From NCBI RefSeq assembly GCF_014961315.1, contig NZ_CP063141.1, positions 1,550,001 to 1,614,000 of the forward strand: a stretch of DNA of 64,000 bases, read 5' to 3'. Under the pieces are notes generated by a model. That model saw only the letters and a list, made by a program, of their open reading frames with translations, did no database searches and was not told the DNA's origin. The translations under genes and the position numbers were made by a program. Positions 1-64,000 of the stretch are shown here, piece after piece (positions within the stretch are counted from its first letter, which is position 1; every line of letters starts with the position of its first letter). The stretch comes from Thermoflavifilum sp. (GTDB lineage Bacteria > Bacteroidota > Bacteroidia > Chitinophagales > Chitinophagaceae).

Positions 1-426
1 TGTGTAGTTTTTGCTTACTCCATGAATCGTTAATATGCCCTGCACCTGTACGGGATAATTGCCATCCTTGCTGAGATCGGGCATCTGCAATACATTACCT
101 TTGAATTCAGCATAAGGATATTTGTCGCTTTCCATGAAGTCTTCATTGAAATGCTCCTGCATCAAACTTCTCCGAAAGGTGAAGCTGCGGATCATGACCT
201 TGAAATACAAACTACCATTTGCAGTGTTTAACGCCGAAACGGCCTGATCGCTTTCTGCTTTGATATCTTCAATGGGTGCCGGTGAATAAAAGGAGATATG
301 CGCATTTCGGCAGATAAGGATATCGGCGGCAGTGCCGGAAGATGCAGGCTTATGCGCATGAGTCGGGAAAAAAGTCAGTGGTAGGATGTTGCCGAGAAAA
401 AGAATTTTTTGAAGCAGATGCATCAT
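1..426 (-). CDS. YceI-like periplasmic protein (3' end cut off by window)
   Basis: The frame is open from an ATG at 426 down to base 1, giving 142 codons with no stop, so the C-terminus lies outside the window. The N-terminus is a hydrophobic signal peptide ending near THA. The stretch NEDFMESDKYPYAEFKG is typical of the YceI family, a lipocalin-like beta barrel that binds polyisoprenoid or similar lipids in the periplasm. A following segment with GNYPVQVQGILTIHG also fits YceI. A second ATG lies one codon downstream of the chosen start, so the start is uncertain by one residue. The family assignment rests on recognised motifs; the ligand is unknown. Confidence 0.75.
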   Translation of the reverse strand, partial: MMHLLQKILFLGNILPLTFFPTHAHKPASSGTAADILICRNAHISFYSPAPIEDIKAESDQAVSALNTANGSLYFKVMIRSFTFRRSLMQEHFNEDFMESDKYPYAEFKGNVLQMPDLSKDGNYPVQVQGILTIHGVSKNYT

Positions 427-497
427 TAAAAGGTTTAGCAAAGTAAACGGGTTTACGGCCTATGGGGTTGGCCTGTGCGTCTAATTTTTTGTTAAGG

Positions 498-1757
498 TTA
501 AAAATGATAGTTCAGCGAAAACCAGCTACCCAGGCTCTGCAATCTTACCTGACCATAGCCTATATCCGAAAGCGGCAATTTGAAATAAGGCTCAACCTGC
601 ACGGAAAAATGTGGACTGATGGATTGTTCAAATCCGATGGAAAGGTTGCCGATAGCAAAGAAATGTTCGTTTACATTATCGAGTGATACATGCCAGGGGT
701 AGCCGGGCATATAGCGTTTATAGGCATAGCGGTAATCTTCTTTTCGCATGAAATAGGACGAGATACCGGCTGCCACGAATAATCGTTGACGGCTCCCGGC
801 AACGATATCCCATTGCAGGTTGAGGGGGACATCCGTGATTTTGCAGGCGGCCTGAATGGATTTGATATTTTCTTTTTCCTCGGGGGTGAGGGGCATGTGA
901 TAATCGTCTGCAGTGCCGTTGTAGTTGGCCCGGCTGAACAGCATACCCGTTGCTGCATGCAGGCGAGATGAAAGCCTCACGTTCAGCATCCATCCCGTAC
1001 CAAATGAAGAATACGCGGCCGGTTTATTGGGTAATCGAGCCCAGGTGGGGCCGGTCATGATGCTGAATGTCCACCGGTAAGTTGAAAACCGCTTAAAATC
1101 AGCATTTGATAGGTGAATGGTTTGCTGCACCGGGAGATGGATTTGTGGGTGGGTGGTGGCATTTAACGGGGGTAAATTCACCGACCAGGAACGATTTGTC
1201 GTGGCAGCGTCTTCGTCGGCATGGGTGTCGGGCTGTTGCTGGGGTTGATGGTCTGCTGTGCGTGGATTGGTCGGTACTTGTGGATTGACGGCTGGTTGGG
1301 CCCGATCGGGTATGTGTGTACGGTTGGCTATCCCGGGCATAGGGGATGGTTGAGCCGATGCACCGGCGGAGGGCTGGCTGGTGCGGGTTTGTGTTTGTTG
1401 TATAGCCCGGGCAGGCTCAGATAGTGCTGGCGCCGTATGGTTATGGGAAGCAGATGCGGTGATGGAAGACCCTGATGGTGCCGAACGGGTTTGCTGGCTG
1501 GTGGGTTCAGGAGCGCGCATGGATACCTGTGGCTGCAGCCATAGCTTCCAGGAAAGCCAGCCTGCTGCGGCAGCTGTTGCTACGCCTATCCATAGCCAGC
1601 GCCGGAAGCGGATATGCCGGTCAGGACGGCCAGACTCGAGCCGACGGGCGATCTCCTGCCAGTTTTCCGCAGGTACCTGAGGCTGATGCATGGCAGCGGC
1701 TTCCCGAAAAAGCCTGTCCAGCTCATCATCGCTCATATCTGGAGTAAAGTTCTGCAT
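498..1757 (-). CDS. Trans-envelope anti-sigma-like protein with C-terminal outer membrane beta-barrel (Dma-like)
   Basis: Numbered from the ATG at 1757 (419 aa), the protein has a cytoplasmic N-terminus of about 50 residues with a DDELDRLFREAA helix and a VPAENWQEIARRL helix. One transmembrane helix follows (about 54-74, flanked by RFRR), then a Pro/Gln/Ser/Thr/Ala-rich linker of about 130 residues. The rest is an aromatic, strand-rich barrel of the Bacteroidota porin-like type, ending in LNYHF with a terminal Phe. The order cytoplasmic segment, inner membrane helix, disordered linker, outer membrane barrel matches the dual membrane-spanning anti-sigma factors (Dma) reported in Bacteroides thetaiotaomicron. 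The gene overlaps the end of the upstream ECF sigma gene by 32 bases, implying translational coupling. Alternative starts are an ATG at 1736 and a longer frame from 1802. Function is inferred from architecture and context. Confidence 0.75.
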   Translation of the reverse strand: MQNFTPDMSDDELDRLFREAAAMHQPQVPAENWQEIARRLESGRPDRHIRFRRWLWIGVATAAAAGWLSWKLWLQPQVSMRAPEPTSQQTRSAPSGSSITASASHNHTAPALSEPARAIQQTQTRTSQPSAGASAQPSPMPGIANRTHIPDRAQPAVNPQVPTNPRTADHQPQQQPDTHADEDAATTNRSWSVNLPPLNATTHPQIHLPVQQTIHLSNADFKRFSTYRWTFSIMTGPTWARLPNKPAAYSSFGTGWMLNVRLSSRLHAATGMLFSRANYNGTADDYHMPLTPEEKENIKSIQAACKITDVPLNLQWDIVAGSRQRLFVAAGISSYFMRKEDYRYAYKRYMPGYPWHVSLDNVNEHFFAIGNLSIGFEQSISPHFSVQVEPYFKLPLSDIGYGQVRLQSLGSWFSLNYHF

Positions 1758-2340
1758 ATCTTGACAACAACATTTTGCGTAATTTTTCACGGGCTTTAGC
1801 AAGATTGGATTTGGAAGTCCCTACCGAAATGCCCAATTGACGGGCAATCTCCTCGTGAGAATATCCATCAATCACAAACAGGTTGAACACCATCCGATAA
1901 GCAGGTGAAAGCGTTTGCACCATTTTCATGAGCTCCTCGTGGCTGAGCTTATCCAGCGGTGTGGCCTGTGCTGCGGCTTTATGCATCACGGCATGATCTA
2001 CTTCTTCATGCTGGTGCTTGCGATTTGCCCGATAATAATCGATGGCTGTATAAATCATGATTTTCTTTACCCAGCTTTTAAAACTCACCACCAGGTGCTG
2101 ATGCTGCTTTTCCGGCCGGAATTGATGCAAATGGGTGAAAATCTTCACAAACCCATCGTTCATCACCTGTCGGGCTTCATCTTCCTGATGGGCATATCGC
2201 AAGCAAATGGCCATGGCATATCTGCAAAATTGTTCGTAGAGTTGTTGCTGACTGGCAGATATGCCTTTCCTACAACCTTCTAACAAGGAAGCAAGTTGTT
2301 CGTCCGTAAGGGGCACCAGGTTGTTGCTTTGTTCTTCCAC
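1726..2340 (-). CDS. ECF-type RNA polymerase sigma factor
   Basis: This 204-residue protein has the two-domain plan of ECF (group IV sigma-70) factors. Region 2 covers about 35-110, with core-binding and -10 recognition helices that include DGFVKIF and KSWVKKIMIYTAIDYYR. Region 4 covers about 135-195, with the helix-turn-helix DGYSHEEIARQLGISVGTSKSNLAKAR split by its turn. It directs core polymerase to a small regulon. Its partner is almost certainly the overlapping downstream gene, whose N-terminus would hold it at the inner membrane. Sigma/barrel pairs of this kind are common in Bacteroidota, but the regulon cannot be deduced here. A short inverted repeat lies just upstream of the start and could be an autoregulatory site. 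Confidence 0.92.
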   Translation of the reverse strand: MEEQSNNLVPLTDEQLASLLEGCRKGISASQQQLYEQFCRYAMAICLRYAHQEDEARQVMNDGFVKIFTHLHQFRPEKQHQHLVVSFKSWVKKIMIYTAIDYYRANRKHQHEEVDHAVMHKAAAQATPLDKLSHEELMKMVQTLSPAYRMVFNLFVIDGYSHEEIARQLGISVGTSKSNLAKAREKLRKMLLSRYAELYSRYER

Positions 2341-2360
2341 GAATCGATAGAACTGCGTGA

Positions 2361-2377
2361 AAGGTTGTGTTAACCTT
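2361..2377. promoter_or_regulatory. Short inverted repeat upstream of the ECF sigma gene
   Basis: AAGGTT and AACCTT are separated by five bases, 20-37 bases before the sigma start codon. The position suits an operator or an ECF promoter element, but a 6-bp repeat in AT-rich DNA can arise by chance. Confidence 0.25.
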
Positions 2378-2424
2378 ATAAAATTACGAAAAGAACAAGC
2401 ACCGGTGCGGCAAGGAGGTCGGGG

Positions 2425-2892
2425 TTAGGATGTACGCACAGCTGCCATTACTTCCTGAGCATGCCGGGCCGTGTTGGGCTTGCGGATGATTTTTTCAATC
2501 ACACCCTGTTCGTTGATGATAAAGGTGGTTCGAACAGTGCCTAAAAATGATTTGCCCATGAATTTTTTGGGTGCATACACGCCATAAGCCTGGACGATTT
2601 GCTTGTCGGTATCGGCGATCAGCGTAAACGGAAGCTGGTATTTCTGCTCAAATTTCTGATGGCTGGCTACCGAATCGGTGCTGACGCCAATGACTTCCAA
2701 CCCCATCTGTTTCAGTTCAGCATAATGGTCGCGCAGGCTACAGGCCTGAGCCGTGCAACCGGGAGTATTGTCTTTTGGATAAAAATACAGTACCACCTTT
2801 TTGCCCCGATAATCGGAGAGTTTTACGGTACGACCCTGTTGGTCGACGCCGGTAAAGTCCGGAGCCAGATCGCCTTCATTCAGCGTTGCCAT
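2425..2892 (-). CDS. bcp: Thioredoxin-dependent peroxiredoxin Bcp (BCP/PrxQ family)
   Basis: A 155-residue cytoplasmic thiol peroxidase that reduces hydrogen peroxide and organic hydroperoxides using thioredoxin. The peroxidatic motif PGCTAQACSLRD places the peroxidatic Cys at 46 and the resolving Cys at 51, the CX4C spacing of atypical two-Cys BCP/PrxQ enzymes. The YFYPKDNTPGC and GVSTDS blocks are also standard. The length is normal for the family. It lies 18 bases downstream of the M23 peptidase gene on the same strand, so the two may be cotranscribed. Confidence 0.95.
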   Translation of the reverse strand: MATLNEGDLAPDFTGVDQQGRTVKLSDYRGKKVVLYFYPKDNTPGCTAQACSLRDHYAELKQMGLEVIGVSTDSVASHQKFEQKYQLPFTLIADTDKQIVQAYGVYAPKKFMGKSFLGTVRTTFIINEQGVIEKIIRKPNTARHAQEVMAAVRTS

Positions 2893-2910
2893 AAGTGTGA
2901 AATTTTAAGG

Positions 2911-4641
2911 TTAACGAATAAAATGCAGTTCATACGTCCGACTGTTGCCCACGTTGTCACTTACCGTGATGATAAGCGTATGTCTTCCGGGCGGGCAATG
3001 CTCATCAAAACTATAATAAATCGTGTTTCTGAATTGTCCCATCAATAACCATTTTCCGTCTAATGTTGCCCGATAACTGGCTATACCGCTCAGGTCGTCT
3101 GTGATTCGAAACCTGATTTCGCGTGCATCCGTAAGCCGGATGCCGTCGTGGAGCTTGCCCAGGGGCATAATCAATGGTGCTGTAGTATCGGCTTTCACTT
3201 CAAAATCGCCGAATCCCCGAAAACGCCCGGCCAGCCATTCTCCCGGTGCCCATGTTGCTACACGCAGCTCCTGTTCGCCCGGAGCCTTACGAATAATAAC
3301 CAATTTGCTGTGCAAAGGTTCGGGGATATCCGAAAGGGGTTTCAGGTAAAGTGTAAAATCGGTTTTCAGTGGAATGGTAGCCGGAGAGAGATGATAAACG
3401 GGAGAGAGCAGATGCGGGTTCCTGGTGTATTCAACCGTGTAATGGAAACATATGCGATCGTACAGCGCTTCGGGTGGTAGGTCGAAAGAAAGATCCGATT
3501 CATCTACGATGTTGTGCTGGCCGGGCTGCATCCTGTTGCTGCAGGTATCCGATACACGCGGATGAGCACCCGTTGCCCCGGCTTTTCTCAGAGAAAAACG
3601 TATCACGCGCTGATTTCCACTGGCATCCTGCACTTCTATGCTCAGGTGATGCCACTTACCATCACTTAAATCAATCACCCCTCCCGGACGATAAAGCTGA
3701 TAAATGGGCAGGCGGTTGCCCGGCAAAGGGAAAAACAGCTGATATTGCCGGCCGTCTTCACGCCAGGTGGGATAGTCCATGTGTGCATTTACATCTTCGG
3801 TAAGGGCAAACGGAATACTGTCGAGCCGGAAAGTTGCAACAGGTTGTCCATTGTCGTACAGGCGTGCTTCATAGATGCCAAACCTGTTGGGTGTACCATT
3901 TTCATGATCCAGCACCTGGATACCCAGTCCGGCATGTGCCGAATTGACCACCACCGCTGATGGATTCGTGGTCCATTGCCCATGTATGGCATGTACCGGC
4001 AGCTGAAGTGGATGCTGGAGATAAAGGCTTTGATCCCGATCATAAATAGCGATGCGATATACGGTTGGTGGAATATGATCGGTAATCGGCAGGCCGAATA
4101 ATTGGGTATTGAGCGGGGTTTGTGTAGCTGTATTGCGAATTTCAAAATGCAGATGTGGGCCCACGGCAGCACCCGTATTGCCGCTCCAGGCGATCAGCTG
4201 GCCCTGGCGCACGGGGAACTGGTCGGGCTGAAGTTCCAAATCCACGGCCCAGCTTTGCAGGCGATATTGTTGTTGTTTTACATAGGCGGCCAGTGCGGGC
4301 ATGAATCGCTCCAGGTGGCCATACACGGTGGTGTAACCGTTGGGATGCTGGATATAAATCACATGGCCGTATCCACTATTGGACACGGCCACCCGGCCGA
4401 TGAAGCCATCTGCAGCTGCATACACGGGAAGTCCAGTACGACCCAGTGTTTTGATATCCAGCCCAGCATGAAAATGATCGGGGCGCAATTCTCCGTAGTT
4501 GCCGGCCAGCACCAGAGGAATATGCAGGGGTGATGCAAATGCATCCGGTGCTGGATTGGAAACCGGAATGGATTGAGCCATTGCAGCTACTGCCAGAACC
4601 ATCATCCCCGAAAACAGCGTGGTGTATTTGAAGATTTGCAT
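2911..4641 (-). CDS. Secreted M23 family metallopeptidase
   Basis: A 576-residue exported protein with a signal peptide (1-22, ending AMA-Q). The LytM/M23 domain lies near the N-terminus (about 40-170). The zinc-binding and catalytic residues are intact: H58 and D62 in HFHAGLD, and H163/H165 in GPHLHFE. It is therefore likely an active peptidoglycan endopeptidase. The remaining 400 residues are beta-rich and include Ig-like stretches near the C-terminus (for example ITDDLSGIASYRA), probably for wall binding or protein contacts. Such M23 proteins with long C-terminal regions are common in Bacteroidota. The exact cross-link specificity is unknown. Confidence 0.9.
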   Translation of the reverse strand: MQIFKYTTLFSGMMVLAVAAMAQSIPVSNPAPDAFASPLHIPLVLAGNYGELRPDHFHAGLDIKTLGRTGLPVYAAADGFIGRVAVSNSGYGHVIYIQHPNGYTTVYGHLERFMPALAAYVKQQQYRLQSWAVDLELQPDQFPVRQGQLIAWSGNTGAAVGPHLHFEIRNTATQTPLNTQLFGLPITDHIPPTVYRIAIYDRDQSLYLQHPLQLPVHAIHGQWTTNPSAVVVNSAHAGLGIQVLDHENGTPNRFGIYEARLYDNGQPVATFRLDSIPFALTEDVNAHMDYPTWREDGRQYQLFFPLPGNRLPIYQLYRPGGVIDLSDGKWHHLSIEVQDASGNQRVIRFSLRKAGATGAHPRVSDTCSNRMQPGQHNIVDESDLSFDLPPEALYDRICFHYTVEYTRNPHLLSPVYHLSPATIPLKTDFTLYLKPLSDIPEPLHSKLVIIRKAPGEQELRVATWAPGEWLAGRFRGFGDFEVKADTTAPLIMPLGKLHDGIRLTDAREIRFRITDDLSGIASYRATLDGKWLLMGQFRNTIYYSFDEHCPPGRHTLIITVSDNVGNSRTYELHFIR

Positions 4642-4765
4642 GGGTGTAAAAATACGGGAGCCACCTACATTTGTGAAAAATCGAGTGGTGGCAGGTAAAG
4701 GTTTAACATGATGTTAGAACCACTACCGCTAAACTCGTGTATTTTCGCCATACAAGCCTGTGTTC

Positions 4766-6992
<2,227 letters not shown>

Positions 6993-7021
6993 CTTTCCCG
7001 CTTGATACCAATGCCCGGCTC

Positions 7022-7318
7022 ATGAAACCTTTGCCTGCCTGGTGCAAAAACAAATATGTGTTTACGGCTCTAATTTTCGGAGCATGGATGTTATTTTTTG
7101 ATCATGATGATCTTATCACCCAGTGGCGCCTGAGCCGTCAGATCCGGGAGCTGGAGCGAAAAAAATCATTTTATGAACAACAGATTCAGCAGGCAGAGCA
7201 GCAAAAGGCCGTGCTGCAGCACGACCCGGCGCAGTTATTACAATTCGCTCGCACACATTATTATTTTAAGCCACCACAGGCCGATCTGTATAATGTAGAG
7301 TTTGAAAAAACTCGTTGA
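7022..7318 (+). CDS. FtsB/DivIC-family septum formation protein
   Basis: A 98-residue bitopic membrane protein with a short cytoplasmic N-terminus, one transmembrane helix at about 12-27 and a coiled coil at about 35-65 (QIRELERKKSFYEQQI region). A short C-terminal part contains ARTHYYFKPPQADLYNVEF, the usual end of Bacteroidota DivIC-like proteins. FtsB/DivIC proteins bridge FtsL and FtsQ in the divisome. It follows enolase by 29 bases, the eno-divIC arrangement seen in many bacteria. Identity is based on architecture and context because the family is short and variable. Confidence 0.85.
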   Translation: MKPLPAWCKNKYVFTALIFGAWMLFFDHDDLITQWRLSRQIRELERKKSFYEQQIQQAEQQKAVLQHDPAQLLQFARTHYYFKPPQADLYNVEFEKTR

Positions 7319-7399
7319 TATTGACAATATTTTGAGGGGGCCATCGTTTTAATATTCGATTAACATGGAAAAGATGGTTTCACCTCAAATCTCCGGTTC

Positions 7400-7639
7400 A
7401 TGGCCAATTTTACCCCTGAAGAACAATTCTCTCCGGATGGTGGAGAACGCCAATCCTCTATCGAGGAAACCATCCGCAGCCTGGGACTTACAGGCGAAGA
7501 GGCACAGGCAGCCCGCCAGATTCTGGAACAGCTCGATCAATTGCAACTTCCTCCCGATCCGGCTACCATTCGTGCCATCCTGTTGCATGCAGCCCTGAAG
7601 AAAAACGATTCTCTTTCCGAGCGCATGCAGGGGAAATAA
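7400..7639 (+). CDS. Small acidic protein of unknown function
   Basis: I do not recognise this 79-residue protein. It is hydrophilic, has no signal or transmembrane segment, and is rich in Glu, Gln and Leu. Two predicted amphipathic helices (about 19-45 and 51-72) with an EEAQAARQILEQLDQLQL core suggest a small helical bundle or a protein-binding module. The acidic composition and codon use fit a real gene better than the overlapping frame starting at 7365. It lies between the FtsB-like gene and endonuclease III on the same strand. Confidence 0.55.
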   Translation: MANFTPEEQFSPDGGERQSSIEETIRSLGLTGEEAQAARQILEQLDQLQLPPDPATIRAILLHAALKKNDSLSERMQGK

Positions 7640-7685
7640 ATTTCCTTCCCCCGATTCGGCATTTCTCACATTCTACCGGTAAGCA

Positions 7686-7719
7686 TTTATCCAATAAGTT
7701 TAGCAGTGCCGTATTTTTG
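7686..7719 (+). promoter_or_regulatory. Bacteroidota-type promoter for nth
   Basis: TATTTTTG at 7712-7719 is a full match to the -7 consensus TAnnTTTG. TTTA at 7686-7689 is a 3 of 4 match to the -33 TTTG, with 22 bases between. Transcription would start within a few bases of the nth ATG at 7726, giving an almost leaderless mRNA. Confidence 0.55.
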
Positions 7720-7725
7720 TAAGGC

Positions 7726-8403
7726 ATGAAAGCGAAAGAAAAAGCGGCCTTTCTGGTCAGCTATTTTGAAAAACATTTGCCCGATGCCCAAACCGAGTTG
7801 CATTATGCCAATCCATATCAGCTCCTGGTGGCGGTAATGCTCTCCGCCCAGTGTACCGACAAACGGGTGAATCAGGTGACGCCGGCTTTTTTTCAGGCTT
7901 TTCCCGATGTGCATGCCCTGGCGCGGGCGAGCTTCGACGAAGTGTTTCCCTATATCAAAAGCATCAGTTATCCCAACAGCAAAACCCGACATTTGATTGC
8001 CGCCGCACAGGCGATTGTGGAACAGCATCAGGGAGAAATTCCGCGTGATGTGGAGTCGTTGATGCAATTACCCGGTGTAGGACGGAAGACCGCTAACGTG
8101 CTTGCAGCCGTATTGTATGAGCAGCCTCGCATGCCGGTAGATACGCATGTGTTTCGTGTCGCGCACCGGTTGGGGCTGGTGCCCGCATCGGCACACACGC
8201 CGTTGAAGGTGGAACAAAAACTGGTGAAATTATTTCCTCCCGAAAAAATCCATAAAGCGCATCACTGGCTTATCCTGCACGGGCGGTATGTATGCCTGGC
8301 TCGCAAGCCGAAATGTGAGATCTGCGGGCTGCGGGCAATCTGTAAGTACTATGCACAGTTGCAGAAAAAAGCCGGGGCGGCGGCTCAAAAGACTTCAGGC
8401 TGA
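7726..8403 (+). CDS. nth: Endonuclease III (DNA glycosylase/AP lyase)
   Basis: A 225-residue base-excision repair enzyme that removes oxidised pyrimidines and nicks the abasic site. The helix-hairpin-helix LPGVGRKTA supplies catalytic Lys121, and VDTHVFR supplies Asp139. The [4Fe-4S] cluster ligands are C190, C197, C200 and C206 with the canonical C-x6-C-x2-C-x5-C spacing. Early motif LSAQCTDKRVN is typical. The last 19 bases overlap the end of the convergent esterase gene. The C-terminal tail KKAGAAAQKTSG lies beyond the conserved fold. Confidence 0.97.
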   Translation: MKAKEKAAFLVSYFEKHLPDAQTELHYANPYQLLVAVMLSAQCTDKRVNQVTPAFFQAFPDVHALARASFDEVFPYIKSISYPNSKTRHLIAAAQAIVEQHQGEIPRDVESLMQLPGVGRKTANVLAAVLYEQPRMPVDTHVFRVAHRLGLVPASAHTPLKVEQKLVKLFPPEKIHKAHHWLILHGRYVCLARKPKCEICGLRAICKYYAQLQKKAGAAAQKTSG

Positions 8404-9329
8404 GCCTCCGATCGGGGAAGCCATCCATTGCTGATCATCCAGTTGCGCAGCCTGACCATCCATTGGTCGGGTGTATCCGGGTTGTGCATACCAAAGCCAT
8501 GTGGCCCTTTTTCATACAGATGCATCTCCACCGGTATGCCATGCGCATGCAGGGCTATGTACATGGCCACGCTATTGCCCACTTTCACGCCCGGATCGGC
8601 GGTGGATTGCATGATGAAGGCCGGCGGTGTTTGCGCTGTAACCTGCATCTCAGCCGAGAAAGCACGAATCTGTTGTTCGGTAGGATGCTGGCCCAGCAGA
8701 TGTTCACGCGATCCTATGTGCGTGAGGCTGTCGGTCATGCTGATCACCGGATAGCAGAGGATCATGAAATCGGGGCGCAGCGAGAGCTGTCGGGGGTTGT
8801 CGATATATGCTGTCTGAAAACGTGTGCCGGCCATGGCAGCCAGATGACCACCGGCCGAAAACCCCATGATGCCGATCTGATGGGGGTTGATATGCCATTC
8901 GGCGGCATGCTCCCGCACTAACTGAATGGCACGCTGGGCATCCTGAAGGGGGCCAATGGATTTGTTGATCATGATGCGGTCGTCGGGCAGACGGTATTTC
9001 AGCACAAATGCTGCAATGCCCCATCGGCGCAGGGTTTCAGCCACATCATATCCTTCATGCTGAATGGCTAAAATGGCATAACCTCCGCCCGGACAAATGA
9101 TGACGGCCGTGCCCGTAGCTTTTGCCGGATCGGGCAGGTAGGCTGTTAGGGTGGGCCGGGTGACACCGCTCACCCGCACGATGCCGTGAGCATCGGTGGT
9201 GGATATTTCATGAACGGCTGTATCCGTGCGTGAATTGGGAATCGATCCGGCATACAGCGGAATCACTTGCTGGGCCTGTACACGAAAAGACATGATCAAA
9301 AGCATCAACAAAAACAAGCGCATACGCAT
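8385..9329 (-). CDS. Secreted alpha/beta-hydrolase (esterase/acetyl xylan esterase-like)
   Basis: The protein has 314 residues with a signal peptide (1-20, ending VQAQ). It is an alpha/beta-hydrolase of the group often called BD-FAE or xylanase-like esterases. The oxyanion loop is CPGGGY, the nucleophile elbow is GFSAGG with Ser158, and the acid lies in TADPGVKV. The catalytic His is in GPHGFGMH. Such enzymes remove acetyl or feruloyl groups from polysaccharides, but the substrate is not evident here. There are no polysaccharide utilisation genes nearby. It overlaps nth tail to tail. Confidence 0.85.
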   Translation of the reverse strand: MRMRLFLLMLLIMSFRVQAQQVIPLYAGSIPNSRTDTAVHEISTTDAHGIVRVSGVTRPTLTAYLPDPAKATGTAVIICPGGGYAILAIQHEGYDVAETLRRWGIAAFVLKYRLPDDRIMINKSIGPLQDAQRAIQLVREHAAEWHINPHQIGIMGFSAGGHLAAMAGTRFQTAYIDNPRQLSLRPDFMILCYPVISMTDSLTHIGSREHLLGQHPTEQQIRAFSAEMQVTAQTPPAFIMQSTADPGVKVGNSVAMYIALHAHGIPVEMHLYEKGPHGFGMHNPDTPDQWMVRLRNWMISNGWLPRSEAQPEVF

Positions 9330-9397
9330 GGTAAAAGTGTTGACTGTACAAGATTAGAAAACAATTTTCGGAATGAAAAGAAAAATTTTGGACGGGT

Positions 9398-10354
9398 TCA
9401 GGAAAAAGCCTGCAAATGAAGCGATAGGGAAGGAAGTCGGGGATGCATGGCAGGGTAGCGGGAAGCCAGTACAGGAGGCCATTTCAAAGAAGTACCCAGT
9501 TCCTCCTGAGTTTCATCGATCATAAATCCCGGGCCGGTCGTAGCCAGTTCAAATAATACTCCGCCCGGCTCACGAAAATACACGGAAGTAAAGTAATGCC
9601 GGTCGAGTACGGATGTAGGTTGAAAGCCGCTGTCGATCAGTCGTTGGCGGAGGTCATCCTGACTTTTACGGCCGGGTGTGGCAAAGGCTATATGATGGAC
9701 TGTGCCCCAACCGGGAAGGCCTTTAGGGCTACCGGGCATGTGAAGCAGATCCACATAATGCCCGGGCCGATCGTCATCGGTAGTCAATCGAAAACGATTA
9801 TCGTGCTCCTCAATCAAACGATGTTGCAGGTGCTCCGTAAGCAAGCGGATGGTAGGCGCTACATCTGCTTCCCAGATTGTAGCATGATGAATACCCCGGA
9901 TGGCATATGCCGCCGGGATATGGCCATAACTAAAAGCCGGCCGGGCATCCTGATCGGTAAACACCAGCTCCAGTCCGAGCCCGTCCCGGTCTTCGAAATA
10001 CAGGAAAGGTTCTTTTCCCCATCGCTCCTGTATCGGCTGCTGAGCCACCCGAAACCTTCGGAGCCTTTCCACCCAGTAATCGCGTGAGGCCAGAGGGACA
10101 GAAAAAGCCGTGGTGTACACCATGCTTGTTCCTTTACGTCCACTTTTCCATCGGGCGTAAGGAAAAAACGTAAGCAAACTACCCGGCATTCCGGTTTCAT
10201 TGCCGTAATAGAGATGATATACCCCCGGGTCGTCGAAATTAACGGTTTGTTTTACCAGGCGCAGGCCCAGGATGCCGGTATAAAAATCGAGATTTTCGCG
10301 GGTGTTTTGGGCAATGGCGGTAATGTGATGAATGCCCGTAAGTAGTTTCTCCAT
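9398..10354 (-). CDS. Ring-cleaving dioxygenase, VOC (glyoxalase/bleomycin) superfamily
   Basis: A cytoplasmic protein of about 318 residues with two vicinal-oxygen-chelate domains. The first begins GIHHITAIAQN and continues NLDFYTGILGLRLVKQTVNFDD in two strands. The second begins IRGIHHATIWEADV. Conserved His residues in the two HH motifs, and the glutamate in REPGGVLFELA, are the expected metal ligands. Close relatives (MhqA/MhqO type) are linked to detoxification of hydroquinones and catechols. I chose the ATG at 10354; an in-frame ATG lies two codons upstream. A strong terminator immediately upstream separates it from the preceding minus-strand gene. Confidence 0.88.
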   Translation of the reverse strand: MEKLLTGIHHITAIAQNTRENLDFYTGILGLRLVKQTVNFDDPGVYHLYYGNETGMPGSLLTFFPYARWKSGRKGTSMVYTTAFSVPLASRDYWVERLRRFRVAQQPIQERWGKEPFLYFEDRDGLGLELVFTDQDARPAFSYGHIPAAYAIRGIHHATIWEADVAPTIRLLTEHLQHRLIEEHDNRFRLTTDDDRPGHYVDLLHMPGSPKGLPGWGTVHHIAFATPGRKSQDDLRQRLIDSGFQPTSVLDRHYFTSVYFREPGGVLFELATTGPGFMIDETQEELGTSLKWPPVLASRYPAMHPRLPSLSLHLQAFS

Positions 10355-10373
10355 AAGCATTTGACATAAAAAA

Positions 10374-10406
10374 CACCTATTCCCATTAAGCCAATGGGAA
10401 TAGGTG
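10374..10406 (-). terminator. Rho-independent terminator after the small Cys-rich secreted protein gene
   Basis: A perfect 14-bp stem (10374-10387 with 10393-10406) encloses a 5-base loop. Read on the minus strand it is followed by a run of T. Confidence 0.85.
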
Positions 10407-10431
10407 CGATGATGGCCGGGGCAGATGAAGC

Positions 10432-10809
10432 TTACATACTGCCACCCGAAGCCTTCACATTGTCTACCACCAGGGCCTGCACGCCGCCTCTGTTTTCTAC
10501 CGTACCGGTAACTTCCACCTGATCGGCGGCATGTTTGCGGACTTCTTCATAAGGTGCGGCCTTGTCGTGGTTTTCTACCAGCAGATATACCTTACCGTCG
10601 CTGGTCAGCAAACCAGCAGGAGCGCCCCCCTTGAGGCACATTCTGGCGCAGGAAGCATGACCGGCGCCATGAGCACCCTTGGCCATGTAACAGTTCATGT
10701 CGAGTACTTCGCCTTTTACAGTAACCGTCTTTTGTGCGGAAGCTGAAAGGGCCAGGAAGCTGAAGCAGGCTACGATAAGTCCACCTACCATGTGTTTTTT
10801 CGTCATCAT
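10432..10809 (-). CDS. Small secreted protein with conserved Cys/His, unknown function
   Basis: A 125-residue protein from the ATG at 10809, with another ATG directly after it. A signal peptide ends in LSASAQ. The mature part is a small beta-rich fold, beginning TVTVKGEVLDMNCYM, which resembles an OB-like barrel. It contains GHASCARMCLKGG and ENHDKAAPY. Three Cys and several His in MNCYMAKGAHGAGHASCARMC could bind a metal or form disulfides. I cannot name a family with confidence. It is a single-gene unit closed by a strong terminator. Confidence 0.7.
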   Translation of the reverse strand: MMTKKHMVGGLIVACFSFLALSASAQKTVTVKGEVLDMNCYMAKGAHGAGHASCARMCLKGGAPAGLLTSDGKVYLLVENHDKAAPYEEVRKHAADQVEVTGTVENRGGVQALVVDNVKASGGSM

Positions 10810-10980
10810 AACTATGATATTTAAAGGTGAGTCAATACAAAACATGCTATGAATTTACGGGGTTTCCATCGGTTCTGCAAATCGTGTATGGAGAAATACG
10901 AAAATCTTAACAATCTGGTTTCACAAACTAGGGTATGCTAAATTTTTTAGTAATTTGGTTGCCGCATCAAAGCGGAAGAT

Positions 10981-12261
10981 ATGAACCGGAATTCACTTCA
11001 TACCCGGCCATGCGGGGGTTATGTGATGTTTGTGGATATGAACAGCTTTTTTGCCAGCTGTGAGCAGCAGGTGAATTATTATTTAAGAGGCCGACCGGTA
11101 GGGGTTTGTGTGTATCCGGGTGAGAATGGATGCGTGATTGCACCTTCTATTGAAGCGAAGCAGCGGGGGGTGAAAACGGGTATGCGGTTGCGGGAAGCTA
11201 TGCGCTTGTGCCCGGATCTGGTGCCGCTGGAAACACGGCCGGAGCGGTATCGGGCATTTCATATCCGCATCATGGAGGTGCTGCGTCGGTATGCTGAGGA
11301 AGTGATTCCCAAGAGCATTGATGAGGCGGTGATTGACCTGCGGTCGTATCAGCTGGTATATCCCGATCCGATGGCGCTGGCCCGCCAGATCAAGGCCGAT
11401 ATCCGCCGGGAGGTGGGCGACTGGCTGCGTTGTTCCATTGGCATTGCCCCCAATGCTTTTCTGGCCAAACTGGGCACGGAATTGCAGAAGCCCGATGGAC
11501 TGGTCATGATTACGCCTGATAACCTTGATGATATCCTCTCGGGTCTGCAGCTTACCGACTTACCGGGTATTGCCGAACGGATGGCCTATCGGCTGAAAAA
11601 AGGCGGCATTCATACTCCGCTGCAGTTGCGGTATGCTTCTCCCCAGCATCTGCGTCGGGTTTGTCAGAGCCTGATTGGCCTGCACTGGCATTATCGGCTC
11701 AATTTTGCAGAGGTGGATATCATGGATCATCCCTACAAAACCATGCAGGCCATGCGACAGATTTCTGCTGCCCAGCGCCGGAGCCCGAGGGTGCTGGAAG
11801 ATCTGCTGGTGGCTTTATGCATGACACTGGAGCGGCGTATGGTTGGTCAGCAGGTTTGTTGCCGGGAAGTGGTGGTCAACTTTACGTATGCCTACAGCCG
11901 CCAGTGGCGTCAGGTAATTCGATTGCCAAGGCCCATACAGGAAGGCACATGGCTGTTGCAGGCGATTCGCCAGCGCATGGAACAATTTATGCTCACCCAT
12001 TCCTGTGAGCCACTCATCAACGATCAGCTTACGGCGATGGGCGTGACGGTGAGCGATTTCATTCCCGCCGAGCTGGTGCCGTTGAGCCTGTTTGAGGATC
12101 CCGTGCGTGAGCAGAACCTGCTACGTGCGGTGTATGATATCAAAGACCGCTTCGGGCCCGATAAGCTATTAAAAGCCATTGAGCTCACCGAAAACCAGCC
12201 CATGAAAGATGCTATTGGCTTTGGTTCCGTGAAGGATCTCCATGTTCACGATGAAACCTGA
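10981..12261 (+). CDS. Y-family DNA polymerase (DinB/UmuC type)
   Basis: A 426-residue translesion polymerase. The palm begins with VMFVDMNSFFASCEQQ (first metal-binding Asp). The second acidic cluster is KSIDEAVIDL, a variant of the usual SIDEAFLD. The finger/palm region carries VCVYPGENGCVIAPSIEAK in two parts, and thumb helix-hairpin-helix motifs follow (LTDLPGIAERMAYRLKKGGI). A little-finger domain occupies about 240-360. It is cytoplasmic and probably contributes to damage tolerance and mutagenesis. No umuD, lexA or imuA gene is adjacent, so I do not assign it to DinB, UmuC or ImuB. Confidence 0.88.
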   Translation: MNRNSLHTRPCGGYVMFVDMNSFFASCEQQVNYYLRGRPVGVCVYPGENGCVIAPSIEAKQRGVKTGMRLREAMRLCPDLVPLETRPERYRAFHIRIMEVLRRYAEEVIPKSIDEAVIDLRSYQLVYPDPMALARQIKADIRREVGDWLRCSIGIAPNAFLAKLGTELQKPDGLVMITPDNLDDILSGLQLTDLPGIAERMAYRLKKGGIHTPLQLRYASPQHLRRVCQSLIGLHWHYRLNFAEVDIMDHPYKTMQAMRQISAAQRRSPRVLEDLLVALCMTLERRMVGQQVCCREVVVNFTYAYSRQWRQVIRLPRPIQEGTWLLQAIRQRMEQFMLTHSCEPLINDQLTAMGVTVSDFIPAELVPLSLFEDPVREQNLLRAVYDIKDRFGPDKLLKAIELTENQPMKDAIGFGSVKDLHVHDET

Positions 12262-12268
12262 TGCAGAC

Positions 12269-13417
12269 TCATACCCGGATATAAATCTTCCTGCGGTCGA
12301 GAAAATATCCCACCAGCCAGCAGATACCCATATACGCCAGCGAATAGAGCAGCCCTCCAAAAGCTCCGGCGGCGATTTTCTGGAAAATATGGTCGCTCAC
12401 CCATTGGGGGAGATCAACATCGCCCACGGGAATCATCCAGAGTACGACAATGAGCAGCTCGGAGACCAGATAAATGAATAATGGATTGCGTCCGAAGACT
12501 TCGAAGAAATAAGTCAGTCTTCGCATGGCCGGTTGCCGGGCCAGATCGGTACGCAGTTCCAGTCCGTACATCAACGGGCCGAGTATCAGCAGATCCAGTC
12601 CAACGGTATAGAGGACAAAGGGACTGGTCCAGAGCTTTTTAGCAATGGGGAAACTCAGGTTCCAGAACAAGGCGATAAAGCAGAGAATGGCTCCGGTCAT
12701 CATCAGTTTGGCAATGGTTTCATAGGTTTTGCCTTTTTCCTGAATGAATTGACCGGCATAGTAGCCCCACACCACGTTAATGATGGCTGGCAGCGTGCTC
12801 AACACCCCTTCCGGATCGAACGGAATACCCTCGCCATGGTAGAGATGGTTATCGCCAAACAGCCAGCGATCGAGCCGGAGTACGGCATTGCCGGTCATAC
12901 TGAGCGGTGCATGCGGGTCGCCAAACAGGTAGAGCAGTCCCCAATATCCCAGCAGGATGGCGGCCGACAGGATCATGGCGGCACGTTTCGACAGGTAATA
13001 CACGATGAGCGAGCCAAAGAAATAGCCCAGGGCGATGCGTTGCAACACGCCCATGATACGGGTATGGCTGATGGGTTTCCAGTAAAATTGGCCGCTGTCG
13101 GTAAAATCGAAAAATGGGAACCAGTACATCAGATAGCCCAGTAGAAAAATGATAACGGTGCGTTTGACCACCTTTCTCCAGAAAGCAGCCGGGCCCTGTT
13201 GTACGTATTTTTTCATGGAAAAACTCATGGCGTTGCCCACGACAAACATGAAGGTGGGGAACACCAGATCGGTAGGCGTGAAACCAAACCAGTGCGCATG
13301 TTCCAGCGGGGGATAGGCCTGAACGCCGGGAGCGCCGGTGTTTACGATGATCATGAAGCAGATGGTGAGCCCGCGCAGCACGTCGAGCGATAGAAAACGT
13401 TGTGAAGAAGAGGCCAT
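12269..13417 (-). CDS. HGSNAT/DUF5009-like membrane acyltransferase
   Basis: This is an integral membrane protein of 382 residues with about ten hydrophobic segments. It starts RFLSLDVLRGLTICFMIIVNT and continues WFGFTPTDLVFPTFMFVVGNAMSFS in two blocks. These are the hallmarks of bacterial homologues of heparan-alpha-glucosaminide N-acetyltransferase (also called NagX or DUF5009). The family moves acetyl groups across a membrane to amino sugars or is implicated in amino sugar uptake. The conserved D-V-L-R-G and the following His (EHAHW) are present. The substrate is unknown. It ends seven bases from the convergent Y-family polymerase gene. Confidence 0.85.
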   Translation of the reverse strand: MASSSQRFLSLDVLRGLTICFMIIVNTGAPGVQAYPPLEHAHWFGFTPTDLVFPTFMFVVGNAMSFSMKKYVQQGPAAFWRKVVKRTVIIFLLGYLMYWFPFFDFTDSGQFYWKPISHTRIMGVLQRIALGYFFGSLIVYYLSKRAAMILSAAILLGYWGLLYLFGDPHAPLSMTGNAVLRLDRWLFGDNHLYHGEGIPFDPEGVLSTLPAIINVVWGYYAGQFIQEKGKTYETIAKLMMTGAILCFIALFWNLSFPIAKKLWTSPFVLYTVGLDLLILGPLMYGLELRTDLARQPAMRRLTYFFEVFGRNPLFIYLVSELLIVVLWMIPVGDVDLPQWVSDHIFQKIAAGAFGGLLYSLAYMGICWLVGYFLDRRKIYIRV

Positions 13418-13528
13418 GGGTAAAGGAATTTTGGTATTTCTCGGCTATTTCGAAAGGTGAAGATAATATAACAGTATCGGTTTTGTGCCGGACAAACGTG
13501 TGTGTTAGCCTGTTTGATGGCATGCAGT

Positions 13529-14815
13529 TCAGTCGATCACCTGTTCCATGGCCAGGCTGCGCGAACCTTTTACCAGCACATGTGCTCCGATGATGGACTG
13601 TGCTTTCCACCAGCTACGCATGGTTCGGGCATCGGGGAAGTACAGATAGGGGTGGGGAATGCCGGCAAATTCTTCGCCTGCAAGTGCTACCGTCTGCCAG
13701 CAATCATACCGCCCAATCAAGCGCACCAGCTCCTCATGCTCGGCTCGGCTTGCCGTCCCCAATTCTTTCATAGCACCCAACAACAAAATTTTTTTGGGAG
13801 CAGGCATGGCGGCGAAGCTCTCGATGGCCGCTTTCATGCTCGATGGATTGGCGTTGTAGGCATCGAGGATATACACATTGCCGTCTTTCTCGATTCGTTG
13901 TGAACGATTGTTTTGCGGAATATAGCCGCCAATGCCCGCCTGGATGTTGGGTATCGATACACCAAAGTACAGGCCTACCGCTACGGCCGCCAGAATATTA
14001 TGCACATTATACGTTCCGATGAGCTGCGTGGATATTTCAAATAGCCGGTCCTGATAGGCAATGGATAATCGGATGTAGGGGTATGCTGCTATAAGCTGCG
14101 CTTTCACATCGGCTTCGGGGTGGTGGCCATAGGTAAAAATATTTTCCAGTCCTTCGGCTATTTCCATCACGTCGGACAGGTCGCGGCATACGAAAGCCAT
14201 GCCTCGGGTGAGCCGCAGATAGTCGAAGAGCTCATTATACGCTTTTTTCACCCCTTCCACACTGCCGAATCCTTCGAGATGGTCTTTGCCGATATTGGTA
14301 ATCAGTCCGTGTGTGGGGTTTACCATATCGCAGTATTGCCACATTTCGCCGGGGTGGTTTGCTCCCATTTCAATCACAGACAGGGTGGTTTCTTCGGGCA
14401 TGCCCAGCAGGGTGAGCGGTATGCCGATGTGGTTGTTCCAGTTGCCCGGTGTGGCGTAGGCCTGGTAGGTGGTGGAGAGTACCGAGCGGATGAGCTCTTT
14501 GGTGGTGGTTTTGCCGTTCGATCCGCCGATGGCCAGGAAAGGCATATTTTGTTGCAGGCGGTGATGGCGGGCCAGCTGCTGGAGGGCTTGCAGGGTATCG
14601 TTTACCAGCAGGCATCGTTCGTTGATCATGGCTTCCGGGCGATCGACTACCACATAGCTAGCACCCCGGTCGATGGCCTGTTGCACAAACTGGTGCCCAT
14701 CGAAATGCACGCCCCGCAGGGCAAAAAATATTTCACCGGGCTGGAGCTTGCGGCTGTCGGTCTGTATGTGGGGGTGCTGGCGGTAGATGGCGTACAGTTC
14801 GGGAATGGAAATCAT
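13529..14815 (-). CDS. murF: UDP-N-acetylmuramoyl-tripeptide--D-alanyl-D-alanine ligase
   Basis: This cytoplasmic ligase adds D-Ala-D-Ala to UDP-MurNAc-tripeptide, the last soluble step of peptidoglycan precursor synthesis. The 428 residues start MISIPELYAIYRQ. The N-terminal substrate domain includes QTDSRKLQPGEIFFAL, the P-loop GGSNGKTTTKE lies at 97-107, and ATP-binding and C-terminal blocks follow (GNWNNHIGIPLTLL, DAYNANPSSM). The frame extends upstream to 14986, but that part is hydrophobic, low-complexity and covers a terminator. The ATG at 14815 is therefore the likely start. It is downstream of gldJ, separated by a terminator. Confidence 0.95.
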   Translation of the reverse strand: MISIPELYAIYRQHPHIQTDSRKLQPGEIFFALRGVHFDGHQFVQQAIDRGASYVVVDRPEAMINERCLLVNDTLQALQQLARHHRLQQNMPFLAIGGSNGKTTTKELIRSVLSTTYQAYATPGNWNNHIGIPLTLLGMPEETTLSVIEMGANHPGEMWQYCDMVNPTHGLITNIGKDHLEGFGSVEGVKKAYNELFDYLRLTRGMAFVCRDLSDVMEIAEGLENIFTYGHHPEADVKAQLIAAYPYIRLSIAYQDRLFEISTQLIGTYNVHNILAAVAVGLYFGVSIPNIQAGIGGYIPQNNRSQRIEKDGNVYILDAYNANPSSMKAAIESFAAMPAPKKILLLGAMKELGTASRAEHEELVRLIGRYDCWQTVALAGEEFAGIPHPYLYFPDARTMRSWWKAQSIIGAHVLVKGSRSLAMEQVID

Positions 14816-14849
14816 GCATAACGGTTTATGGCTGGCTGGCAGCAAAAAT

Positions 14850-14880
14850 AAAGGCCTTTCCGCGTTCGGGAAAGGCCTTT
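14850..14880 (-). terminator. Rho-independent terminator between gldJ and murF
   Basis: A 12-bp perfect stem (14850-14861 with 14869-14880) with a 7-base loop. On the minus strand it is followed by a T-rich stretch. It lies 24 bases after the gldJ stop. Confidence 0.8.
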
Positions 14881-14903
14881 GAAAATGAAGTGAGTTCAGG
14901 AGA

Positions 14904-16442
14904 TTAACGTTTTTGTCGGGGTTGGCGGAAATAATTGCCGGTGCGGAAGCCGTTGCCTTCCTGGCTGCCCACCCGGTCCATGGCACAGCGGAATCCCACG
15001 GTGTTGCTGGACATATTCTGTTGCATATACCGGCGGGTGCCGGGCGAAAGCCAGTAGGGCAGGTCGTTCCAGGAGCCGCCTTTGATAACCCGGGTTTCGT
15101 TGTTGATCAGGGAAGTGATGCCATAGCCATAGGTGACGCCCGACAGGCTGTCGCCATCCAGGTAATCACGCACATCGGCACGCTGGTAATTCAGGCGTTT
15201 GGCTGCAATGGAATCGGGTTCCACAATTTTTTTCAATCTTCCCAGGCTATCTTTCTCAAATTCCCCCTGAGCATTGCGATATACGTCCATGAACACATTA
15301 CCCCGGAAATAGTTAAATCCATCGGCATCGAGCGGTGTCAGTTGCCGATATACATCTTCAACCCATTCGCTTACGTTGCCGGCCATATTGTAAATACCAA
15401 AAGCATTCGGATAAAATGATTTCACCGGTGCGGGAATAGATGCCCGGTCATTTAATCCACCGGCAATACCCATGTTGTCGCCCAGGCCGCGTTTGAAGTT
15501 GGCCAGAAATTGTCCTTCGAAATTTCCTCTACGCTGATCCCGCAAGCCGGTTGGGTTAATCGACCAGGGATAGACTTCCCGGTTCATAATCAGCTCTTCG
15601 CCACGTTTGCCCTCTTTGCGGGATGGGTTGGGATTTTCTCCGATATAAGCCAGGGCGGCATATTCCCATTCGGCTTCCGTGGGCAACCGGTAGTTGGGCA
15701 GCAAAATACCGTCTTCGAACGTAATGTTGCGGGGTGTTCCATCCGGATTACGATAGGGAGATTTCCGGGAATTCGCCATTTTACCGGGAGTGCCTTCATA
15801 CAGACCAGCCAGATAGGCTCCGGTAGTAAATACATTATCAGCCTGTTCATTATCGATATCCTGCATGGAAAGAATGCCCGCATCAATTAATAATTTCTCA
15901 TTTACGCGGTCGCTACGCCATTTACAGAAATCAGAAGCCTGTTCCCAGCTTACACCCACTACAGGGTAATAATTGTAAGCCGGATGACGGAAATAATATT
16001 CAACCAGTGGCTCATTGTAAGCGAGTTCGCTACGCCATACCAGCGTGTCGGGCAAAGCTTTTTGATATACCTGTGGATAAGTTTGACCGAAAACCCGACT
16101 GAGCCAGTACAGATACTCCCGGTAATGCACATTGGCTACTTCCGTTTCATCGATATAAAAGGAAGACACAGTAACACGCCGCGGAATATTGTTCCACTGG
16201 TACATCACGTCCTGTTCGGTGGCGCCCATGGTAAACGTACCGCCCTGTACAAAAACCAGCCCTGGCCCGGTTTGCTGTTCTTTGTTTTTTGCAACATAAA
16301 ATCCACCCCATTTGGGATTGTTATAATCCCAACCCGTTACGGCTGATTTTTCATATTTCTTTTTAAACAGGCTACAGGAGCTGAACGTTAGAGCTGTGGC
16401 CGCTCCTGCACACATCCATAAAAAAATTGATCTCGTACGCAT
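14904..16442 (-). CDS. gldJ: Gliding motility lipoprotein GldJ
   Basis: The product is a 512-residue lipoprotein with signal peptide 1-22 and lipobox FSSC (Cys23). The mature protein is a SUMF1/formylglycine-generating-enzyme-like fold. Recognisable blocks are TGPGLVFVQGGTFTMGA, WNNIPRRVTVSSFYIDETEV, ALPDTLVWRSELAYNEP, YPVVGVSWEQASDFCKWR, AGNVSEWVEDVY and IKGGSWND. This pattern, with the GWDYNNPKWGGFY lead-in, fits GldJ rather than GldK. GldJ is needed for gliding and for stability of type IX secretion proteins in flavobacteria. In Flavobacterium johnsoniae gldJ neighbours porU and porV. Here porV is divergent and porU is absent. Its promoter must lie in the AT-rich 376-base gap upstream. Confidence 0.88.
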   Translation of the reverse strand: MRTRSIFLWMCAGAATALTFSSCSLFKKKYEKSAVTGWDYNNPKWGGFYVAKNKEQQTGPGLVFVQGGTFTMGATEQDVMYQWNNIPRRVTVSSFYIDETEVANVHYREYLYWLSRVFGQTYPQVYQKALPDTLVWRSELAYNEPLVEYYFRHPAYNYYPVVGVSWEQASDFCKWRSDRVNEKLLIDAGILSMQDIDNEQADNVFTTGAYLAGLYEGTPGKMANSRKSPYRNPDGTPRNITFEDGILLPNYRLPTEAEWEYAALAYIGENPNPSRKEGKRGEELIMNREVYPWSINPTGLRDQRRGNFEGQFLANFKRGLGDNMGIAGGLNDRASIPAPVKSFYPNAFGIYNMAGNVSEWVEDVYRQLTPLDADGFNYFRGNVFMDVYRNAQGEFEKDSLGRLKKIVEPDSIAAKRLNYQRADVRDYLDGDSLSGVTYGYGITSLINNETRVIKGGSWNDLPYWLSPGTRRYMQQNMSSNTVGFRCAMDRVGSQEGNGFRTGNYFRQPRQKR

Positions 16443-16818
16443 GGTTTTTCACATTGGATTTCCGGAATAAAAACGCAAAAACATTTTATTTATTTTGCCA
16501 TGAAGGCAACCCGTGTAATAAACTTTAAAGATAAAACGCAAAAATGCCTTTAAAAGTATGCAAAATAATTTTCCCTGGCATGAAATTCCTGCTGTAAAAA
16601 GTTTTGACCGTGCGGAACCATGAAGGCAAAATGGCTATATTTTTGCTTTTGTGAATGCTATTTTCTTGTCATGCTGAACACTTTAAAATACTAAACACAT
16701 TATTGAATCGTTTACATGATGATTGGTTTTTAAGAAAAAAATTAGTTTGCGTAAAAATTACAATAAGTAAAGTTTTTGTTGTAAGTTTAACCTGTTTATT
16801 GCCAAACCAGAACGATAC
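16443..16818. promoter_or_regulatory. AT-rich divergent promoter region between gldJ and porV with direct repeats
   Basis: This 376-base stretch has no convincing gene. It holds two interleaved pairs of 12-base direct repeats. AAAACGCAAAAA occurs at 16470-16481 and 16533-16544. CCATGAAGGCAA occurs at 16498-16509 and 16618-16629, exactly 120 bases apart. TATTTTTG at 16638-16645 matches the -7 consensus. TTTG in the TTAGTTTGCG stretch, followed by TAAAGTTTTTG about 20 bases on, is a weak porV promoter candidate. Each CCATGAAGGCAA contains an ATG opening a frame of only 17 and 24 codons. Confidence 0.5.
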
Positions 16819-17997
16819 ATGACCCGATCGAACGCCATCACAGTTTATTTGAGCCTTTGCATATCCTTGTTACCCCTGATCTCAGCAGCCCAGCAGATTG
16901 ATTCTACGACGTCGATTGATGGGAGGGTAAATGTGATTAATACGGCTGTCCCGTTTTTGCGGATTTCGCCGGATGCCCGAAGCGGGGCCCTGGGGGATGC
17001 GGGGCTTGCCATTTCGCCCGATGCCAATTCCATTTACTGGAATCTTTCTAAAATTCCTTTTGCCACTCAGCCTGGTGCGCTCTCTGTTACCTATACGCCC
17101 TGGTTAACCCAGCTGGTGAATGATGTATATCTGGCCGATGTGAGTGGATACAAACAATTGGATGAAACCCAATCTATTGCGGCTTCGCTCCGGTATTTTT
17201 CGCTGGGCAATGTGCAGTTCTACGATTTTCGGGGTATGGATCAGGGGCAGTTTCATCCGCGAGAATTCGCTGTTGATGCAGGATATGCGCGAAAATTATC
17301 TGACCACTGGGGGCTGGGCATCACCTTGCGCTACATTTATTCCAACCTGGCTTCCGGATATAATCCCGATAATGGGAGCACCTATAAAGCCGGCCAGGCT
17401 GTAGCCGGAGATGTATCGACCTACTACACGGCTACGGTGGAAAACGACAATGGAGGCAGCCATACCTGGAGCTTCGGCGCAGCCATCACGAATGTGGGTA
17501 ACAAAATTTCTTATACCAATGGTGCGGCGCAGAAGAATTTCCTGCCTACCAACCTTGGCATAGGCGGTGCATATACCACCCAGCCGGATGAGTACAACAA
17601 GATCACCTTCACGCTCGACCTGAATAAATTGCTGGTACCCACTCCTCCTAAGGATTCGGCCGGGCTGGCAAATTATTATGATATCGGTGTGGTGGAGGGC
17701 ATTTTCAAGTCATTTGGTGATGCCCCGGGTGGATTGAAGGAAGAGTTAGAAGAGATTACCTATAGCATCGGCGTGGAATACTGGTATAATGATCTCTTTG
17801 CCGTGCGAGGTGGCTATTTTCATGAAAGCAAATACAAGGGCGATCGGCAGTATTTTACGGCCGGACTGGGATTGAAATACAATAATTTCGGCCTGAATTT
17901 TTCCTATCTGGTGCCTTCCGGGTCGGGCATTCAACGCAATCCACTTTCTAATACCCTGCGTTTTTCGCTGTTGTTTGATTTTGGTAAAAAGCAATAG
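16819..17997 (+). CDS. porV: Type IX secretion outer membrane protein PorV (LptO)
   Basis: The protein has 392 residues with a signal peptide (1-24, ending ISAAQ). The opening of the mature region, AVPFLRISPDARSGALGDAGLAISPDANSIYWNLSK in short blocks, is the conserved start of PorV. The rest is a FadL-like 14-strand barrel with alternating aromatic strands and a C-terminal LRFSLLFDFG end. PorV shuttles T9SS cargo from the SprA translocon to the PorU sortase and is needed for secretion of many cargo proteins. The stop codon abuts the ispF start with no gap, so the genes are surely cotranscribed. Confidence 0.92.
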   Translation: MTRSNAITVYLSLCISLLPLISAAQQIDSTTSIDGRVNVINTAVPFLRISPDARSGALGDAGLAISPDANSIYWNLSKIPFATQPGALSVTYTPWLTQLVNDVYLADVSGYKQLDETQSIAASLRYFSLGNVQFYDFRGMDQGQFHPREFAVDAGYARKLSDHWGLGITLRYIYSNLASGYNPDNGSTYKAGQAVAGDVSTYYTATVENDNGGSHTWSFGAAITNVGNKISYTNGAAQKNFLPTNLGIGGAYTTQPDEYNKITFTLDLNKLLVPTPPKDSAGLANYYDIGVVEGIFKSFGDAPGGLKEELEEITYSIGVEYWYNDLFAVRGGYFHESKYKGDRQYFTAGLGLKYNNFGLNFSYLVPSGSGIQRNPLSNTLRFSLLFDFGKKQ

Positions 17998-18486
17998 ATG
18001 CCTCAGTTTCGCATTGGCCAGGGGATTGATTTTCATCAGCTCTCGACCGATATCGCAGGTGGTTTACGGCTGGGTGGCATAAGTCTTCCTTCCGATAAAG
18101 GCGCCGTGGGGCACAGCGATGCAGATGTTTTGTTGCATGCCATCTGCGACGCCCTGTTAGGTGCTGCTGCCCTGGGCGATATTGGTACGCATTTCCCCGA
18201 TACGGATCCGGCATGGAAGGGTATTGACAGTCGCATCCTGCTGCAGCAGTGTGTGGACAAAGTCCGGGAACTGGGTTATGCACTATGCAACCTGGATTGC
18301 ACGGTTTGTCTGCAGGCCCCGAGAATCAAACCCTATATTCCGGCCATGCAACAGGAGATTGCCCGTATTGTGCAGGTGAATCCGGATCAGGTTTCCATCA
18401 AAGCTACGACTACTGAGCGTCTGGGGTTCATTGGCAGGGGAGAAGGCGTTGCCGCTCTTGCGATTGTGCTTCTCATGAAGCCGTGA
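17998..18486 (+). CDS. ispF: 2-C-methyl-D-erythritol 2,4-cyclodiphosphate synthase
   Basis: A 162-residue enzyme of the MEP isoprenoid pathway that cyclises CDP-ME 2-phosphate with loss of CMP. Metal ligands are D11 and H13 in GIDFHQL and H47 in HSDADVLLHA. DIGTHFPDTD and the C-terminal TTTERLGFIGRGEGVAALA are the standard substrate-binding blocks. The length is typical. It starts immediately after the porV stop codon. Confidence 0.97.
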   Translation: MPQFRIGQGIDFHQLSTDIAGGLRLGGISLPSDKGAVGHSDADVLLHAICDALLGAAALGDIGTHFPDTDPAWKGIDSRILLQQCVDKVRELGYALCNLDCTVCLQAPRIKPYIPAMQQEIARIVQVNPDQVSIKATTTERLGFIGRGEGVAALAIVLLMKP

Positions 18487-18502
18487 ACACGTGGTGCTGA
18501 GG

Positions 18503-18535
18503 TTTTCTCCTGCTTTTCACAAAACCTTACTTTTG
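18503..18535 (+). promoter_or_regulatory. Bacteroidota-type promoter for dut
   Basis: TACTTTTG at 18528-18535 fully matches TAnnTTTG. TTTT at 18503-18506 is a 3 of 4 match to TTTG, with 21 bases between. The start codon at 18543 is only eight bases downstream. Confidence 0.5.
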
Positions 18536-18542
18536 TATTGTT

Positions 18543-18986
18543 ATGCATACCGTAAAGGTGCCCCTCATCAACCGTTCCCCTTTTGCTGTTCCGCAATATG
18601 CTACTGCAGGTGCTGCAGGACTTGATCTGCGTGCCCATCTTCCCGAGGCCATAGCCATAAAACCTGGTGAGCGGGTATTAATTCCGACCGGATTATTTAT
18701 TGCATTACCGGAAGGTTACGAAGCCCAGATCAGGCCCAGAAGTGGGCTGGCCTGGAAGCAGGGGCTCACGGTACTGAATGCTCCGGGCACCATAGATGCT
18801 GATTATCGGGGAGAAATTCAGGTGATTTTAATCAATCTTTCCGGTGAAATCCAGTGGATTCAGCCCGGTGACCGGATTGCCCAGATGATTGTGGCTCCCT
18901 GTGTCAGAATTGAATGGGTAGAAGCCCAGCAACTAACCCTTACCGATCGGGGTGCGCATGGGTTTGGTCATACCGGTAAAACCTGA
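18543..18986 (+). CDS. dut: Deoxyuridine 5'-triphosphate nucleotidohydrolase (dUTPase)
   Basis: A 147-residue trimeric dUTPase that converts dUTP to dUMP and pyrophosphate. All five motifs are visible: AGAAGLDLRAHL-like motif 1 (here ATAGAAGLDLRAH), motif 2 RPRSGLAWK, motif 3 LNAPGTIDADYRGEI, motif 4 PGDRIAQMIV, and the Gly-rich motif 5 RGAHGFGHTGK. The full set indicates an active enzyme. It begins a run with the TPR lipoprotein gene seven bases downstream. Confidence 0.97.
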   Translation: MHTVKVPLINRSPFAVPQYATAGAAGLDLRAHLPEAIAIKPGERVLIPTGLFIALPEGYEAQIRPRSGLAWKQGLTVLNAPGTIDADYRGEIQVILINLSGEIQWIQPGDRIAQMIVAPCVRIEWVEAQQLTLTDRGAHGFGHTGKT

Positions 18987-18993
18987 CCCGGCG

Positions 18994-20790
18994 ATGAACA
19001 GGTGGTTGCGATATGGATGCTGCTGGGGTATGCTGCTTTTGATGATGGTAAGCTGCAGGCCTGCTCGAAAGATTGAGCGATCGTATTATCCGCATTTTAC
19101 CCATCTGATGCATTTTGCTGATTCCGCTTCCCGCCAGCAATATGTGGACAGCTTGTTTTTTGCGGCAGAAATTCAGAAACAGGAAGGAGATTTTACCAGG
19201 GCTTTATTTGATTTGTTTTTATTTCTGGCCTACACGCCGCACAATGCAGCAGCACATTTCGAGATCTCGCGCCTGTTTGTTCAGTTGCAACAGCCCTGGC
19301 GCGCCCTCTATTATGCTGAAAAAGCCACCAGGCTGGATACAAACAATCAATGGTATCAGATCAGCTATGCCGACGTGCTGGCTATGAACAAACGATACGA
19401 CTCTGCAGCGGCTGTTTTTGCAGTGCTTTACAAACGCCAGCCCTACCAAACGCAATATCTTTACAATCAGGCTGTATTGCTCGCCCAGTCTCACTTTCAT
19501 CGGGAAGATAGTGCCCTGAAGATTTTTGACACCCTTGAAAAAATCAATGGTCTGCAGGAAGCCTATGTATATCAGAAACAACGGATTTATCTGCAACAGC
19601 ATAAAATAGCTGAAGCAGCCGCAGAAGTACGTAAACTCATCAACCGGTATCCCGATGAGCCCCGTTATTATCGTTTGCTGGCACAACTATTTGATCAGCA
19701 ACAGATGCACGATTCGGCTATTGCCGTGTGGCAGGCCCTTTTTCAGAAATATCCTGATTATCCGCAGGGGTTGATTGCCATGGCGCTGCAGTTTCGTCGC
19801 CAGGGCGATACGGCTTCTTTTTACAGGTACATGGCCAGGGCATTTGCCAATCCTGATCTGGATATTGAAGACAAGATCGATTTTCTTTATCCCTTTCTTC
19901 AGTATGTGGAGATCGATTCCAGTCGTGTAGCGGAAGCACTTTACTTATGCCAGATGGTATTAACCGCACACCCGGACGATAGCCGGGCTTACGCGTTGTA
20001 TGGAGATATCTGGCTGCATGCCAGTCGCTGGTATGCAACCCGGGTATGGGAAGACAGTGCAGCTATGGCATATCGCCGGGCTATTGCACTCGATACCACG
20101 GAAATAAGCTGGTGGCAACGGTTGTTGCAGTTGTACGCGATGACTCATCAGGCCGAGCGTTTATCCAGCGTGAGCCGGGAAACCATTTTCCATTTCCCTG
20201 AAAAGCCTGATGGATACTATTATTATGGAACAGCAAAGGTGTGGCAACATGCTGAATCAGCCGCAGCGGATACTTTGCAACGTGCCCTGCAACTGGCCGA
20301 ACCGGATCCGGAAATAAAAATCCAGATATTGTCGCTACTGGGTACGGTGTATTTTGATTTACACTACTACAATCGATCGGATAGTTGCTTTGAAGCTGCA
20401 CTTGCGCTTTCACCCGACAATGACCTCATTTTAAACAATTACAGCTATTATCTTGCCGAGCGTGGAGAACAATTGCAAAAGGCCTTACAGATGATTCAAA
20501 AAGCCGTGCATCTGCAACCGGATAATTACAGTTATGAAGATACCTATGCGTGGGTACTGTATAAATTAAAAGCCTATCGGCAAGCACTGGAATGGATGCA
20601 AAAAGCCCTTGCACATCCGGAAGCCCAGCAAAGCCCGGGTTACTGGGTGCATTACGGAGATATTCTTTTTTCCTTACATCGGATTGACGATGCGGTGTCG
20701 TCATGGAAAATGGCGGTAGAAAAAGGCGATACATCATTGATTTTACAGCAAAAAATAAAATATCGTTCGTTAAACCCCGATATCCATTGA
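18994..20790 (+). CDS. TPR-repeat lipoprotein
   Basis: The product, 598 residues from the ATG at 18994, is a lipoprotein with lipobox MVSC. The remaining sequence is a solenoid of tetratricopeptide repeats with recurrent A-x3-Y and A-L-x2-P patterns (for example YDSAAAVFAVLYKRQPYQTQYLYN). The strongest repeats are near the C-terminus (SCFEAALALSPDNDLILNNYSYYLAERG). TPR proteins act as assembly scaffolds. The gene sits between dut and a DUF4292 lipoprotein gene, a synteny I recall as recurrent in Bacteroidota. Its specific role is unknown. Confidence 0.85.
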   Translation: MNRWLRYGCCWGMLLLMMVSCRPARKIERSYYPHFTHLMHFADSASRQQYVDSLFFAAEIQKQEGDFTRALFDLFLFLAYTPHNAAAHFEISRLFVQLQQPWRALYYAEKATRLDTNNQWYQISYADVLAMNKRYDSAAAVFAVLYKRQPYQTQYLYNQAVLLAQSHFHREDSALKIFDTLEKINGLQEAYVYQKQRIYLQQHKIAEAAAEVRKLINRYPDEPRYYRLLAQLFDQQQMHDSAIAVWQALFQKYPDYPQGLIAMALQFRRQGDTASFYRYMARAFANPDLDIEDKIDFLYPFLQYVEIDSSRVAEALYLCQMVLTAHPDDSRAYALYGDIWLHASRWYATRVWEDSAAMAYRRAIALDTTEISWWQRLLQLYAMTHQAERLSSVSRETIFHFPEKPDGYYYYGTAKVWQHAESAAADTLQRALQLAEPDPEIKIQILSLLGTVYFDLHYYNRSDSCFEAALALSPDNDLILNNYSYYLAERGEQLQKALQMIQKAVHLQPDNYSYEDTYAWVLYKLKAYRQALEWMQKALAHPEAQQSPGYWVHYGDILFSLHRIDDAVSSWKMAVEKGDTSLILQQKIKYRSLNPDIH

Positions 20791-20798
20791 ATTGAGAT

Positions 20799-21668
20799 AT
20801 GCATACATTACGGTCGTTTGTCATCCTGAGCAGCTGTATGATTTATTTATGTTCTGCGACTTCCTGCAGCATCATGCATAAGCTATTTTCATCACGTAAA
20901 GCCACGCATGTTGTACCTGTGGCAACTGCTGCTGTCCCACAGGAGATACATCCATCTGTTGCATCCGGCCCGTCAAATCTGATTCAAGACGAAATGGTTT
21001 TATACGATACCTTACAGCAACATGTCTTGCATTTTCGCACCTATGCTGCACGTCTGAAAGTGAATTTCATGCAGGATGATGAGGCACAAAACCTGGTGGT
21101 AAATCTGCGCATGCAGTCGGATAGTTTGATCTGGATGAATGCAACGGCGTTGCTGGGCATTGAAGTAGCTCGCGCCCTTATCACGCCCGATAGTATATGG
21201 TTCATCAATCGTTTAAAACGAACTTATTATCAGAAAAGCTTTCAGGAAATTGCGGAATGGATAGGCGTTCCGGTTAATTTTCGTATGCTACAAAATTTAC
21301 TCGTAGGCAATCCGGTGTTTTTAAGCGATACGATAACCGGGATACAGGCAGATACAGCTTCGGTGTGCTTGACCATGCTGGCAGACAGTATGGTCAATCG
21401 TCTCTGGATTACGTTTCCGGCATTACGCTGGCAGCGGAGCGAGCTGATGATTCCTTATCGGATCTCGTCAATCACCGATTCCAGTCTGGCGCGGCCCGTG
21501 GTGCAATATTTTTATGCCGATAGCCTTCAGTTATATCCTTCTGGCTGGCAATTGCAGGTAAATGATTCGCAGCATACAACGCTGCAGGTGGATATTCAAA
21601 ATGTGATTTTCAATCAATCATTGAGTTTTCCGTTTTTCGTTCCGGCACATTATACCACTCAACGATAA
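20799..21668 (+). CDS. DUF4292-family lipoprotein
   Basis: The 289-residue exported protein has a signal peptide with lipobox ATSC (Cys23). The mature protein carries LQDEMVLYDTLQQ-like and LRMQSDSLIWMNATALLGIEVARALITPDS blocks typical of DUF4292, a LolA/LolB-like lipoprotein family of Bacteroidota. YYQKSFQEIAEWIGVPVNFRMLQNLLVGNP follows and is also characteristic. A role in lipid or lipoprotein handling is likely from the fold but not proven. It lies eight bases after the TPR lipoprotein gene and 29 bases before the EnvC-like gene. Confidence 0.82.
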   Translation: MHTLRSFVILSSCMIYLCSATSCSIMHKLFSSRKATHVVPVATAAVPQEIHPSVASGPSNLIQDEMVLYDTLQQHVLHFRTYAARLKVNFMQDDEAQNLVVNLRMQSDSLIWMNATALLGIEVARALITPDSIWFINRLKRTYYQKSFQEIAEWIGVPVNFRMLQNLLVGNPVFLSDTITGIQADTASVCLTMLADSMVNRLWITFPALRWQRSELMIPYRISSITDSSLARPVVQYFYADSLQLYPSGWQLQVNDSQHTTLQVDIQNVIFNQSLSFPFFVPAHYTTQR

Positions 21669-21697
21669 ATGCGCTGTTAAAAATCTTTTCGCATTTC

Positions 21698-23059
21698 ATG
21701 AAACAAAGTGGCTTTGCATGGCATTTGGTTAAATTTGCTCGTGTGAAACGATGGATTCATAAGCATATTCGCCATATCTGTGTATTTCTTGCCCTGTGGC
21801 TGGGCTGGTGTGGTAATGTGTATGCACAAAAAAATGCTAATCTGCCCACAAGAGCCGAACTGGAAAGAGAAAAGGCACAACTCCAACGCCAGCTTGAAGA
21901 GGCAAATGCACATCTGGAAGAAATCCGGAAAAATAAAAATCTCACCGTCAGACAGGTGCAGCTGTTGCAAAATAAAATCAGCCTGCGCGACAGGTTGATT
22001 GAAAACCTGAATGATGAAATCAGCTTGATTGATCGCGATATTCGAAGAGCATATAGCGATATTCAGGCGCTGGAACAGGATCTGGATACGCTAAAGGCTG
22101 AATATGCGCGTCAGGTGGTGTATACTTACAAGAACAGAAGCATGTATGATTACCTGAACTTTATTCTCTCGGCCAACAGCTTTAACCAGGCCCTGCACCG
22201 ATATGCTTATTTGAAACGTTTGCGTGATTATCGTCGCCATCAGGTACAATCTATCATCCAGACCGAAGCTTTGCTCAAAGAAAAAATCAGTTTGCTTTCG
22301 GCCAGTAAACAGGAGCGTACGCAGGCATTGAGTGCCCAGCAAAAGCAAATGGAACAGCTGGAAAGAGAGCGGAAAGAAAAAAACCAGTTATTGCTTACGC
22401 TTAAGGGCAGGGAAAAGCAAATTCTTGCCGATATTGAAGCCAAGCGCAGGGCCCAGCAAAAGCTGGATGCCACGCTGGCCATTTTAATTCGGCGTGAGAT
22501 TGAAGAAGCCCGTCGGAAGGCGGCCGAAGAGGCTGCACGGGCAAAAGCCGCAACGGCTTCAACTGCTGCCCGATCGGCGTCGGAAGCAAACGCCAGCCCT
22601 GCAGCTGCATTAACGGAAACACCGGAAGAAAAACTCATTTCCAGCAATTTTGAAGGAAATATGGGCAGGCTGCCCTGGCCCGTAGAGAAAGGGTATATCT
22701 CCGATCCCTATGGTCGGCATCAGCATCCCGTGCTCTCGTACGTGGAAGTGGAGAACAACGGGGTGAATATCGATACCGAGAAAGGAGCCGTAGCCCGCGC
22801 CGTATTTGAAGGCGATGTGGTAACGGCTACTTTTGATCAATACAATCGGTGGACGGTAATCCTGCGACACGGACAATATTTTACCGTGTATTCCAATTTA
22901 TTGAAACCACTCGTCAAGGCCGGCGAGCATGTACATACCAAACAGCCCGTTGGGATTGTCTATACCAACGATGAATCCGGTGAAACTTACCTGCATTTTC
23001 TCATTTACAAAGGAACCGAATCCATGAATCCCGCTCTTTGGCTGAGCAGTAGTCATTGA
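21698..23059 (+). CDS. EnvC-like murein hydrolase activator (degenerate LytM domain)
   Basis: A 453-residue exported protein whose N-terminal hydrophobic segment ends VYAQ at about 44. A long coiled coil follows (about 50-270) and then an Ala-rich linker. The C-terminal LytM domain (about 320-453) has lost zinc ligands: the HxxxD position reads NNGVNID and the HxH position reads YLHF. This is the pattern of EnvC and NlpD, which activate amidases rather than cut the wall themselves. It is the last gene of the run starting at porV or dut. It ends seven bases from the convergent bshA gene. Confidence 0.88.
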   Translation: MKQSGFAWHLVKFARVKRWIHKHIRHICVFLALWLGWCGNVYAQKNANLPTRAELEREKAQLQRQLEEANAHLEEIRKNKNLTVRQVQLLQNKISLRDRLIENLNDEISLIDRDIRRAYSDIQALEQDLDTLKAEYARQVVYTYKNRSMYDYLNFILSANSFNQALHRYAYLKRLRDYRRHQVQSIIQTEALLKEKISLLSASKQERTQALSAQQKQMEQLERERKEKNQLLLTLKGREKQILADIEAKRRAQQKLDATLAILIRREIEEARRKAAEEAARAKAATASTAARSASEANASPAAALTETPEEKLISSNFEGNMGRLPWPVEKGYISDPYGRHQHPVLSYVEVENNGVNIDTEKGAVARAVFEGDVVTATFDQYNRWTVILRHGQYFTVYSNLLKPLVKAGEHVHTKQPVGIVYTNDESGETYLHFLIYKGTESMNPALWLSSSH

Positions 23060-23065
23060 TGGGCG

Positions 23066-24214
23066 TTAAACGGGCAATGGAATGGCCGGTTGTTGTTGAA
23101 TCATTTGCAAATACAGTTGCTCATACTGGGGAACGATTTTTTCCAGATGAAAATTGGTCGCCCGCTTTAAAGCCTGCTTCCGAAAACGCTGCAGCATATC
23201 GGTATCGCTCAACAGCTGAATGGCATGAGCGGCCATGTGGGCAATATCGCCTACCGGGCTTAGAAAGCCGGTTTCGGCATTAATATTTACTTCTGGCAAA
23301 CCGCCTGCGTTTGACGAAATCACGGGCACTTCACAGGCCATCGCTTCCAGCGCCGCCAGCCCGAAGCTTTCGTATTCCGAAGGCAGTAAAAACAGGTCGC
23401 TGATGGAAAGAATGTCTTCCAGTTGCTCCTGTTTGCCGACGAAGCGAATATCATCGCACAAGTTCAGCTCCCTGCATAACCGCTCGACCATGGGCCTTTC
23501 GGGGCCGTCGCCCACCAGCAGCAGCTTGCTGGGAATGGTTTCATGGACTTTCTGAAAAATCAGCACCACATCCTGTACCCGTTTGATGGGGCGGAAGTTG
23601 GATACATGTACCAGAATTTTTTCTCCATTTGGTGCAATGGCTTGCCGGAATTGCGGAAGCGGCCGACGGTGAAAACGTTTGATATCCACAAAATTGTAAA
23701 TAACCTGTATATCCTTGCGAATATCAAACGAGCGATAGGTTTCATCGCGAAGGTTCCGGGATACGGCGGTAATGGCATCAGACTGGTTAATGGAAAACGA
23801 GACTACCGGCGCATAAGTCTTATCTCTTCCCACAAGCGTGATATCTGTTCCATGCAGGGTGGTGATCACCGGTAAATATTTTCCCTGTCGCTTCAGGATT
23901 TCTTTGGCCACAAAAGCCGTGGAAGCATGTGGAATGGCATAGTGTACATGCAATAAATCCAGATGACTGTTTAATGCTACATCCACCAGTGTGCTTGAAA
24001 GCGCCGATTCATAGGGGGGATAATCGAATAAAGGATAGGTGGGTACAATCACTTCATGATAGTAAATATTCGCATGGAAATGATCCAGCCGCACGGGTTG
24101 CTGATAGGTGATGAAATGCACCAGATGTCCTTTATCGGCCAGTGCTTTACCTAATTCGGTAGCAATGACACCACTGCCTCCATAGGTAGGATAGCAAACA
24201 ATACCGATACGCAT
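23066..24214 (-). CDS. bshA: N-acetyl-alpha-D-glucosaminyl L-malate synthase BshA
   Basis: This GT4-family glycosyltransferase of 382 residues catalyses the first step of bacillithiol synthesis, from UDP-GlcNAc and L-malate. The N-terminal MRIGIVCYPTYGGSGVIATELG and the HVHYAIPHASTAFVAKEI blocks are diagnostic. The C-terminal half carries the GT4 nucleotide-sugar motif LPSEYESFGLAALEAMACEVPVI. Bacillithiol is a low-molecular-weight thiol made by many Bacteroidota. No bshB or bshC gene is adjacent. Confidence 0.95.
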   Translation of the reverse strand: MRIGIVCYPTYGGSGVIATELGKALADKGHLVHFITYQQPVRLDHFHANIYYHEVIVPTYPLFDYPPYESALSSTLVDVALNSHLDLLHVHYAIPHASTAFVAKEILKRQGKYLPVITTLHGTDITLVGRDKTYAPVVSFSINQSDAITAVSRNLRDETYRSFDIRKDIQVIYNFVDIKRFHRRPLPQFRQAIAPNGEKILVHVSNFRPIKRVQDVVLIFQKVHETIPSKLLLVGDGPERPMVERLCRELNLCDDIRFVGKQEQLEDILSISDLFLLPSEYESFGLAALEAMACEVPVISSNAGGLPEVNINAETGFLSPVGDIAHMAAHAIQLLSDTDMLQRFRKQALKRATNFHLEKIVPQYEQLYLQMIQQQPAIPLPV

Positions 24215-24297
24215 AGGCTAAGTTTTGCAGGCACTAAGGTAATTACATTTTTCCTGAAGCCTTTGGCATGTGCGTGAATTCGTTGTATTTTTCACCT

Positions 24298-24672
24298 ATG
24301 GCACGGTTTAGCTTTGTCACCATTTTCATCCTCTTGCTTTTGGTGGCTACCCTTATCTATTTTCGATATCTCACACCCTACCAGATCAGCATACAACAGG
24401 GTATCCTGAAATCGGTGGTGCAACAGGGTTATGTGTTCAAAACCTATGAAGGATGGCTGGAATTGCCCGGAGAAAGTGAGCAGTCACATCAGCTGCTTCA
24501 TTTTTCTGTGGTGCGGTCCACACTGGCCGATTCCCTGATATCGGTTACCGGCGATGAGGTGACGCTGAAATTGCTCACCTACAAGGGCAGGCTTCCCTGG
24601 CGGGGCGAATCGGCCACCATAGCCGATGCGCTGTTGTATGTGACAACGCCCGACACGGCAGGCGTTCATTGA
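24298..24672 (+). CDS. Small single-pass membrane protein, unknown function
   Basis: From the ATG at 24298 it encodes 124 residues. An N-terminal transmembrane or uncleaved signal helix (about 4-22) precedes a soluble periplasmic part rich in beta strands. Segments include YQISIQQGILKSVVQQGYVFKTYEGWL and SLISVTGDEVTLKLLTYKGRLPWRGES. Similar small proteins occur widely in Bacteroidota without a known role. The gene ends by overlapping seven bases of the convergent RsmI-like gene. Confidence 0.65.
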   Translation: MARFSFVTIFILLLLVATLIYFRYLTPYQISIQQGILKSVVQQGYVFKTYEGWLELPGESEQSHQLLHFSVVRSTLADSLISVTGDEVTLKLLTYKGRLPWRGESATIADALLYVTTPDTAGVH

Positions 24673-25391
24673 GCGGGATAACCGATAAGAAACACCGCTG
24701 GCTTCTTGTGCAGGTCTGGCCATGCCGTGGTTTTCCATTCCGAAATAGGTGCACTGTGTATCCAGGCTTGCGGAGCAGTGAGTTCGGCGGCCACACAGAG
24801 CCAGGTGGCAGGACTTAATTGCTGGATCAGGGCCTGCAGCAGACGCTGATTTCGGTAAGGTGTTTCAATGAAAATTTGGGTTTCACCCGTATCCTGCAGA
24901 CGGCGTTCGAGTGCCGAGATAGCCTGTCGCCGCTGCCGGGTTTCCACCGGAAGATAACCGCAGAACCGAAATTGTTGTCCGTTCATGCCTGAAGCCATCA
25001 AGGCCAGTAATACGGCACTGGGGCCGGTCAGCGGCACCACACGTGCTCCCAGACGATGGGCTTCCGCCACCAGCCTCTGGCCGGGATCGGCTATGCCCGG
25101 ACAACCAGCTTCGCTCAACAGGCCTACTTCAGCCCCGTCGAGCAACCATTGCCGTAATGGCTCAAGGGATGTGGACTCATGTTTGTTTATCTCCATCCAC
25201 ACCTTTTTCTCCAGGTTGATATCAGGCAGCAGTTTTCTGATAAAACGCCTTACCGTTGTTGCTTTTTCTACATAAAAAAAATCGACCCGTTGCAATACTT
25301 CACTGACTTCTGCGGGTATGCATTGTAATGCTGTCTCGTGAAGGGGTCCCGGAATCATGTATAAACAGCCCCTGGCGGCATCTGCGTTCAT
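24666..25391 (-). CDS. RsmI-like SAM-dependent methyltransferase (tetrapyrrole methylase fold)
   Basis: This 241-residue protein has the tetrapyrrole (corrin/porphyrin) methylase fold. Typical blocks are LYMIPGPLHETA, LLSEAGCPGIADPGQRLVAEAH (SAM loop), VVPLTGPSAVLLALMASGMNGQQF and TQIFIETPYRNQRLLQAL. In RsmI the target is the 2'-O of C1402 of 16S rRNA. This shorter variant of the Bacteroidota is usually classed as an RsmI-related SAM methyltransferase, and the substrate is not certain. Confidence 0.82.
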   Translation of the reverse strand: MNADAARGCLYMIPGPLHETALQCIPAEVSEVLQRVDFFYVEKATTVRRFIRKLLPDINLEKKVWMEINKHESTSLEPLRQWLLDGAEVGLLSEAGCPGIADPGQRLVAEAHRLGARVVPLTGPSAVLLALMASGMNGQQFRFCGYLPVETRQRRQAISALERRLQDTGETQIFIETPYRNQRLLQALIQQLSPATWLCVAAELTAPQAWIHSAPISEWKTTAWPDLHKKPAVFLIGYPAQ

Positions 25392-25467
25392 GAAAGGATA
25401 TTTTCACGGAAATAAGTGAATTGTGCTTTTCGTGTACGAAATTGCGGATAATTTTCGGATATCCACC

Positions 25468-26112
25468 ATGGCAAAGCTTTCCCGCAAATTACCGCTTTCT
25501 TTTTATCAACGCCCCGATGTGGTGAATATAGCCAGGGAATTGATAGGCAAAAAGCTGGTTACCTGTATCGATGGTTGCCGCACGAGTGGCATTATTGTAG
25601 AAACGGAAGCATATGCAGGAATTACCGATCGGGCTTCGCACGGCTATGGTGGCCGCAGAACGGCCCGGAATGAAATGCTTTATCATGCGGGAGGAGTGGC
25701 TTATGTATATCTCTGCTATGGAATTCATCATTTGTTTAATGTGGTTACCAACAAACAGGATATTCCCCATGCAGTATTGATTCGTGCCGTACAACCTGAA
25801 GAAGGCATAGCGGAAATGTTGAAGCGAGCAGGAAAATCGCAACTCAATTACAGCCTCACGGCAGGTCCTGGAGCCCTTTCACGAGCATTGGGCATTCATT
25901 ATCGTCAGCACAATGGGGTATCATTAGTCGATAATCTGATCTGGATAGAAGATGCGCCGCCTGTTGCAGATACCGAAATTGTAGCTACTACCCGTGTGGG
26001 TGTAGCCTATGCCCGGGAAGATGCCTGGCTTCCTTATCGATTTTACCTGCGCGATAATCCATGGGTAAGCCGGGCGAAGGGTTTGACTGCAAATGAAAGA
26101 GCCCATCCATAG
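25468..26112 (+). CDS. 3-methyladenine DNA glycosylase (Mpg/AAG family)
   Basis: The 214-residue protein from the ATG at 25468 belongs to the AAG/MPG family that removes alkylated purines. The motifs VVNIARELIGKKLV, IVETEAYAGITDRASHGYGGRRTARNEMLY (split) and GVAYVYLCYGIHHLFNVV are clear. The catalytic Glu lies in ETEAY, and the DNA-intercalating Tyr region is YVYLCYG. TAGPGALSRALGI supplies a further conserved block. Its stop codon lies inside the loop of a strong terminator. Confidence 0.93.
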   Translation: MAKLSRKLPLSFYQRPDVVNIARELIGKKLVTCIDGCRTSGIIVETEAYAGITDRASHGYGGRRTARNEMLYHAGGVAYVYLCYGIHHLFNVVTNKQDIPHAVLIRAVQPEEGIAEMLKRAGKSQLNYSLTAGPGALSRALGIHYRQHNGVSLVDNLIWIEDAPPVADTEIVATTRVGVAYAREDAWLPYRFYLRDNPWVSRAKGLTANERAHP

Positions 26113-26123
26113 ATGGGCTCTTT
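26096..26123 (+). terminator. Rho-independent terminator overlapping the end of the Mpg gene
   Basis: A perfect 12-bp stem (26096-26107 with 26112-26123) with a 4-base loop. The stop codon TAG spans 26110-26112. Confidence 0.85.
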
Positions 26124-26177
26124 GCTGACTACCTGCTGATGATTGATGAGCCTGTGATCGTATCAAAAAGGGAACCA

Positions 26178-26381
26178 CTACATGTGATGTCTGATAAAAT
26201 ACAGATACGCATCGTCAAGCTCGATCAATTTTCGCTGATATAGCATCTGGGTTTTCAAATCTTTTGTAGTCTCTTTAATTTGATTGTACCTCTCTTTGAG
26301 TTCTCGATATCTCGAAATCACCTCTTCTGCATTGGTGGGTTGCTGGATATCCAGAATTCTGTACACATCGTAAAGGTTCAT
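26178..26381 (-). CDS. Small J-domain-like protein lacking the HPD motif
   Basis: A 67-residue protein (ATG at 26381; in-frame ATGs also at 26387 and 26396). LYDVYRILDIQQP, then NAEEVISRYRELKERYNQ and IELDDAYLYF, follow the helix I-II-III order of a DnaJ J domain. The position of the HPD tripeptide reads YNQ, so it should not stimulate DnaK. It could be a J-like adaptor or an unrelated three-helix bundle. A consensus promoter lies upstream. This assignment rests on pattern alone. Confidence 0.6.
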   Translation of the reverse strand: MNLYDVYRILDIQQPTNAEEVISRYRELKERYNQIKETTKDLKTQMLYQRKLIELDDAYLYFIRHHM

Positions 26382-26434
26382 TTCCATAGGATACATTTAA
26401 TGGTTAACAAATACAGGTATTGAAAATGTAAAAA

Positions 26435-26465
26435 CAAAGATACTCGAATGCATACCGGATTCACA
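26435..26465 (-). promoter_or_regulatory. Bacteroidota-type promoter for the J-like small protein
   Basis: On the minus strand TATCTTTG (26435-26442) fully matches TAnnTTTG. TGTG at 26462-26465 is a 3 of 4 match to TTTG, with the ideal 19-base spacer. Confidence 0.6.
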
Positions 26466-26488
26466 ACCCCCATTTTTGGGGGTTTTTT
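26465..26488 (+). terminator. Terminator-like hairpin downstream of the PAS-LuxR gene
   Basis: An 8-bp stem (26465-26472 with 26477-26484) with a TTTT loop. The T run (26483-26488) follows on the plus strand, although the gene that needs a terminator here is on the minus strand. Orientation is therefore ambiguous. Confidence 0.5.
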
Positions 26489-26512
26489 AAAAAGGGTAAT
26501 GACGGGGGAAGA

Positions 26513-27220
26513 TCATTCCAGTCCTATTTGCTTCGCCAGGGCAACCAGCTGTGGCGTGCTGTTCACATTGAGTTTGAGCCTGATGCTTTTCCGGTAACCT
26601 TCAACCGTATAATTGCTCAGGTACAGTTGTCTGGCGATTTGTTTGGTGGTATAACCCGCTACGATGAGTTTGATAATTTCTTTTTCGCGGGGTGTCAGGG
26701 AATCGTGAATGTTTTTATATCGCTGGGTGAGGGTTTCATGCAGCGCTTCGCTCAGCTGCGGTTGGGTATAGACCGCTGAGCTGAAATCAATAAACACACA
26801 GAGCGTAAGCCAAACTTTTCCCTCTTCGGTGTAACGGAATGGGGTAGATACGCCCGCAAACCACCGATAGGTATTGCTATCGATGCGACGCACCCGAATC
26901 ACCCCGGCAAAATTTTCATCTTTTTCCCGGTAATGCTGGTTACTGTGGGCCGCCAGGTAAAAATCATCGGGATAGAGGATTTTCTCGAAAAGATCGTTCC
27001 CCAATTGATAAATGGTTTCTGCATCTAATCCGAAAGCTTCTTCAGTGGCTTTATTACACCATACAATGCCGCCGGTGAGTTGATTTCTTAAATAAACCAG
27101 TGCCGGCGCCCTGTCAAAGATTTCTCGAAGCGGGGGTTCGAAGCTATGATTATTTCCGGTTGAATCCTGATATGCCTGTGCATCTTCCCTGAGCACTTTC
27201 ATATGAGATCTCGTATTCAT
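26513..27220 (-). CDS. PAS-domain LuxR-type transcriptional regulator
   Basis: A 235-residue soluble regulator. A PAS domain at about 30-140 contains APALVYLRNQLTGGIVWCNKATEEAFGLD (split) and the PAS core RWFAGVSTPFRY. A LuxR/GerE helix-turn-helix occupies about 170-232 with LTPREKEIIKLIVAGYTTKQIARQLYLS (split) and YTVEGYRKSIRLKL. There is no receiver domain, so it is a one-component regulator responding to a ligand or partner through the PAS domain. Its target genes are not evident; the nearest genes encode PorP/SprF and Upp. Confidence 0.88.
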   Translation of the reverse strand: MNTRSHMKVLREDAQAYQDSTGNNHSFEPPLREIFDRAPALVYLRNQLTGGIVWCNKATEEAFGLDAETIYQLGNDLFEKILYPDDFYLAAHSNQHYREKDENFAGVIRVRRIDSNTYRWFAGVSTPFRYTEEGKVWLTLCVFIDFSSAVYTQPQLSEALHETLTQRYKNIHDSLTPREKEIIKLIVAGYTTKQIARQLYLSNYTVEGYRKSIRLKLNVNSTPQLVALAKQIGLE

Positions 27221-27275
27221 AGCAAAGTAACAATATTTTACAAATAAATATTATATATTAAAAAAAATAAATTGT

Positions 27276-28301
27276 TTAAAACCTCGGGCATTTATACCGT
27301 TTCAGGTTGGGTCCCGGTGGCGGATAAGTGTAGATCACAGATATCTCCATCCCGCCGCGATGAAGGGAAGCCGCCTGCAGGCTGGAGGTGTTCACGTCGT
27401 AAGTGATCCCTACCTGTACGTTGTTAACCTGCAAACCCACATAAGGATTAATCGCATCCCGATAGCGATACCAGCTGCCGACATAGAAGACAGTGGGTGT
27501 TTCGGATATACCGTTCACCAACAGGCCTAAAGCGCCGCCTATCGCAATTTCGGTGGCACTCCCCTGTTGCATGAACAATCCGCTGACGTAAAAGCTGGTG
27601 GAAGCATTAAAGCCAATCACACCACCCCCGTGTGCGGTAAACCTGGAGTGCAGGTGATAATTAGCACCGAGAAACGATTCGTGTGGCTGCGAAATATGAT
27701 AATAGGAAAGACCTGCATAAAAGCTCGACCACTGGCCTATGAGCTGATTATAGATCAAACCCACATCGTAGTCTGGATAGATAATACTGGCATTGGGAAT
27801 ATACTCCCCGCTGGGCAGGGTGGGATCAAAGCCATTGCTGGTGAGTTGATCTTCGAAGATGAGTTTAGAGAAATCGATTCTTTTTTGCACAACAGCCAGT
27901 TGTCCACCGACTCCCAGGGTGATGTTTCCATCCATATCCAGAGCCTTGTGGTAGGCTACAGATAGGGCGGCATATTCGGTTTTAAGTCCACCTCCACCCG
28001 TTTGGTCATACAGCAATAGTCCGCCTACGCCCAGAATATCATTGGCCGGGATGATACCGGGTAATAACTGGAAATCGGCTGATACCGTACCCGTTACAAA
28101 TGGCGTGGCAATGCTACCCCACTGGCTACGGTAATTGGCGGCAATTCTGCCGATACCTGAAAAAAGGCCGGTATTAGCTGGATTCAGGGTAAGCGGAGAG
28201 GCGAAGAATTGGGTAAAATGCGGATCCTGAGCCCGGGTTTGAACCGTTACTCCAAGGCACACACATAACCCCATCAGACAAAAGGGTACAGTCCGCAACA
28301 C
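27276..28301 (-). CDS. PorP/SprF family type IX secretion membrane protein
   Basis: This 341-residue outer membrane protein has a signal peptide ending TRAQ. The mature start DPHFTQFFASPLTLNPANTGLF is the hallmark of PorP/SprF proteins. Barrel strands and conserved blocks follow: RIAANYRSQWGSI, GVGGLLLYDQTGG, LSVAYHK and the C-terminal GITYDVNTSSL with GGMEISVIY. In gliding bacteria SprF-type proteins support secretion or attachment of a partner adhesin such as SprB, usually encoded next door. No large adhesin gene is adjacent here. It lies 49 bases downstream of upp on the same strand. Confidence 0.9.
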   Translation of the reverse strand: MLRTVPFCLMGLCVCLGVTVQTRAQDPHFTQFFASPLTLNPANTGLFSGIGRIAANYRSQWGSIATPFVTGTVSADFQLLPGIIPANDILGVGGLLLYDQTGGGGLKTEYAALSVAYHKALDMDGNITLGVGGQLAVVQKRIDFSKLIFEDQLTSNGFDPTLPSGEYIPNASIIYPDYDVGLIYNQLIGQWSSFYAGLSYYHISQPHESFLGANYHLHSRFTAHGGGVIGFNASTSFYVSGLFMQQGSATEIAIGGALGLLVNGISETPTVFYVGSWYRYRDAINPYVGLQVNNVQVGITYDVNTSSLQAASLHRGGMEISVIYTYPPPGPNLKRYKCPRF

Positions 28302-28350
28302 CTTCAGTGCGTATAATTTGTTCTTTAAATCTAACTAAAAGTTTTGAAAA

Positions 28351-29019
28351 TTATTGTTGCTGTTTGCTTCCGAAAGCCAGATCGCCTGCATCGCCCAGCC
28401 CTGGAACGATATATCCTTTTGCCGTAAGCTCTTCGTCAATATCCCCGGCCCATACATAAGCCTGTGGAATGTGCTTACGGAGATAATCAATCCCTACCGT
28501 GCAGGCAATAGCCGCCACCACATGAATCTGTGCAGGTTGTCCGGATTCGAGCAACAGCTGGATAGATTTTACCAGCGACGAGCCGGTTGCCAGCATGGGA
28601 TCACAAATGATCAGGTAACGGCCATCTAAGGGTGGACAGGAGAGGTATTCCAGATTAATGTGAAAGGACCCATCATCATGGTGTTTGCGATAGGCAGAAA
28701 TAAATGCATTATCGGCTTTATCGAAATAATTCAGCAGCCCCTGATGCATGGGCAATCCGGCTCGCAGTATGGTGGCCACAACAGGCTGTTGTGCCAGCAC
28801 CAGGCAGCTGGCATGACCGAGAGGTGTAGTGCAGGTTTTTTTCACATAAGGCAGATGTTTGCTGATTTCAAATGCAGCCACTTCGGCAATACGTTCCAGG
28901 TTTTTGCGAAAACGCATCCGATCACCCTGAATGTCCACCGAGCGGATTTCATATATCCATTCATTCAGGATGGAATGTTGCTTACTCAGGTTGATGATGG
29001 TGGGCTGTCCGGCAATCAT
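28351..29019 (-). CDS. upp: Uracil phosphoribosyltransferase
   Basis: A type I phosphoribosyltransferase that makes UMP from uracil and PRPP. The PRPP loop is ICDPMLATGSSLVKS. The N-terminal ATILRAGLPMHQGLL and C-terminal YVWAGDIDEELTAKGYIVPGLGDAGDLAFG (split) supply the remaining active-site loops. I chose the ATG at 29019 (222 aa), since five extra residues from 29034 add nothing conserved. It is upstream of the PorP/SprF gene and divergent from anmK. Confidence 0.93.
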   Translation of the reverse strand: MIAGQPTIINLSKQHSILNEWIYEIRSVDIQGDRMRFRKNLERIAEVAAFEISKHLPYVKKTCTTPLGHASCLVLAQQPVVATILRAGLPMHQGLLNYFDKADNAFISAYRKHHDDGSFHINLEYLSCPPLDGRYLIICDPMLATGSSLVKSIQLLLESGQPAQIHVVAAIACTVGIDYLRKHIPQAYVWAGDIDEELTAKGYIVPGLGDAGDLAFGSKQQQ

Positions 29020-29061
29020 GGCGGCAAAATACAAATTCCTTTGTTCCCGAAACGGGGGTGC

Positions 29062-29093
29062 TTCGACAAAAGCCCGATAATCCGGTATTTTTG
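29062..29093 (+). promoter_or_regulatory. Bacteroidota-type promoter for anmK
   Basis: TATTTTTG at 29086-29093 fully matches TAnnTTTG. TTCG at 29062-29065 is a 3 of 4 match to TTTG with a 20-base spacer. Confidence 0.55.
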
Positions 29094-29110
29094 CCGGAAA
29101 CGAAACTGCG

Positions 29111-30214
29111 ATGATTTATAAAGCCATTGGTGTGATGTCGGGAAGTTCGGGAGATGGTCTGGATGTAGTGTATGCGCAATTTCATGAGAGCGGAGGCCGG
29201 TGGGAATACTATCTGGAAGCGGCCGAATGTTTCCCCTATCCTGAAGCCCTGCACGCTCAGCTTCAGGAACTTTCCAGGCTGGATGCACTTGCTTATAAAC
29301 GGCTGGATGTTGCACTGGGGAGGTTTATCGGTGAAAAGATCCTGGCATTCATGGAAAAGTATGGCTTACAGTACCGGGTGGATTTAATTGGTTCACATGG
29401 ACATACTGGCTTTCATCGACCCGAAGAAGGCTTCAGTGACCAGCTGGGAAATGGTGCTGTGATTGCTGCGATGACCGGACTTCCGGTGGTGGCGGAGTTG
29501 CGTATGCTGGATGTGGCGCTGGGTGGTCAGGGAGCGCCCATTGTGCCGATCGGAGAAAAATATCTCTTTCCTGCATATGCCTGGTTTTTAAACATTGGGG
29601 GAATTGCCAATTTAAGTTTTCACGGCGAGGACGTATCTGTAGCTTTTGATGTATGTGCTGCCAATCAGATTTTGAATCGGCTGGCCATGCTCAAGCAACA
29701 GCCGTTTGATAAGGATGGCGACATGGCGGCAGGTGGCAGCATACAGGAGGCGCTTCTGCATCGGTTGAATGGGCTATCCTATTATACCCGAACCTTTCCC
29801 AAATCCATCGCTAATGAATGGGTTATGGAACAGGTATGGCCTATTCTCCAACAATACGAGGCTACGGTGGAAGATAAGCTGGCCACCTACTGTGTGCATG
29901 TGGCCATGCAACTGGCTCAGGCTATAGCTGAGGTACGACAACAATTGCCCGAAGCCTATCAGGCCACTTCGCTGCTGGTGACGGGTGGTGGCGCATTTCA
30001 TCGATATTTGTTGTCCTGTATCCAGGAAGCACTACAGCCCTTGCAGATGCAGGTAGTGGTTCCCGATGCCGAAACGGTAAAATTTAAAGAGGCTTTAATC
30101 ATGGCTTTCCTGGCCATCCGGCGATGGCGCGAAGAAAGCACGGTTCGGTCTTCGGTCACCGGCGCCAGATTCGATAGCATAGGAGGTGCCTTATGGATTG
30201 GCCACCAGCCCTGA
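29111..30214 (+). CDS. anmK: Anhydro-N-acetylmuramic acid kinase
   Basis: The 367-residue cytoplasmic kinase opens and phosphorylates 1,6-anhydro-MurNAc during peptidoglycan recycling. The N-terminal phosphate loop is GVMSGSSGDGLDVVYAQF. GSHGHTGFHRP, APIVPIGEKYLF, FLNIGGIANLSF and VTGGGAFHRYLL are the standard ATP- and sugar-binding blocks. The last conserved block is VKFKEALIMAFLAIRR. The window does not contain murQ or nagZ. Confidence 0.95.
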   Translation: MIYKAIGVMSGSSGDGLDVVYAQFHESGGRWEYYLEAAECFPYPEALHAQLQELSRLDALAYKRLDVALGRFIGEKILAFMEKYGLQYRVDLIGSHGHTGFHRPEEGFSDQLGNGAVIAAMTGLPVVAELRMLDVALGGQGAPIVPIGEKYLFPAYAWFLNIGGIANLSFHGEDVSVAFDVCAANQILNRLAMLKQQPFDKDGDMAAGGSIQEALLHRLNGLSYYTRTFPKSIANEWVMEQVWPILQQYEATVEDKLATYCVHVAMQLAQAIAEVRQQLPEAYQATSLLVTGGGAFHRYLLSCIQEALQPLQMQVVVPDAETVKFKEALIMAFLAIRRWREESTVRSSVTGARFDSIGGALWIGHQP

Positions 30215-30264
30215 TGGCAAAAGCCTTTCCGGGTAGCAGCCAGCATTTGCTCCGGGATTTTGGT

Positions 30265-30272
30265 TATATTTG
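30265..30272 (+). promoter_or_regulatory. -7 promoter element upstream of the two-pass membrane protein
   Basis: TATATTTG fully matches TAnnTTTG. A TTTG at 30246-30249 lies only 15 bases upstream, shorter than the normal spacer, so the -33 element is doubtful. Confidence 0.4.
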
Positions 30273-30290
30273 TTGGTAACCTTTGTCAAG

Positions 30291-30605
30291 ATGCTCACAC
30301 CGCAGGAAGAAGATTTTCTGGCGTACTGGGAAAAAGTAAGAACACGCATCCCGAAGTGGCGATATCGATTAGGTCCTAACCTGATGCTGGGACTGATGTT
30401 TGGCTTATTGATGATTACCTATTTTCTGGTAGACGGCTGGAGAGACCGGGCATTGGTAACCCATGCCGATCTGATCTTGATTATTGCAGGCGCTCTGATG
30501 ATAGCAGTCTTTGTGGCCGTCTTGAGAAGCGTCATGCAATGGGAAAAAAATGAACAGCGATATACCATCCTGCAGTTGAAAAAGCGAATGGGTGTCGCTT
30601 CCTGA
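30291..30605 (+). CDS. Small two-pass membrane protein, unknown function
   Basis: A 104-residue protein starting MLTPQEEDFLAYWEKVR. Two transmembrane helices (about 29-47 and 60-82) are separated by a short loop. Cytoplasmic ends are charged (EKNEQRYTILQLKKRM). I do not recognise a family with a known function. TATATTTG at 30265-30272 is a full -7 consensus match, with the start codon 18 bases downstream. Confidence 0.65.
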   Translation: MLTPQEEDFLAYWEKVRTRIPKWRYRLGPNLMLGLMFGLLMITYFLVDGWRDRALVTHADLILIIAGALMIAVFVAVLRSVMQWEKNEQRYTILQLKKRMGVAS

Positions 30606-30767
30606 AAAGCACACCATTGCATTTCGCGGTAATGGAAGCGGTAATGGAAGAAACGGTGCTTGTTGGAGATGCGGAAGAATATCTTGCTGCAGGCGCGTAT
30701 CAGATGCCTGTGAGCTGAACATCCTGTTCGACTTTTTATTATTATCTGAAATCTCCAATCATGAAAC

Positions 30768-32729
30768 ATGTCTGATCTCCATGCTGATGCCGGTGCCCAG
30801 GCGGGTGGTACTAAAGGTCAGTCGATACCGGTTGCCACCAGTTTTGAAGGGCTCAGGGAAGCGCAGGGCAAACTATTAGCCGCACCTCGGAGTGGGCTTT
30901 CCAGGCGGGTGATTTATCTGACCTTGCAGGCTATTTTCAATGCTATTTTGATTGGTTTTATGGCCAAAGTAATGATTGGGTTGATTAACTTTTTCACCAA
31001 TCTATGTTTTTATGGCCGGTTTTCTGTTGCGCCTGCAGCACCTACCAATGAGGTGATGGGCTGGTTGACGGTTTTAATGCCTGTGGCGGGTGGATTGGTG
31101 GTAGGTTTGATGGCTCGATATGGTTCGCCGGGCATTCGTGGGCATGGCATTCCGGAAGCCATGGAGCGTATCCTCACGGGGCGGAGCAAGGTTCCACCCA
31201 TCCTCACGTTCTTGAAGCCGCTTTCGGCGGCTGTATCTATCGGCAGTGGCGGACCTTTTGGCGCAGAAGGCCCCATCATTTCTACCGGCGGCGCACTGGG
31301 TTCTCTGGCCGGGCAGATCATGCGCATCACCGACAATGAGCGGAAAATTATGCTGGCCGCAGGTGCTGCAGCCGGGATGACAGCTATTTTCGGCAGTCCT
31401 CTGGCTTCCGTGTTGCTGGCGGTTGAGCTTTTGTTGTTTGAATTTTCGCCCCGGTCGCTTATCCCCGTAACCCTCAGCTGTGCTACGGCAGATGTGATGC
31501 ATTTTATTTTGTTTGAACAGACTCCCATTTTCGCCATGCCTGCTATTCCCGAGTCGAGCAGCCTGGCTCTAACGGTATATATGCTCATGGGATTGGTTGT
31601 AGGTGTTGTTTCGGCCTTTGTATCCAAAAGCGTTTACTGGGTGGAGGACTTGTTTAGCAAAACCCGGATTCACTGGATGTGGTGGCCACCCATAGGGGCC
31701 ATAGTAGTGGGTGTGATAGGCTATTTTGCGCCGGTTACCATGGGCGTGGGTTATGATAACATCCGAGAGCTTTTATCGGGGCAACTGGGTGTTTCCATGA
31801 TGCTTACCCTTTTTCTGTTGAAATACATATCCTGGTTTATTTCCCTGGGCACAGGGACATCCGGGGGCACGCTTGCGCCCTTATTCACGATAGGAGGTGG
31901 GCTTGGAGCTTTGATGGGTTATGGATTGATGCACCTGTTCCCTGCATTGTCACTTGCCATGCCTATTTGCGCGCTGGTAGGCATGGCGGCCATGTTTGCC
32001 GGGGCTACACGGGCTTTACTTACTTCTATTGTTTTTGTCGTAGAAACCACAGGTCAGCTTCATGGCTTGTTGCCCGTGCTGGGGGCCTGTACGGCTGCTT
32101 ACACGGTCTCGTTTTTTCTCATGAAAGGCACCATTCTAACCGAAAAAATTGAACGGAGGGGCATCCATTCGCCCGATACGTATGAACCGGATATTTTACA
32201 GCGCGTGCTGGTGAAGGATGTGATTGGTGAAGCCACAAATGTATTGAGCGCCTATAACACCATAGCAGATGCCAAAGCATGGATTAAAAACAATATATCT
32301 GCTGCCAGTATGAGTTGTTTTGTAGTCGTGGATGCCCGGGAACAATTCGTGGGCATTGTACACAGAAAGGATATATTCAGCCATACTTATCCGCCTGATA
32401 CCCTTCTGGCTAATCTGGTACAGAAAGGGGCCTGCGCGGTATTACCCAATGACCCGCTCAGCGTAGTGGTGGATGCCATGGATGAATGCCAGACCGATGT
32501 GGTTCCCGTGCTGGATCCCGTGAGCAAAGAGGTGATCGGGTTAATTACTTATCAAAATATCGTAGCGGCATATCACAAGCGCAGAGAAGAGGAAAGTTTG
32601 TTCAGGCGCACGCTCTGGTTAAAGCGCAAAGGTATTCAGATTGTGCTGAAAGGTAGGGAATTGCTGGGCTGGGAGCGGGAAAGGATGAAAAAAAGTTCTA
32701 CCCGCACGGATGTACAATCAAGCGAATAA
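30768..32729 (+). CDS. CLC-type chloride channel/transporter with C-terminal CBS domain pair
   Basis: A 653-residue protein whose first 470 or so residues form the CLC membrane core. The signature GSGGPFGAEGPII keeps the gating glutamate (AEGP), which favours an H+/Cl- antiporter over a channel. GTGTSGGTLAPLFTIGGGLGAL supplies the second anion-binding helix. Two CBS domains follow (about 485-600), with VVVDAREQFVGIVHRKDIF and DVVPVLDPVSKEVIGLITYQNI; in this family they bind nucleotides and regulate gating. The gene overlaps the end of the convergent adenine deaminase gene by 12 bases. Confidence 0.92.
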   Translation: MSDLHADAGAQAGGTKGQSIPVATSFEGLREAQGKLLAAPRSGLSRRVIYLTLQAIFNAILIGFMAKVMIGLINFFTNLCFYGRFSVAPAAPTNEVMGWLTVLMPVAGGLVVGLMARYGSPGIRGHGIPEAMERILTGRSKVPPILTFLKPLSAAVSIGSGGPFGAEGPIISTGGALGSLAGQIMRITDNERKIMLAAGAAAGMTAIFGSPLASVLLAVELLLFEFSPRSLIPVTLSCATADVMHFILFEQTPIFAMPAIPESSSLALTVYMLMGLVVGVVSAFVSKSVYWVEDLFSKTRIHWMWWPPIGAIVVGVIGYFAPVTMGVGYDNIRELLSGQLGVSMMLTLFLLKYISWFISLGTGTSGGTLAPLFTIGGGLGALMGYGLMHLFPALSLAMPICALVGMAAMFAGATRALLTSIVFVVETTGQLHGLLPVLGACTAAYTVSFFLMKGTILTEKIERRGIHSPDTYEPDILQRVLVKDVIGEATNVLSAYNTIADAKAWIKNNISAASMSCFVVVDAREQFVGIVHRKDIFSHTYPPDTLLANLVQKGACAVLPNDPLSVVVDAMDECQTDVVPVLDPVSKEVIGLITYQNIVAAYHKRREEESLFRRTLWLKRKGIQIVLKGRELLGWERERMKKSSTRTDVQSSE

Positions 32730-34358
32730 GCTGGTAAATTGGAATTGTTCACCATCGAACAAGCCCTGGTCACTCAGCTTCAGTCGCGGTATAACCAGTA
32801 AAGCCATGAATGAAAGCGTCATAAAGGGAGCCCTTAACTTTGTACCCAGGGCTTTTGCTTCAGCATCTATCTGTTCATATTTTCGTGCCACGGCATAACC
32901 ATCCTCTGCACTCATCAATCCGGCCACAGGTAAGGGAAGCACAACCTGTTTCTGTTCATGCACCACACTGAGTCCCCCTCCATGGGGTATAAGTGCCTGA
33001 ATGGCTTTCCATATCATTTCATCCTGTGTGCCTACGGCTATCAGGTTATGGCTGTCGTGTGCAACAGAAGAGGCGATGGCACCGCGTTTCAATCCGAATC
33101 CACGGACAAAGGCTATGGCCGGCCTTGCGGGCTTATATCGATTCACCACCACCAGTTTAAGCAAATCCTGCTGGGTATCACTTACGATTTTTCCATCGTG
33201 TAATCGAGCAATTGCCTGTGCAGCGCCGGTCACGATTTGTCCATCCATAGCTTCAATCACGCGGATGGTGCAGGACGTGTTCGATGGAGCTTTTACTTCC
33301 AGGTCTTCCAGCTTGAGTTTTGGTGTATGAAAATGGTTGGGTGTACGGGATGGGATCGATGGAATGAGCGATTTACCCTGCTGGGCAACGAGTTTACCTT
33401 CAACATACGTGGCAAGCACCTGCAATCGCTCGAAATTATCGAGTATAATGAAATCAGCCGGATCACCTACCTGCAACTTGCCCACGGGAAGCCGATAATG
33501 GATGATGGGATTCAGGCAGGCGGCGCGCAGTACATCAAAAAGTGCATGCCCTTTGGATAAGGCTCTTTTCACGAATTGGTTGATATGGCCCAGCACCAGG
33601 CTATCGGGATGTTTGTCATCGCTGCAAAACATGATGCGTTCGGGGAATTGCTTCAGCAGGGGAATAAGTGCATCGAAATTGCGGGCTGCGCTGCCTTCCC
33701 GGATCAAGATGTGCATGCCGGCTTCGAGTTTGTCCAGGGCTTCTTCAAGCGTTGTGCATTCATGCTCGGTGCTGATGCCAGCCTCAGCATACTGTCGGGC
33801 CTGTATGCCTCTCAACCCCGGTGCGTGTCCATCTATCGGTTTTTGATATTGTTTTGCCAGGGCAATTTTGCGCATCACTTCCGCATCGTGCTGCAATACG
33901 CCGGGATAATTCATCATTTCACTTAAATACCAGATATCGTTTCTTTGCAGCAATTGCTCTACTGCCCGGGCATCGAGTATGGCTCCGGCCGTTTCAAAGC
34001 GGGTAGCCGGCACACAACTGGGAGCGCCAAAAAAGAATTTAAAAGGCACCTGTGCGGCATTTTCAAGCATGAATTCCACGCCTGCAATGCCCAGTACATT
34101 GGCTATTTCGTGCGGATCAGATAGGGTGGCAACGGTGCCATGTACCACGGCCAGCCTGGCAAATTCAGCGGGGATGAGCAATGAGCTTTCTATGTGCACA
34201 TGTGCATCAATAAAACCCGGGCAGATATATTGCCCGTAAATGGTATTGTCTTCCCGGATTCGAACGATGCGCCCCTGCTCAATTTCGAGTGTTCCTGCGA
34301 ATATGCGCCGGTGCAATACATCCACAATATTTCCGCTTATGGCAAAGGCTTGTTCCAT
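32718..34358 (-). CDS. ade: Adenine deaminase (amidohydrolase superfamily)
   Basis: The 546-residue metal-dependent enzyme converts adenine to hypoxanthine and ammonia in purine salvage. The first metal-binding motif is PGFIDAHVHIESSLL. GTVATLSDPHEIANVLG, GHAPGLRG, EHECTTLEEAL and MFCSDDKHPDSLVLGHINQFV are the other active-site blocks of Ade. The C-terminal domain includes AVARLHDGKIVSD-like and VAHDSHNLIAVG sequences. Length and motif order match the bacterial enzyme. Confidence 0.94.
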   Translation of the reverse strand: MEQAFAISGNIVDVLHRRIFAGTLEIEQGRIVRIREDNTIYGQYICPGFIDAHVHIESSLLIPAEFARLAVVHGTVATLSDPHEIANVLGIAGVEFMLENAAQVPFKFFFGAPSCVPATRFETAGAILDARAVEQLLQRNDIWYLSEMMNYPGVLQHDAEVMRKIALAKQYQKPIDGHAPGLRGIQARQYAEAGISTEHECTTLEEALDKLEAGMHILIREGSAARNFDALIPLLKQFPERIMFCSDDKHPDSLVLGHINQFVKRALSKGHALFDVLRAACLNPIIHYRLPVGKLQVGDPADFIILDNFERLQVLATYVEGKLVAQQGKSLIPSIPSRTPNHFHTPKLKLEDLEVKAPSNTSCTIRVIEAMDGQIVTGAAQAIARLHDGKIVSDTQQDLLKLVVVNRYKPARPAIAFVRGFGLKRGAIASSVAHDSHNLIAVGTQDEMIWKAIQALIPHGGGLSVVHEQKQVVLPLPVAGLMSAEDGYAVARKYEQIDAEAKALGTKLRAPFMTLSFMALLVIPRLKLSDQGLFDGEQFQFTSLFA

Positions 34359-34486
34359 GGCTCAAATATTAAAACTCCCGTAAGCATATGATGCAGGGAT
34401 ATATCCCGTGCATAACTAAAAAATAACCAGATATTTGTCACAACAAATGCAAGAGAATATTTACATTAGCCTGAAATTCATGTCAA

Positions 34487-34951
34487 ATGAAATATCGTCA
34501 GCCGCTTGCTCTGGTTACCATTGCCCTGATACTCGGTATAGGCATGGCTTTCACGCGTCCGTCCCAGCAGCCTCAACCCGCTCATCCACAAAATTTGAAA
34601 GTTTTACCTAAAGATATTGATCATGCCTCGCTTATCAAAATCATGCATGATTTCAGTGATGCATTGGGTTTCCGGTGTAGCAATTGCCATGTAGCCAGAG
34701 CAAATGGCGATATGGATTTTGCTTCGGATGCCAAACCGGAAAAGCGCGAAGCCCGCGAAATGATGCGGATGATGAAAAAAATCAATCGGAAATATTTTGG
34801 TGTGAAAGGCAATTTTGTGGATGTGTATATGAATGCCAGGATCACCTGTTACACCTGTCATCATGGCGAGGCTCATCCAGCAGTGGCTGCAGGCCATCCG
34901 GAAAAGCAAGGGCCGATGGTGCCGCCGCCCCCTCCAGGCGCACATCCTTGA
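34487..34951 (+). CDS. Dihaem c-type cytochrome (reaction-centre cytochrome-like)
   Basis: The product is 154 residues with an N-terminal signal or anchor helix (about 6-24). Two CxxCH haem sites are present: C64-S-N-C67-H68 and C121-Y-T-C124-H125. Each is preceded by a Met-containing helix (IMHDFSDALG and EMMRMMKKIN). That is the layout of the photosynthetic reaction-centre cytochrome c subunit family, found as small versions in many non-photosynthetic Bacteroidota. It probably carries electrons in the periplasm. The C-terminus is a Pro/His/Gly tail. Partners are not encoded nearby. Confidence 0.85.
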   Translation: MKYRQPLALVTIALILGIGMAFTRPSQQPQPAHPQNLKVLPKDIDHASLIKIMHDFSDALGFRCSNCHVARANGDMDFASDAKPEKREAREMMRMMKKINRKYFGVKGNFVDVYMNARITCYTCHHGEAHPAVAAGHPEKQGPMVPPPPPGAHP

Positions 34952-34955
34952 TCGC

Positions 34956-36821
34956 TCACTGAAAGCTGATGAATGCGGGTTCGTGGAGGGCATAAACGTT
35001 AAATCGGATATCTGCAACTGTGGTAATCTGGAACATCCAGTTTTTCACGCCTGCTGGTGCTGCGGGATAGTAGTTTGCACTTATTTTGAGGGTATTCACC
35101 GGCAAGTTTTCATTTCTGATTAAGCCGCCTATAGCCATACCGTTGTAAAAACGATTTCCCCACACCTGTTGTTGGCCCAGCGTAGCGCCCTGCCATTGCG
35201 TATAGAGCGTGATGCCGAAGCCATAGATGCGAATGGGGGTGTAGTAACGCCATTCCACATAGGTATTCAGCCGGTGATAGCCCGTGAGCAGGGTGTTTTT
35301 GTACCCCTCAAAGCCATGTGGATAATTGATATTTAGCGGTTTGTTGAAATATGGATTGGGCGAGGCCAGGAAGTCGATCCCGGAAAATATGCGCCAACCT
35401 CCCCTGCCCAGTGTTAGAAATGGGCTGTAATAATCACCTGCAGCGTGGATAACCGCATCCTGTGATCCCTGATGCCAGAAGCTGCTGAGTTCAAGTAATC
35501 CATGCCAGAGCCCATGCAATCGGGTTTCCTGGAAACTTTCCAATTGAAAGCCGGTGTACTGTCGCCGGAGTCCCATATAGGTTTCCACTGCCGAACTCAA
35601 TCCCAGCTGCCAACCGATAGGAATATCTTCCGTGCGGCCAAAGCCAAACAGGTAGCGGGTAACCACGTAATATTGCCGGTATAGCATGAGTTGCCCTAAC
35701 AGATAGCTTCTGTTCTGGTAAAATGGATCCGATGCAAATTGAAGCTGGTCGGGTTTTTGGGTGAAGAAAATGTTGTACTGTCGCAGCAGGGCGGCCAGAT
35801 GCCACTGGCTATGCATCACTGGATGAATGAAATTATAACCCACCCAGACGTCGGCAGCACCATACTGGTAATCCCTGAAGAGGCTATCAGGCCATCGATG
35901 AATATTCAGGTTCCGATGAAAAGATAACGATAAACCGCCCGTAAAATGGGTATAAAAGCTGTATAAAGGTCGGTTTATCTCAACAAACCAGGCGTCTTCA
36001 TATACTCCGGTATCGATGGTGGGCTGATGGTTGAGTGCGCTATAGCCTGCAGTTAGCGAAGCAAAACTGTGTCCCAGATTCCAGTTTGCATAACTCCATT
36101 CACCATACCAGTGGGGGTTGTAATCCGTATGCCAGGCCAGACCGGCTTCCAGTCCCTGCCCGCTACCCAGCAGGTTTTTATCGAATATATTTCCCTCGAA
36201 CTGAGTGGGGTCAAGACGGTTGATATTGCCCCCATATTCAAACACATCTTTGGTACGGATTTCCACATCTACCGAGTCGCCGGCGAGGGGTATCAAACTG
36301 ATCTGCGCATCCTCAATCGGGGGCAGGTTGCGCAGGTATCGTTCGTTATCGGCCAGCAGTCGGGCGTCCACACGGTCGCCTGACCCGAAAAACAGGGCCC
36401 GTCGGATGAAAGCCATACGTGTGGGCGTATGCAGCCTGTTGGCGATCCGGATGAGCCTGATATGTTGATAGGAACCGGTATCGTTCAATGTGCGGGGTCC
36501 GAAAACCGGTATTTCCACCATTTCAATATTTCGAATCACGCGACCCTGGTAGGGTAAAAAAGCCTGCTGGCGGTTGGCAAATTGCAAATTATGCTGGGGT
36601 AGCGGCTGGTTAGCCCGGGTGATGCGGTTGAGCAGGGAATCGCGGTAGTTGCGACTGAACAGCGAATCAACCCGAGTGCCAATTTTTTGTAACAGCGAAC
36701 GACGCTGCGGAATACTATCGCACAGCCTCAACGGCTCCAGGATTCGACTGCCCTGGACAGGGAGCGAAAGCATGAACAAGATGATCACCGTAGCTGTTGC
36801 AAACCACAAACGCTGGTACAT
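34956..36821 (-). CDS. Outer membrane protein with POTRA-like domain and C-terminal barrel
   Basis: This 621-residue protein has a signal peptide (1-23, ending PVQG). A POTRA-like segment (about 130-190) reads FGSGDRVDARLLADNERYLRNLPPIEDAQISL (split), followed by GDSVDVEIRTKDVFEY. The remaining 400 residues are a barrel rich in aromatic strands, as in BamA/TamA/ShlB-type proteins. A single POTRA is fewer than in BamA. It could be a TamA-like insertase or a surface-lipid exporter. The function is not assignable from sequence alone. It is convergent with the cytochrome gene, four bases apart. Confidence 0.75.
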   Translation of the reverse strand: MYQRLWFATATVIILFMLSLPVQGSRILEPLRLCDSIPQRRSLLQKIGTRVDSLFSRNYRDSLLNRITRANQPLPQHNLQFANRQQAFLPYQGRVIRNIEMVEIPVFGPRTLNDTGSYQHIRLIRIANRLHTPTRMAFIRRALFFGSGDRVDARLLADNERYLRNLPPIEDAQISLIPLAGDSVDVEIRTKDVFEYGGNINRLDPTQFEGNIFDKNLLGSGQGLEAGLAWHTDYNPHWYGEWSYANWNLGHSFASLTAGYSALNHQPTIDTGVYEDAWFVEINRPLYSFYTHFTGGLSLSFHRNLNIHRWPDSLFRDYQYGAADVWVGYNFIHPVMHSQWHLAALLRQYNIFFTQKPDQLQFASDPFYQNRSYLLGQLMLYRQYYVVTRYLFGFGRTEDIPIGWQLGLSSAVETYMGLRRQYTGFQLESFQETRLHGLWHGLLELSSFWHQGSQDAVIHAAGDYYSPFLTLGRGGWRIFSGIDFLASPNPYFNKPLNINYPHGFEGYKNTLLTGYHRLNTYVEWRYYTPIRIYGFGITLYTQWQGATLGQQQVWGNRFYNGMAIGGLIRNENLPVNTLKISANYYPAAPAGVKNWMFQITTVADIRFNVYALHEPAFISFQ

Positions 36822-36898
36822 GAAACAAGGCTGACAGAGCGTAAAGATAGCCCATGCCTGGTGTTATATCATCAACAGCAGTCGGTAGAGGAGGGAAT

Positions 36899-36975
36899 TG
36901 GTGGAGGTTACCGGACTCGAACCGGTGACCTTTTGCATGCCATGCAAACGCTCTAGCCAGCTGAGCTAAACCCCC
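36899..36975 (-). tRNA. tRNA-Ala (anticodon GGC)
   Basis: A complete cloverleaf of 77 bases with encoded CCA. The acceptor stem GGGGGTT pairs with AACCTCC, including the G3:U70 wobble pair that identifies alanine tRNAs. The D-arm is GCTCAGCTGGCTAGAGC, the anticodon loop is ATGGCAT (anticodon GGC), and the T-arm holds TTCGAGT between ACCGG and CCGGT. Confidence 0.96.
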
Positions 36976-36985
36976 GGACAGGCTG

Positions 36986-36993
36986 CAAAGATA
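36986..36993 (-). promoter_or_regulatory. -7 promoter element for tRNA-Ala
   Basis: TATCTTTG on the minus strand fully matches TAnnTTTG and lies 11 bases before the tRNA 5' end. No clear -33 TTTG at the right distance was seen. Confidence 0.5.
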
Positions 36994-37054
36994 AAGTTTT
37001 CTACAAATTCAAGCCCGCTGCATGCACCGTCAACGTATTGTAAGGGTTCTGGTT

Positions 37055-37062
37055 TAACTTTG
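37055..37062 (+). promoter_or_regulatory. -7 promoter element for the small membrane protein at 37084
   Basis: TAACTTTG fully matches TAnnTTTG and lies 22 bases before the start codon. The -33 element is not clear. Confidence 0.4.
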
Positions 37063-37083
37063 TACAGGTCATTTCTCTGTATC

Positions 37084-37257
37084 ATGAAAAGTATCTGGCA
37101 ACAGATTCTCCGATATCTATATCTGCGCAAGCGAGACCCTCAAGCTCCGCATAATACCAACATTTTTCTGATGCACAGCATGAATCGCATCTCTATTCTG
37201 CTGTTTCTGGTGGCTGTAATGATATTGTTGGTGCGTCTGTTGAAACATTTTTTATGA
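37084..37257 (+). CDS. Small single-pass membrane protein (DUF6728-like)
   Basis: The 57-residue protein starts [19 protein letters not shown] and has one C-terminal transmembrane helix (about 37-54) ending LLKHFL. The block [22 protein letters not shown] resembles a small uncharacterised family that I recall as DUF6728 in Bacteroidota; this name is from memory. A longer frame starts at 37060, but the ATG at 37084 follows the -7 element better. Its last 65 bases overlap the end of lpxB on the opposite strand. Confidence 0.7.
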
Positions 37258-38347
37258 ATTGGAAAATGGCTTCAGCAGCCTGGTGTGCTGCATTGCCGGT
37301 GTCTAATTTTTCCCGGAGCGCGGCATAATCGTTCTTTATTTGGGCAATGTAGGATTCATCATGCAATAGTCTATCAAGTAAGCGGGTAAGCGTTTTTTCA
37401 TTGACCTGTTGCTGGATGCATTCCTCCACTATTTTTTTGTTCATGATCAGGTTCACCAGCGAAATGTAGGGGACGCGGATGAAGCGGCGGGCCAGCCAGT
37501 ATGAAATCCAGGTACTTTTATAGCATACCACCTCGGGTACGCCGAACAGAGCCGTTTCCAGCGTAGCCGTTCCCGAAGTTACCAGTGCTGCAGACGCCTG
37601 GGCCAGCAGATCGTAGGTGACACCCTTCGCCAGCATGACATTTGGATATCGGTGGGGGTCATACCATTTGCTGTAGTCGGCGATAGCAGGTGCCTGGGCA
37701 ATTACAAACTGATATTGCGGGAAATGGCGGGTTACTTTGAGCATCTGTGGAAGCATGCGTTTGATTTCCTGAGGGCGGCTACCGGGTAAAAGCGCAATCA
37801 CGGGCCGCGAACTGTCGAATATCAGGCGGGCTTTTTGCCGGGCTTCACGTACGATTTGTACAAGCGGATGCCCCACATATTGCACCTCATATCCATGTTG
37901 CCTGTAAAATTCAGCCTCGAATGGTAAAATCACCAGCATGCGATCCACATATTGCTGAATCATTTTCACACGCTGTTGTTTCCATGCCCATACCTGCGGC
38001 GAGATGTAATATATCGTGCAGAGTCCCTGCCGATGCGCCCAGCGGGCCATGCGCAGGTTAAAACCCGGATAGTCAATGAAAATCACGGCATCGGGTTGAA
38101 ACCTTCGGATGTCGCGACGGGCAAAGCGAAAATGGGCAATAATTTTTCCCAGGTGGCGCAGGACTTCGGCAAAGCCCATGAACGCCAGATCGCGATAATG
38201 CCGCACCAGTTGACCTCCTGCCTCAGCCATCAGGTCGCCTCCCCAGCAGCGGATCAGGGCATGCGGATCCAGCTGTTTCAGTTCATGGATCAGGCGACTG
38301 CCATGCAAATCGCCTGAAGGTTCACCGGCTATGATGTAATATTTCAC
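37193..38347 (-). CDS. lpxB: Lipid-A-disaccharide synthase
   Basis: A 384-residue GT19 glycosyltransferase that joins UDP-2,3-diacylglucosamine and lipid X to form the lipid A disaccharide. Blocks include [83 protein letters not shown] and [18 protein letters not shown]. The conserved fold ends around [10 protein letters not shown]. The final 19 residues are a non-conserved tail encoded opposite the small membrane protein gene. surE lies eight bases upstream on the same strand. Confidence 0.95.
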
Positions 38348-38355
38348 GCCTGTAT

Positions 38356-39150
38356 TCAGATTTTAAGTTGAACATTCCAGTGCTGATGAAGAAAATCTTT
38401 CAGCCCATAGTGAGTCAGATCAAAATGCGTGGGGACGACCGAGACATAGCCGTTTTCGAGTGCCCAGACATCGGTATCTGAGCCATCATCTAAGTTTTGA
38501 AAACGACCGGTAAGCCAGTAGTATTTTTCCCCTCGCGGATCGCGACGTTCGTCAAATTCTTCCACCCATTTTGCATAAGCCTGTCGGCAAATTTTAAAGC
38601 CTTTTAGTTGGGATAGCGGTAGGGCGGGGATATTTACATTTAACAGGGCTCCTCTGGGTAAATCGGGCGTTTGCAACATCAGTCGGGTGAGCAAATAAGC
38701 CACATGGCGTGCTGCGGTGAAATCGGCATCAAATCGATAGTCCAGCAGCGAAAACCCGATGGAAGGAATACCCTCGATAGCCGCTTCCATGGCCGCACTC
38801 ATGGTTCCCGAATAAATCACGTTGATCGAATGGTTGGCGCCGTGGTTGATGCCGCTCAGGCAAATATCGGGGGCGCGATGCAGGATTTTATCTTTAGCCA
38901 GCTTTACGCAGTCGACCGGAGTGCCCGAGCTTTGATAGGCTTCGATATCCTTGAACACATCGACGGGATACAGTCGCAGTGGAACGCCAATGGTAATGGC
39001 ATGTCCCATGCCCGACTGGGGGCTGTCGGGGGCTACCACCACCACTTTTCCCAGAGGTTTCACCGCTTCCACCAGATGACGCAATCCCGGAGCGGTAATG
39101 CCATCGTCGTTGGTGATCAGGATGATTTTTTCTGCTGAACGATCGGTCAT
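38356..39150 (-). CDS. surE: 5'/3'-nucleotidase SurE
   Basis: A metal-dependent nucleoside monophosphatase of 264 residues. The metal-binding [12 protein letters not shown], the [14 protein letters not shown] block, [10 protein letters not shown] and the signature [25 protein letters not shown] (split) are all present. I chose the ATG at 39150 because a -7 promoter element (39166-39173) lies just upstream, between it and the alternative start at 39177. It is eight bases from lpxB. Confidence 0.94.
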
Positions 39151-39165
39151 GCTATGGGTTTCGTG

Positions 39166-39173
39166 CGAATATA
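39166..39173 (-). promoter_or_regulatory. -7 promoter element for surE-lpxB
   Basis: TATATTCG on the minus strand matches TAnnTTTG at 7 of 8 positions, 16 bases before the surE ATG. It argues for the start at 39150. Confidence 0.4.
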
Positions 39174-39197
39174 GCAAACCCGTCAGGGAAAAAGGGG

Positions 39198-41594
39198 TTA
39201 ATTTCTCACGGGGCGTCCCTGTTTGAGTACGCTTTGCAGGCGTTCGATCGTTTTAGGTTCGCCGCAGAGCGAGAGAAAAGCCTCGCGCTCCAGGTCGAGC
39301 AGGTATTGTTCATTCACCATAGTAGCTTCGCTGAGGTCGCCCCCACTCATCACATAGGCCAGCTTACGGGCTATTTTAGCGTCGTGTTCGCTGATGTAGC
39401 GCCCCTCCTGCATGGCGTAAATTCCCGAGAGAAACAATCCCAGGGCTTCCCGCCCCAGCACTTTGATTTGTGGGGGTGTGGGAGGTACATATCCTGCCCG
39501 TGCCATGTCCAGTACCCGCTGCCTGGCGTCGGCCAGCAGGCGCTGGGCGTTCATGCTGATGTGATCGTATCCCGGCCGCAGAAGCTGAAGGTCGAAAGCT
39601 TCCATTGCAGAAGTGGATGTTTTTGCCATGGCGATGGTAAGGAAGCGTTCCTGGAGTTTGGGCAGGTCAATTTCTCCATTTTTATAGCTGTCGCTGGCTC
39701 GTTTCGTCATTTCCTTGGTGCCGCCGCCAGCCGGAATCAGGCCGACACCCACCTCTACCAGTCCCATATAGGTTTCGGCATGTGCTTGAACGGCATCGGC
39801 ATGCAGGCAGAATTCGCATCCACCGCCCAGGGTGAGTCCGCGTGGAGCCGTTACCACCGGCACGGATGCATAGCGGATCCTCAGGCTGGTTTGTTGAAAA
39901 GTCTGTACGGCCCATGCCAGTTCATCCCATTCCTGCTCCAGTGCCAGGGTGAGAATCAAAGCCACGTTGGCACCAGCCGAGAAATGGGTTGTTTCCTGGC
40001 CGATGACCAGCCCTTCATAGTGGTTTTCGGCCAGCTCGATGGCTTTCTGGATACCCTGAATGACTTCGCTGCCGATGGTATTCATCTTGGTGTGGATCGC
40101 CAGGTTGAGCACGCCATCGCCCACGTGGTAGAGAGTGGTCCCTGCATTTTCCCAGACGATTTGCTGGCTGTAGTTGCGCAGGACAATGAACTCATGACTG
40201 CCCGGGATGGGGCGATAGGCCTCTGTTTGCTGATCGTAATATTGTACCTGATCACCTTCTCGTTGATAAAATCGGGTATAGCCTTTACGCAACATATCGT
40301 TTACCCAGGCTGCAGGCGGGTGACCGGCTTTCTCCATCTGTGCTGCCGTTTCGGCTACGCCCAGAGCTTCCCAGATTTCAAAAGGTCCTAACTCCCAGCC
40401 GAAGCCGGCGCGCAGCGCGTCGTCGATCTTATACAGTTCATCGGCGATTTCCGGGATGCGATGAGATACATACGACAGCAGCGCATAGGTGAAATGCCGG
40501 AAGAACTCGCCCACCCGATCTTTGGCCTGGTGCAACAAACGCAAACGTTCACCCAGATCACTGATGTTTTTCGCCTGTTCGATAAGCGGGTTGTTCAATT
40601 TCTGGCGCGGTTCATATTGCTGGGTTTCGAGACGCAGGACCAGGATTTCTGATCCTCCGTCTGATTTCTGTTTTTTGTAAAATCCTTCCCCGGTCTTATC
40701 GCCCAGTCGATTCCGGTTCACCATTTCCTGCAGGAAATCGGGTATCTGGAAGATTTCTCTTTGTTCATCGTGTGGACAGTTTTCATACAGGCCGCGTGCC
40801 ACATGCACCATCGTGTCGATGCCCACCACGTCGGCCGTGCGGAAGGTAGCCGATTTGGGATGACCGATGAGCGGACCCGTAAGCAAATCAATTTCTTCGA
40901 TTTTCCAGCCCTGTTGTTTCATGATCTGGAATACCAGCATCATGGAGAATACGCCGATGCGGTTAGCAATAAATGCCGGTGTGTCTTTGCAGATGACGGT
41001 GGTTTTGCCCAGCACCCGATCGCCAAAACGACTCAACATCTGGACAACTTCAGGATGGGTATCCGGTCCGGGAATGATTTCCAGCAGGGGCAGATAACGA
41101 GGCGGATTGAAGAAATGTGTGCCGCAGAAATGCTGTCGGAAATCGGCCGAACGCCCCTCGGCCAGCATATGGATGGGAATGCCCGACGTATTGGTGGAAA
41201 TATAGGTGCCGGGTTTTCGATATGGTTCTACTTTTTCAAACAATGATTGCTTGATGGGCAATTGTTCCACTACGGCTTCAATAATCCAGTCGCATTCGGC
41301 AATGCGCGGGAGATCATCGTCAAAATTGCCGGTACGGATACGTTGCAATACCTGCTGATGAAAAATAGGGGAGGGTTTCGAACGGACGGCGGCTTGCAGG
41401 GCTTCGTTGACGATGCGGTTTCGAAAAGCCGGACTTTCGGGAGTAAGCCCCTGTTGTTTTTCTTTTTCGTTCAGGGTAGATGGAACCATGTCCAGCAGCA
41501 ATACCTGAAGCCCGGCATTGGCCAGGTGACAGGCTATGCGGCTGCCCATCACACCGGCACCCAGTACCGCAACCTGTTTGATGCGTTTGCTCAT
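39198..41594 (-). CDS. 3-hydroxyacyl-CoA dehydrogenase/enoyl-CoA hydratase (FadB/FadN-like)
   Basis: This 798-residue fatty acid beta-oxidation enzyme has the dehydrogenase first and the hydratase second, as in FadN rather than E. coli FadB. The NAD-binding motif is VLGAGVMGSRIACHLANAG (residues 10-28). HFFNPPRYLPLLEIIPGPDT and FIANRIGVFS belong to the 3HCDH domains. The crotonase domain (about 490-690) holds GLTLGGGCEFCLHADAVQAHAE (split) and GLVEVGVGLIPAGGGTKEM with its catalytic Glu. The thiolase and acyl-CoA dehydrogenase partners are not adjacent upstream within the window. Confidence 0.93.
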   Translation of the reverse strand: MSKRIKQVAVLGAGVMGSRIACHLANAGLQVLLLDMVPSTLNEKEKQQGLTPESPAFRNRIVNEALQAAVRSKPSPIFHQQVLQRIRTGNFDDDLPRIAECDWIIEAVVEQLPIKQSLFEKVEPYRKPGTYISTNTSGIPIHMLAEGRSADFRQHFCGTHFFNPPRYLPLLEIIPGPDTHPEVVQMLSRFGDRVLGKTTVICKDTPAFIANRIGVFSMMLVFQIMKQQGWKIEEIDLLTGPLIGHPKSATFRTADVVGIDTMVHVARGLYENCPHDEQREIFQIPDFLQEMVNRNRLGDKTGEGFYKKQKSDGGSEILVLRLETQQYEPRQKLNNPLIEQAKNISDLGERLRLLHQAKDRVGEFFRHFTYALLSYVSHRIPEIADELYKIDDALRAGFGWELGPFEIWEALGVAETAAQMEKAGHPPAAWVNDMLRKGYTRFYQREGDQVQYYDQQTEAYRPIPGSHEFIVLRNYSQQIVWENAGTTLYHVGDGVLNLAIHTKMNTIGSEVIQGIQKAIELAENHYEGLVIGQETTHFSAGANVALILTLALEQEWDELAWAVQTFQQTSLRIRYASVPVVTAPRGLTLGGGCEFCLHADAVQAHAETYMGLVEVGVGLIPAGGGTKEMTKRASDSYKNGEIDLPKLQERFLTIAMAKTSTSAMEAFDLQLLRPGYDHISMNAQRLLADARQRVLDMARAGYVPPTPPQIKVLGREALGLFLSGIYAMQEGRYISEHDAKIARKLAYVMSGGDLSEATMVNEQYLLDLEREAFLSLCGEPKTIERLQSVLKQGRPVRN

Positions 41595-41781
41595 GAGAAA
41601 AAATGATTTACACGATCTTCGCTCAAATTAGGATATTTTCAGCAATGTTTAACTGCTGAGGATGATGCATCATCCCTTTCTATGAGGAACAGTATCCGAT
41701 TTTCTCAAAAATACCGTGTGATAAGATGCAGAACACAATTGGCAATGCTAACCCTTAACAGGACAGGTTTTATATCCTTCA

Positions 41782-42702
41782 TCAAAAATCATATTCACAG
41801 GTCAGCGACCAGTATGCGCTTATTGAATTTCCTGTGGCAGCACTAACGGGTATGAAGGCCTCTACATCGGCTCGCAATGTCCAGGAAAGCCAGGATAGAT
41901 TTACTTCTGTTTCGGCTGCAATGTTATTGAACTGCATGCGATTGATTCCTGATGAAACTTGCGTGGTAGCAGAAGAATCCTGAATAGAAAAATTATTTCC
42001 CGGATGCCTTGCGGTCGATGTAAGTTTTGAGCCAGCATAGTGCGGATTTTTTAGATACTTGATAAATCCTTTATTATGGCTGATGTATTTAGCGACACGA
42101 GAAAGAAAAAAATAAGAATCTGTTCCCATATTCGCCAGCACAGAAGGCGTGAGTGAACATGTTGCTTGACCCAGTTGCCAGTGAAAGGCATGTGCTATCC
42201 CGGCAGCGAAGTTTAGATCGTAATTGGTTTTTCCCTGCATAGCACTATCTTTTCCCCATCCGATATCTGTTTCCATAACGGGTTGTAAAAACCATTTTTT
42301 GTATTTGAATAATGCATATCCTTCGTTGTTTAATGGAATATAAGGTAAAGATGAATGGGCGGCGAAAAAATCATGTGTATAATCGGCAACCCATGTACAT
42401 GCGGGTTGATCATACTGTTCAAACCCTAACGTTAAACGTTGTACATACAGTTGCGAGCCGGATGTACTACATACAAATCCTGGAGCATAACTGATTCCAA
42501 AACCACTGCGATGCCTGATGGTAAATATACCCATTATCGAAAGACTGTTGTGATAGCTGGTATCGTTTGTCCTGGAAACCGATAATGTGGGGACCGGCTC
42601 AGCATCCACGCTGATAGAAGGTTGCCAGGTGCTTGTGCTATCCTGTGCGTAGCTTAATTGATAGACGGTACAGCATAACAAACATGTATATATCATTTTC
42701 AT
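41782..42702 (-). CDS. Outer membrane beta-barrel protein, unknown function
   Basis: From the ATG at 42702 it encodes 306 residues. A signal peptide (MKMIYTCLLCCTVYQLSYAQ) is followed by alternating polar/aromatic strands and a C-terminal LTCEYDF, a typical barrel end. I do not recognise the family. An ATG at 42723 exists, but a promoter at 42740-42771 would leave it with almost no leader, so 42702 is preferred. The gene is AT-richer than its neighbours. It is a single-gene unit. Confidence 0.7.
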   Translation of the reverse strand: MKMIYTCLLCCTVYQLSYAQDSTSTWQPSISVDAEPVPTLSVSRTNDTSYHNSLSIMGIFTIRHRSGFGISYAPGFVCSTSGSQLYVQRLTLGFEQYDQPACTWVADYTHDFFAAHSSLPYIPLNNEGYALFKYKKWFLQPVMETDIGWGKDSAMQGKTNYDLNFAAGIAHAFHWQLGQATCSLTPSVLANMGTDSYFFLSRVAKYISHNKGFIKYLKNPHYAGSKLTSTARHPGNNFSIQDSSATTQVSSGINRMQFNNIAAETEVNLSWLSWTLRADVEAFIPVSAATGNSISAYWSLTCEYDF

Positions 42703-42739
42703 AGTGAAATGGTTAAGCTTCATGTTATCATTTGCAAAC

Positions 42740-42771
42740 GAAATTTAACCATCCACGCAATAGCTTGCAAA
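42740..42771 (-). promoter_or_regulatory. Bacteroidota-type promoter for the barrel protein gene
   Basis: On the minus strand TTTG (42768-42771), a 20-base spacer and TAAATTTC (42740-42747, 7 of 8 to TAnnTTTG). Confidence 0.6.
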
Positions 42772-42909
42772 CATAGGCGCGTTAAAAGGTTGTTATCCTG
42801 AAAAAGCAATCATGCCATCAACCTGAATGCATTATTTATTTACACATGCCCGTGATGTGTATCTGTGTTAAAAACAAGTATGCGATGGTATGTTTGAATT
42901 ATTGGGGAT

Positions 42910-45000
42910 TCAACTTACGTTTCCGCCCGGATGGATATGCTCGGTTGGAGCCACAAAATGCAGCTTACCCTGTTCATCTTCGGCCATCAGGATCATACCC
43001 TGTGAAGTGATGCCTTTTAATTTACGTGGTGCCAGGTTGGCGACGACAATCACCTGCCGACCGATGATTTCTTCGGGTGCATAGTGTTGTGCGATGCCGG
43101 AAACGATGGTGCGTTGTTCCGTGCCCAGATCCACGGTGAGTTGAAGCAATTTATCGGCCTGTTTTACTTTTTCAGCCGCCACAATGGTTCCCACACGCAG
43201 GTCTAATTTATCGAAATCGGCATATTGGATCTCTGGTTTTACAGGTGGAATGTGCTTTTCAGTGGGGTGCGACTCAAAGGTTGTGGGAAGCTGGCTGCCC
43301 GCCCGGAGTTTTTGCATTTGTTTCTCTATCTCGGCATCTTCAATCTTACGGAATAACAGCTCAGGTTCCCGCAAACTATATCCCACACTCAGCAATTTCA
43401 AGCTTCCGGCGTTTTCCCACTCCAGCATGCGATCCACGACTTTCAGCAGGTAACAGATTTTTTTCGCTGTTGCCGGCAAAAAAGGATTCAAAAAAATAGC
43501 CAGATTGGCCGTTAATTGCAGGCACATGAAAATCGTGTTATCGATCAACGGTTGATTTGCCTGTTGGGTGGCTTCATCTTTTGCCAGCAGCCATGGAGCT
43601 CTGTCCTGCAGGTATTTATTGCCTTCACGCGCCACGTTCATCACTTCCGCCAGAGCATCTCGAAAATGAAATTGTTCAAGATGCTGTTCGATTTTTTGTT
43701 TAGCTTGTTGCAGCATGGCATATAATTGCCGGTCTCTTTCATCGTTAAGATCTTCATGATAACGTGGCACTTTTCCTTTGCAGAGTTTATGCATCAGCAC
43801 CAGCGTACGGTTCACAAAATTGCCCAGGATAGCTACCAGTTCATTGTTATTCCGATCCTGAAAATCTTTCCAGGTGAAATCATTGTCTTTGGTTTCGGGC
43901 ATGTTGGCACACAACACGTAACGCAACACATCCTGTCCGCGTTGTTCTATCGGGAAATCGCGGATATATTCGTGCACCCAGATGGCCCAGTTGCGACTGG
44001 TAGACACTTTTTGTCCTTCGATATTCAAAAACTCATTAGCCGGAACATTATCGGGCAGTATGTAACCGCCATGAGCCTTTAGCATGGCGGGGAAGATGAT
44101 GCAGTGAAAAACAATATTATCTTTTCCAATGAAATGAATCAATCGGGTATCTTCCTGTTGCCACCATTGTTGCCAGCTGTCGGGCAACAGTTCTTTTGTG
44201 GCGGAAATATACCCGATGGGAGCATCAAACCACACATACAACACTTTGCCTGCTGCATCGGGCAATGGCACTTTTACGCCCCACTGGCTGTCGCGCGTCA
44301 TAGCCCGCGATTGTAGGCCGTGGTCGAGCCAGCTCTTGCACTGGCCGTACACGTTGGCTTTCCATTCCCGGTGTTGTTCCAGAATCCATTTCCGGAGCCA
44401 GGGCTCAAAGCGTTGCAGGGGCATGTACCAGTGCCTGGTTTTGCGTTTAACCGGAACGGTATGGCTGAGAGCCGAACGTGGATTGATCAGTTCATCTGGA
44501 CTGAGCGATGAACCGCATTTCTCGCACTGATCACCGTAAGCTTTTTCATAGCCGCATACCGGGCAGGTTCCCACAATATAGCGATCGGCTAAGAAGATTT
44601 GTTTCTCTTCGTCGTAGAATTGTTCGGTTTCTTTTTCTTCAAAATAGCCTTCGTCGTAGAGTTTTTTAAAAAAAGCCTGTGCAGTTTCGTGATGAATAGG
44701 CCTGGATGTGCGCGAAAAAATATCAAATGAAATATCCATCGCGGCGAAGCTATCGCGAATCAGCGTATGATAGCGATCGACAATGGCCTGAGGGGTAGTA
44801 TTTTCCTGCATGGCTTTGATGGTGATGGGCACGCCATGTTCGTCGGTACCACAGATGAATTGTACGGGTATTTTTTTAGCACGCAGGTAACGCACATAGA
44901 TATCGGCCGGCAGATAACAGCCGGCTAAATGACCGATGTGTATGGGCCCATTGGCGTAGGGAAGGGCTGCTGTGATCAGATATCGCTTGAATTCAGGCAT
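42910..45000 (-). CDS. metG: Methionyl-tRNA synthetase
   Basis: The class I synthetase has 696 residues. The HIGH-type motif is [17 protein letters not shown] zinc knuckle is [18 protein letters not shown]. The KMSKS position reads KVSTS ([10 protein letters not shown]), a form I recall as usual in Bacteroidota MetG. The anticodon-binding helical domain includes NEFLNIEGQ and [18 protein letters not shown]-terminal EMAP-like tRNA-binding domain (about 580-696) begins [24 protein letters not shown] (split). A consensus -7 element lies directly upstream. Confidence 0.96.
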
Positions 45001-45007
45001 AGCGGCA

Positions 45008-45015
45008 CAAATTTA
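45008..45015 (-). promoter_or_regulatory. -7 promoter element for metG
   Basis: TAAATTTG on the minus strand fully matches TAnnTTTG, 8 bases before the ATG, suggesting a nearly leaderless transcript. Confidence 0.5.
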
Positions 45016-45109
45016 CAGGAAACAGGTGGGTTTGTACATGCCACCGGATGGGTAAAACTTGCATAGTACCTGCAGAGTGCTGATATTGCACCAGATAAAG
45101 CTTTGTTGT

Positions 45110-46024
45110 ATGGTGTTTCCACCTTACTTACAACCCGGTGATCGTGTGGGCATTACCTGTCCGGCAAGTAAAATAGCTCCCAAAATTGCCGATTTTGCTG
45201 CCGATGTGATTCGCAGCTGGGGCTTTGAGGTGGTGCTCGGTGAAACAGTGGGCACTGCTTATCATAATTTTTCTGCGCCCGATGAAGTACGCCTGCGTGA
45301 TCTGCAACGCATGATAGATGATGTATCCATAAAAGCAATTCTATGCGGCCGTGGAGGTTATGGCATGATACGGATTCTCGATCAATTGCATTTCGAAACA
45401 TTGTGTCAATCTCCGAAATGGATATGTGGTTACAGTGATATCACGGCTTTACATATACATGTACACAAACATTACCGAATAGCCACTTTGCATAGCCTGA
45501 TGTGTAGTGGCATCACTAAGGAAACGTTTGAAGATCAATATGTACAAAGCCTCAAACAGGCCTGGATGGGCGTTCCAGGATATTACACATTCGACGTGCA
45601 TCCTTTGAATAAAAATGGTGATGCAGAAGGGATATTAATAGGTGGTAATCTCTCGCTACTGGCTAATATCTCCGGCACGCGTTCTCAGCCTGAGGTTAAA
45701 GGTAAAATATTATTCATTGAAGATGTGGGTGAATACAAGTATCATATTGATCGGATGATGTATCAATTGCGAAGGGCGGGATGGCTGGATGGACTGGCTG
45801 CTTTGCTGGTGGGGGCTTTTACGGATATTAAAGACACAAGCACACCATTTGGTATGTCGGTGTACGAAATCATTTATCAGCATGTAAAAGATGAAGCATT
45901 TCCCGTGGCATTTGGCTTTCCTGTCGGGCATCAAAAAGAAAATTATGCCTTGAAGATAGGCGGCAGCTATGCATTAACCGTAGCGCGCGATAGCTGTGTA
46001 TTGCGTGAAATAGCTTCAAGCTAA
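45110..46024 (+). CDS. LD-carboxypeptidase (peptidase family S66)
   Basis: The 304-residue serine peptidase trims the D-Ala from tetrapeptides during murein recycling. Blocks are YLQPGDRVGITCPAS, CGRGGYGMIRILDQL, the nucleophile motif GYSDITALH (Ser109), EDVGEYKYHIDRMM with the catalytic Glu, and FPVGHQKENYALKIGG with the catalytic His. The full Ser-Glu-His triad is present. I chose the ATG at 45110 over an upstream TTG. AnmK, another recycling enzyme, is elsewhere in the window. Confidence 0.92.
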   Translation: MVFPPYLQPGDRVGITCPASKIAPKIADFAADVIRSWGFEVVLGETVGTAYHNFSAPDEVRLRDLQRMIDDVSIKAILCGRGGYGMIRILDQLHFETLCQSPKWICGYSDITALHIHVHKHYRIATLHSLMCSGITKETFEDQYVQSLKQAWMGVPGYYTFDVHPLNKNGDAEGILIGGNLSLLANISGTRSQPEVKGKILFIEDVGEYKYHIDRMMYQLRRAGWLDGLAALLVGAFTDIKDTSTPFGMSVYEIIYQHVKDEAFPVAFGFPVGHQKENYALKIGGSYALTVARDSCVLREIASS

Positions 46025-46037
46025 TGCATCACTTATG

Positions 46038-47366
46038 CTATGTATGTAACGTGCAAAGAATATCGAAACGTGTTCCTTTCCCGGGTGCGCTTTCAACTTT
46101 AATTTTCCATCCATGTGCATCTACAATGGATTTCACGTAGGATAGGCCCAGGCCGAATCCTTTTACGTTGTGTATGTTACCAGAATGAGCACGATAGAAT
46201 TTTTCAAAAATATGCCGCTGGGTTTGCCTGTTCATGCCCACTCCTTTATCGCTTACACTGATAAGGAGCCGGTTTTTACTAACATTTGCGGTATGAATGT
46301 CGATAAACGGTTTACCCTTAGAATATTTCAACGCGTTGTCAATTAAATTAGATAACATGTGAATAAAATGGTTCTCATCCGTGAGAATGGTGGATTGTGT
46401 AGCCTGAAGATGCGTATGCACTTCGGCCTCTCTGCTTTGAAATTGAAGTGCAAAACCGTTTAATGTTTTTTGAATCAACGCATGAGCATCGTGTGGCTTC
46501 AAATCCAGCTCCAGTTCATGTTTATCAAGTGCTGAAGACTCCAGTACGGTTTCAATATGCTTGTACATTTTGTGACTTTCTTCTTTAATGACGCCGGTCA
46601 GCGATTTAATCTTTTCGGGATTAACCAGGATTTTTTCATTACAAATGGTATCCAGTGCGAGATTAATGGTAGCGAGCGGCGTTTTTAATTCATGAGAAAT
46701 ATTGTTGATGAAGTCTGATTTAATTTCAGAAATTTTTTTCTGGCGTAACAGGGCATATACCGTGAGCGCAAATGCGGTGACGATGATGAGGGTAAATAAA
46801 ATGGAGCCTGTAATCATCCACCCCATCGAACGTACGATACTGGCCTGGGTAACGGGCACGGTAATGACCAGTGTTTCGCCTGCTGGAAGAAAACCTGCTG
46901 CGTCGGAAAGCTGAATAAGGCACTGGATATTGTGCAGGGTATCCTGAATGGTTTCAAGAATATGCGGCGAACGAATAAGATAGGAAGGGAACATGCTGAG
47001 GTTGGAGATCACAGCAAATTCATACGGCGTATGTAAACCCTTCTCTTCAAATACCTGATGGATAACGGCACTGATTTCGTCGGCCGTAAATTTTTCACTC
47101 ACCGGTATCTGGCTGTTGAATCGGTTGGCCAGCATTTGCCAGGGCGAGCTATCCTCGTCGTGATGCGTGGATAAAATGGTGAGGCCACTTCCACTGCTAT
47201 GGATCAGCTGGTTGCGTATGGCATCTGTTGCTTCCACCAGCTTTTGCCGCATTTCTTCTTTTTTGATTAAAGCTGCATTTTCAATCCAGCTTTTCTGAAT
47301 ATAGATAATGCCAAGCAGGGAAATGGTGATCAGTACAACAATAATGGGGAAAAGCCGCTTCATCAT
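46038..47366 (-). CDS. Sensor histidine kinase (orphan)
   Basis: A 442-residue membrane kinase with two transmembrane helices (about 5-22 and 185-208) enclosing a periplasmic sensor region of about 160 residues. The H-box is NNISHELKTPLA. The ATP-binding domain has the N-box NLIDNALKYS, G1 SDKGVGM, F FEKFYR and G2 GFGLGLSYV, all intact. No response regulator gene is adjacent, so its partner is elsewhere. The ligand of the sensor is unknown. It ends 13 bases from the convergent LD-carboxypeptidase gene. Confidence 0.9.
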   Translation of the reverse strand: MMKRLFPIIVVLITISLLGIIYIQKSWIENAALIKKEEMRQKLVEATDAIRNQLIHSSGSGLTILSTHHDEDSSPWQMLANRFNSQIPVSEKFTADEISAVIHQVFEEKGLHTPYEFAVISNLSMFPSYLIRSPHILETIQDTLHNIQCLIQLSDAAGFLPAGETLVITVPVTQASIVRSMGWMITGSILFTLIIVTAFALTVYALLRQKKISEIKSDFINNISHELKTPLATINLALDTICNEKILVNPEKIKSLTGVIKEESHKMYKHIETVLESSALDKHELELDLKPHDAHALIQKTLNGFALQFQSREAEVHTHLQATQSTILTDENHFIHMLSNLIDNALKYSKGKPFIDIHTANVSKNRLLISVSDKGVGMNRQTQRHIFEKFYRAHSGNIHNVKGFGLGLSYVKSIVDAHGWKIKVESAPGKGTRFDILCTLHT

Positions 47367-47506
47367 TACAAATTTAGGAGCTTCCTGCGCTTTGCATAGG
47401 CAGCTCCGGATATTGCCTTTTGATTTAACTAAGCTTTAACTGGTAAATAGCATGGTCTTTGCATCTCATAAGTAGCATTATCATACAGCTGGATTTTGGT
47501 TGACTG

Positions 47507-47531
47507 AGGAGGCTTTCGGGCCTCCTTTTTT
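47507..47531 (+). terminator. Strong rho-independent terminator without an upstream gene on its strand
   Basis: A 7-bp GC-rich stem (47507-47513 with 47520-47526), loop TTTCGG, followed by a T run (47526-47531). No plus-strand gene lies between 46024 and this point, and yqgE starts 74 bases downstream. It may end a small RNA or act as a leader attenuator. The remaining gap from 47367 shows only a possible TTTG...TAAATAG promoter near 47424-47450. Confidence 0.7.
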
Positions 47532-47604
47532 ATTGTAGCTTTAGCATAGACGTATTTTCTATTTGAATTTTGGTAAATTTGGTTATACCCTAAAAGCTTG
47601 CGAT

Positions 47605-48156
47605 ATGGTTCCGGCTAATGGCACTTTTTTGATTGCGGACCCGTTCTTGAAAGATCCCAATTTTGCACGGACCGTGGTATTATTGTGCGAACATCAGGCC
47701 GAAGGCAGTTTTGGCTTTGTGATTAACCGTCCGTTTGAACAAACTTTAAATGAGTTATTACCCGGTACAGAGGATTTGCAACCGATTCCGCTCTATTTCG
47801 GCGGCCCCGTACAGCTGGATACCGTACATTTCATTCATCAATATCCGGATGTTATTGAAGATGGCTATGAGGTGGGAGAGGGCATTTACTGGGGTGGAAA
47901 TTTCGAGCAAACACTTGAATTGATTCGTATAGGAGTCATTGATTTAAAAAAAATTAAATTTTTTATTGGCTATTCCGGTTGGGGTAGTGGACAGCTGGAG
48001 GCCGAGCTGGAAGAGCATTCATGGATTGTATCTCCAGCGCATCCCGAACTGATTTTTGATACCAGGCAGGAAACCGTATGGAAGCAATCGTTACGCGAAC
48101 TGGGGGATGAGTATGCCCTGATGGCCAATTTTCCGATTGACCCTTCCTTGAATTAG
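47605..48156 (+). CDS. YqgE/AlgH family protein
   Basis: The 183-residue cytoplasmic protein starts MVPANGTFLIADPFLKDPNFARTVVLL in two blocks. It continues GSFGFVINRPFEQTLNELLP, LYFGGPVQLDTVHFIH and FIGYSGWGSGQLEAELEEHSW, all hallmarks of UPF0301 (YqgE/AlgH). AlgH was first named as a regulator of alginate synthesis, but the biochemical role of the family is unsettled. I chose the ATG at 47605 over an upstream TTG at 47563. Its end overlaps atpC (convergent) by four bases. Confidence 0.9.
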   Translation: MVPANGTFLIADPFLKDPNFARTVVLLCEHQAEGSFGFVINRPFEQTLNELLPGTEDLQPIPLYFGGPVQLDTVHFIHQYPDVIEDGYEVGEGIYWGGNFEQTLELIRIGVIDLKKIKFFIGYSGWGSGQLEAELEEHSWIVSPAHPELIFDTRQETVWKQSLRELGDEYALMANFPIDPSLN

Positions 48157-48434
48157 TGCTCCTGTGCAGCCGGAAGAGCTTCGGCTATGGCCGATTCGGC
48201 CAGGATAGTGGCTTTGTTGTTCAGCACTTCTACAAAGCCGCCGCTGATCTGATAATAACACGTTTCATGTTTATCGCCCTGCTGGATGATTTTCACGCGT
48301 CCTTTGTCGAGGGCGGCGATCATGGGGGCGTGGTGGTTGAGCACTTCAAACAATCCATCCAGCCCCGGCATTTGCACACCATACACTTCGCCTTCGAAGA
48401 CTTTTCGTTCGGGGGTATAGATTTCGAGTAGCAT
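48153..48434 (-). CDS. atpC: F1 ATP synthase epsilon subunit (short form)
   Basis: A 93-residue subunit starting MLLEIYTPERKVFEGEV, with the N-terminal beta-sandwich blocks PGLDGLFEVLNHHAPMIAAL and ISGGFVEVLNNKATILAE. It ends at about the point where E. coli epsilon (139 aa) begins its two C-terminal helices, so the helical inhibitory domain is missing. Short epsilon subunits are known in Bacteroidota and Chlorobi. It lies 11 bases downstream of atpD in a two-gene operon. Confidence 0.93.
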   Translation of the reverse strand: MLLEIYTPERKVFEGEVYGVQMPGLDGLFEVLNHHAPMIAALDKGRVKIIQQGDKHETCYYQISGGFVEVLNNKATILAESAIAEALPAAQEH

Positions 48435-48445
48435 GTGATGAAGTT

Positions 48446-50071
<1,626 letters not shown>

Positions 50072-50146
50072 TCATGGGGCATAGCAGGGATAGAAGGTGA
50101 TTTCTATCTTTTTTTATTTACATTTGGTTAACAAAATTTGCAAATC

Positions 50147-51658
50147 ATGCGAACCCTGTATCTTTCACAATCGAAATCAGGTCTCATCGTTATTTTCTCT
50201 TTCTTATGCTTTGTGCTGTACATTGGCTGCAGAAAGCAAGATGAATATCAGATAAATCGCACAAGAGCGCCATTTACTTTACGAGAAGCGATGACTTTTT
50301 TTCGTGATACCTTGACTGCTCTCTCTGATTTAGAAAGGAAAGGAAACGGAATTGCGGCTGTTAGTCGATCACCTTTGTGGCGGTATGCGCACATCCGAGA
50401 ATTTGGTTCAGGCTTGCAGGTACTAATTGTGCCCCTGCAATTCTCAATTCCCACTTGGTTAAAAGTTTTAAATGGAAAAAAGTTTATACCAGTTAGCCAA
50501 CTTACTGAATTATGGATTTATAAAGACACCGCACATCGCCTGCATGCAGAGGTTGTAACTTATGTACCTGATGATAAATGGTTTTTAAACATTTCAGACG
50601 GATATCAAGGAATTGTATATGTTAAAGATTGGCGAGAAAATTTTGTAAAAGGGTTTTATTGTACATCAGACGGAGAGATTATGTACATTCATCAAGATGC
50701 TGCACGTTCATATATTGATTGTAGTTATGCTCGTACACAAGCTATTTGTGTAGAAACGGATTGGGTGATATGTAAATCTTGTCCTGGATGTGCTGATCCT
50801 TCATCTTCATGTTACACAGATATAGAAACTAATTGTTATTTAATGGAAGCGAGTGATATGAATTCTGGCGAATATGGTGAATTTGTTCTTCCGGATGGGA
50901 CAGGTATACCTTCAGGAGGTGATTATGTCAGTAGTGCTATTAACGCCAGTCAGACATGGGGGAAATATGACCCAAATAAGCGACAAGATATTATTCAGGA
51001 ATTAAATGCTTTTGACGCGAGGATAAAAGACTCCTTAACGCATACATGCTTGGACATTGTATTTCAAAATATCGAACGATTAAGCGGAGGAATTAGTGAG
51101 ATTGTTTATACCTTTTCAGATTCTATACCATTTTTTAATTGGGAAATTAGAGAAGATAGCCTGCCAGAATTGATTCCTGCAGCTACAAAGAATTTTTATG
51201 AAGATGGGTATATAGTTACCAGCTTAGATTTTAGCAAGCTAAAACATAGTACTGACTTAGCAGTTGCTATCACGATTATGCACGAAGTCATTCATGCTTA
51301 CTTATTAGCATACTTTAGGTACGATTCTTCTTTCGTGAGAGATTCTTATCCTCAATTGATGGAAGAGTATATAGATGATAAATATTCATTGGCTCAGGCT
51401 CAACATGATCAAATGGTTGTGAGTTATATAAATCAGCTATTTACATCGTTAAAAGAATATGGGAAATTTTTAGGATATCATATCTCTGATCAAGTGTATT
51501 CAGATCTTGCATGGAGTGGACTAATAGATACGCATGCATTTGCTGTAAAACCAGAAGATGAAAAGAATAGAATAAAATCCAGGATAGCTGCGGAATTTTA
51601 TGATATACAACAGGGATCAGTTGTTCCTGAAGGCAAAGGATTATATTGTGAACATTAA
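50147..51658 (+). CDS. Lipoprotein with HExxH zincin-like motif, unknown function
   Basis: The product, 503 residues from the ATG at 50147, has a signal peptide with lipobox YIGC. A Cys-rich region (about 190-235: CSYARTQAIC, CKSCPGC, then SSCYT and NCYL) is followed by a soluble part. The zinc-binding HExxH motif is in IMHEVIHAYLLAYF (about 380-393). Downstream EEYIDDKYSLAQAQHDQM supplies a possible third ligand, and YSDLAWSGL closes the domain. I recall uncharacterised Bacteroidota proteins with the same order HEV(V/I)HAY...H..M...Y...LAW-GL, but cannot name a function. Base composition is markedly AT-rich: 51001-51060 has 23 G/C of 60. It begins an islet of three secreted genes. Confidence 0.7.
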   Translation: MRTLYLSQSKSGLIVIFSFLCFVLYIGCRKQDEYQINRTRAPFTLREAMTFFRDTLTALSDLERKGNGIAAVSRSPLWRYAHIREFGSGLQVLIVPLQFSIPTWLKVLNGKKFIPVSQLTELWIYKDTAHRLHAEVVTYVPDDKWFLNISDGYQGIVYVKDWRENFVKGFYCTSDGEIMYIHQDAARSYIDCSYARTQAICVETDWVICKSCPGCADPSSSCYTDIETNCYLMEASDMNSGEYGEFVLPDGTGIPSGGDYVSSAINASQTWGKYDPNKRQDIIQELNAFDARIKDSLTHTCLDIVFQNIERLSGGISEIVYTFSDSIPFFNWEIREDSLPELIPAATKNFYEDGYIVTSLDFSKLKHSTDLAVAITIMHEVIHAYLLAYFRYDSSFVRDSYPQLMEEYIDDKYSLAQAQHDQMVVSYINQLFTSLKEYGKFLGYHISDQVYSDLAWSGLIDTHAFAVKPEDEKNRIKSRIAAEFYDIQQGSVVPEGKGLYCEH

Positions 51659-51673
51659 TTGTATGTAATAGGT

Positions 51674-52075
51674 ATGCGAATCCTCATTATTTTTTTTATA
51701 GTGGTATGTTTTCTCTTAACTGGTAAGGTACATGCTCAAGGGGAAAGCCATACTATTCCCGACAGTATACATGTCGAGGTTTGCCCTGATACAGTTAGCT
51801 ATCCATTACGTGGGGCATTTTCGAGGATTGATGTTCAGGTAAAAGATAAACAAACAGGCCAGAACATTTTTTATCCTTTATTAACTGTAGATGACAACAT
51901 TCGTTTGCTTGGAAGTAAAAATGGGGATTATCGCTTATTTGCCAAGAAGGGCAAACATACGATTTATGTTACTGGATGGGGATATCGTGAATGCAGAATT
52001 GTATTACATCTTAAAAGAAGGTTTTACTATGTGGTAATTTTTTATTTACCCAGATCGAATGAAATTATCTTTTAA
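51674..52075 (+). CDS. Small secreted protein, unknown function (islet gene 2)
   Basis: A 133-residue protein with signal peptide MRILIIFFIVVCFLLTGKVHA. The mature part is beta-rich, with RIDVQVKDKQTGQ, LFAKKGKHTIYVTGWGYREC and IVLHLKRRFYYVVIFYL. The fold looks like a small Ig- or CarboxypepD_reg-like sandwich. It begins 15 bases after the stop of the HExxH lipoprotein gene and is equally AT-rich. Its C-terminal 38 residues align without gaps to part of the next gene, suggesting distant paralogy. An in-frame TTG at 51659 is the alternative start. Confidence 0.6.
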   Translation: MRILIIFFIVVCFLLTGKVHAQGESHTIPDSIHVEVCPDTVSYPLRGAFSRIDVQVKDKQTGQNIFYPLLTVDDNIRLLGSKNGDYRLFAKKGKHTIYVTGWGYRECRIVLHLKRRFYYVVIFYLPRSNEIIF

Positions 52076-52096
52076 CGAATCAAATATTTTTATATC

Positions 52097-52462
52097 ATGC
52101 ACTGCTACCTCATTCTATTTCATATTCTGTTACCGATGGCCATTTGCCATGATAGTCCTCACCTATTCGACCGGGATTCCCTGATTGTGCGCTGGGAAGA
52201 GCAGCCATCCAGAACTTCGGGTAAAATATATCATGAAGTACGAATTAACGTATGTGGTGAAGTATCTGATACGGCTGATAACGCGTATTATATTCTCCTC
52301 AACAACCGACTTTGTTTTCATTTACCAGCACAGGGTTTAATATTGCATTTGCGAGAAGGAAGGTATACAATCAAGCTTGTTCATGCATCTGTGACACAGT
52401 ATCGGTCTGTTGTGCAGATAAAAAGTGGATACGATAATCATTTGATTTATATTTTTCGATAA
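52097..52462 (+). CDS. Small secreted protein, unknown function (islet gene 3)
   Basis: A 121-residue protein with an N-terminal hydrophobic signal (MHCYLILFHILLPMAICH). The mature part is beta-rich with HEVRINVCGEVSDTADNAYYILLNN (split), LHLREGRYTIKLVHASVTQY and YRSVVQIK. The pattern G[KR][HY]TI then xRxVxxxK is shared with the preceding gene. It follows that gene by 21 bases and is convergent with the phosphoesterase gene. No family recognised. Confidence 0.55.
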   Translation: MHCYLILFHILLPMAICHDSPHLFDRDSLIVRWEEQPSRTSGKIYHEVRINVCGEVSDTADNAYYILLNNRLCFHLPAQGLILHLREGRYTIKLVHASVTQYRSVVQIKSGYDNHLIYIFR

Positions 52463-52480
52463 TCAGCCTGCATACGCAGT

Positions 52481-54919
52481 TTATTCATCCTCATCCCGGT
52501 CAGAAGCTGTATGCGGCACTACAAATGCGCTGTGTCGTGGCGCGGGCATTTCGCTGTGTATGCCTTTTACGGCTTTCCAGATCACCTCATTGAACGGAAT
52601 ATCGGGCGCTGCATCTTCTTTCGACAGGTCGAAGCGGGCCGATTCCCGGGCCAGCGCATTGTCGGCCGTATTGCGGTCGTTGATATCCACTTTTTCCGGC
52701 CGGGCCGTATAGGGCGTGAAATCGGGTGTGGAGGTGAAGGCGCGCCACATGGGCGTGGCGGCGGCGTCATACTGACTCATGGGCGGCAGGCCCAGGATCA
52801 GCTCTATGGTGCGCAGCATACCCGAAGTAGAATACAGGGTGTGATCCACAAAATGGCGTTTTACATAGGGGCCGATCACGAAAGCAATGGATCGATGGGC
52901 ATCTACATGGTCGGGACCATTCTGGGCGTCGTCTTCCAGCACAAAAACCACGCTTTCCTTCCAGACCGGGCTATGGGAAAGATGCTCGATAAAGCGGCCC
53001 AGCGCCAGATCATTATCGGCCAGCGCAGCAAATGGCGTGTAAGCACCGCGTCGCATGCCGCTGGTATGGTCGTTCGGGAAGCGGAGGGTGCAGAACCGGG
53101 GTAGCGCACCGATGGCCACCAGGGAATCAAAATCATGTTCCCAGATTTTTTCGCGGTAGATATCCTGAATGCTGAGATCAAAATCGGGGAAAGCGGCACA
53201 GTAATGCCCCCGGATGGCCGGCAGGATATTGCCCTGTCCGTTGTGCACAAACTCGCCATAGTTGCGATAGCTGATGCCTGCCCGCCGGCAATAATCCCAG
53301 ATATAGCCTTTTTCAGGGTAGGCAATTTTGCGGGTGCCTTCATAATCATACGTGCCGCCGCGACCGCTGTAGTTGGTAGGCCAGGTTTTTTCCACATAAT
53401 CGGTTGCATAGGCGGCCGTGCTCCAGTTATGGCCGTCAGCGCTCACCTCGGCATCCACATAGAAATTGTCGAACAATACAAATTCACGAGCCAGGGCATG
53501 ATGATTGGGCGTAACGCTGTCGGGAAACAGGCAAAGCGCGGGGTCGCCGTTGCCCTCGGGCATATCGCCAAAAACCTGATCGTAGGTCCGGTTTTCCTTG
53601 ATGATGTAGAACACGTATTTGATGGGTGTAGAGTCGCCCGGTTTCATGGGGATGGGATTACCCGGCACGCCCGGGGCTACGGCTTCTTTGTAAGGATTAA
53701 AGGGCGTGTTGGCATACACCTGCTGGGAATAAGTAGCCAGCTGCCGGGCGTCGGGAACGGGTATTACCGACAGGCTGCCTTTAAACAGGCTGCCGATATA
53801 TTGTACGGGCTGGGTGCTGGTCACATTTTTCTGATACGGACTTTGCACGCGTCGATTGGTAGGCTGCGGGCCATAGGGGTTGGCCATCGAGGTGAATCCC
53901 TTGCCATTGACCACCCAGATCTGGTTGTTCACCACCCGCACGCAGGTCGGGTACCAGCCGGTGGGGATGAAGCCCAGCGAGCGGGAAGCCCCTGGATGTG
54001 ATACATCGAACACGGCCAGGCAGTTGTTATCGGCATTGGCGGCATACAGGATGTGCCCGTCGGGCGACAGGGCTACGGCATTGGTGGTGGAACCGGTCAG
54101 GGAGTCGGCCGGATATAAGCTGCAGTTGAGGGTTTCAATAACCTTCCGGGTACGCGTGTCGATCACCGAAACGCTGTTGCTGTTGGCATTGGCCACAAAC
54201 AGCAAGCGGCCATCCGCACGCAACGTCATGTCATTCGGATGGCTTTCCACCGGAATGGTGGTGAGGATGCGGTTCGTTGCGGTTTGATAGGCAATCACCG
54301 CATCGCCACCCCAGAGCGAGATATACAAAACCTGTGATGCCGGATCGTACACGCAGGTATAGGCTTCGGCCGGCAGCTGCACACGATGCAACACCGTATG
54401 TGTGTTCGGGTCGCACACGTAAAGCGCATTGTTTTCCTTGGTCACCGCATACAGCCGGTGATGTGCTTCATCGAGGGCGATACCCGTAATACCTATGCGG
54501 TTGGGCCAGGGTTTGCCCAGCACAAGCGAATCGACGACCTGCAAGCTATTGTTTTGCAAGCGCAGGATGAGAATTACGTTATCATCGCCGCCCGATACAT
54601 AGAGCGTTTTCCCGTCGTGACTGAATGCCAGCCCCAGCCAGGCTGCATGAAGGGGCGTGAAGGAAATCACTTTTTGCTGGAGCAAATCGACCAGCTCAAT
54701 ACCCTGTCGACCATCGCCGTTTTCTGTGATGGCTGCGAAATGGTTATCAGGCGTAACAGCCATATTCAGCGGTAAATCGCTGCTCAAGGCGAGGCCCTTG
54801 CCTGCCGGACTGAGGCGCCAGCCGTTGGGCAGCATCACGGTATGCTGGGCCGAAGATGGATGTATGCAGCAAAAAAGGAAAAAGCAGGGAAGAATGGTCA
54901 GGTAGAGCATGGTTCTCAT
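52481..54919 (-). CDS. Bifunctional YncE-like beta-propeller/alkaline phosphatase-type phosphoesterase
   Basis: The 812-residue secreted protein has a signal peptide ending PSSAQ. The N-terminal half is a YncE-like propeller with repeats such as FSHDGKTLYVSGGDDNVI, LFVANANSNSVSVIDTRTRKV (split) and LSPDGHILYAANADNN. The C-terminal half (about 420-800) is a phosphoesterase-like domain with YIIKENRTYDQVFGDMPEGNGDP (split), NFYVDAEVSADGHNWSTAAY (split), FPNDHTSG and VFVLEDDAQNGPDHVDAHR (split). These are metal-binding blocks of the AcpA/phospholipase C-like family. Fusions of this type are common in Bacteroidota, but the substrate is unknown. Confidence 0.88.
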   Translation of the reverse strand: MRTMLYLTILPCFFLFCCIHPSSAQHTVMLPNGWRLSPAGKGLALSSDLPLNMAVTPDNHFAAITENGDGRQGIELVDLLQQKVISFTPLHAAWLGLAFSHDGKTLYVSGGDDNVILILRLQNNSLQVVDSLVLGKPWPNRIGITGIALDEAHHRLYAVTKENNALYVCDPNTHTVLHRVQLPAEAYTCVYDPASQVLYISLWGGDAVIAYQTATNRILTTIPVESHPNDMTLRADGRLLFVANANSNSVSVIDTRTRKVIETLNCSLYPADSLTGSTTNAVALSPDGHILYAANADNNCLAVFDVSHPGASRSLGFIPTGWYPTCVRVVNNQIWVVNGKGFTSMANPYGPQPTNRRVQSPYQKNVTSTQPVQYIGSLFKGSLSVIPVPDARQLATYSQQVYANTPFNPYKEAVAPGVPGNPIPMKPGDSTPIKYVFYIIKENRTYDQVFGDMPEGNGDPALCLFPDSVTPNHHALAREFVLFDNFYVDAEVSADGHNWSTAAYATDYVEKTWPTNYSGRGGTYDYEGTRKIAYPEKGYIWDYCRRAGISYRNYGEFVHNGQGNILPAIRGHYCAAFPDFDLSIQDIYREKIWEHDFDSLVAIGALPRFCTLRFPNDHTSGMRRGAYTPFAALADNDLALGRFIEHLSHSPVWKESVVFVLEDDAQNGPDHVDAHRSIAFVIGPYVKRHFVDHTLYSTSGMLRTIELILGLPPMSQYDAAATPMWRAFTSTPDFTPYTARPEKVDINDRNTADNALARESARFDLSKEDAAPDIPFNEVIWKAVKGIHSEMPAPRHSAFVVPHTASDRDEDE

Positions 54920-54941
54920 GGCAGAGGGGCATTTGATTCAT

Positions 54942-54949
54942 CAAAGATA
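54942..54949 (-). promoter_or_regulatory. -7 promoter element for the phosphoesterase gene
   Basis: TATCTTTG on the minus strand fully matches TAnnTTTG, 23 bases before the ATG at 54919. No -33 TTTG was seen at the ideal distance. Confidence 0.4.
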
Positions 54950-55047
54950 ACAGGCTTTTCCCAACCCGGCGAATGAACAAATCATGAAGCAGAGATTAAA
55001 CCTTATGATTCGCACAAGGTCATATTCACAAACAAACAGCACAGCAG

Positions 55048-56544
55048 ATGGAAGGATATCTGGCCCGCGAGCCGCTCTGGAAATATCAGCACCTGGCCTG
55101 GCGTGCTGGCTTTGGGGTCGACAGGCCAACGTTATTACACTGGCAATCGATGCCCATCAAACATGTGGTCAAAACCTTGATTCGTCAGCGGCAATCATCT
55201 CCATCAATATTGCAAACAGCAGAAGGACAACAACTGAGGGCTCAGTGGCCTTCCCTACGCGGCCGGTTTTTACAACTTACCCAGGATGAAAAAAAGCAAT
55301 TGCAAAAATTACAGCGAGAGGGCGTAAAAAACTTGAACCTGGCCTGGCTGCAGGAGATGAGTACGACGTCCGATTTTTTGCGTGAAAAAATGGCCCTATT
55401 CTGGCACGGCCACTTTGCTTGCCGCGTGCCCAACGTATTGCATAACGAACAAATGTTGCAGGTAATCCGGGAAAATGCACTCGGTAATTTCGGCGACTTG
55501 CTGGTGGCCGTCTCGAAGAGTCCAGCCATGCTACAGTTTTTAAACAATCAGCAAAACCGCAAGCAACATCCCAACGAAAACTTTGCCCGGGAGGTGATGG
55601 AACTGTTTACCATGGGACGCGGACAATATACCGAGCAGGATGTTAAAGAAGGCGCCCGTGCCTTTACCGGGTGGGGCTTCAATCCCCAGGGAGAGTTCGT
55701 TTTTCGCAAAAACCTGCATGATGATGGCGTGAAACATTTTTTAGGGAAAACGGGTCGTTTCACCGGCGATGATATCCTGCAAATACTGCTCGAGCAGCGA
55801 GCCACCGCTTATCATGTTTCCGAGAAGATCTATCGCTTCCTGGTAAACGACACACCCGACCCCGGACAGGTGCAACAGATGGCCAACTGGTTTTATGATT
55901 CAGGCTATGATATAGCCACCCTGCTTGAAAAATTGTTCACGTCCGACTGGTTTTATGACACCCGGCATATAGGCGCTCATATTAAGTCGCCCATAGAGCT
56001 GATGGTGGGCATGCAGCGAACCATACCTGTCAGCTACCGCAATCCCAATATCTGGTTGCTTTTTCAACGCAGTCTGGAACAGGTGCTTTTTTATCCACCC
56101 AATGTAGGTGGCTGGCCGGGTGGGAAAAGCTGGATTGATAGCAGCAGTTTGATGTTGCGTTTGCGATTGCCTCAGGTATTGTATGCGGGTTCTATCTGGA
56201 ACATCCGACCCAAGGCTATGCCCGACGAAATCATGGACGAAGACATGCTCATGCAACCTGAAATGCATGTAGATAGCGAACAGCAGCATATTCGCGACTA
56301 TCTCATCCATACCGTAGGCGGGCACATGCAGGCTACTGTGCAATGGGATGCTTATCTGCGGAAATTTCAGGATATTCCCGAAGAACAGCTCCCGATGGAG
56401 ATAGCCAGCCTTTTACTGGTTAACACACCTCAGGATGTGGATAGGAACAGGATTTCAACATATGCTGACCGTAGTTCCCGGGAGCGTTTCATACAGAGCC
56501 TGACGGTGTTGCTGATGTCTACACCTGAATATCAAGTTTGTTGA
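55048..56544 (+). CDS. DUF1800 domain protein
   Basis: The 498-residue protein covers the DUF1800 domain. Conserved blocks include HLAWRAGFGVDRP, REKMALFWHGHFAC, NENFAREVMELFTMGRGQYTEQDVKEGARAFTGW (split), KSPIELMVGMQRT and PPNVGGWPGGKSWI. The family is widespread and uncharacterised, nearly always next to a DUF1501 gene, as here (19 bases upstream of it). No signal peptide is visible at the N-terminus, so it may be cytoplasmic or carried out with its Tat-type partner. Confidence 0.9.
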   Translation: MEGYLAREPLWKYQHLAWRAGFGVDRPTLLHWQSMPIKHVVKTLIRQRQSSPSILQTAEGQQLRAQWPSLRGRFLQLTQDEKKQLQKLQREGVKNLNLAWLQEMSTTSDFLREKMALFWHGHFACRVPNVLHNEQMLQVIRENALGNFGDLLVAVSKSPAMLQFLNNQQNRKQHPNENFAREVMELFTMGRGQYTEQDVKEGARAFTGWGFNPQGEFVFRKNLHDDGVKHFLGKTGRFTGDDILQILLEQRATAYHVSEKIYRFLVNDTPDPGQVQQMANWFYDSGYDIATLLEKLFTSDWFYDTRHIGAHIKSPIELMVGMQRTIPVSYRNPNIWLLFQRSLEQVLFYPPNVGGWPGGKSWIDSSSLMLRLRLPQVLYAGSIWNIRPKAMPDEIMDEDMLMQPEMHVDSEQQHIRDYLIHTVGGHMQATVQWDAYLRKFQDIPEEQLPMEIASLLLVNTPQDVDRNRISTYADRSSRERFIQSLTVLLMSTPEYQVC

Positions 56545-56563
56545 GGGTCTAAAATGATTTGTT

Positions 56564-57766
56564 ATGTTGATCATTCATCGTCGTGAATTTTTAAAAATTG
56601 GTTCGCTGGCTACGGCTGCCATGCTGGTACCGCGTTTTCTAAAGGCTTTTGAGCAACCCGGCATGGCCGAAGGGCAAAAGGTGCTGGTCATTATTCAGCT
56701 TTCAGGCGGAAATGATGGCCTGAACACGGTGATTCCCTATCGAAACGATATTTATTATGCCAGTCGGCCACAGCTGGCCATACCGAAAGGTCAGGTGGTG
56801 GGACTCAGCGATGAACAGGGCCTGCACCCGGCACTGGAAGGATTGAAAGAGCTGTACGACGATGGAGAGCTGGCCATCCTGAACAATGTAGGTTATCCCA
56901 ATCCCGATCGGTCGCATTTTCGATCGATGGATATCTGGCAAACGGCCAGCGACAGCCATCAGGTGCTAACTACCGGCTGGGTGGGTCGTTATCTCGACGC
57001 CCAGTGCAGCGGCTGTCCACATCCTTCAATGCAGGCTATTGAAGTTGATGATACCCTTAGCAAGGCCATGAAAGGCAATCAATACACCGGATTGGCCGTA
57101 CATGATCCCGTGCAACTTCATCAAGCCAGCGATGATCCTTTCTTCCGGGATATCCTGAAAAAGCCCTTGGTGGACGACGATCACCTGCAGGTGGATTATC
57201 TCTACAAGGTCATGGCCGAAACGCTCTCTTCAGCCGATTATCTGTATGACCAGGCGAGGCTGCATCATGATGATGGCGCGTATCCTGACACCCCAATCGG
57301 CAAGGATATGAAAACGGTAGCTTCACTGATTCTGGCCGGACTGCCCACGCGGGTGTATTATCTTTCGCTGGGCAGTTTTGATACCCATGTAAATCAGCAG
57401 CCCCAGCAAGCACGTTTGTTTAAACAACTGAACGACGCCCTGATCGCCTTCCGGAACGACCTGAAAAAACACAATCGTTTTCAGGATGTGATGGTGATGA
57501 CCTTTTCGGAATTTGGTCGGCGCGTGAGTCAAAACGCCAGTGGAGGCACCGATCACGGAACAGCCAACTGTATGTTTTTGATTTCGGGTGGATTGAAGCG
57601 GCAGGGCATACTCAACGATCCTCCCGACCTGCAAAACCTGGATCAGGGCGATTTGCGTTATCAAATCGATTTCAAGCAGGTATATGCCACCCTGCTGCGC
57701 CGCTGGCTGGAAGCCGATGATCAACAAATCCTGGGTAGAAGTTTTACGTATCTGGATTTTGTATAG
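56564..57766 (+). CDS. DUF1501 domain protein with Tat-type signal
   Basis: A 400-residue protein with the twin-arginine motif HRREFLKIGSLATAAML (residues 5-21), indicating folded export by the Tat pathway. The mature protein carries VLVIIQLSGGNDGLNTVIPY, HPALEGLKELYDDGELAILNNVGYPNPDRSHF (split), QAIEVDD-like block, LGSFDTHVNQQPQQARLFKQL (split) and TFSEFGRRVSQNASGGTDHG (split). These place it in DUF1501, an alkaline-phosphatase-superfamily fold. Its natural substrate is unknown. It forms a pair with the DUF1800 gene. Confidence 0.9.
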   Translation: MLIIHRREFLKIGSLATAAMLVPRFLKAFEQPGMAEGQKVLVIIQLSGGNDGLNTVIPYRNDIYYASRPQLAIPKGQVVGLSDEQGLHPALEGLKELYDDGELAILNNVGYPNPDRSHFRSMDIWQTASDSHQVLTTGWVGRYLDAQCSGCPHPSMQAIEVDDTLSKAMKGNQYTGLAVHDPVQLHQASDDPFFRDILKKPLVDDDHLQVDYLYKVMAETLSSADYLYDQARLHHDDGAYPDTPIGKDMKTVASLILAGLPTRVYYLSLGSFDTHVNQQPQQARLFKQLNDALIAFRNDLKKHNRFQDVMVMTFSEFGRRVSQNASGGTDHGTANCMFLISGGLKRQGILNDPPDLQNLDQGDLRYQIDFKQVYATLLRRWLEADDQQILGRSFTYLDFV

Positions 57767-57834
57767 ATTTTACCCGGGCTTTATATTCTCCATGTAAGTT
57801 TTGTGTAAGTTCGCAGCACGAATTATCAGGCTGC

Positions 57835-58959
57835 ATGGAAATTCAAGAGGTCAATCACCATCGATCGGAAAAAGATTTTTTGCATTTGCCGAAACGCATT
57901 TATCGGCATGATCCCAACTGGGTGAGTCCACTGGAAAGCGATATCCGCGATATTTTCAATCCGCAACGCAACAGTTATTTTGCCCACGGCGTGTGTACCC
58001 GCTGGGTTTTGTACGACGACCGGCATGTGGCTATTGGTCGAATCGCCGCATTCATCGACGAACATCGGGCATACAAGTTCCCGCGTCCAACGGGGGGCGT
58101 GGGTTTTTTTGAATGCATCAACGATCAACAGGCGGCGAATCGATTATTCGACACGGCAAAAGAGTGGCTGCAACAACGGGGCATGCAGGCCATGGAAGGG
58201 CCGGTCAATTTCGGAGAAAACGATCGGTACTGGGGGCTACTGGTGGAAGGTTTTAAGCCGCCCAGCTTCGGCATGAACTATAATCCGCCTTATTATCAGC
58301 AGTTGTTCGAGAACTATGGTTTTGTGAAGGCCTACGATCAATACACCAATTTTTTGGATGCCACCGTGCCCATGCCCGAGCGCTTCACCAGAATAGCCGA
58401 CTGGGTCATGCGTAAGCCGGGCTATCATTTCGAGCATTTCCGATTGAAAGATCAGGAAAAGTTCTTCCGCGATTTTCAGGAAATCTATAACGATGCCTGG
58501 AGCGATTTTCCCAATTTCACCCCCATGAGCCTCGACACCATCCGCGATGTATTTCGCCAGATGCGTCCTATTCTTGATGAAAAAATCATCTGGTTTGCTT
58601 ACTACCAGCAGGAGCCGGTGTCGTTTATCGTTTGCCTGCCCGATGCAAATCAAATTTTAAAACATGTCAACGGCAAGCTCAACCTCTGGGGCAAGCTGAA
58701 GTTTTTGTGGTATCGATATACACATACCATCGATCGGTTGCGTATCATCGTCATGGGATGCAAGAAGCGGTTTCAGAACCATGGTCTGGAATCGGCGCTC
58801 ATCCGCTGTTTGCAGGAAGAAGTGCTGCCCCGTAAAACCATCAAGGGCGTGGAACTGGCCTGGGTGGGCGATTTCAATCAAAAAATGATGGCGCTGCATC
58901 GGGCCACCGGCGCAACAACCGATAAAGTACACCGAACCTATCTGTATGTTTTTGCATAG
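57835..58959 (+). CDS. GNAT-like N-acetyltransferase of unknown substrate
   Basis: A 374-residue cytoplasmic protein with a core GNAT fold near the C-terminus (IIVMGCKKRFQNHGLESALIRCL, split) and an N-terminal half typical of a Bacteroidota family. Characteristic blocks are FLHLPKRIYRHDPNWVSPLESDI (split), VGRIAAFIDEH-like IGRIAAFIDEHRA, MEGPVNFGENDRYWGLLVEGF (split) and GMNYNPPYYQQLFENYGFVKAYDQYTNF (split). The substrate is unknown. A bidirectional terminator spans its stop codon. Confidence 0.82.
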   Translation: MEIQEVNHHRSEKDFLHLPKRIYRHDPNWVSPLESDIRDIFNPQRNSYFAHGVCTRWVLYDDRHVAIGRIAAFIDEHRAYKFPRPTGGVGFFECINDQQAANRLFDTAKEWLQQRGMQAMEGPVNFGENDRYWGLLVEGFKPPSFGMNYNPPYYQQLFENYGFVKAYDQYTNFLDATVPMPERFTRIADWVMRKPGYHFEHFRLKDQEKFFRDFQEIYNDAWSDFPNFTPMSLDTIRDVFRQMRPILDEKIIWFAYYQQEPVSFIVCLPDANQILKHVNGKLNLWGKLKFLWYRYTHTIDRLRIIVMGCKKRFQNHGLESALIRCLQEEVLPRKTIKGVELAWVGDFNQKMMALHRATGATTDKVHRTYLYVFA

Positions 58960-58996
58960 CAAAAGCCGGCTATCGCAGCAGCCGACTTTTGCTATG
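58955..58996. terminator. Bidirectional terminator between acetyltransferase and desaturase genes
   Basis: A 17-bp stem with one mismatch (58955-58971 with 58980-58996) and an 8-base loop, containing AAAA and TTTT runs on its arms. It serves two convergent genes. Confidence 0.8.
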
Positions 58997-59008
58997 TACG
59001 AGAAGCGA

Positions 59009-60103
59009 CTACATCGTTTCCTCGAAAATATTTTCAGGCATCCGATTCTGCTTCAGCAACTCATAATGCTTTTTCAACGAATACCAGAGCGGATAGCTCC
59101 GATAGGGCAGGCCGTGTTTGCGGGCTTCTTCACGCAGGATGGCCGTTACTTCCGGATAATACACATGGTTGATATTGGGAAATAAATGATGGGCTACATG
59201 ATAGTTGAAGCAGCCCATGAAAAAGCGGGTAAACCAGTTGTCGTGTGTAACGTCGTTGGTATTTTTCAGCTGATGCATGAACCAGGGATGGTGAATCTGG
59301 TTGTGTTCGTCGGGCAATGGAAATTCATTTTCCGTGTTGGCATGTGGGGAAAGCAACACAATCAGCGAAAAGATGCTGGCCGTGAAAATAAAAATCAAAA
59401 ATGCCGCAATGGCCTGTCCCCAGCTGATGGGCAACACCAGTTTCGGGATCACAATGGTGTAGAACAGGAAAAAGGCTTTGAAGAAAAACAGTTTGTAGTA
59501 TTCTTTTTTAGGGATCTGCGTAACCTTCCAGACGGGCTTTTTCTTGTTGAAAAAATCCTTGAAATCGCGCACCAGCAACCAGTTGAGCAGGTAGAAAGGA
59601 TAAATCAGCGGCAGATAAATATGCTGGTATTTGTGGATTTTGCTGTACGGACCGTAAGGGAAGACACGCGCCAGATCGCTTTGTTCGATATCGCTGTCCC
59701 ATCCCATGATGTTGGGATAATTATGATGCAGGCGGGTGTGCCGTACCCGCCACACGTAGCTATTGGCGCCCATCAGGTCGAAAAAGTGAATATAAAGTTC
59801 ATTCAGCCATTTCTTTTTCCAGAGCACCCCATGAACGGCATCATGAATCTGGTTTAAGAAAATGATGACCAGCAACAGGCCCATCACGAAATAGCAACCG
59901 TAGAGCACGCGGATATGCTCGCCCCAGATCAATGCCGATGCATAAGCCGCCACGAAAAGTGCAGGAAACAAAATGGCTTTGAAAGTAATTTGCCAGCCGC
60001 GTTGAGGCTCCAGCTGGCGTACGATATCGTGGGCTTTATGTTTGATTTCTCGAAACAAGGCTTCATCGGCCGACTTCAGAAAAACGGGTTTTGTAGCTTC
60101 CAT
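59009..60103 (-). CDS. Membrane fatty acid desaturase
   Basis: The 364-residue integral membrane protein from the ATG at 60103 contains the three di-iron histidine boxes: HDAVH, HTRLHH and HVAHH. Hydrophobic segments surround them (for example ALFVAAYASALIW and FLIFIFTASIFSLIV). The block LHHNYPNIMGWDSDIEQS is typical of acyl-lipid or acyl-CoA desaturases of Bacteroidota. The double-bond position cannot be inferred. A further ATG at 60136 gives eleven extra residues that look non-conserved. Confidence 0.9.
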   Translation of the reverse strand: MEATKPVFLKSADEALFREIKHKAHDIVRQLEPQRGWQITFKAILFPALFVAAYASALIWGEHIRVLYGCYFVMGLLLVIIFLNQIHDAVHGVLWKKKWLNELYIHFFDLMGANSYVWRVRHTRLHHNYPNIMGWDSDIEQSDLARVFPYGPYSKIHKYQHIYLPLIYPFYLLNWLLVRDFKDFFNKKKPVWKVTQIPKKEYYKLFFFKAFFLFYTIVIPKLVLPISWGQAIAAFLIFIFTASIFSLIVLLSPHANTENEFPLPDEHNQIHHPWFMHQLKNTNDVTHDNWFTRFFMGCFNYHVAHHLFPNINHVYYPEVTAILREEARKHGLPYRSYPLWYSLKKHYELLKQNRMPENIFEETM

Positions 60104-60217
60104 AGCCTCCGGATTTTGATAGCTCAAAATTAACAAATCTTCCAGCCCATGAGCGTATTCCCTGTCAATCCAGAGTCAGGAAACGCATGAATTTTACCTA
60201 TACATGGTTCGATGCTT

Positions 60218-61909
60218 TCAATAACTACCGGTTTTTTCGTATACCACCCGTGCAACCCATTTGCTCAGGAACAGCATGATGAAGCCTGCAATGCCGGCTG
60301 CCACCACCAGAATCAAGAAGTAATATTTTTTGTCGATGAAGCTATCCCAGAATGTGGCCATGAGTCCGGCGAGTTTGCCGGCGATCGAATTCACCAGAAA
60401 CCAGCCACCCATCATCAGGGCGGTAAGCCGGGCGGGAGAGAGCTTGGATACCATCGACAGGCCAATGGGGCTGACCAGCAATTCACCGATGGTAAATACG
60501 GCATAGGTAGCGATGACCCACAGCATGCTGGCTTTATCGACATAAATATCGCGGGTGCTGATGGCGATGACCATCAGCAAGGAAGAAAGACCCGCCACCC
60601 AGATGCCCAGGGTAACCTTGATGGGAGTGGTGGGCTCTTTGCCCTTGCGGCGCAGCCTGCTGAACAGGCCTACCAGCAAGGGTGTAAATACAATGATGAA
60701 GAAAGGATTTACCGATTGAAAGATTTCCGTTGACAGCAGATGGAGTTGCCCGTTTGCCGGCCACTTGCTCCTGGGCAGGTTCTGGAAATACGGATCAACG
60801 CCTTTCACCATCACCGTAGTGCCTTGGGCGTTGGTTTGCGCCCGGAAATATCGATCTACTTTCACCACCATTTGCGAATCGGTGGTCACCGTTTGCAACA
60901 TGCCAAATGGTTTGACAATTTTTTCGAGAGCGGGAGGCATCTGACGATTGGTATATTGATCGGCCCAGATGGTAAGTCCGGTGCTGTTCTGGTTATAGAT
61001 CACCCAGAAAACGGTTGACACGAGGAAAAAGGCAAATAAAGCGCCCAGTCCACGCCTGTCCTCTCCGCTGGCCCTGAAGTACAGGCTGCCATAGAAAATC
61101 ACGATAGGCACACAGGCAAACATAAAAGCGTCGTTCGAGCGGGTACCAAACAGGGTATGACCCGTGAAGCTGCTGAAAAAATATCCAATCAATGCTGCAA
61201 TCAATGCAGGTAAAAATACATAACCCAGAATCTTGCTCAGCGGCATATCTTCTTTCTGTACGGGCTTTTTCACATCGCCTTCTTTCACGTAGCGCATGCC
61301 GGAAATAAACCAGATTAACCCGATGGTCATCCCCGCACCAGCAGCCGCAAAAGCATAACCCCAGCCGAAATGGTTGCGCATGTAAGCCGCCACGAAATTG
61401 CATACAAATGCACCGAGATTGATGCCCATGTAAAAGATATTATAGGCTACATCTTTTTTGGGTCTCAGATCTTCCCGATTGTAAAGGTTGCCTAAAATGG
61501 TGCTGATATTGGGTTTGAAAAAGCCATTGCCTATGATGATGAGCAATAAAGAAATATACATGGCTGTATTCCCGGGCAGGGCCAATCCATAGTATCCGCA
61601 GGCCAGAAGAATACCGCCTAAAATAACTGCACGGCGGTAGCCCAGGTAACGATCGGCCAGCAATCCACCAATAAACGGCGTCAAATATACCAGTGCGATG
61701 TAAGAACCCACCAGATCTGCTGCTCGTTTGGTATCGAAACCCTTGCCGCCGTGGCTGATGGGATCAATCAAGTAAAGCAAAAAAATCCCCACCATGAGAT
61801 AATACCCGAAGCGCTCCCACATTTCCGTAAAGAATAGCACATACAATCCCGGATGATGGCTTTTTTTGCCGGATGATGAGGCGATGGGTGTGGATGAGTT
61901 ACCTTCCAT
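60218..61909 (-). CDS. POT-family proton-dependent oligopeptide transporter
   Basis: An MFS-type transporter of 563 residues from the ATG at 61909, with more than 12 hydrophobic segments. The PTR2 signatures are present: FFTEMWERFGYYLMVGIFLLYL (split; contains the ExxERFxYY motif) and PFIGGLLADRYLGYRRAVILGG (split). FFKPNISTILGNLY follows. It imports di- and tripeptides with protons. An extra-membrane loop of about 90 residues near the middle resembles that of other Bacteroidota POT proteins. It is divergent from purD. Confidence 0.93.
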   Translation of the reverse strand: MEGNSSTPIASSSGKKSHHPGLYVLFFTEMWERFGYYLMVGIFLLYLIDPISHGGKGFDTKRAADLVGSYIALVYLTPFIGGLLADRYLGYRRAVILGGILLACGYYGLALPGNTAMYISLLLIIIGNGFFKPNISTILGNLYNREDLRPKKDVAYNIFYMGINLGAFVCNFVAAYMRNHFGWGYAFAAAGAGMTIGLIWFISGMRYVKEGDVKKPVQKEDMPLSKILGYVFLPALIAALIGYFFSSFTGHTLFGTRSNDAFMFACVPIVIFYGSLYFRASGEDRRGLGALFAFFLVSTVFWVIYNQNSTGLTIWADQYTNRQMPPALEKIVKPFGMLQTVTTDSQMVVKVDRYFRAQTNAQGTTVMVKGVDPYFQNLPRSKWPANGQLHLLSTEIFQSVNPFFIIVFTPLLVGLFSRLRRKGKEPTTPIKVTLGIWVAGLSSLLMVIAISTRDIYVDKASMLWVIATYAVFTIGELLVSPIGLSMVSKLSPARLTALMMGGWFLVNSIAGKLAGLMATFWDSFIDKKYYFLILVVAAGIAGFIMLFLSKWVARVVYEKTGSY

Positions 61910-61938
61910 AAACAAAGCGATTTTGTGTGAACAAATGC

Positions 61939-61974
61939 AAAACCCCGGTTTAATGTTTGTGGAAGCGGGGTTTT
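61939..61974. terminator. Hairpin between the divergent POT transporter and purD genes
   Basis: AAAACCCCG and CGGGGTTTT (61939-61947 and 61966-61974) enclose an 18-base loop. It looks like a terminator but sits between two divergent promoters. It could instead be an operator or attenuator. Confidence 0.35.
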
Positions 61975-62049
61975 AACGGCGTAAAATACTATAAAAATTA
62001 TTTTGGGCGCAGCTGAACAGGATGAATCCCTTTTCTTTGCAGAAAAAAA

Positions 62050-63327
62050 ATGCATATTCTCATCCTTGGTGGGGGTGGACGTGAACATGCTATAGCCTGG
62101 AAGCTCAGCTCAAGTAAGTATTGCGATCGGATTTTTGTGGCTCCGGGTAATGCCGGCACTGCACAAATTGCGGAGAACGTCCCCATTTCGCCTGTGTCAT
62201 TCGCAGATGTGGCGGATTTATGTCGTGAGCAGTCTATTGACGTCGTGATCCCCGGTTCAGAAGATGCGTTGGTAGCAGGTATTGTGGATGAACTTCCACG
62301 CGCAACGGGCCTGCAGCAGATTCAGATCGTCGGCCCATCACGAAACGCGGCCCGTCTGGAAGGTAGTAAGGCTTTTGCCAAGACGTTCATGCAGCGGTAT
62401 GGGATTCCCACCGCTTCCTATCGAGTTTTTCAACGCCAGGAAATCGAAGCAGGCAAAGCCTATTTGCGCAACCATCCCATGCCAGTGGTGCTGAAAGCCG
62501 ATGGGCTGGCGGCGGGCAAGGGAGTACTTATCTGTCATGATCCCGATGAGGCCGTTGCACATCTGGAAGCCATGCTGTTGCATGAAAAATTTGGCGAGGC
62601 CAGTCGTCGTGTGGTTGTAGAGCAGTATCTCGTCGGTGTGGAAGTGTCGGTATTTCTATTCACCGATGGGCAACATTATGTCGTATTGCCCGAGGCCAAA
62701 GATTACAAACGTGCTGGAGAAGGCGATACAGGATTGAATACCGGAGGCATGGGCGCCGTATCGCCAGTGCCTTTCGTAGATGCGGATTTTATGAAAAAGG
62801 TGGAGGAGCGGATCATCAGGCCTACTTTACAGGGTATGCAACAGGAAGGCTGTCCCTATCAGGGCTTTTTGTTTCTGGGATTAATGGCCGTAAATGGTGA
62901 TCCTTATGTGATTGAATACAATTGTCGACTCGGAGATCCCGAAACCGAGGCCATCCTGCCTCGCATTCGCAGTGATATCATGGAAATGCTGCTGCTGGCC
63001 CGGCAGGGCAGGCTGCAGCAGGTGCAGCTAACTGTTTCCGAACAACAGGCGCTCACGCTGGTATTGGCTTCAGCAGGCTATCCCGGCACCTATCGCAAGG
63101 GTCTGCCCATTCGGCTGCCAACCAGCGTGCCAGAGGGTTGTTTCCTGTTTCATGCAGGAACGGCCAGGCAGGAAGGCAGCATCGTAACTGCAGGAGGGCG
63201 TGTGCTGGCAATTACTTCTCTGGGCAAAGATTTACAGGCTGCAAAGGAAAAATCACTTAAACTCGCAGGGGAGGTGGATTTCGAAGGGAAATATTTCAGA
63301 CGCGATATCGGCTGGGAATTTTTGTGA
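62050..63327 (+). CDS. purD: Phosphoribosylamine--glycine ligase
   Basis: The 425-residue ATP-grasp enzyme catalyses the second step of purine synthesis. Blocks are MHILILGGGGREHAIAWKL, FVAPGNAGTAQIAENV, VIPGSEDALVAGI, PMPVVLKADGLAAGKGVLIC (split), DYKRAGEGDTGLNTGGMGAVSPVPF (split) and YVIEYNCRLGDPETEAILPRI (split). All ATP-grasp and phosphoribosylamine-binding motifs are intact and the length is typical. Confidence 0.97.
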   Translation: MHILILGGGGREHAIAWKLSSSKYCDRIFVAPGNAGTAQIAENVPISPVSFADVADLCREQSIDVVIPGSEDALVAGIVDELPRATGLQQIQIVGPSRNAARLEGSKAFAKTFMQRYGIPTASYRVFQRQEIEAGKAYLRNHPMPVVLKADGLAAGKGVLICHDPDEAVAHLEAMLLHEKFGEASRRVVVEQYLVGVEVSVFLFTDGQHYVVLPEAKDYKRAGEGDTGLNTGGMGAVSPVPFVDADFMKKVEERIIRPTLQGMQQEGCPYQGFLFLGLMAVNGDPYVIEYNCRLGDPETEAILPRIRSDIMEMLLLARQGRLQQVQLTVSEQQALTLVLASAGYPGTYRKGLPIRLPTSVPEGCFLFHAGTARQEGSIVTAGGRVLAITSLGKDLQAAKEKSLKLAGEVDFEGKYFRRDIGWEFL

Positions 63328-63447
63328 GATTTTACATCATAATACAAGAAACAAACAAGCGGAAGCCCTATTTTTCATAAAAATTATCCCAATTTTGCAA
63401 CACAATTTTCATTTCTTTACGTTTTTCATACTACGTTACTTTTTCCT

Positions 63448-64000
63448 ATGGGATTCCTGAATTTCATGACGCAAGATCTGGCCATTGACTTAGGTACTGC
63501 CAATACATTGATTATCCATAATGATCAGGTAGTGGTAGATGAGCCCTCTATTGTAGCCATTGAACGATCTACCGGCAAAATCATTGCTGTGGGGAAGAAG
63601 GCCATGATGATGCACGAAAAAACGCACGAATATATCCGCACCATCAGGCCGTTAAAAGATGGGGTGATAGCCGATTTCAATGCGGCGGAGGGCATGCTCC
63701 GGGAGATGATTAAGATGGTGTATCCCAAAAAGCCGTTTTTCACGCCCAGCTGGCGTATGGTTATCTGTATTCCTTCGAGCATTACCGAAGTCGAAAAACG
63801 TGCTGTGCGCGACTCAGCCGAACAGGCCGGTGCCAAGGAGGTTTACTTGATTCATGAGCCCATGGCGGCTGCACTGGGTATTGGCATCGATGTGGAAGAG
63901 CCGGTGGGGAATATGATTATCGATATCGGCGGCGGCACTACAGGTATTTCGGTGATTGCCCTGGCCGGCATCGTCTGTGATCAATCCATCCGCATTGCCG
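63448..64000 (+). CDS. mreB: Rod shape-determining protein MreB (3' end cut off)
   Basis: The frame is open to the window end (184 codons). MTQDLAIDLGTANTLI is the phosphate-1 motif of the actin fold, followed by PSIVAIERSTGKIIAVGKKA (split), RPLKDGVIADFNAAEGMLR, VICIPSSITEVEKRAVRDSAEQAGA (split) and the phosphate-2 motif IDIGGGTT. MreB forms filaments that guide lateral wall synthesis in rod-shaped cells. mreC/mreD are expected downstream, outside the window. Confidence 0.96.
   Translation, partial: MGFLNFMTQDLAIDLGTANTLIIHNDQVVVDEPSIVAIERSTGKIIAVGKKAMMMHEKTHEYIRTIRPLKDGVIADFNAAEGMLREMIKMVYPKKPFFTPSWRMVICIPSSITEVEKRAVRDSAEQAGAKEVYLIHEPMAAALGIGIDVEEPVGNMIIDIGGGTTGISVIALAGIVCDQSIRIA

Follow-up and report, generated by a model that had tools for sequence, protein, structure and literature searches.

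Two overlapping genes on the reverse strand of the window (the 64,000-nucleotide stretch of Thermoflavifilum sp. DNA analysed here, from a genome of 2,828,742 bases) very probably encode a sigma/anti-sigma switch of the Dma type, in which one polypeptide reaches from the cytoplasm to the outer membrane. Computational analysis established the order of the genes, the modelled architecture of the second product, the fold of its barrel, the kinship of the pair and the recurrence of a promoter-like sequence upstream. Proteins of Dma design have been studied in gut Bacteroides (PMC13088901) and in Phocaeicola (PMC9308784). The design is thus already published and the Thermoflavifilum pair adds another case; the promoter-like sequence, the link to operon partners and the exchange of outer parts, all described below, go further, and parts of these additions may already be contained in the original Dma1 publication.

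The upstream gene (2340..1726, reverse strand) encodes an ECF sigma factor of 204 residues with Pfam matches to Sigma70_r2 (6.3e-9) and Sigma70_r4_2 (3.7e-18), which falls in one clade with the sigma partners of Dma proteins (see below). Its 3′ end overlaps the next reading frame (ATG 1757 to stop 498) by 32 bases, from 1757 to 1726; the coordinates of the two frames and the sigma domains confirmed the overlapping arrangement given in the preliminary description of this DNA. All five Thermoflavifilum genomes keep the −32 spacing and have another in-frame ATG at −11, and therefore the true overlap is either 32 or 11 bases. The sigma start assigned by ORF rules, the codon at 2340-2338, is two bases away from 2343, the last base of a putative −10 element. 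Either the message has no leader, or translation begins at GTG 2316, which would give 196 residues. The sigma factor scored 76.1 of the 126.4 bits that TIGR02985 requires, and so lies below the cut-off of that model; the ECF21 model was absent among its listed matches. Two genes on the same strand form the upstream context: one for a Bcp-type peroxiredoxin (2425..2892; PF00578, 1.6e-44), kept in 5/5 Thermoflavifilum genomes, and one for an M23 peptidase (2911..4641; PF01551, 8e-21).

The downstream gene (498..1757, reverse strand) encodes the candidate dual-membrane-spanning anti-sigma factor, a 419-residue protein ending in ...NYHF, identified as such from its translation, model and relatives. 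An AlphaFold2 model of the whole chain, computed from an alignment of the window protein and 25 relatives (26 sequences), had a mean pLDDT of 71.5 and a pTM of 0.51. The anti-sigma-like cytoplasmic segment (residues 10-42; 1632..1730, reverse strand) consists of two helices predicted with modest confidence (10-23 and 30-42; pLDDT per ten residues 68, 87, 67, 69, 55). A long helix, the predicted membrane helix, follows at residues 46-74 (1536..1622, reverse strand), preceded by seven Lys/Arg residues and followed by one, a balance that fits an N-inside orientation. The same tendency was seen in a set of 74 distinct proteins (counting the window protein but leaving out one truncated locus and near-copies): Lys/Arg residues before the most hydrophobic stretch outnumber those after it in 66 and equal them in 2. 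Residues 75-228 (1074..1535, reverse strand) form a disordered periplasmic tether, 60% of which is P/Q/S/T/A, with pLDDT values below 50 over residues 86-201 and 203-209. The tether is 154 residues long, slightly more than the roughly 130 initially proposed for this linker, whose Pro/Gln/Ser/Thr-rich character was otherwise borne out. Measured on the HMM alignment as the interval between window residues 74 and 229, it ranges from 125 to 339 residues in the 74 proteins (median 172.5). Since an extended chain covers approximately 0.36 nm per residue and the periplasm is 20 to 30 nm wide, even the shortest tether, with 125 extended residues, would exceed the width of the periplasm.

The C-terminal part (residues 229-419; 501..1073, reverse strand) was modelled as an outer-membrane barrel whose strands, eight long ones and a further one of five residues, lie between positions 229 and 418, with pLDDT mostly above 90. 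In fold comparisons it matched NspA (1p4t; Z 19.0, rmsd 2.9, 155 residues aligned), OmpA (9a2m; Z 18.2) and OprF (4rlc; Z 17.4). OmpA, NspA, OprF and OmpW share the eight-stranded barrel fold with the window protein (Z 17 to 19); these barrels are not known to have a cytoplasmic or inner-membrane part. The window protein matched zero Pfam families at E values up to 1, and 21 of the 29 members of the alignment of its relatives (A1) matched PF13568 (OMP_b-brl_2) and 19 matched OMP_b-brl at E up to 0.1. Searching sequences of the PDB with the A1 profile returned no convincing solved relative (best E 0.12). The full-chain prediction thus agreed with the earlier expectation of a cytoplasmic N-terminus, a single membrane helix, a tether and a C-terminal barrel ending in Phe, although a terminal Phe is not general, occurring in 19 of the 74 proteins, window protein included.

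The pairing of the two genes recurs well beyond the window. A search of 59 genomes matched the protein in 25, counting its own, and a sigma ORF lies directly upstream at all 30 loci of the first search (29 of them distinct, L029 repeating L008). Therefore, the pair is not due to chance. The same arrangement was found at 56/56 loci of later searches, at least 10 of which repeat earlier places. Of 296 genomes from the phylum, 64 had a match to the A1 profile at E values up to 1e-4, including 16 from classes other than that of the window; some of the matches span the N-terminus alone or the barrel alone. Twenty-six loci from an all-species collection, which yielded close relatives alone, all carry Bacteroidota titles; the profile searches covered Bacteroidota alone. 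The occurrence of clear relatives in Thermoflavifilum, across Chitinophagaceae and outside the class shows that the design is old, and these relatives offer organisms, together with a promoter sequence, in which it can be tested. A plain structural barrel was discarded as an explanation in view of the constant pairing with a sigma gene at the loci examined. The genome of the window carries a second pair of the sigma/barrel type (L105:3197-5112, reverse strand; G000:C1, about 910.2-912.1 kb), whose barrel has a weak Pfam match, below the cut-off (0.0056), and whose sigma gene is not preceded by the GCAACC motif discussed below.

Dma2 is described as composed of an anti-sigma domain, a membrane helix, a disordered tether and a C-terminal barrel, and its gene is reported to stand side by side with those for BT_1555 (NMO-like), DUF4858, DUF4943 and Das2 (PMC13088901). 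The same source assigns Das1 and Das2 to ECF21, reports that loss of Dma1 or Dma2 acts through the cognate sigma factor and lists the dma2 neighbours and das2 among the most raised genes of a dma2 mutant (PMC13088901). In Phocaeicola, the sigma regulon is reported to be switched on when a similar protein is lost (PMC9308784). Among 149 genomes of the class, 4 contain DUF4943 (PF16301), as does the control genome Bacteroides ihuae. Its gene adjoins genes for a barrel-type protein and a sigma factor in two genomes, G292 and G284. In G292, the NMO, DUF4858 and DUF4943 families as well as the barrel domain were confirmed with Pfam, and a second sigma/barrel pair adjoins a NigD-family gene, as expected for Dma1. 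From this operon content we infer that G292 is a Bacteroides and that its two proteins are Dma1 and Dma2. The A1 profile reached the inferred Dma1 weakly (1.7e-4) and so, too, the inferred Dma2 (0.00225 in G292 and 0.00282 in G284; all E values for one genome), and hhalign aligned the barrel part only, with probabilities of 92.9% for Dma2 and 76.3% for Dma1.

Kinship was also seen on the sigma side. In a tree of 100 rows, rooted at its midpoint and with many of the other ECFs on long branches, 78 pair sigma factors, including the inferred Das1 and Das2 and that of the second pair of the window's genome, were separated from 22 other ECFs (those found in two genomes at E up to 0.01) with branch support of 100/99. 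A profile made from 29 pair sigma sequences scored 155.7 bits with the second own pair, 151.3 with the Das1-like and 143.6 with the Das2-like factor, and 82.9 with the next best ECF of the two genomes. Together, these comparisons supported the proposal that the window pair is akin to Dma in both design and homology: all four parts were matched by the model and the fold comparison, the anti-sigma role of the N-terminus being a prediction.

The window pair shares with Dma1/Das1 and Dma2/Das2 of Bacteroides thetaiotaomicron the order of parts, the C-terminal barrel, the upstream ECF sigma gene, the sigma clade and the phylum Bacteroidota. It differs from them in that its barrel sequence is only weakly alike, in its putative operon partners (YceI and DUF5777, as opposed to DUF4943, DUF4858 and NMO for Dma2) and in that the strict promoter motif of Chitinophagaceae is absent at the three Bacteroides-type loci checked. 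The EcfO/Reo type pair of Phocaeicola and EcfO of B. fragilis (Ndamukong 2013) are further close systems. In Phocaeicola, the gene downstream of the sigma gene encodes an anti-sigma factor with an outer-membrane barrel that is predicted to reach across the periplasm (PMC9308784); a difference is the regulon, described as having nigD genes and a longer O-antigen (PMC9308784, PMC13114119). Among the literature matches listed for Dma-like proteins, none concerned Chitinophaga.

The segment predicted to contact the sigma factor is short and conserved: Trp33 is invariant in 91/91 aligned N-termini. In class I anti-sigma domains, helix 1 holds sigma4 and helix 4 holds sigma2, with helices 1-3 bundled (PMC7406223). 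Compared with this RseA/RskA-type arrangement of a bundle of helices 1-3 plus helix 4, the window segment is shorter, with its two helices of modest confidence; by analogy, it may do something similar. With identical rows and those having more than 30% gaps removed, 91 pairs were left for an analysis of covariation between N-terminus and sigma factor. When pairs were permuted within tight clusters, the observed mean of the top 20 scores was reached in 13 of 60 permutations and the maximum in 43 of 60; with loose clusters, none of 60 reached either. The exchanges between N-terminus and sigma factor that stood out, Asp14/Arg176 and Glu/Lys, are apparent only and track clades.

A promoter-like sequence recurs upstream of the sigma genes. 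Once loci repeating a sigma sequence had been set aside and at least 150 bases were required, 68 loci remained; of these, 41 have the pattern GCAACC-N13-20-YGTA, as against 0.125 of 68 expected from dinucleotide shuffles and 1 of 68 on the reverse strand. The spacing was 16 in 29 of the 41, 15 in 9, 17 in 1 and 19 in 2. The motif mostly reads AGGCAACC with 15 or 16 bases between, AG usually preceding GCAACC, which by itself occurs upstream of the sigma gene at 58/68 loci. In 543,504 bases from 44 loci (repeats included), 27 of the 34 matches to the N15/16 form lie at the 5′ end of a sigma gene. In Thermoflavifilum the strict form is missing from all five genomes, each of which has [AG]CAACC-N16-CGA[TC] at the sigma start; in the window this putative ECF promoter of the sigma-Dma operon reads ACAACC-N16-CGAT and lies at 2368..2343 (reverse strand). 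The strict spaced motif was found at none of 18 further sigma genes (that of the second own pair, three of Bacteroides type and 14 others), and GCAACC at 8 of these 18.

Genome-wide, the Thermoflavifilum pattern had 112 matches in the five genomes versus 113 for the reversed control, that is, a chance level, and thus no regulon is claimed beyond the operon; in the window's own genome the figures were 30 and 12. One candidate regulon site kept in 5/5 genomes was rejected because an open frame of 214-217 residues runs across it on the opposite strand, so that its conservation may be coding. In 22 genomes, GGCAACC-N15/16-CGTAY had 69 matches versus 41 for the reversed control, none of them in the window's own genome; this points to a modest excess, made up in part of the sigma promoters themselves. 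Judged by title, none of the literature matches listed related GGCAACC to a sigma factor in Bacteroid species.

The putative operon continues into yceI, the 5′ part of which occupies 1..441 (reverse strand) before running off the window; the gene was assigned by synteny and from the corresponding locus (L031:9815-10441; PF04264, 7.2e-17), where it is followed, outside the window, by a DUF5777 gene (L031:8643-9620; PF19089, 2.6e-73). YceI lies directly after Dma in all five Thermoflavifilum loci. Genes for YceI and DUF5777 are found at most four genes downstream and on the same strand at 21 of 44 loci (4 of the 21 being repeats), and on the other strand at one more. A search of 24 genomes, made up of 20 from the 25 matched by Dma and 4 without a match, found DUF5777 in 23. 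Among the 20 Dma-bearing genomes, 13 have a copy no more than 6 kb from Dma, and G006, G008, G011, G019, G022, G024 and G030 have none that near. No paper on DUF5777 was among the literature matches listed for DUF5777 or YceI. Since a putative autoregulatory promoter is linked to YceI and DUF5777, a reporter assay is possible without knowing the signal. In the two other Chitinophagaceae tested, genes for two small proteins, one of OB-fold (tRNA_anti-like) type and one with CxxCH, lie between Dma and YceI (L041:7850-8663, reverse strand; L043:9071-9912, forward strand). Both small proteins are probably exported; the CxxCH protein is c-type haem-like, with a Pfam match below the cut-off. In another branch, DUF4403 precedes the sigma/Dma pair and MgtE follows it (L082).

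A supported inference, in line with the preliminary description, is that the barrel chain could sense the outer membrane and release the sigma factor. In the resting state, the ECF sigma factor would be kept at the cytoplasmic face by residues 1-45. Residues 46-74 would anchor the protein in the inner membrane, with the 154-residue tether crossing the periplasm and the OmpA-like barrel sitting in the outer membrane. The barrel, or its assembly, would feel a change such as outer-membrane damage, misassembly or a ligand, and this change would loosen or destroy the hold of the N-terminus on the sigma factor. The freed factor would then transcribe its own operon from 2368..2343, which would raise the amounts of the sigma factor itself and of its inhibitor (negative feedback) and yield the downstream envelope proteins YceI and DUF5777. 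Binding and release of the sigma factor, the operon transcript and the signal are the predicted parts of this scheme.

The hold might be broken by cutting rather than by loosening. In such a variant, which we consider possible though somewhat short of an even chance, the protein would be of the Dma type but a periplasmic protease would clip the tether when the barrel fails, followed by intramembrane proteolysis of the RseP type, so that barrel and helix would work as separate pieces during signalling. Anti-sigma factors are commonly controlled by proteolysis, a long disordered tether would be easily cut, and the genome of the window encodes one M50 site-2 protease (G000:C1:499931-501187; 7.5e-53). 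However, M50 proteases were found in 14/14 control genomes, so that the presence of one says little. Furthermore, not one of the 74 proteins has a tether shorter than 125 residues, which suggests that the span matters, as it would in the uncut form. The sign of the interaction is a separate matter, as pairing alone leaves it undecided and FecR-type proteins can both activate and inhibit: the N-terminus might be a pro-sigma activator, as in some FecR proteins, instead of an inhibitor. Against this, loss of the similar protein turns sigma genes on in both Bacteroides and Phocaeicola (PMC13088901, PMC9308784), and we regard an activator as very unlikely.

Barrels resembling OmpA and NspA are often structural, and the chain might simply staple the outer to the inner membrane, the sigma gene being merely adjacent. 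This seems most unlikely, as adjacency was seen in every locus examined and in several families, extending to eight short partners without a barrel match (see below), and as the N-terminal Trp is kept in 91/91 sequences. Signalling of the FecI/FecR/FecA kind, in which an outer-membrane event reaches an ECF sigma factor via separate proteins and a TonB-dependent receptor, differs from the one-chain design of the window pair. It was rejected on the basis of the gene neighbours (M23, Bcp, the barrel protein, YceI and DUF5777) and of the sigma factor falling below the TIGR02985 cut-off.

The Dma-type switch may be one version of a more variable system. In 14 further regions containing lower-ranking A1 matches, a sigma gene adjoins the matched ORF in 14/14. 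Eight of the partners (L223-L230) have just 226-285 residues, and the profile covers no more than the first 221 of its 442 positions in them. These eight have the same N-terminus and membrane helix and no barrel match; a Pfam search, run on L223 alone, returned none. GCAACC lies upstream of the sigma gene in 8/8 of these loci and the strict spaced motif in 0/8. Another partner (L232:166-2421, reverse strand; 752 residues) likewise has this anti-sigma-like N-terminal segment and membrane helix, here followed by a SusC-type TonB plug (2.8e-15), a von Willebrand (VWA) domain (4.7e-11) and, as its tail, a type IX secretion domain (2.3e-12); it is SusC/RagA-like by NCBIfam. These findings are compatible with a modular system of Bacteroidota in which one ECF sigma clade and one N-terminal/membrane segment are combined with a swapped outer part (an OmpA-like barrel, none, or a plug-VWA-type IX tail), and in which the barrel branch of Chitinophagaceae feeds an autoregulated operon (YceI, DUF5777) from a AGGCAACC-N15/16-CGTA promoter; we would give this reading even odds. 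If it holds true, the far end of L232-type proteins would be delivered to the cell surface by a secretion machine, and one sigma logic could serve to read how the outer membrane is assembled, the state of the periplasm or export by the type IX system. Comparing the exchanged outer parts could then reveal which part senses what.

An anti-sigma-like chain bearing a surface-export signal, as in the L232 type, was unexpected. Judged by title and the start of the abstract, none of the literature matches listed described a protein combining anti-sigma, type IX, von Willebrand and plug parts. PorA, a protein with a C-terminal domain, is reported to affect PorXY-SigP signalling of the type IX system (PMC7712824). 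When 40 genomes of its genus were compared, counting the one that carries it, the L232 protein recurred over nearly the entire chain in 11, with identities from 65 to 100%. At ten loci of this type (L238-L247), the sigma gene lies upstream in 10/10 and the N-terminal profile matches 8/10 at E up to 1e-3.
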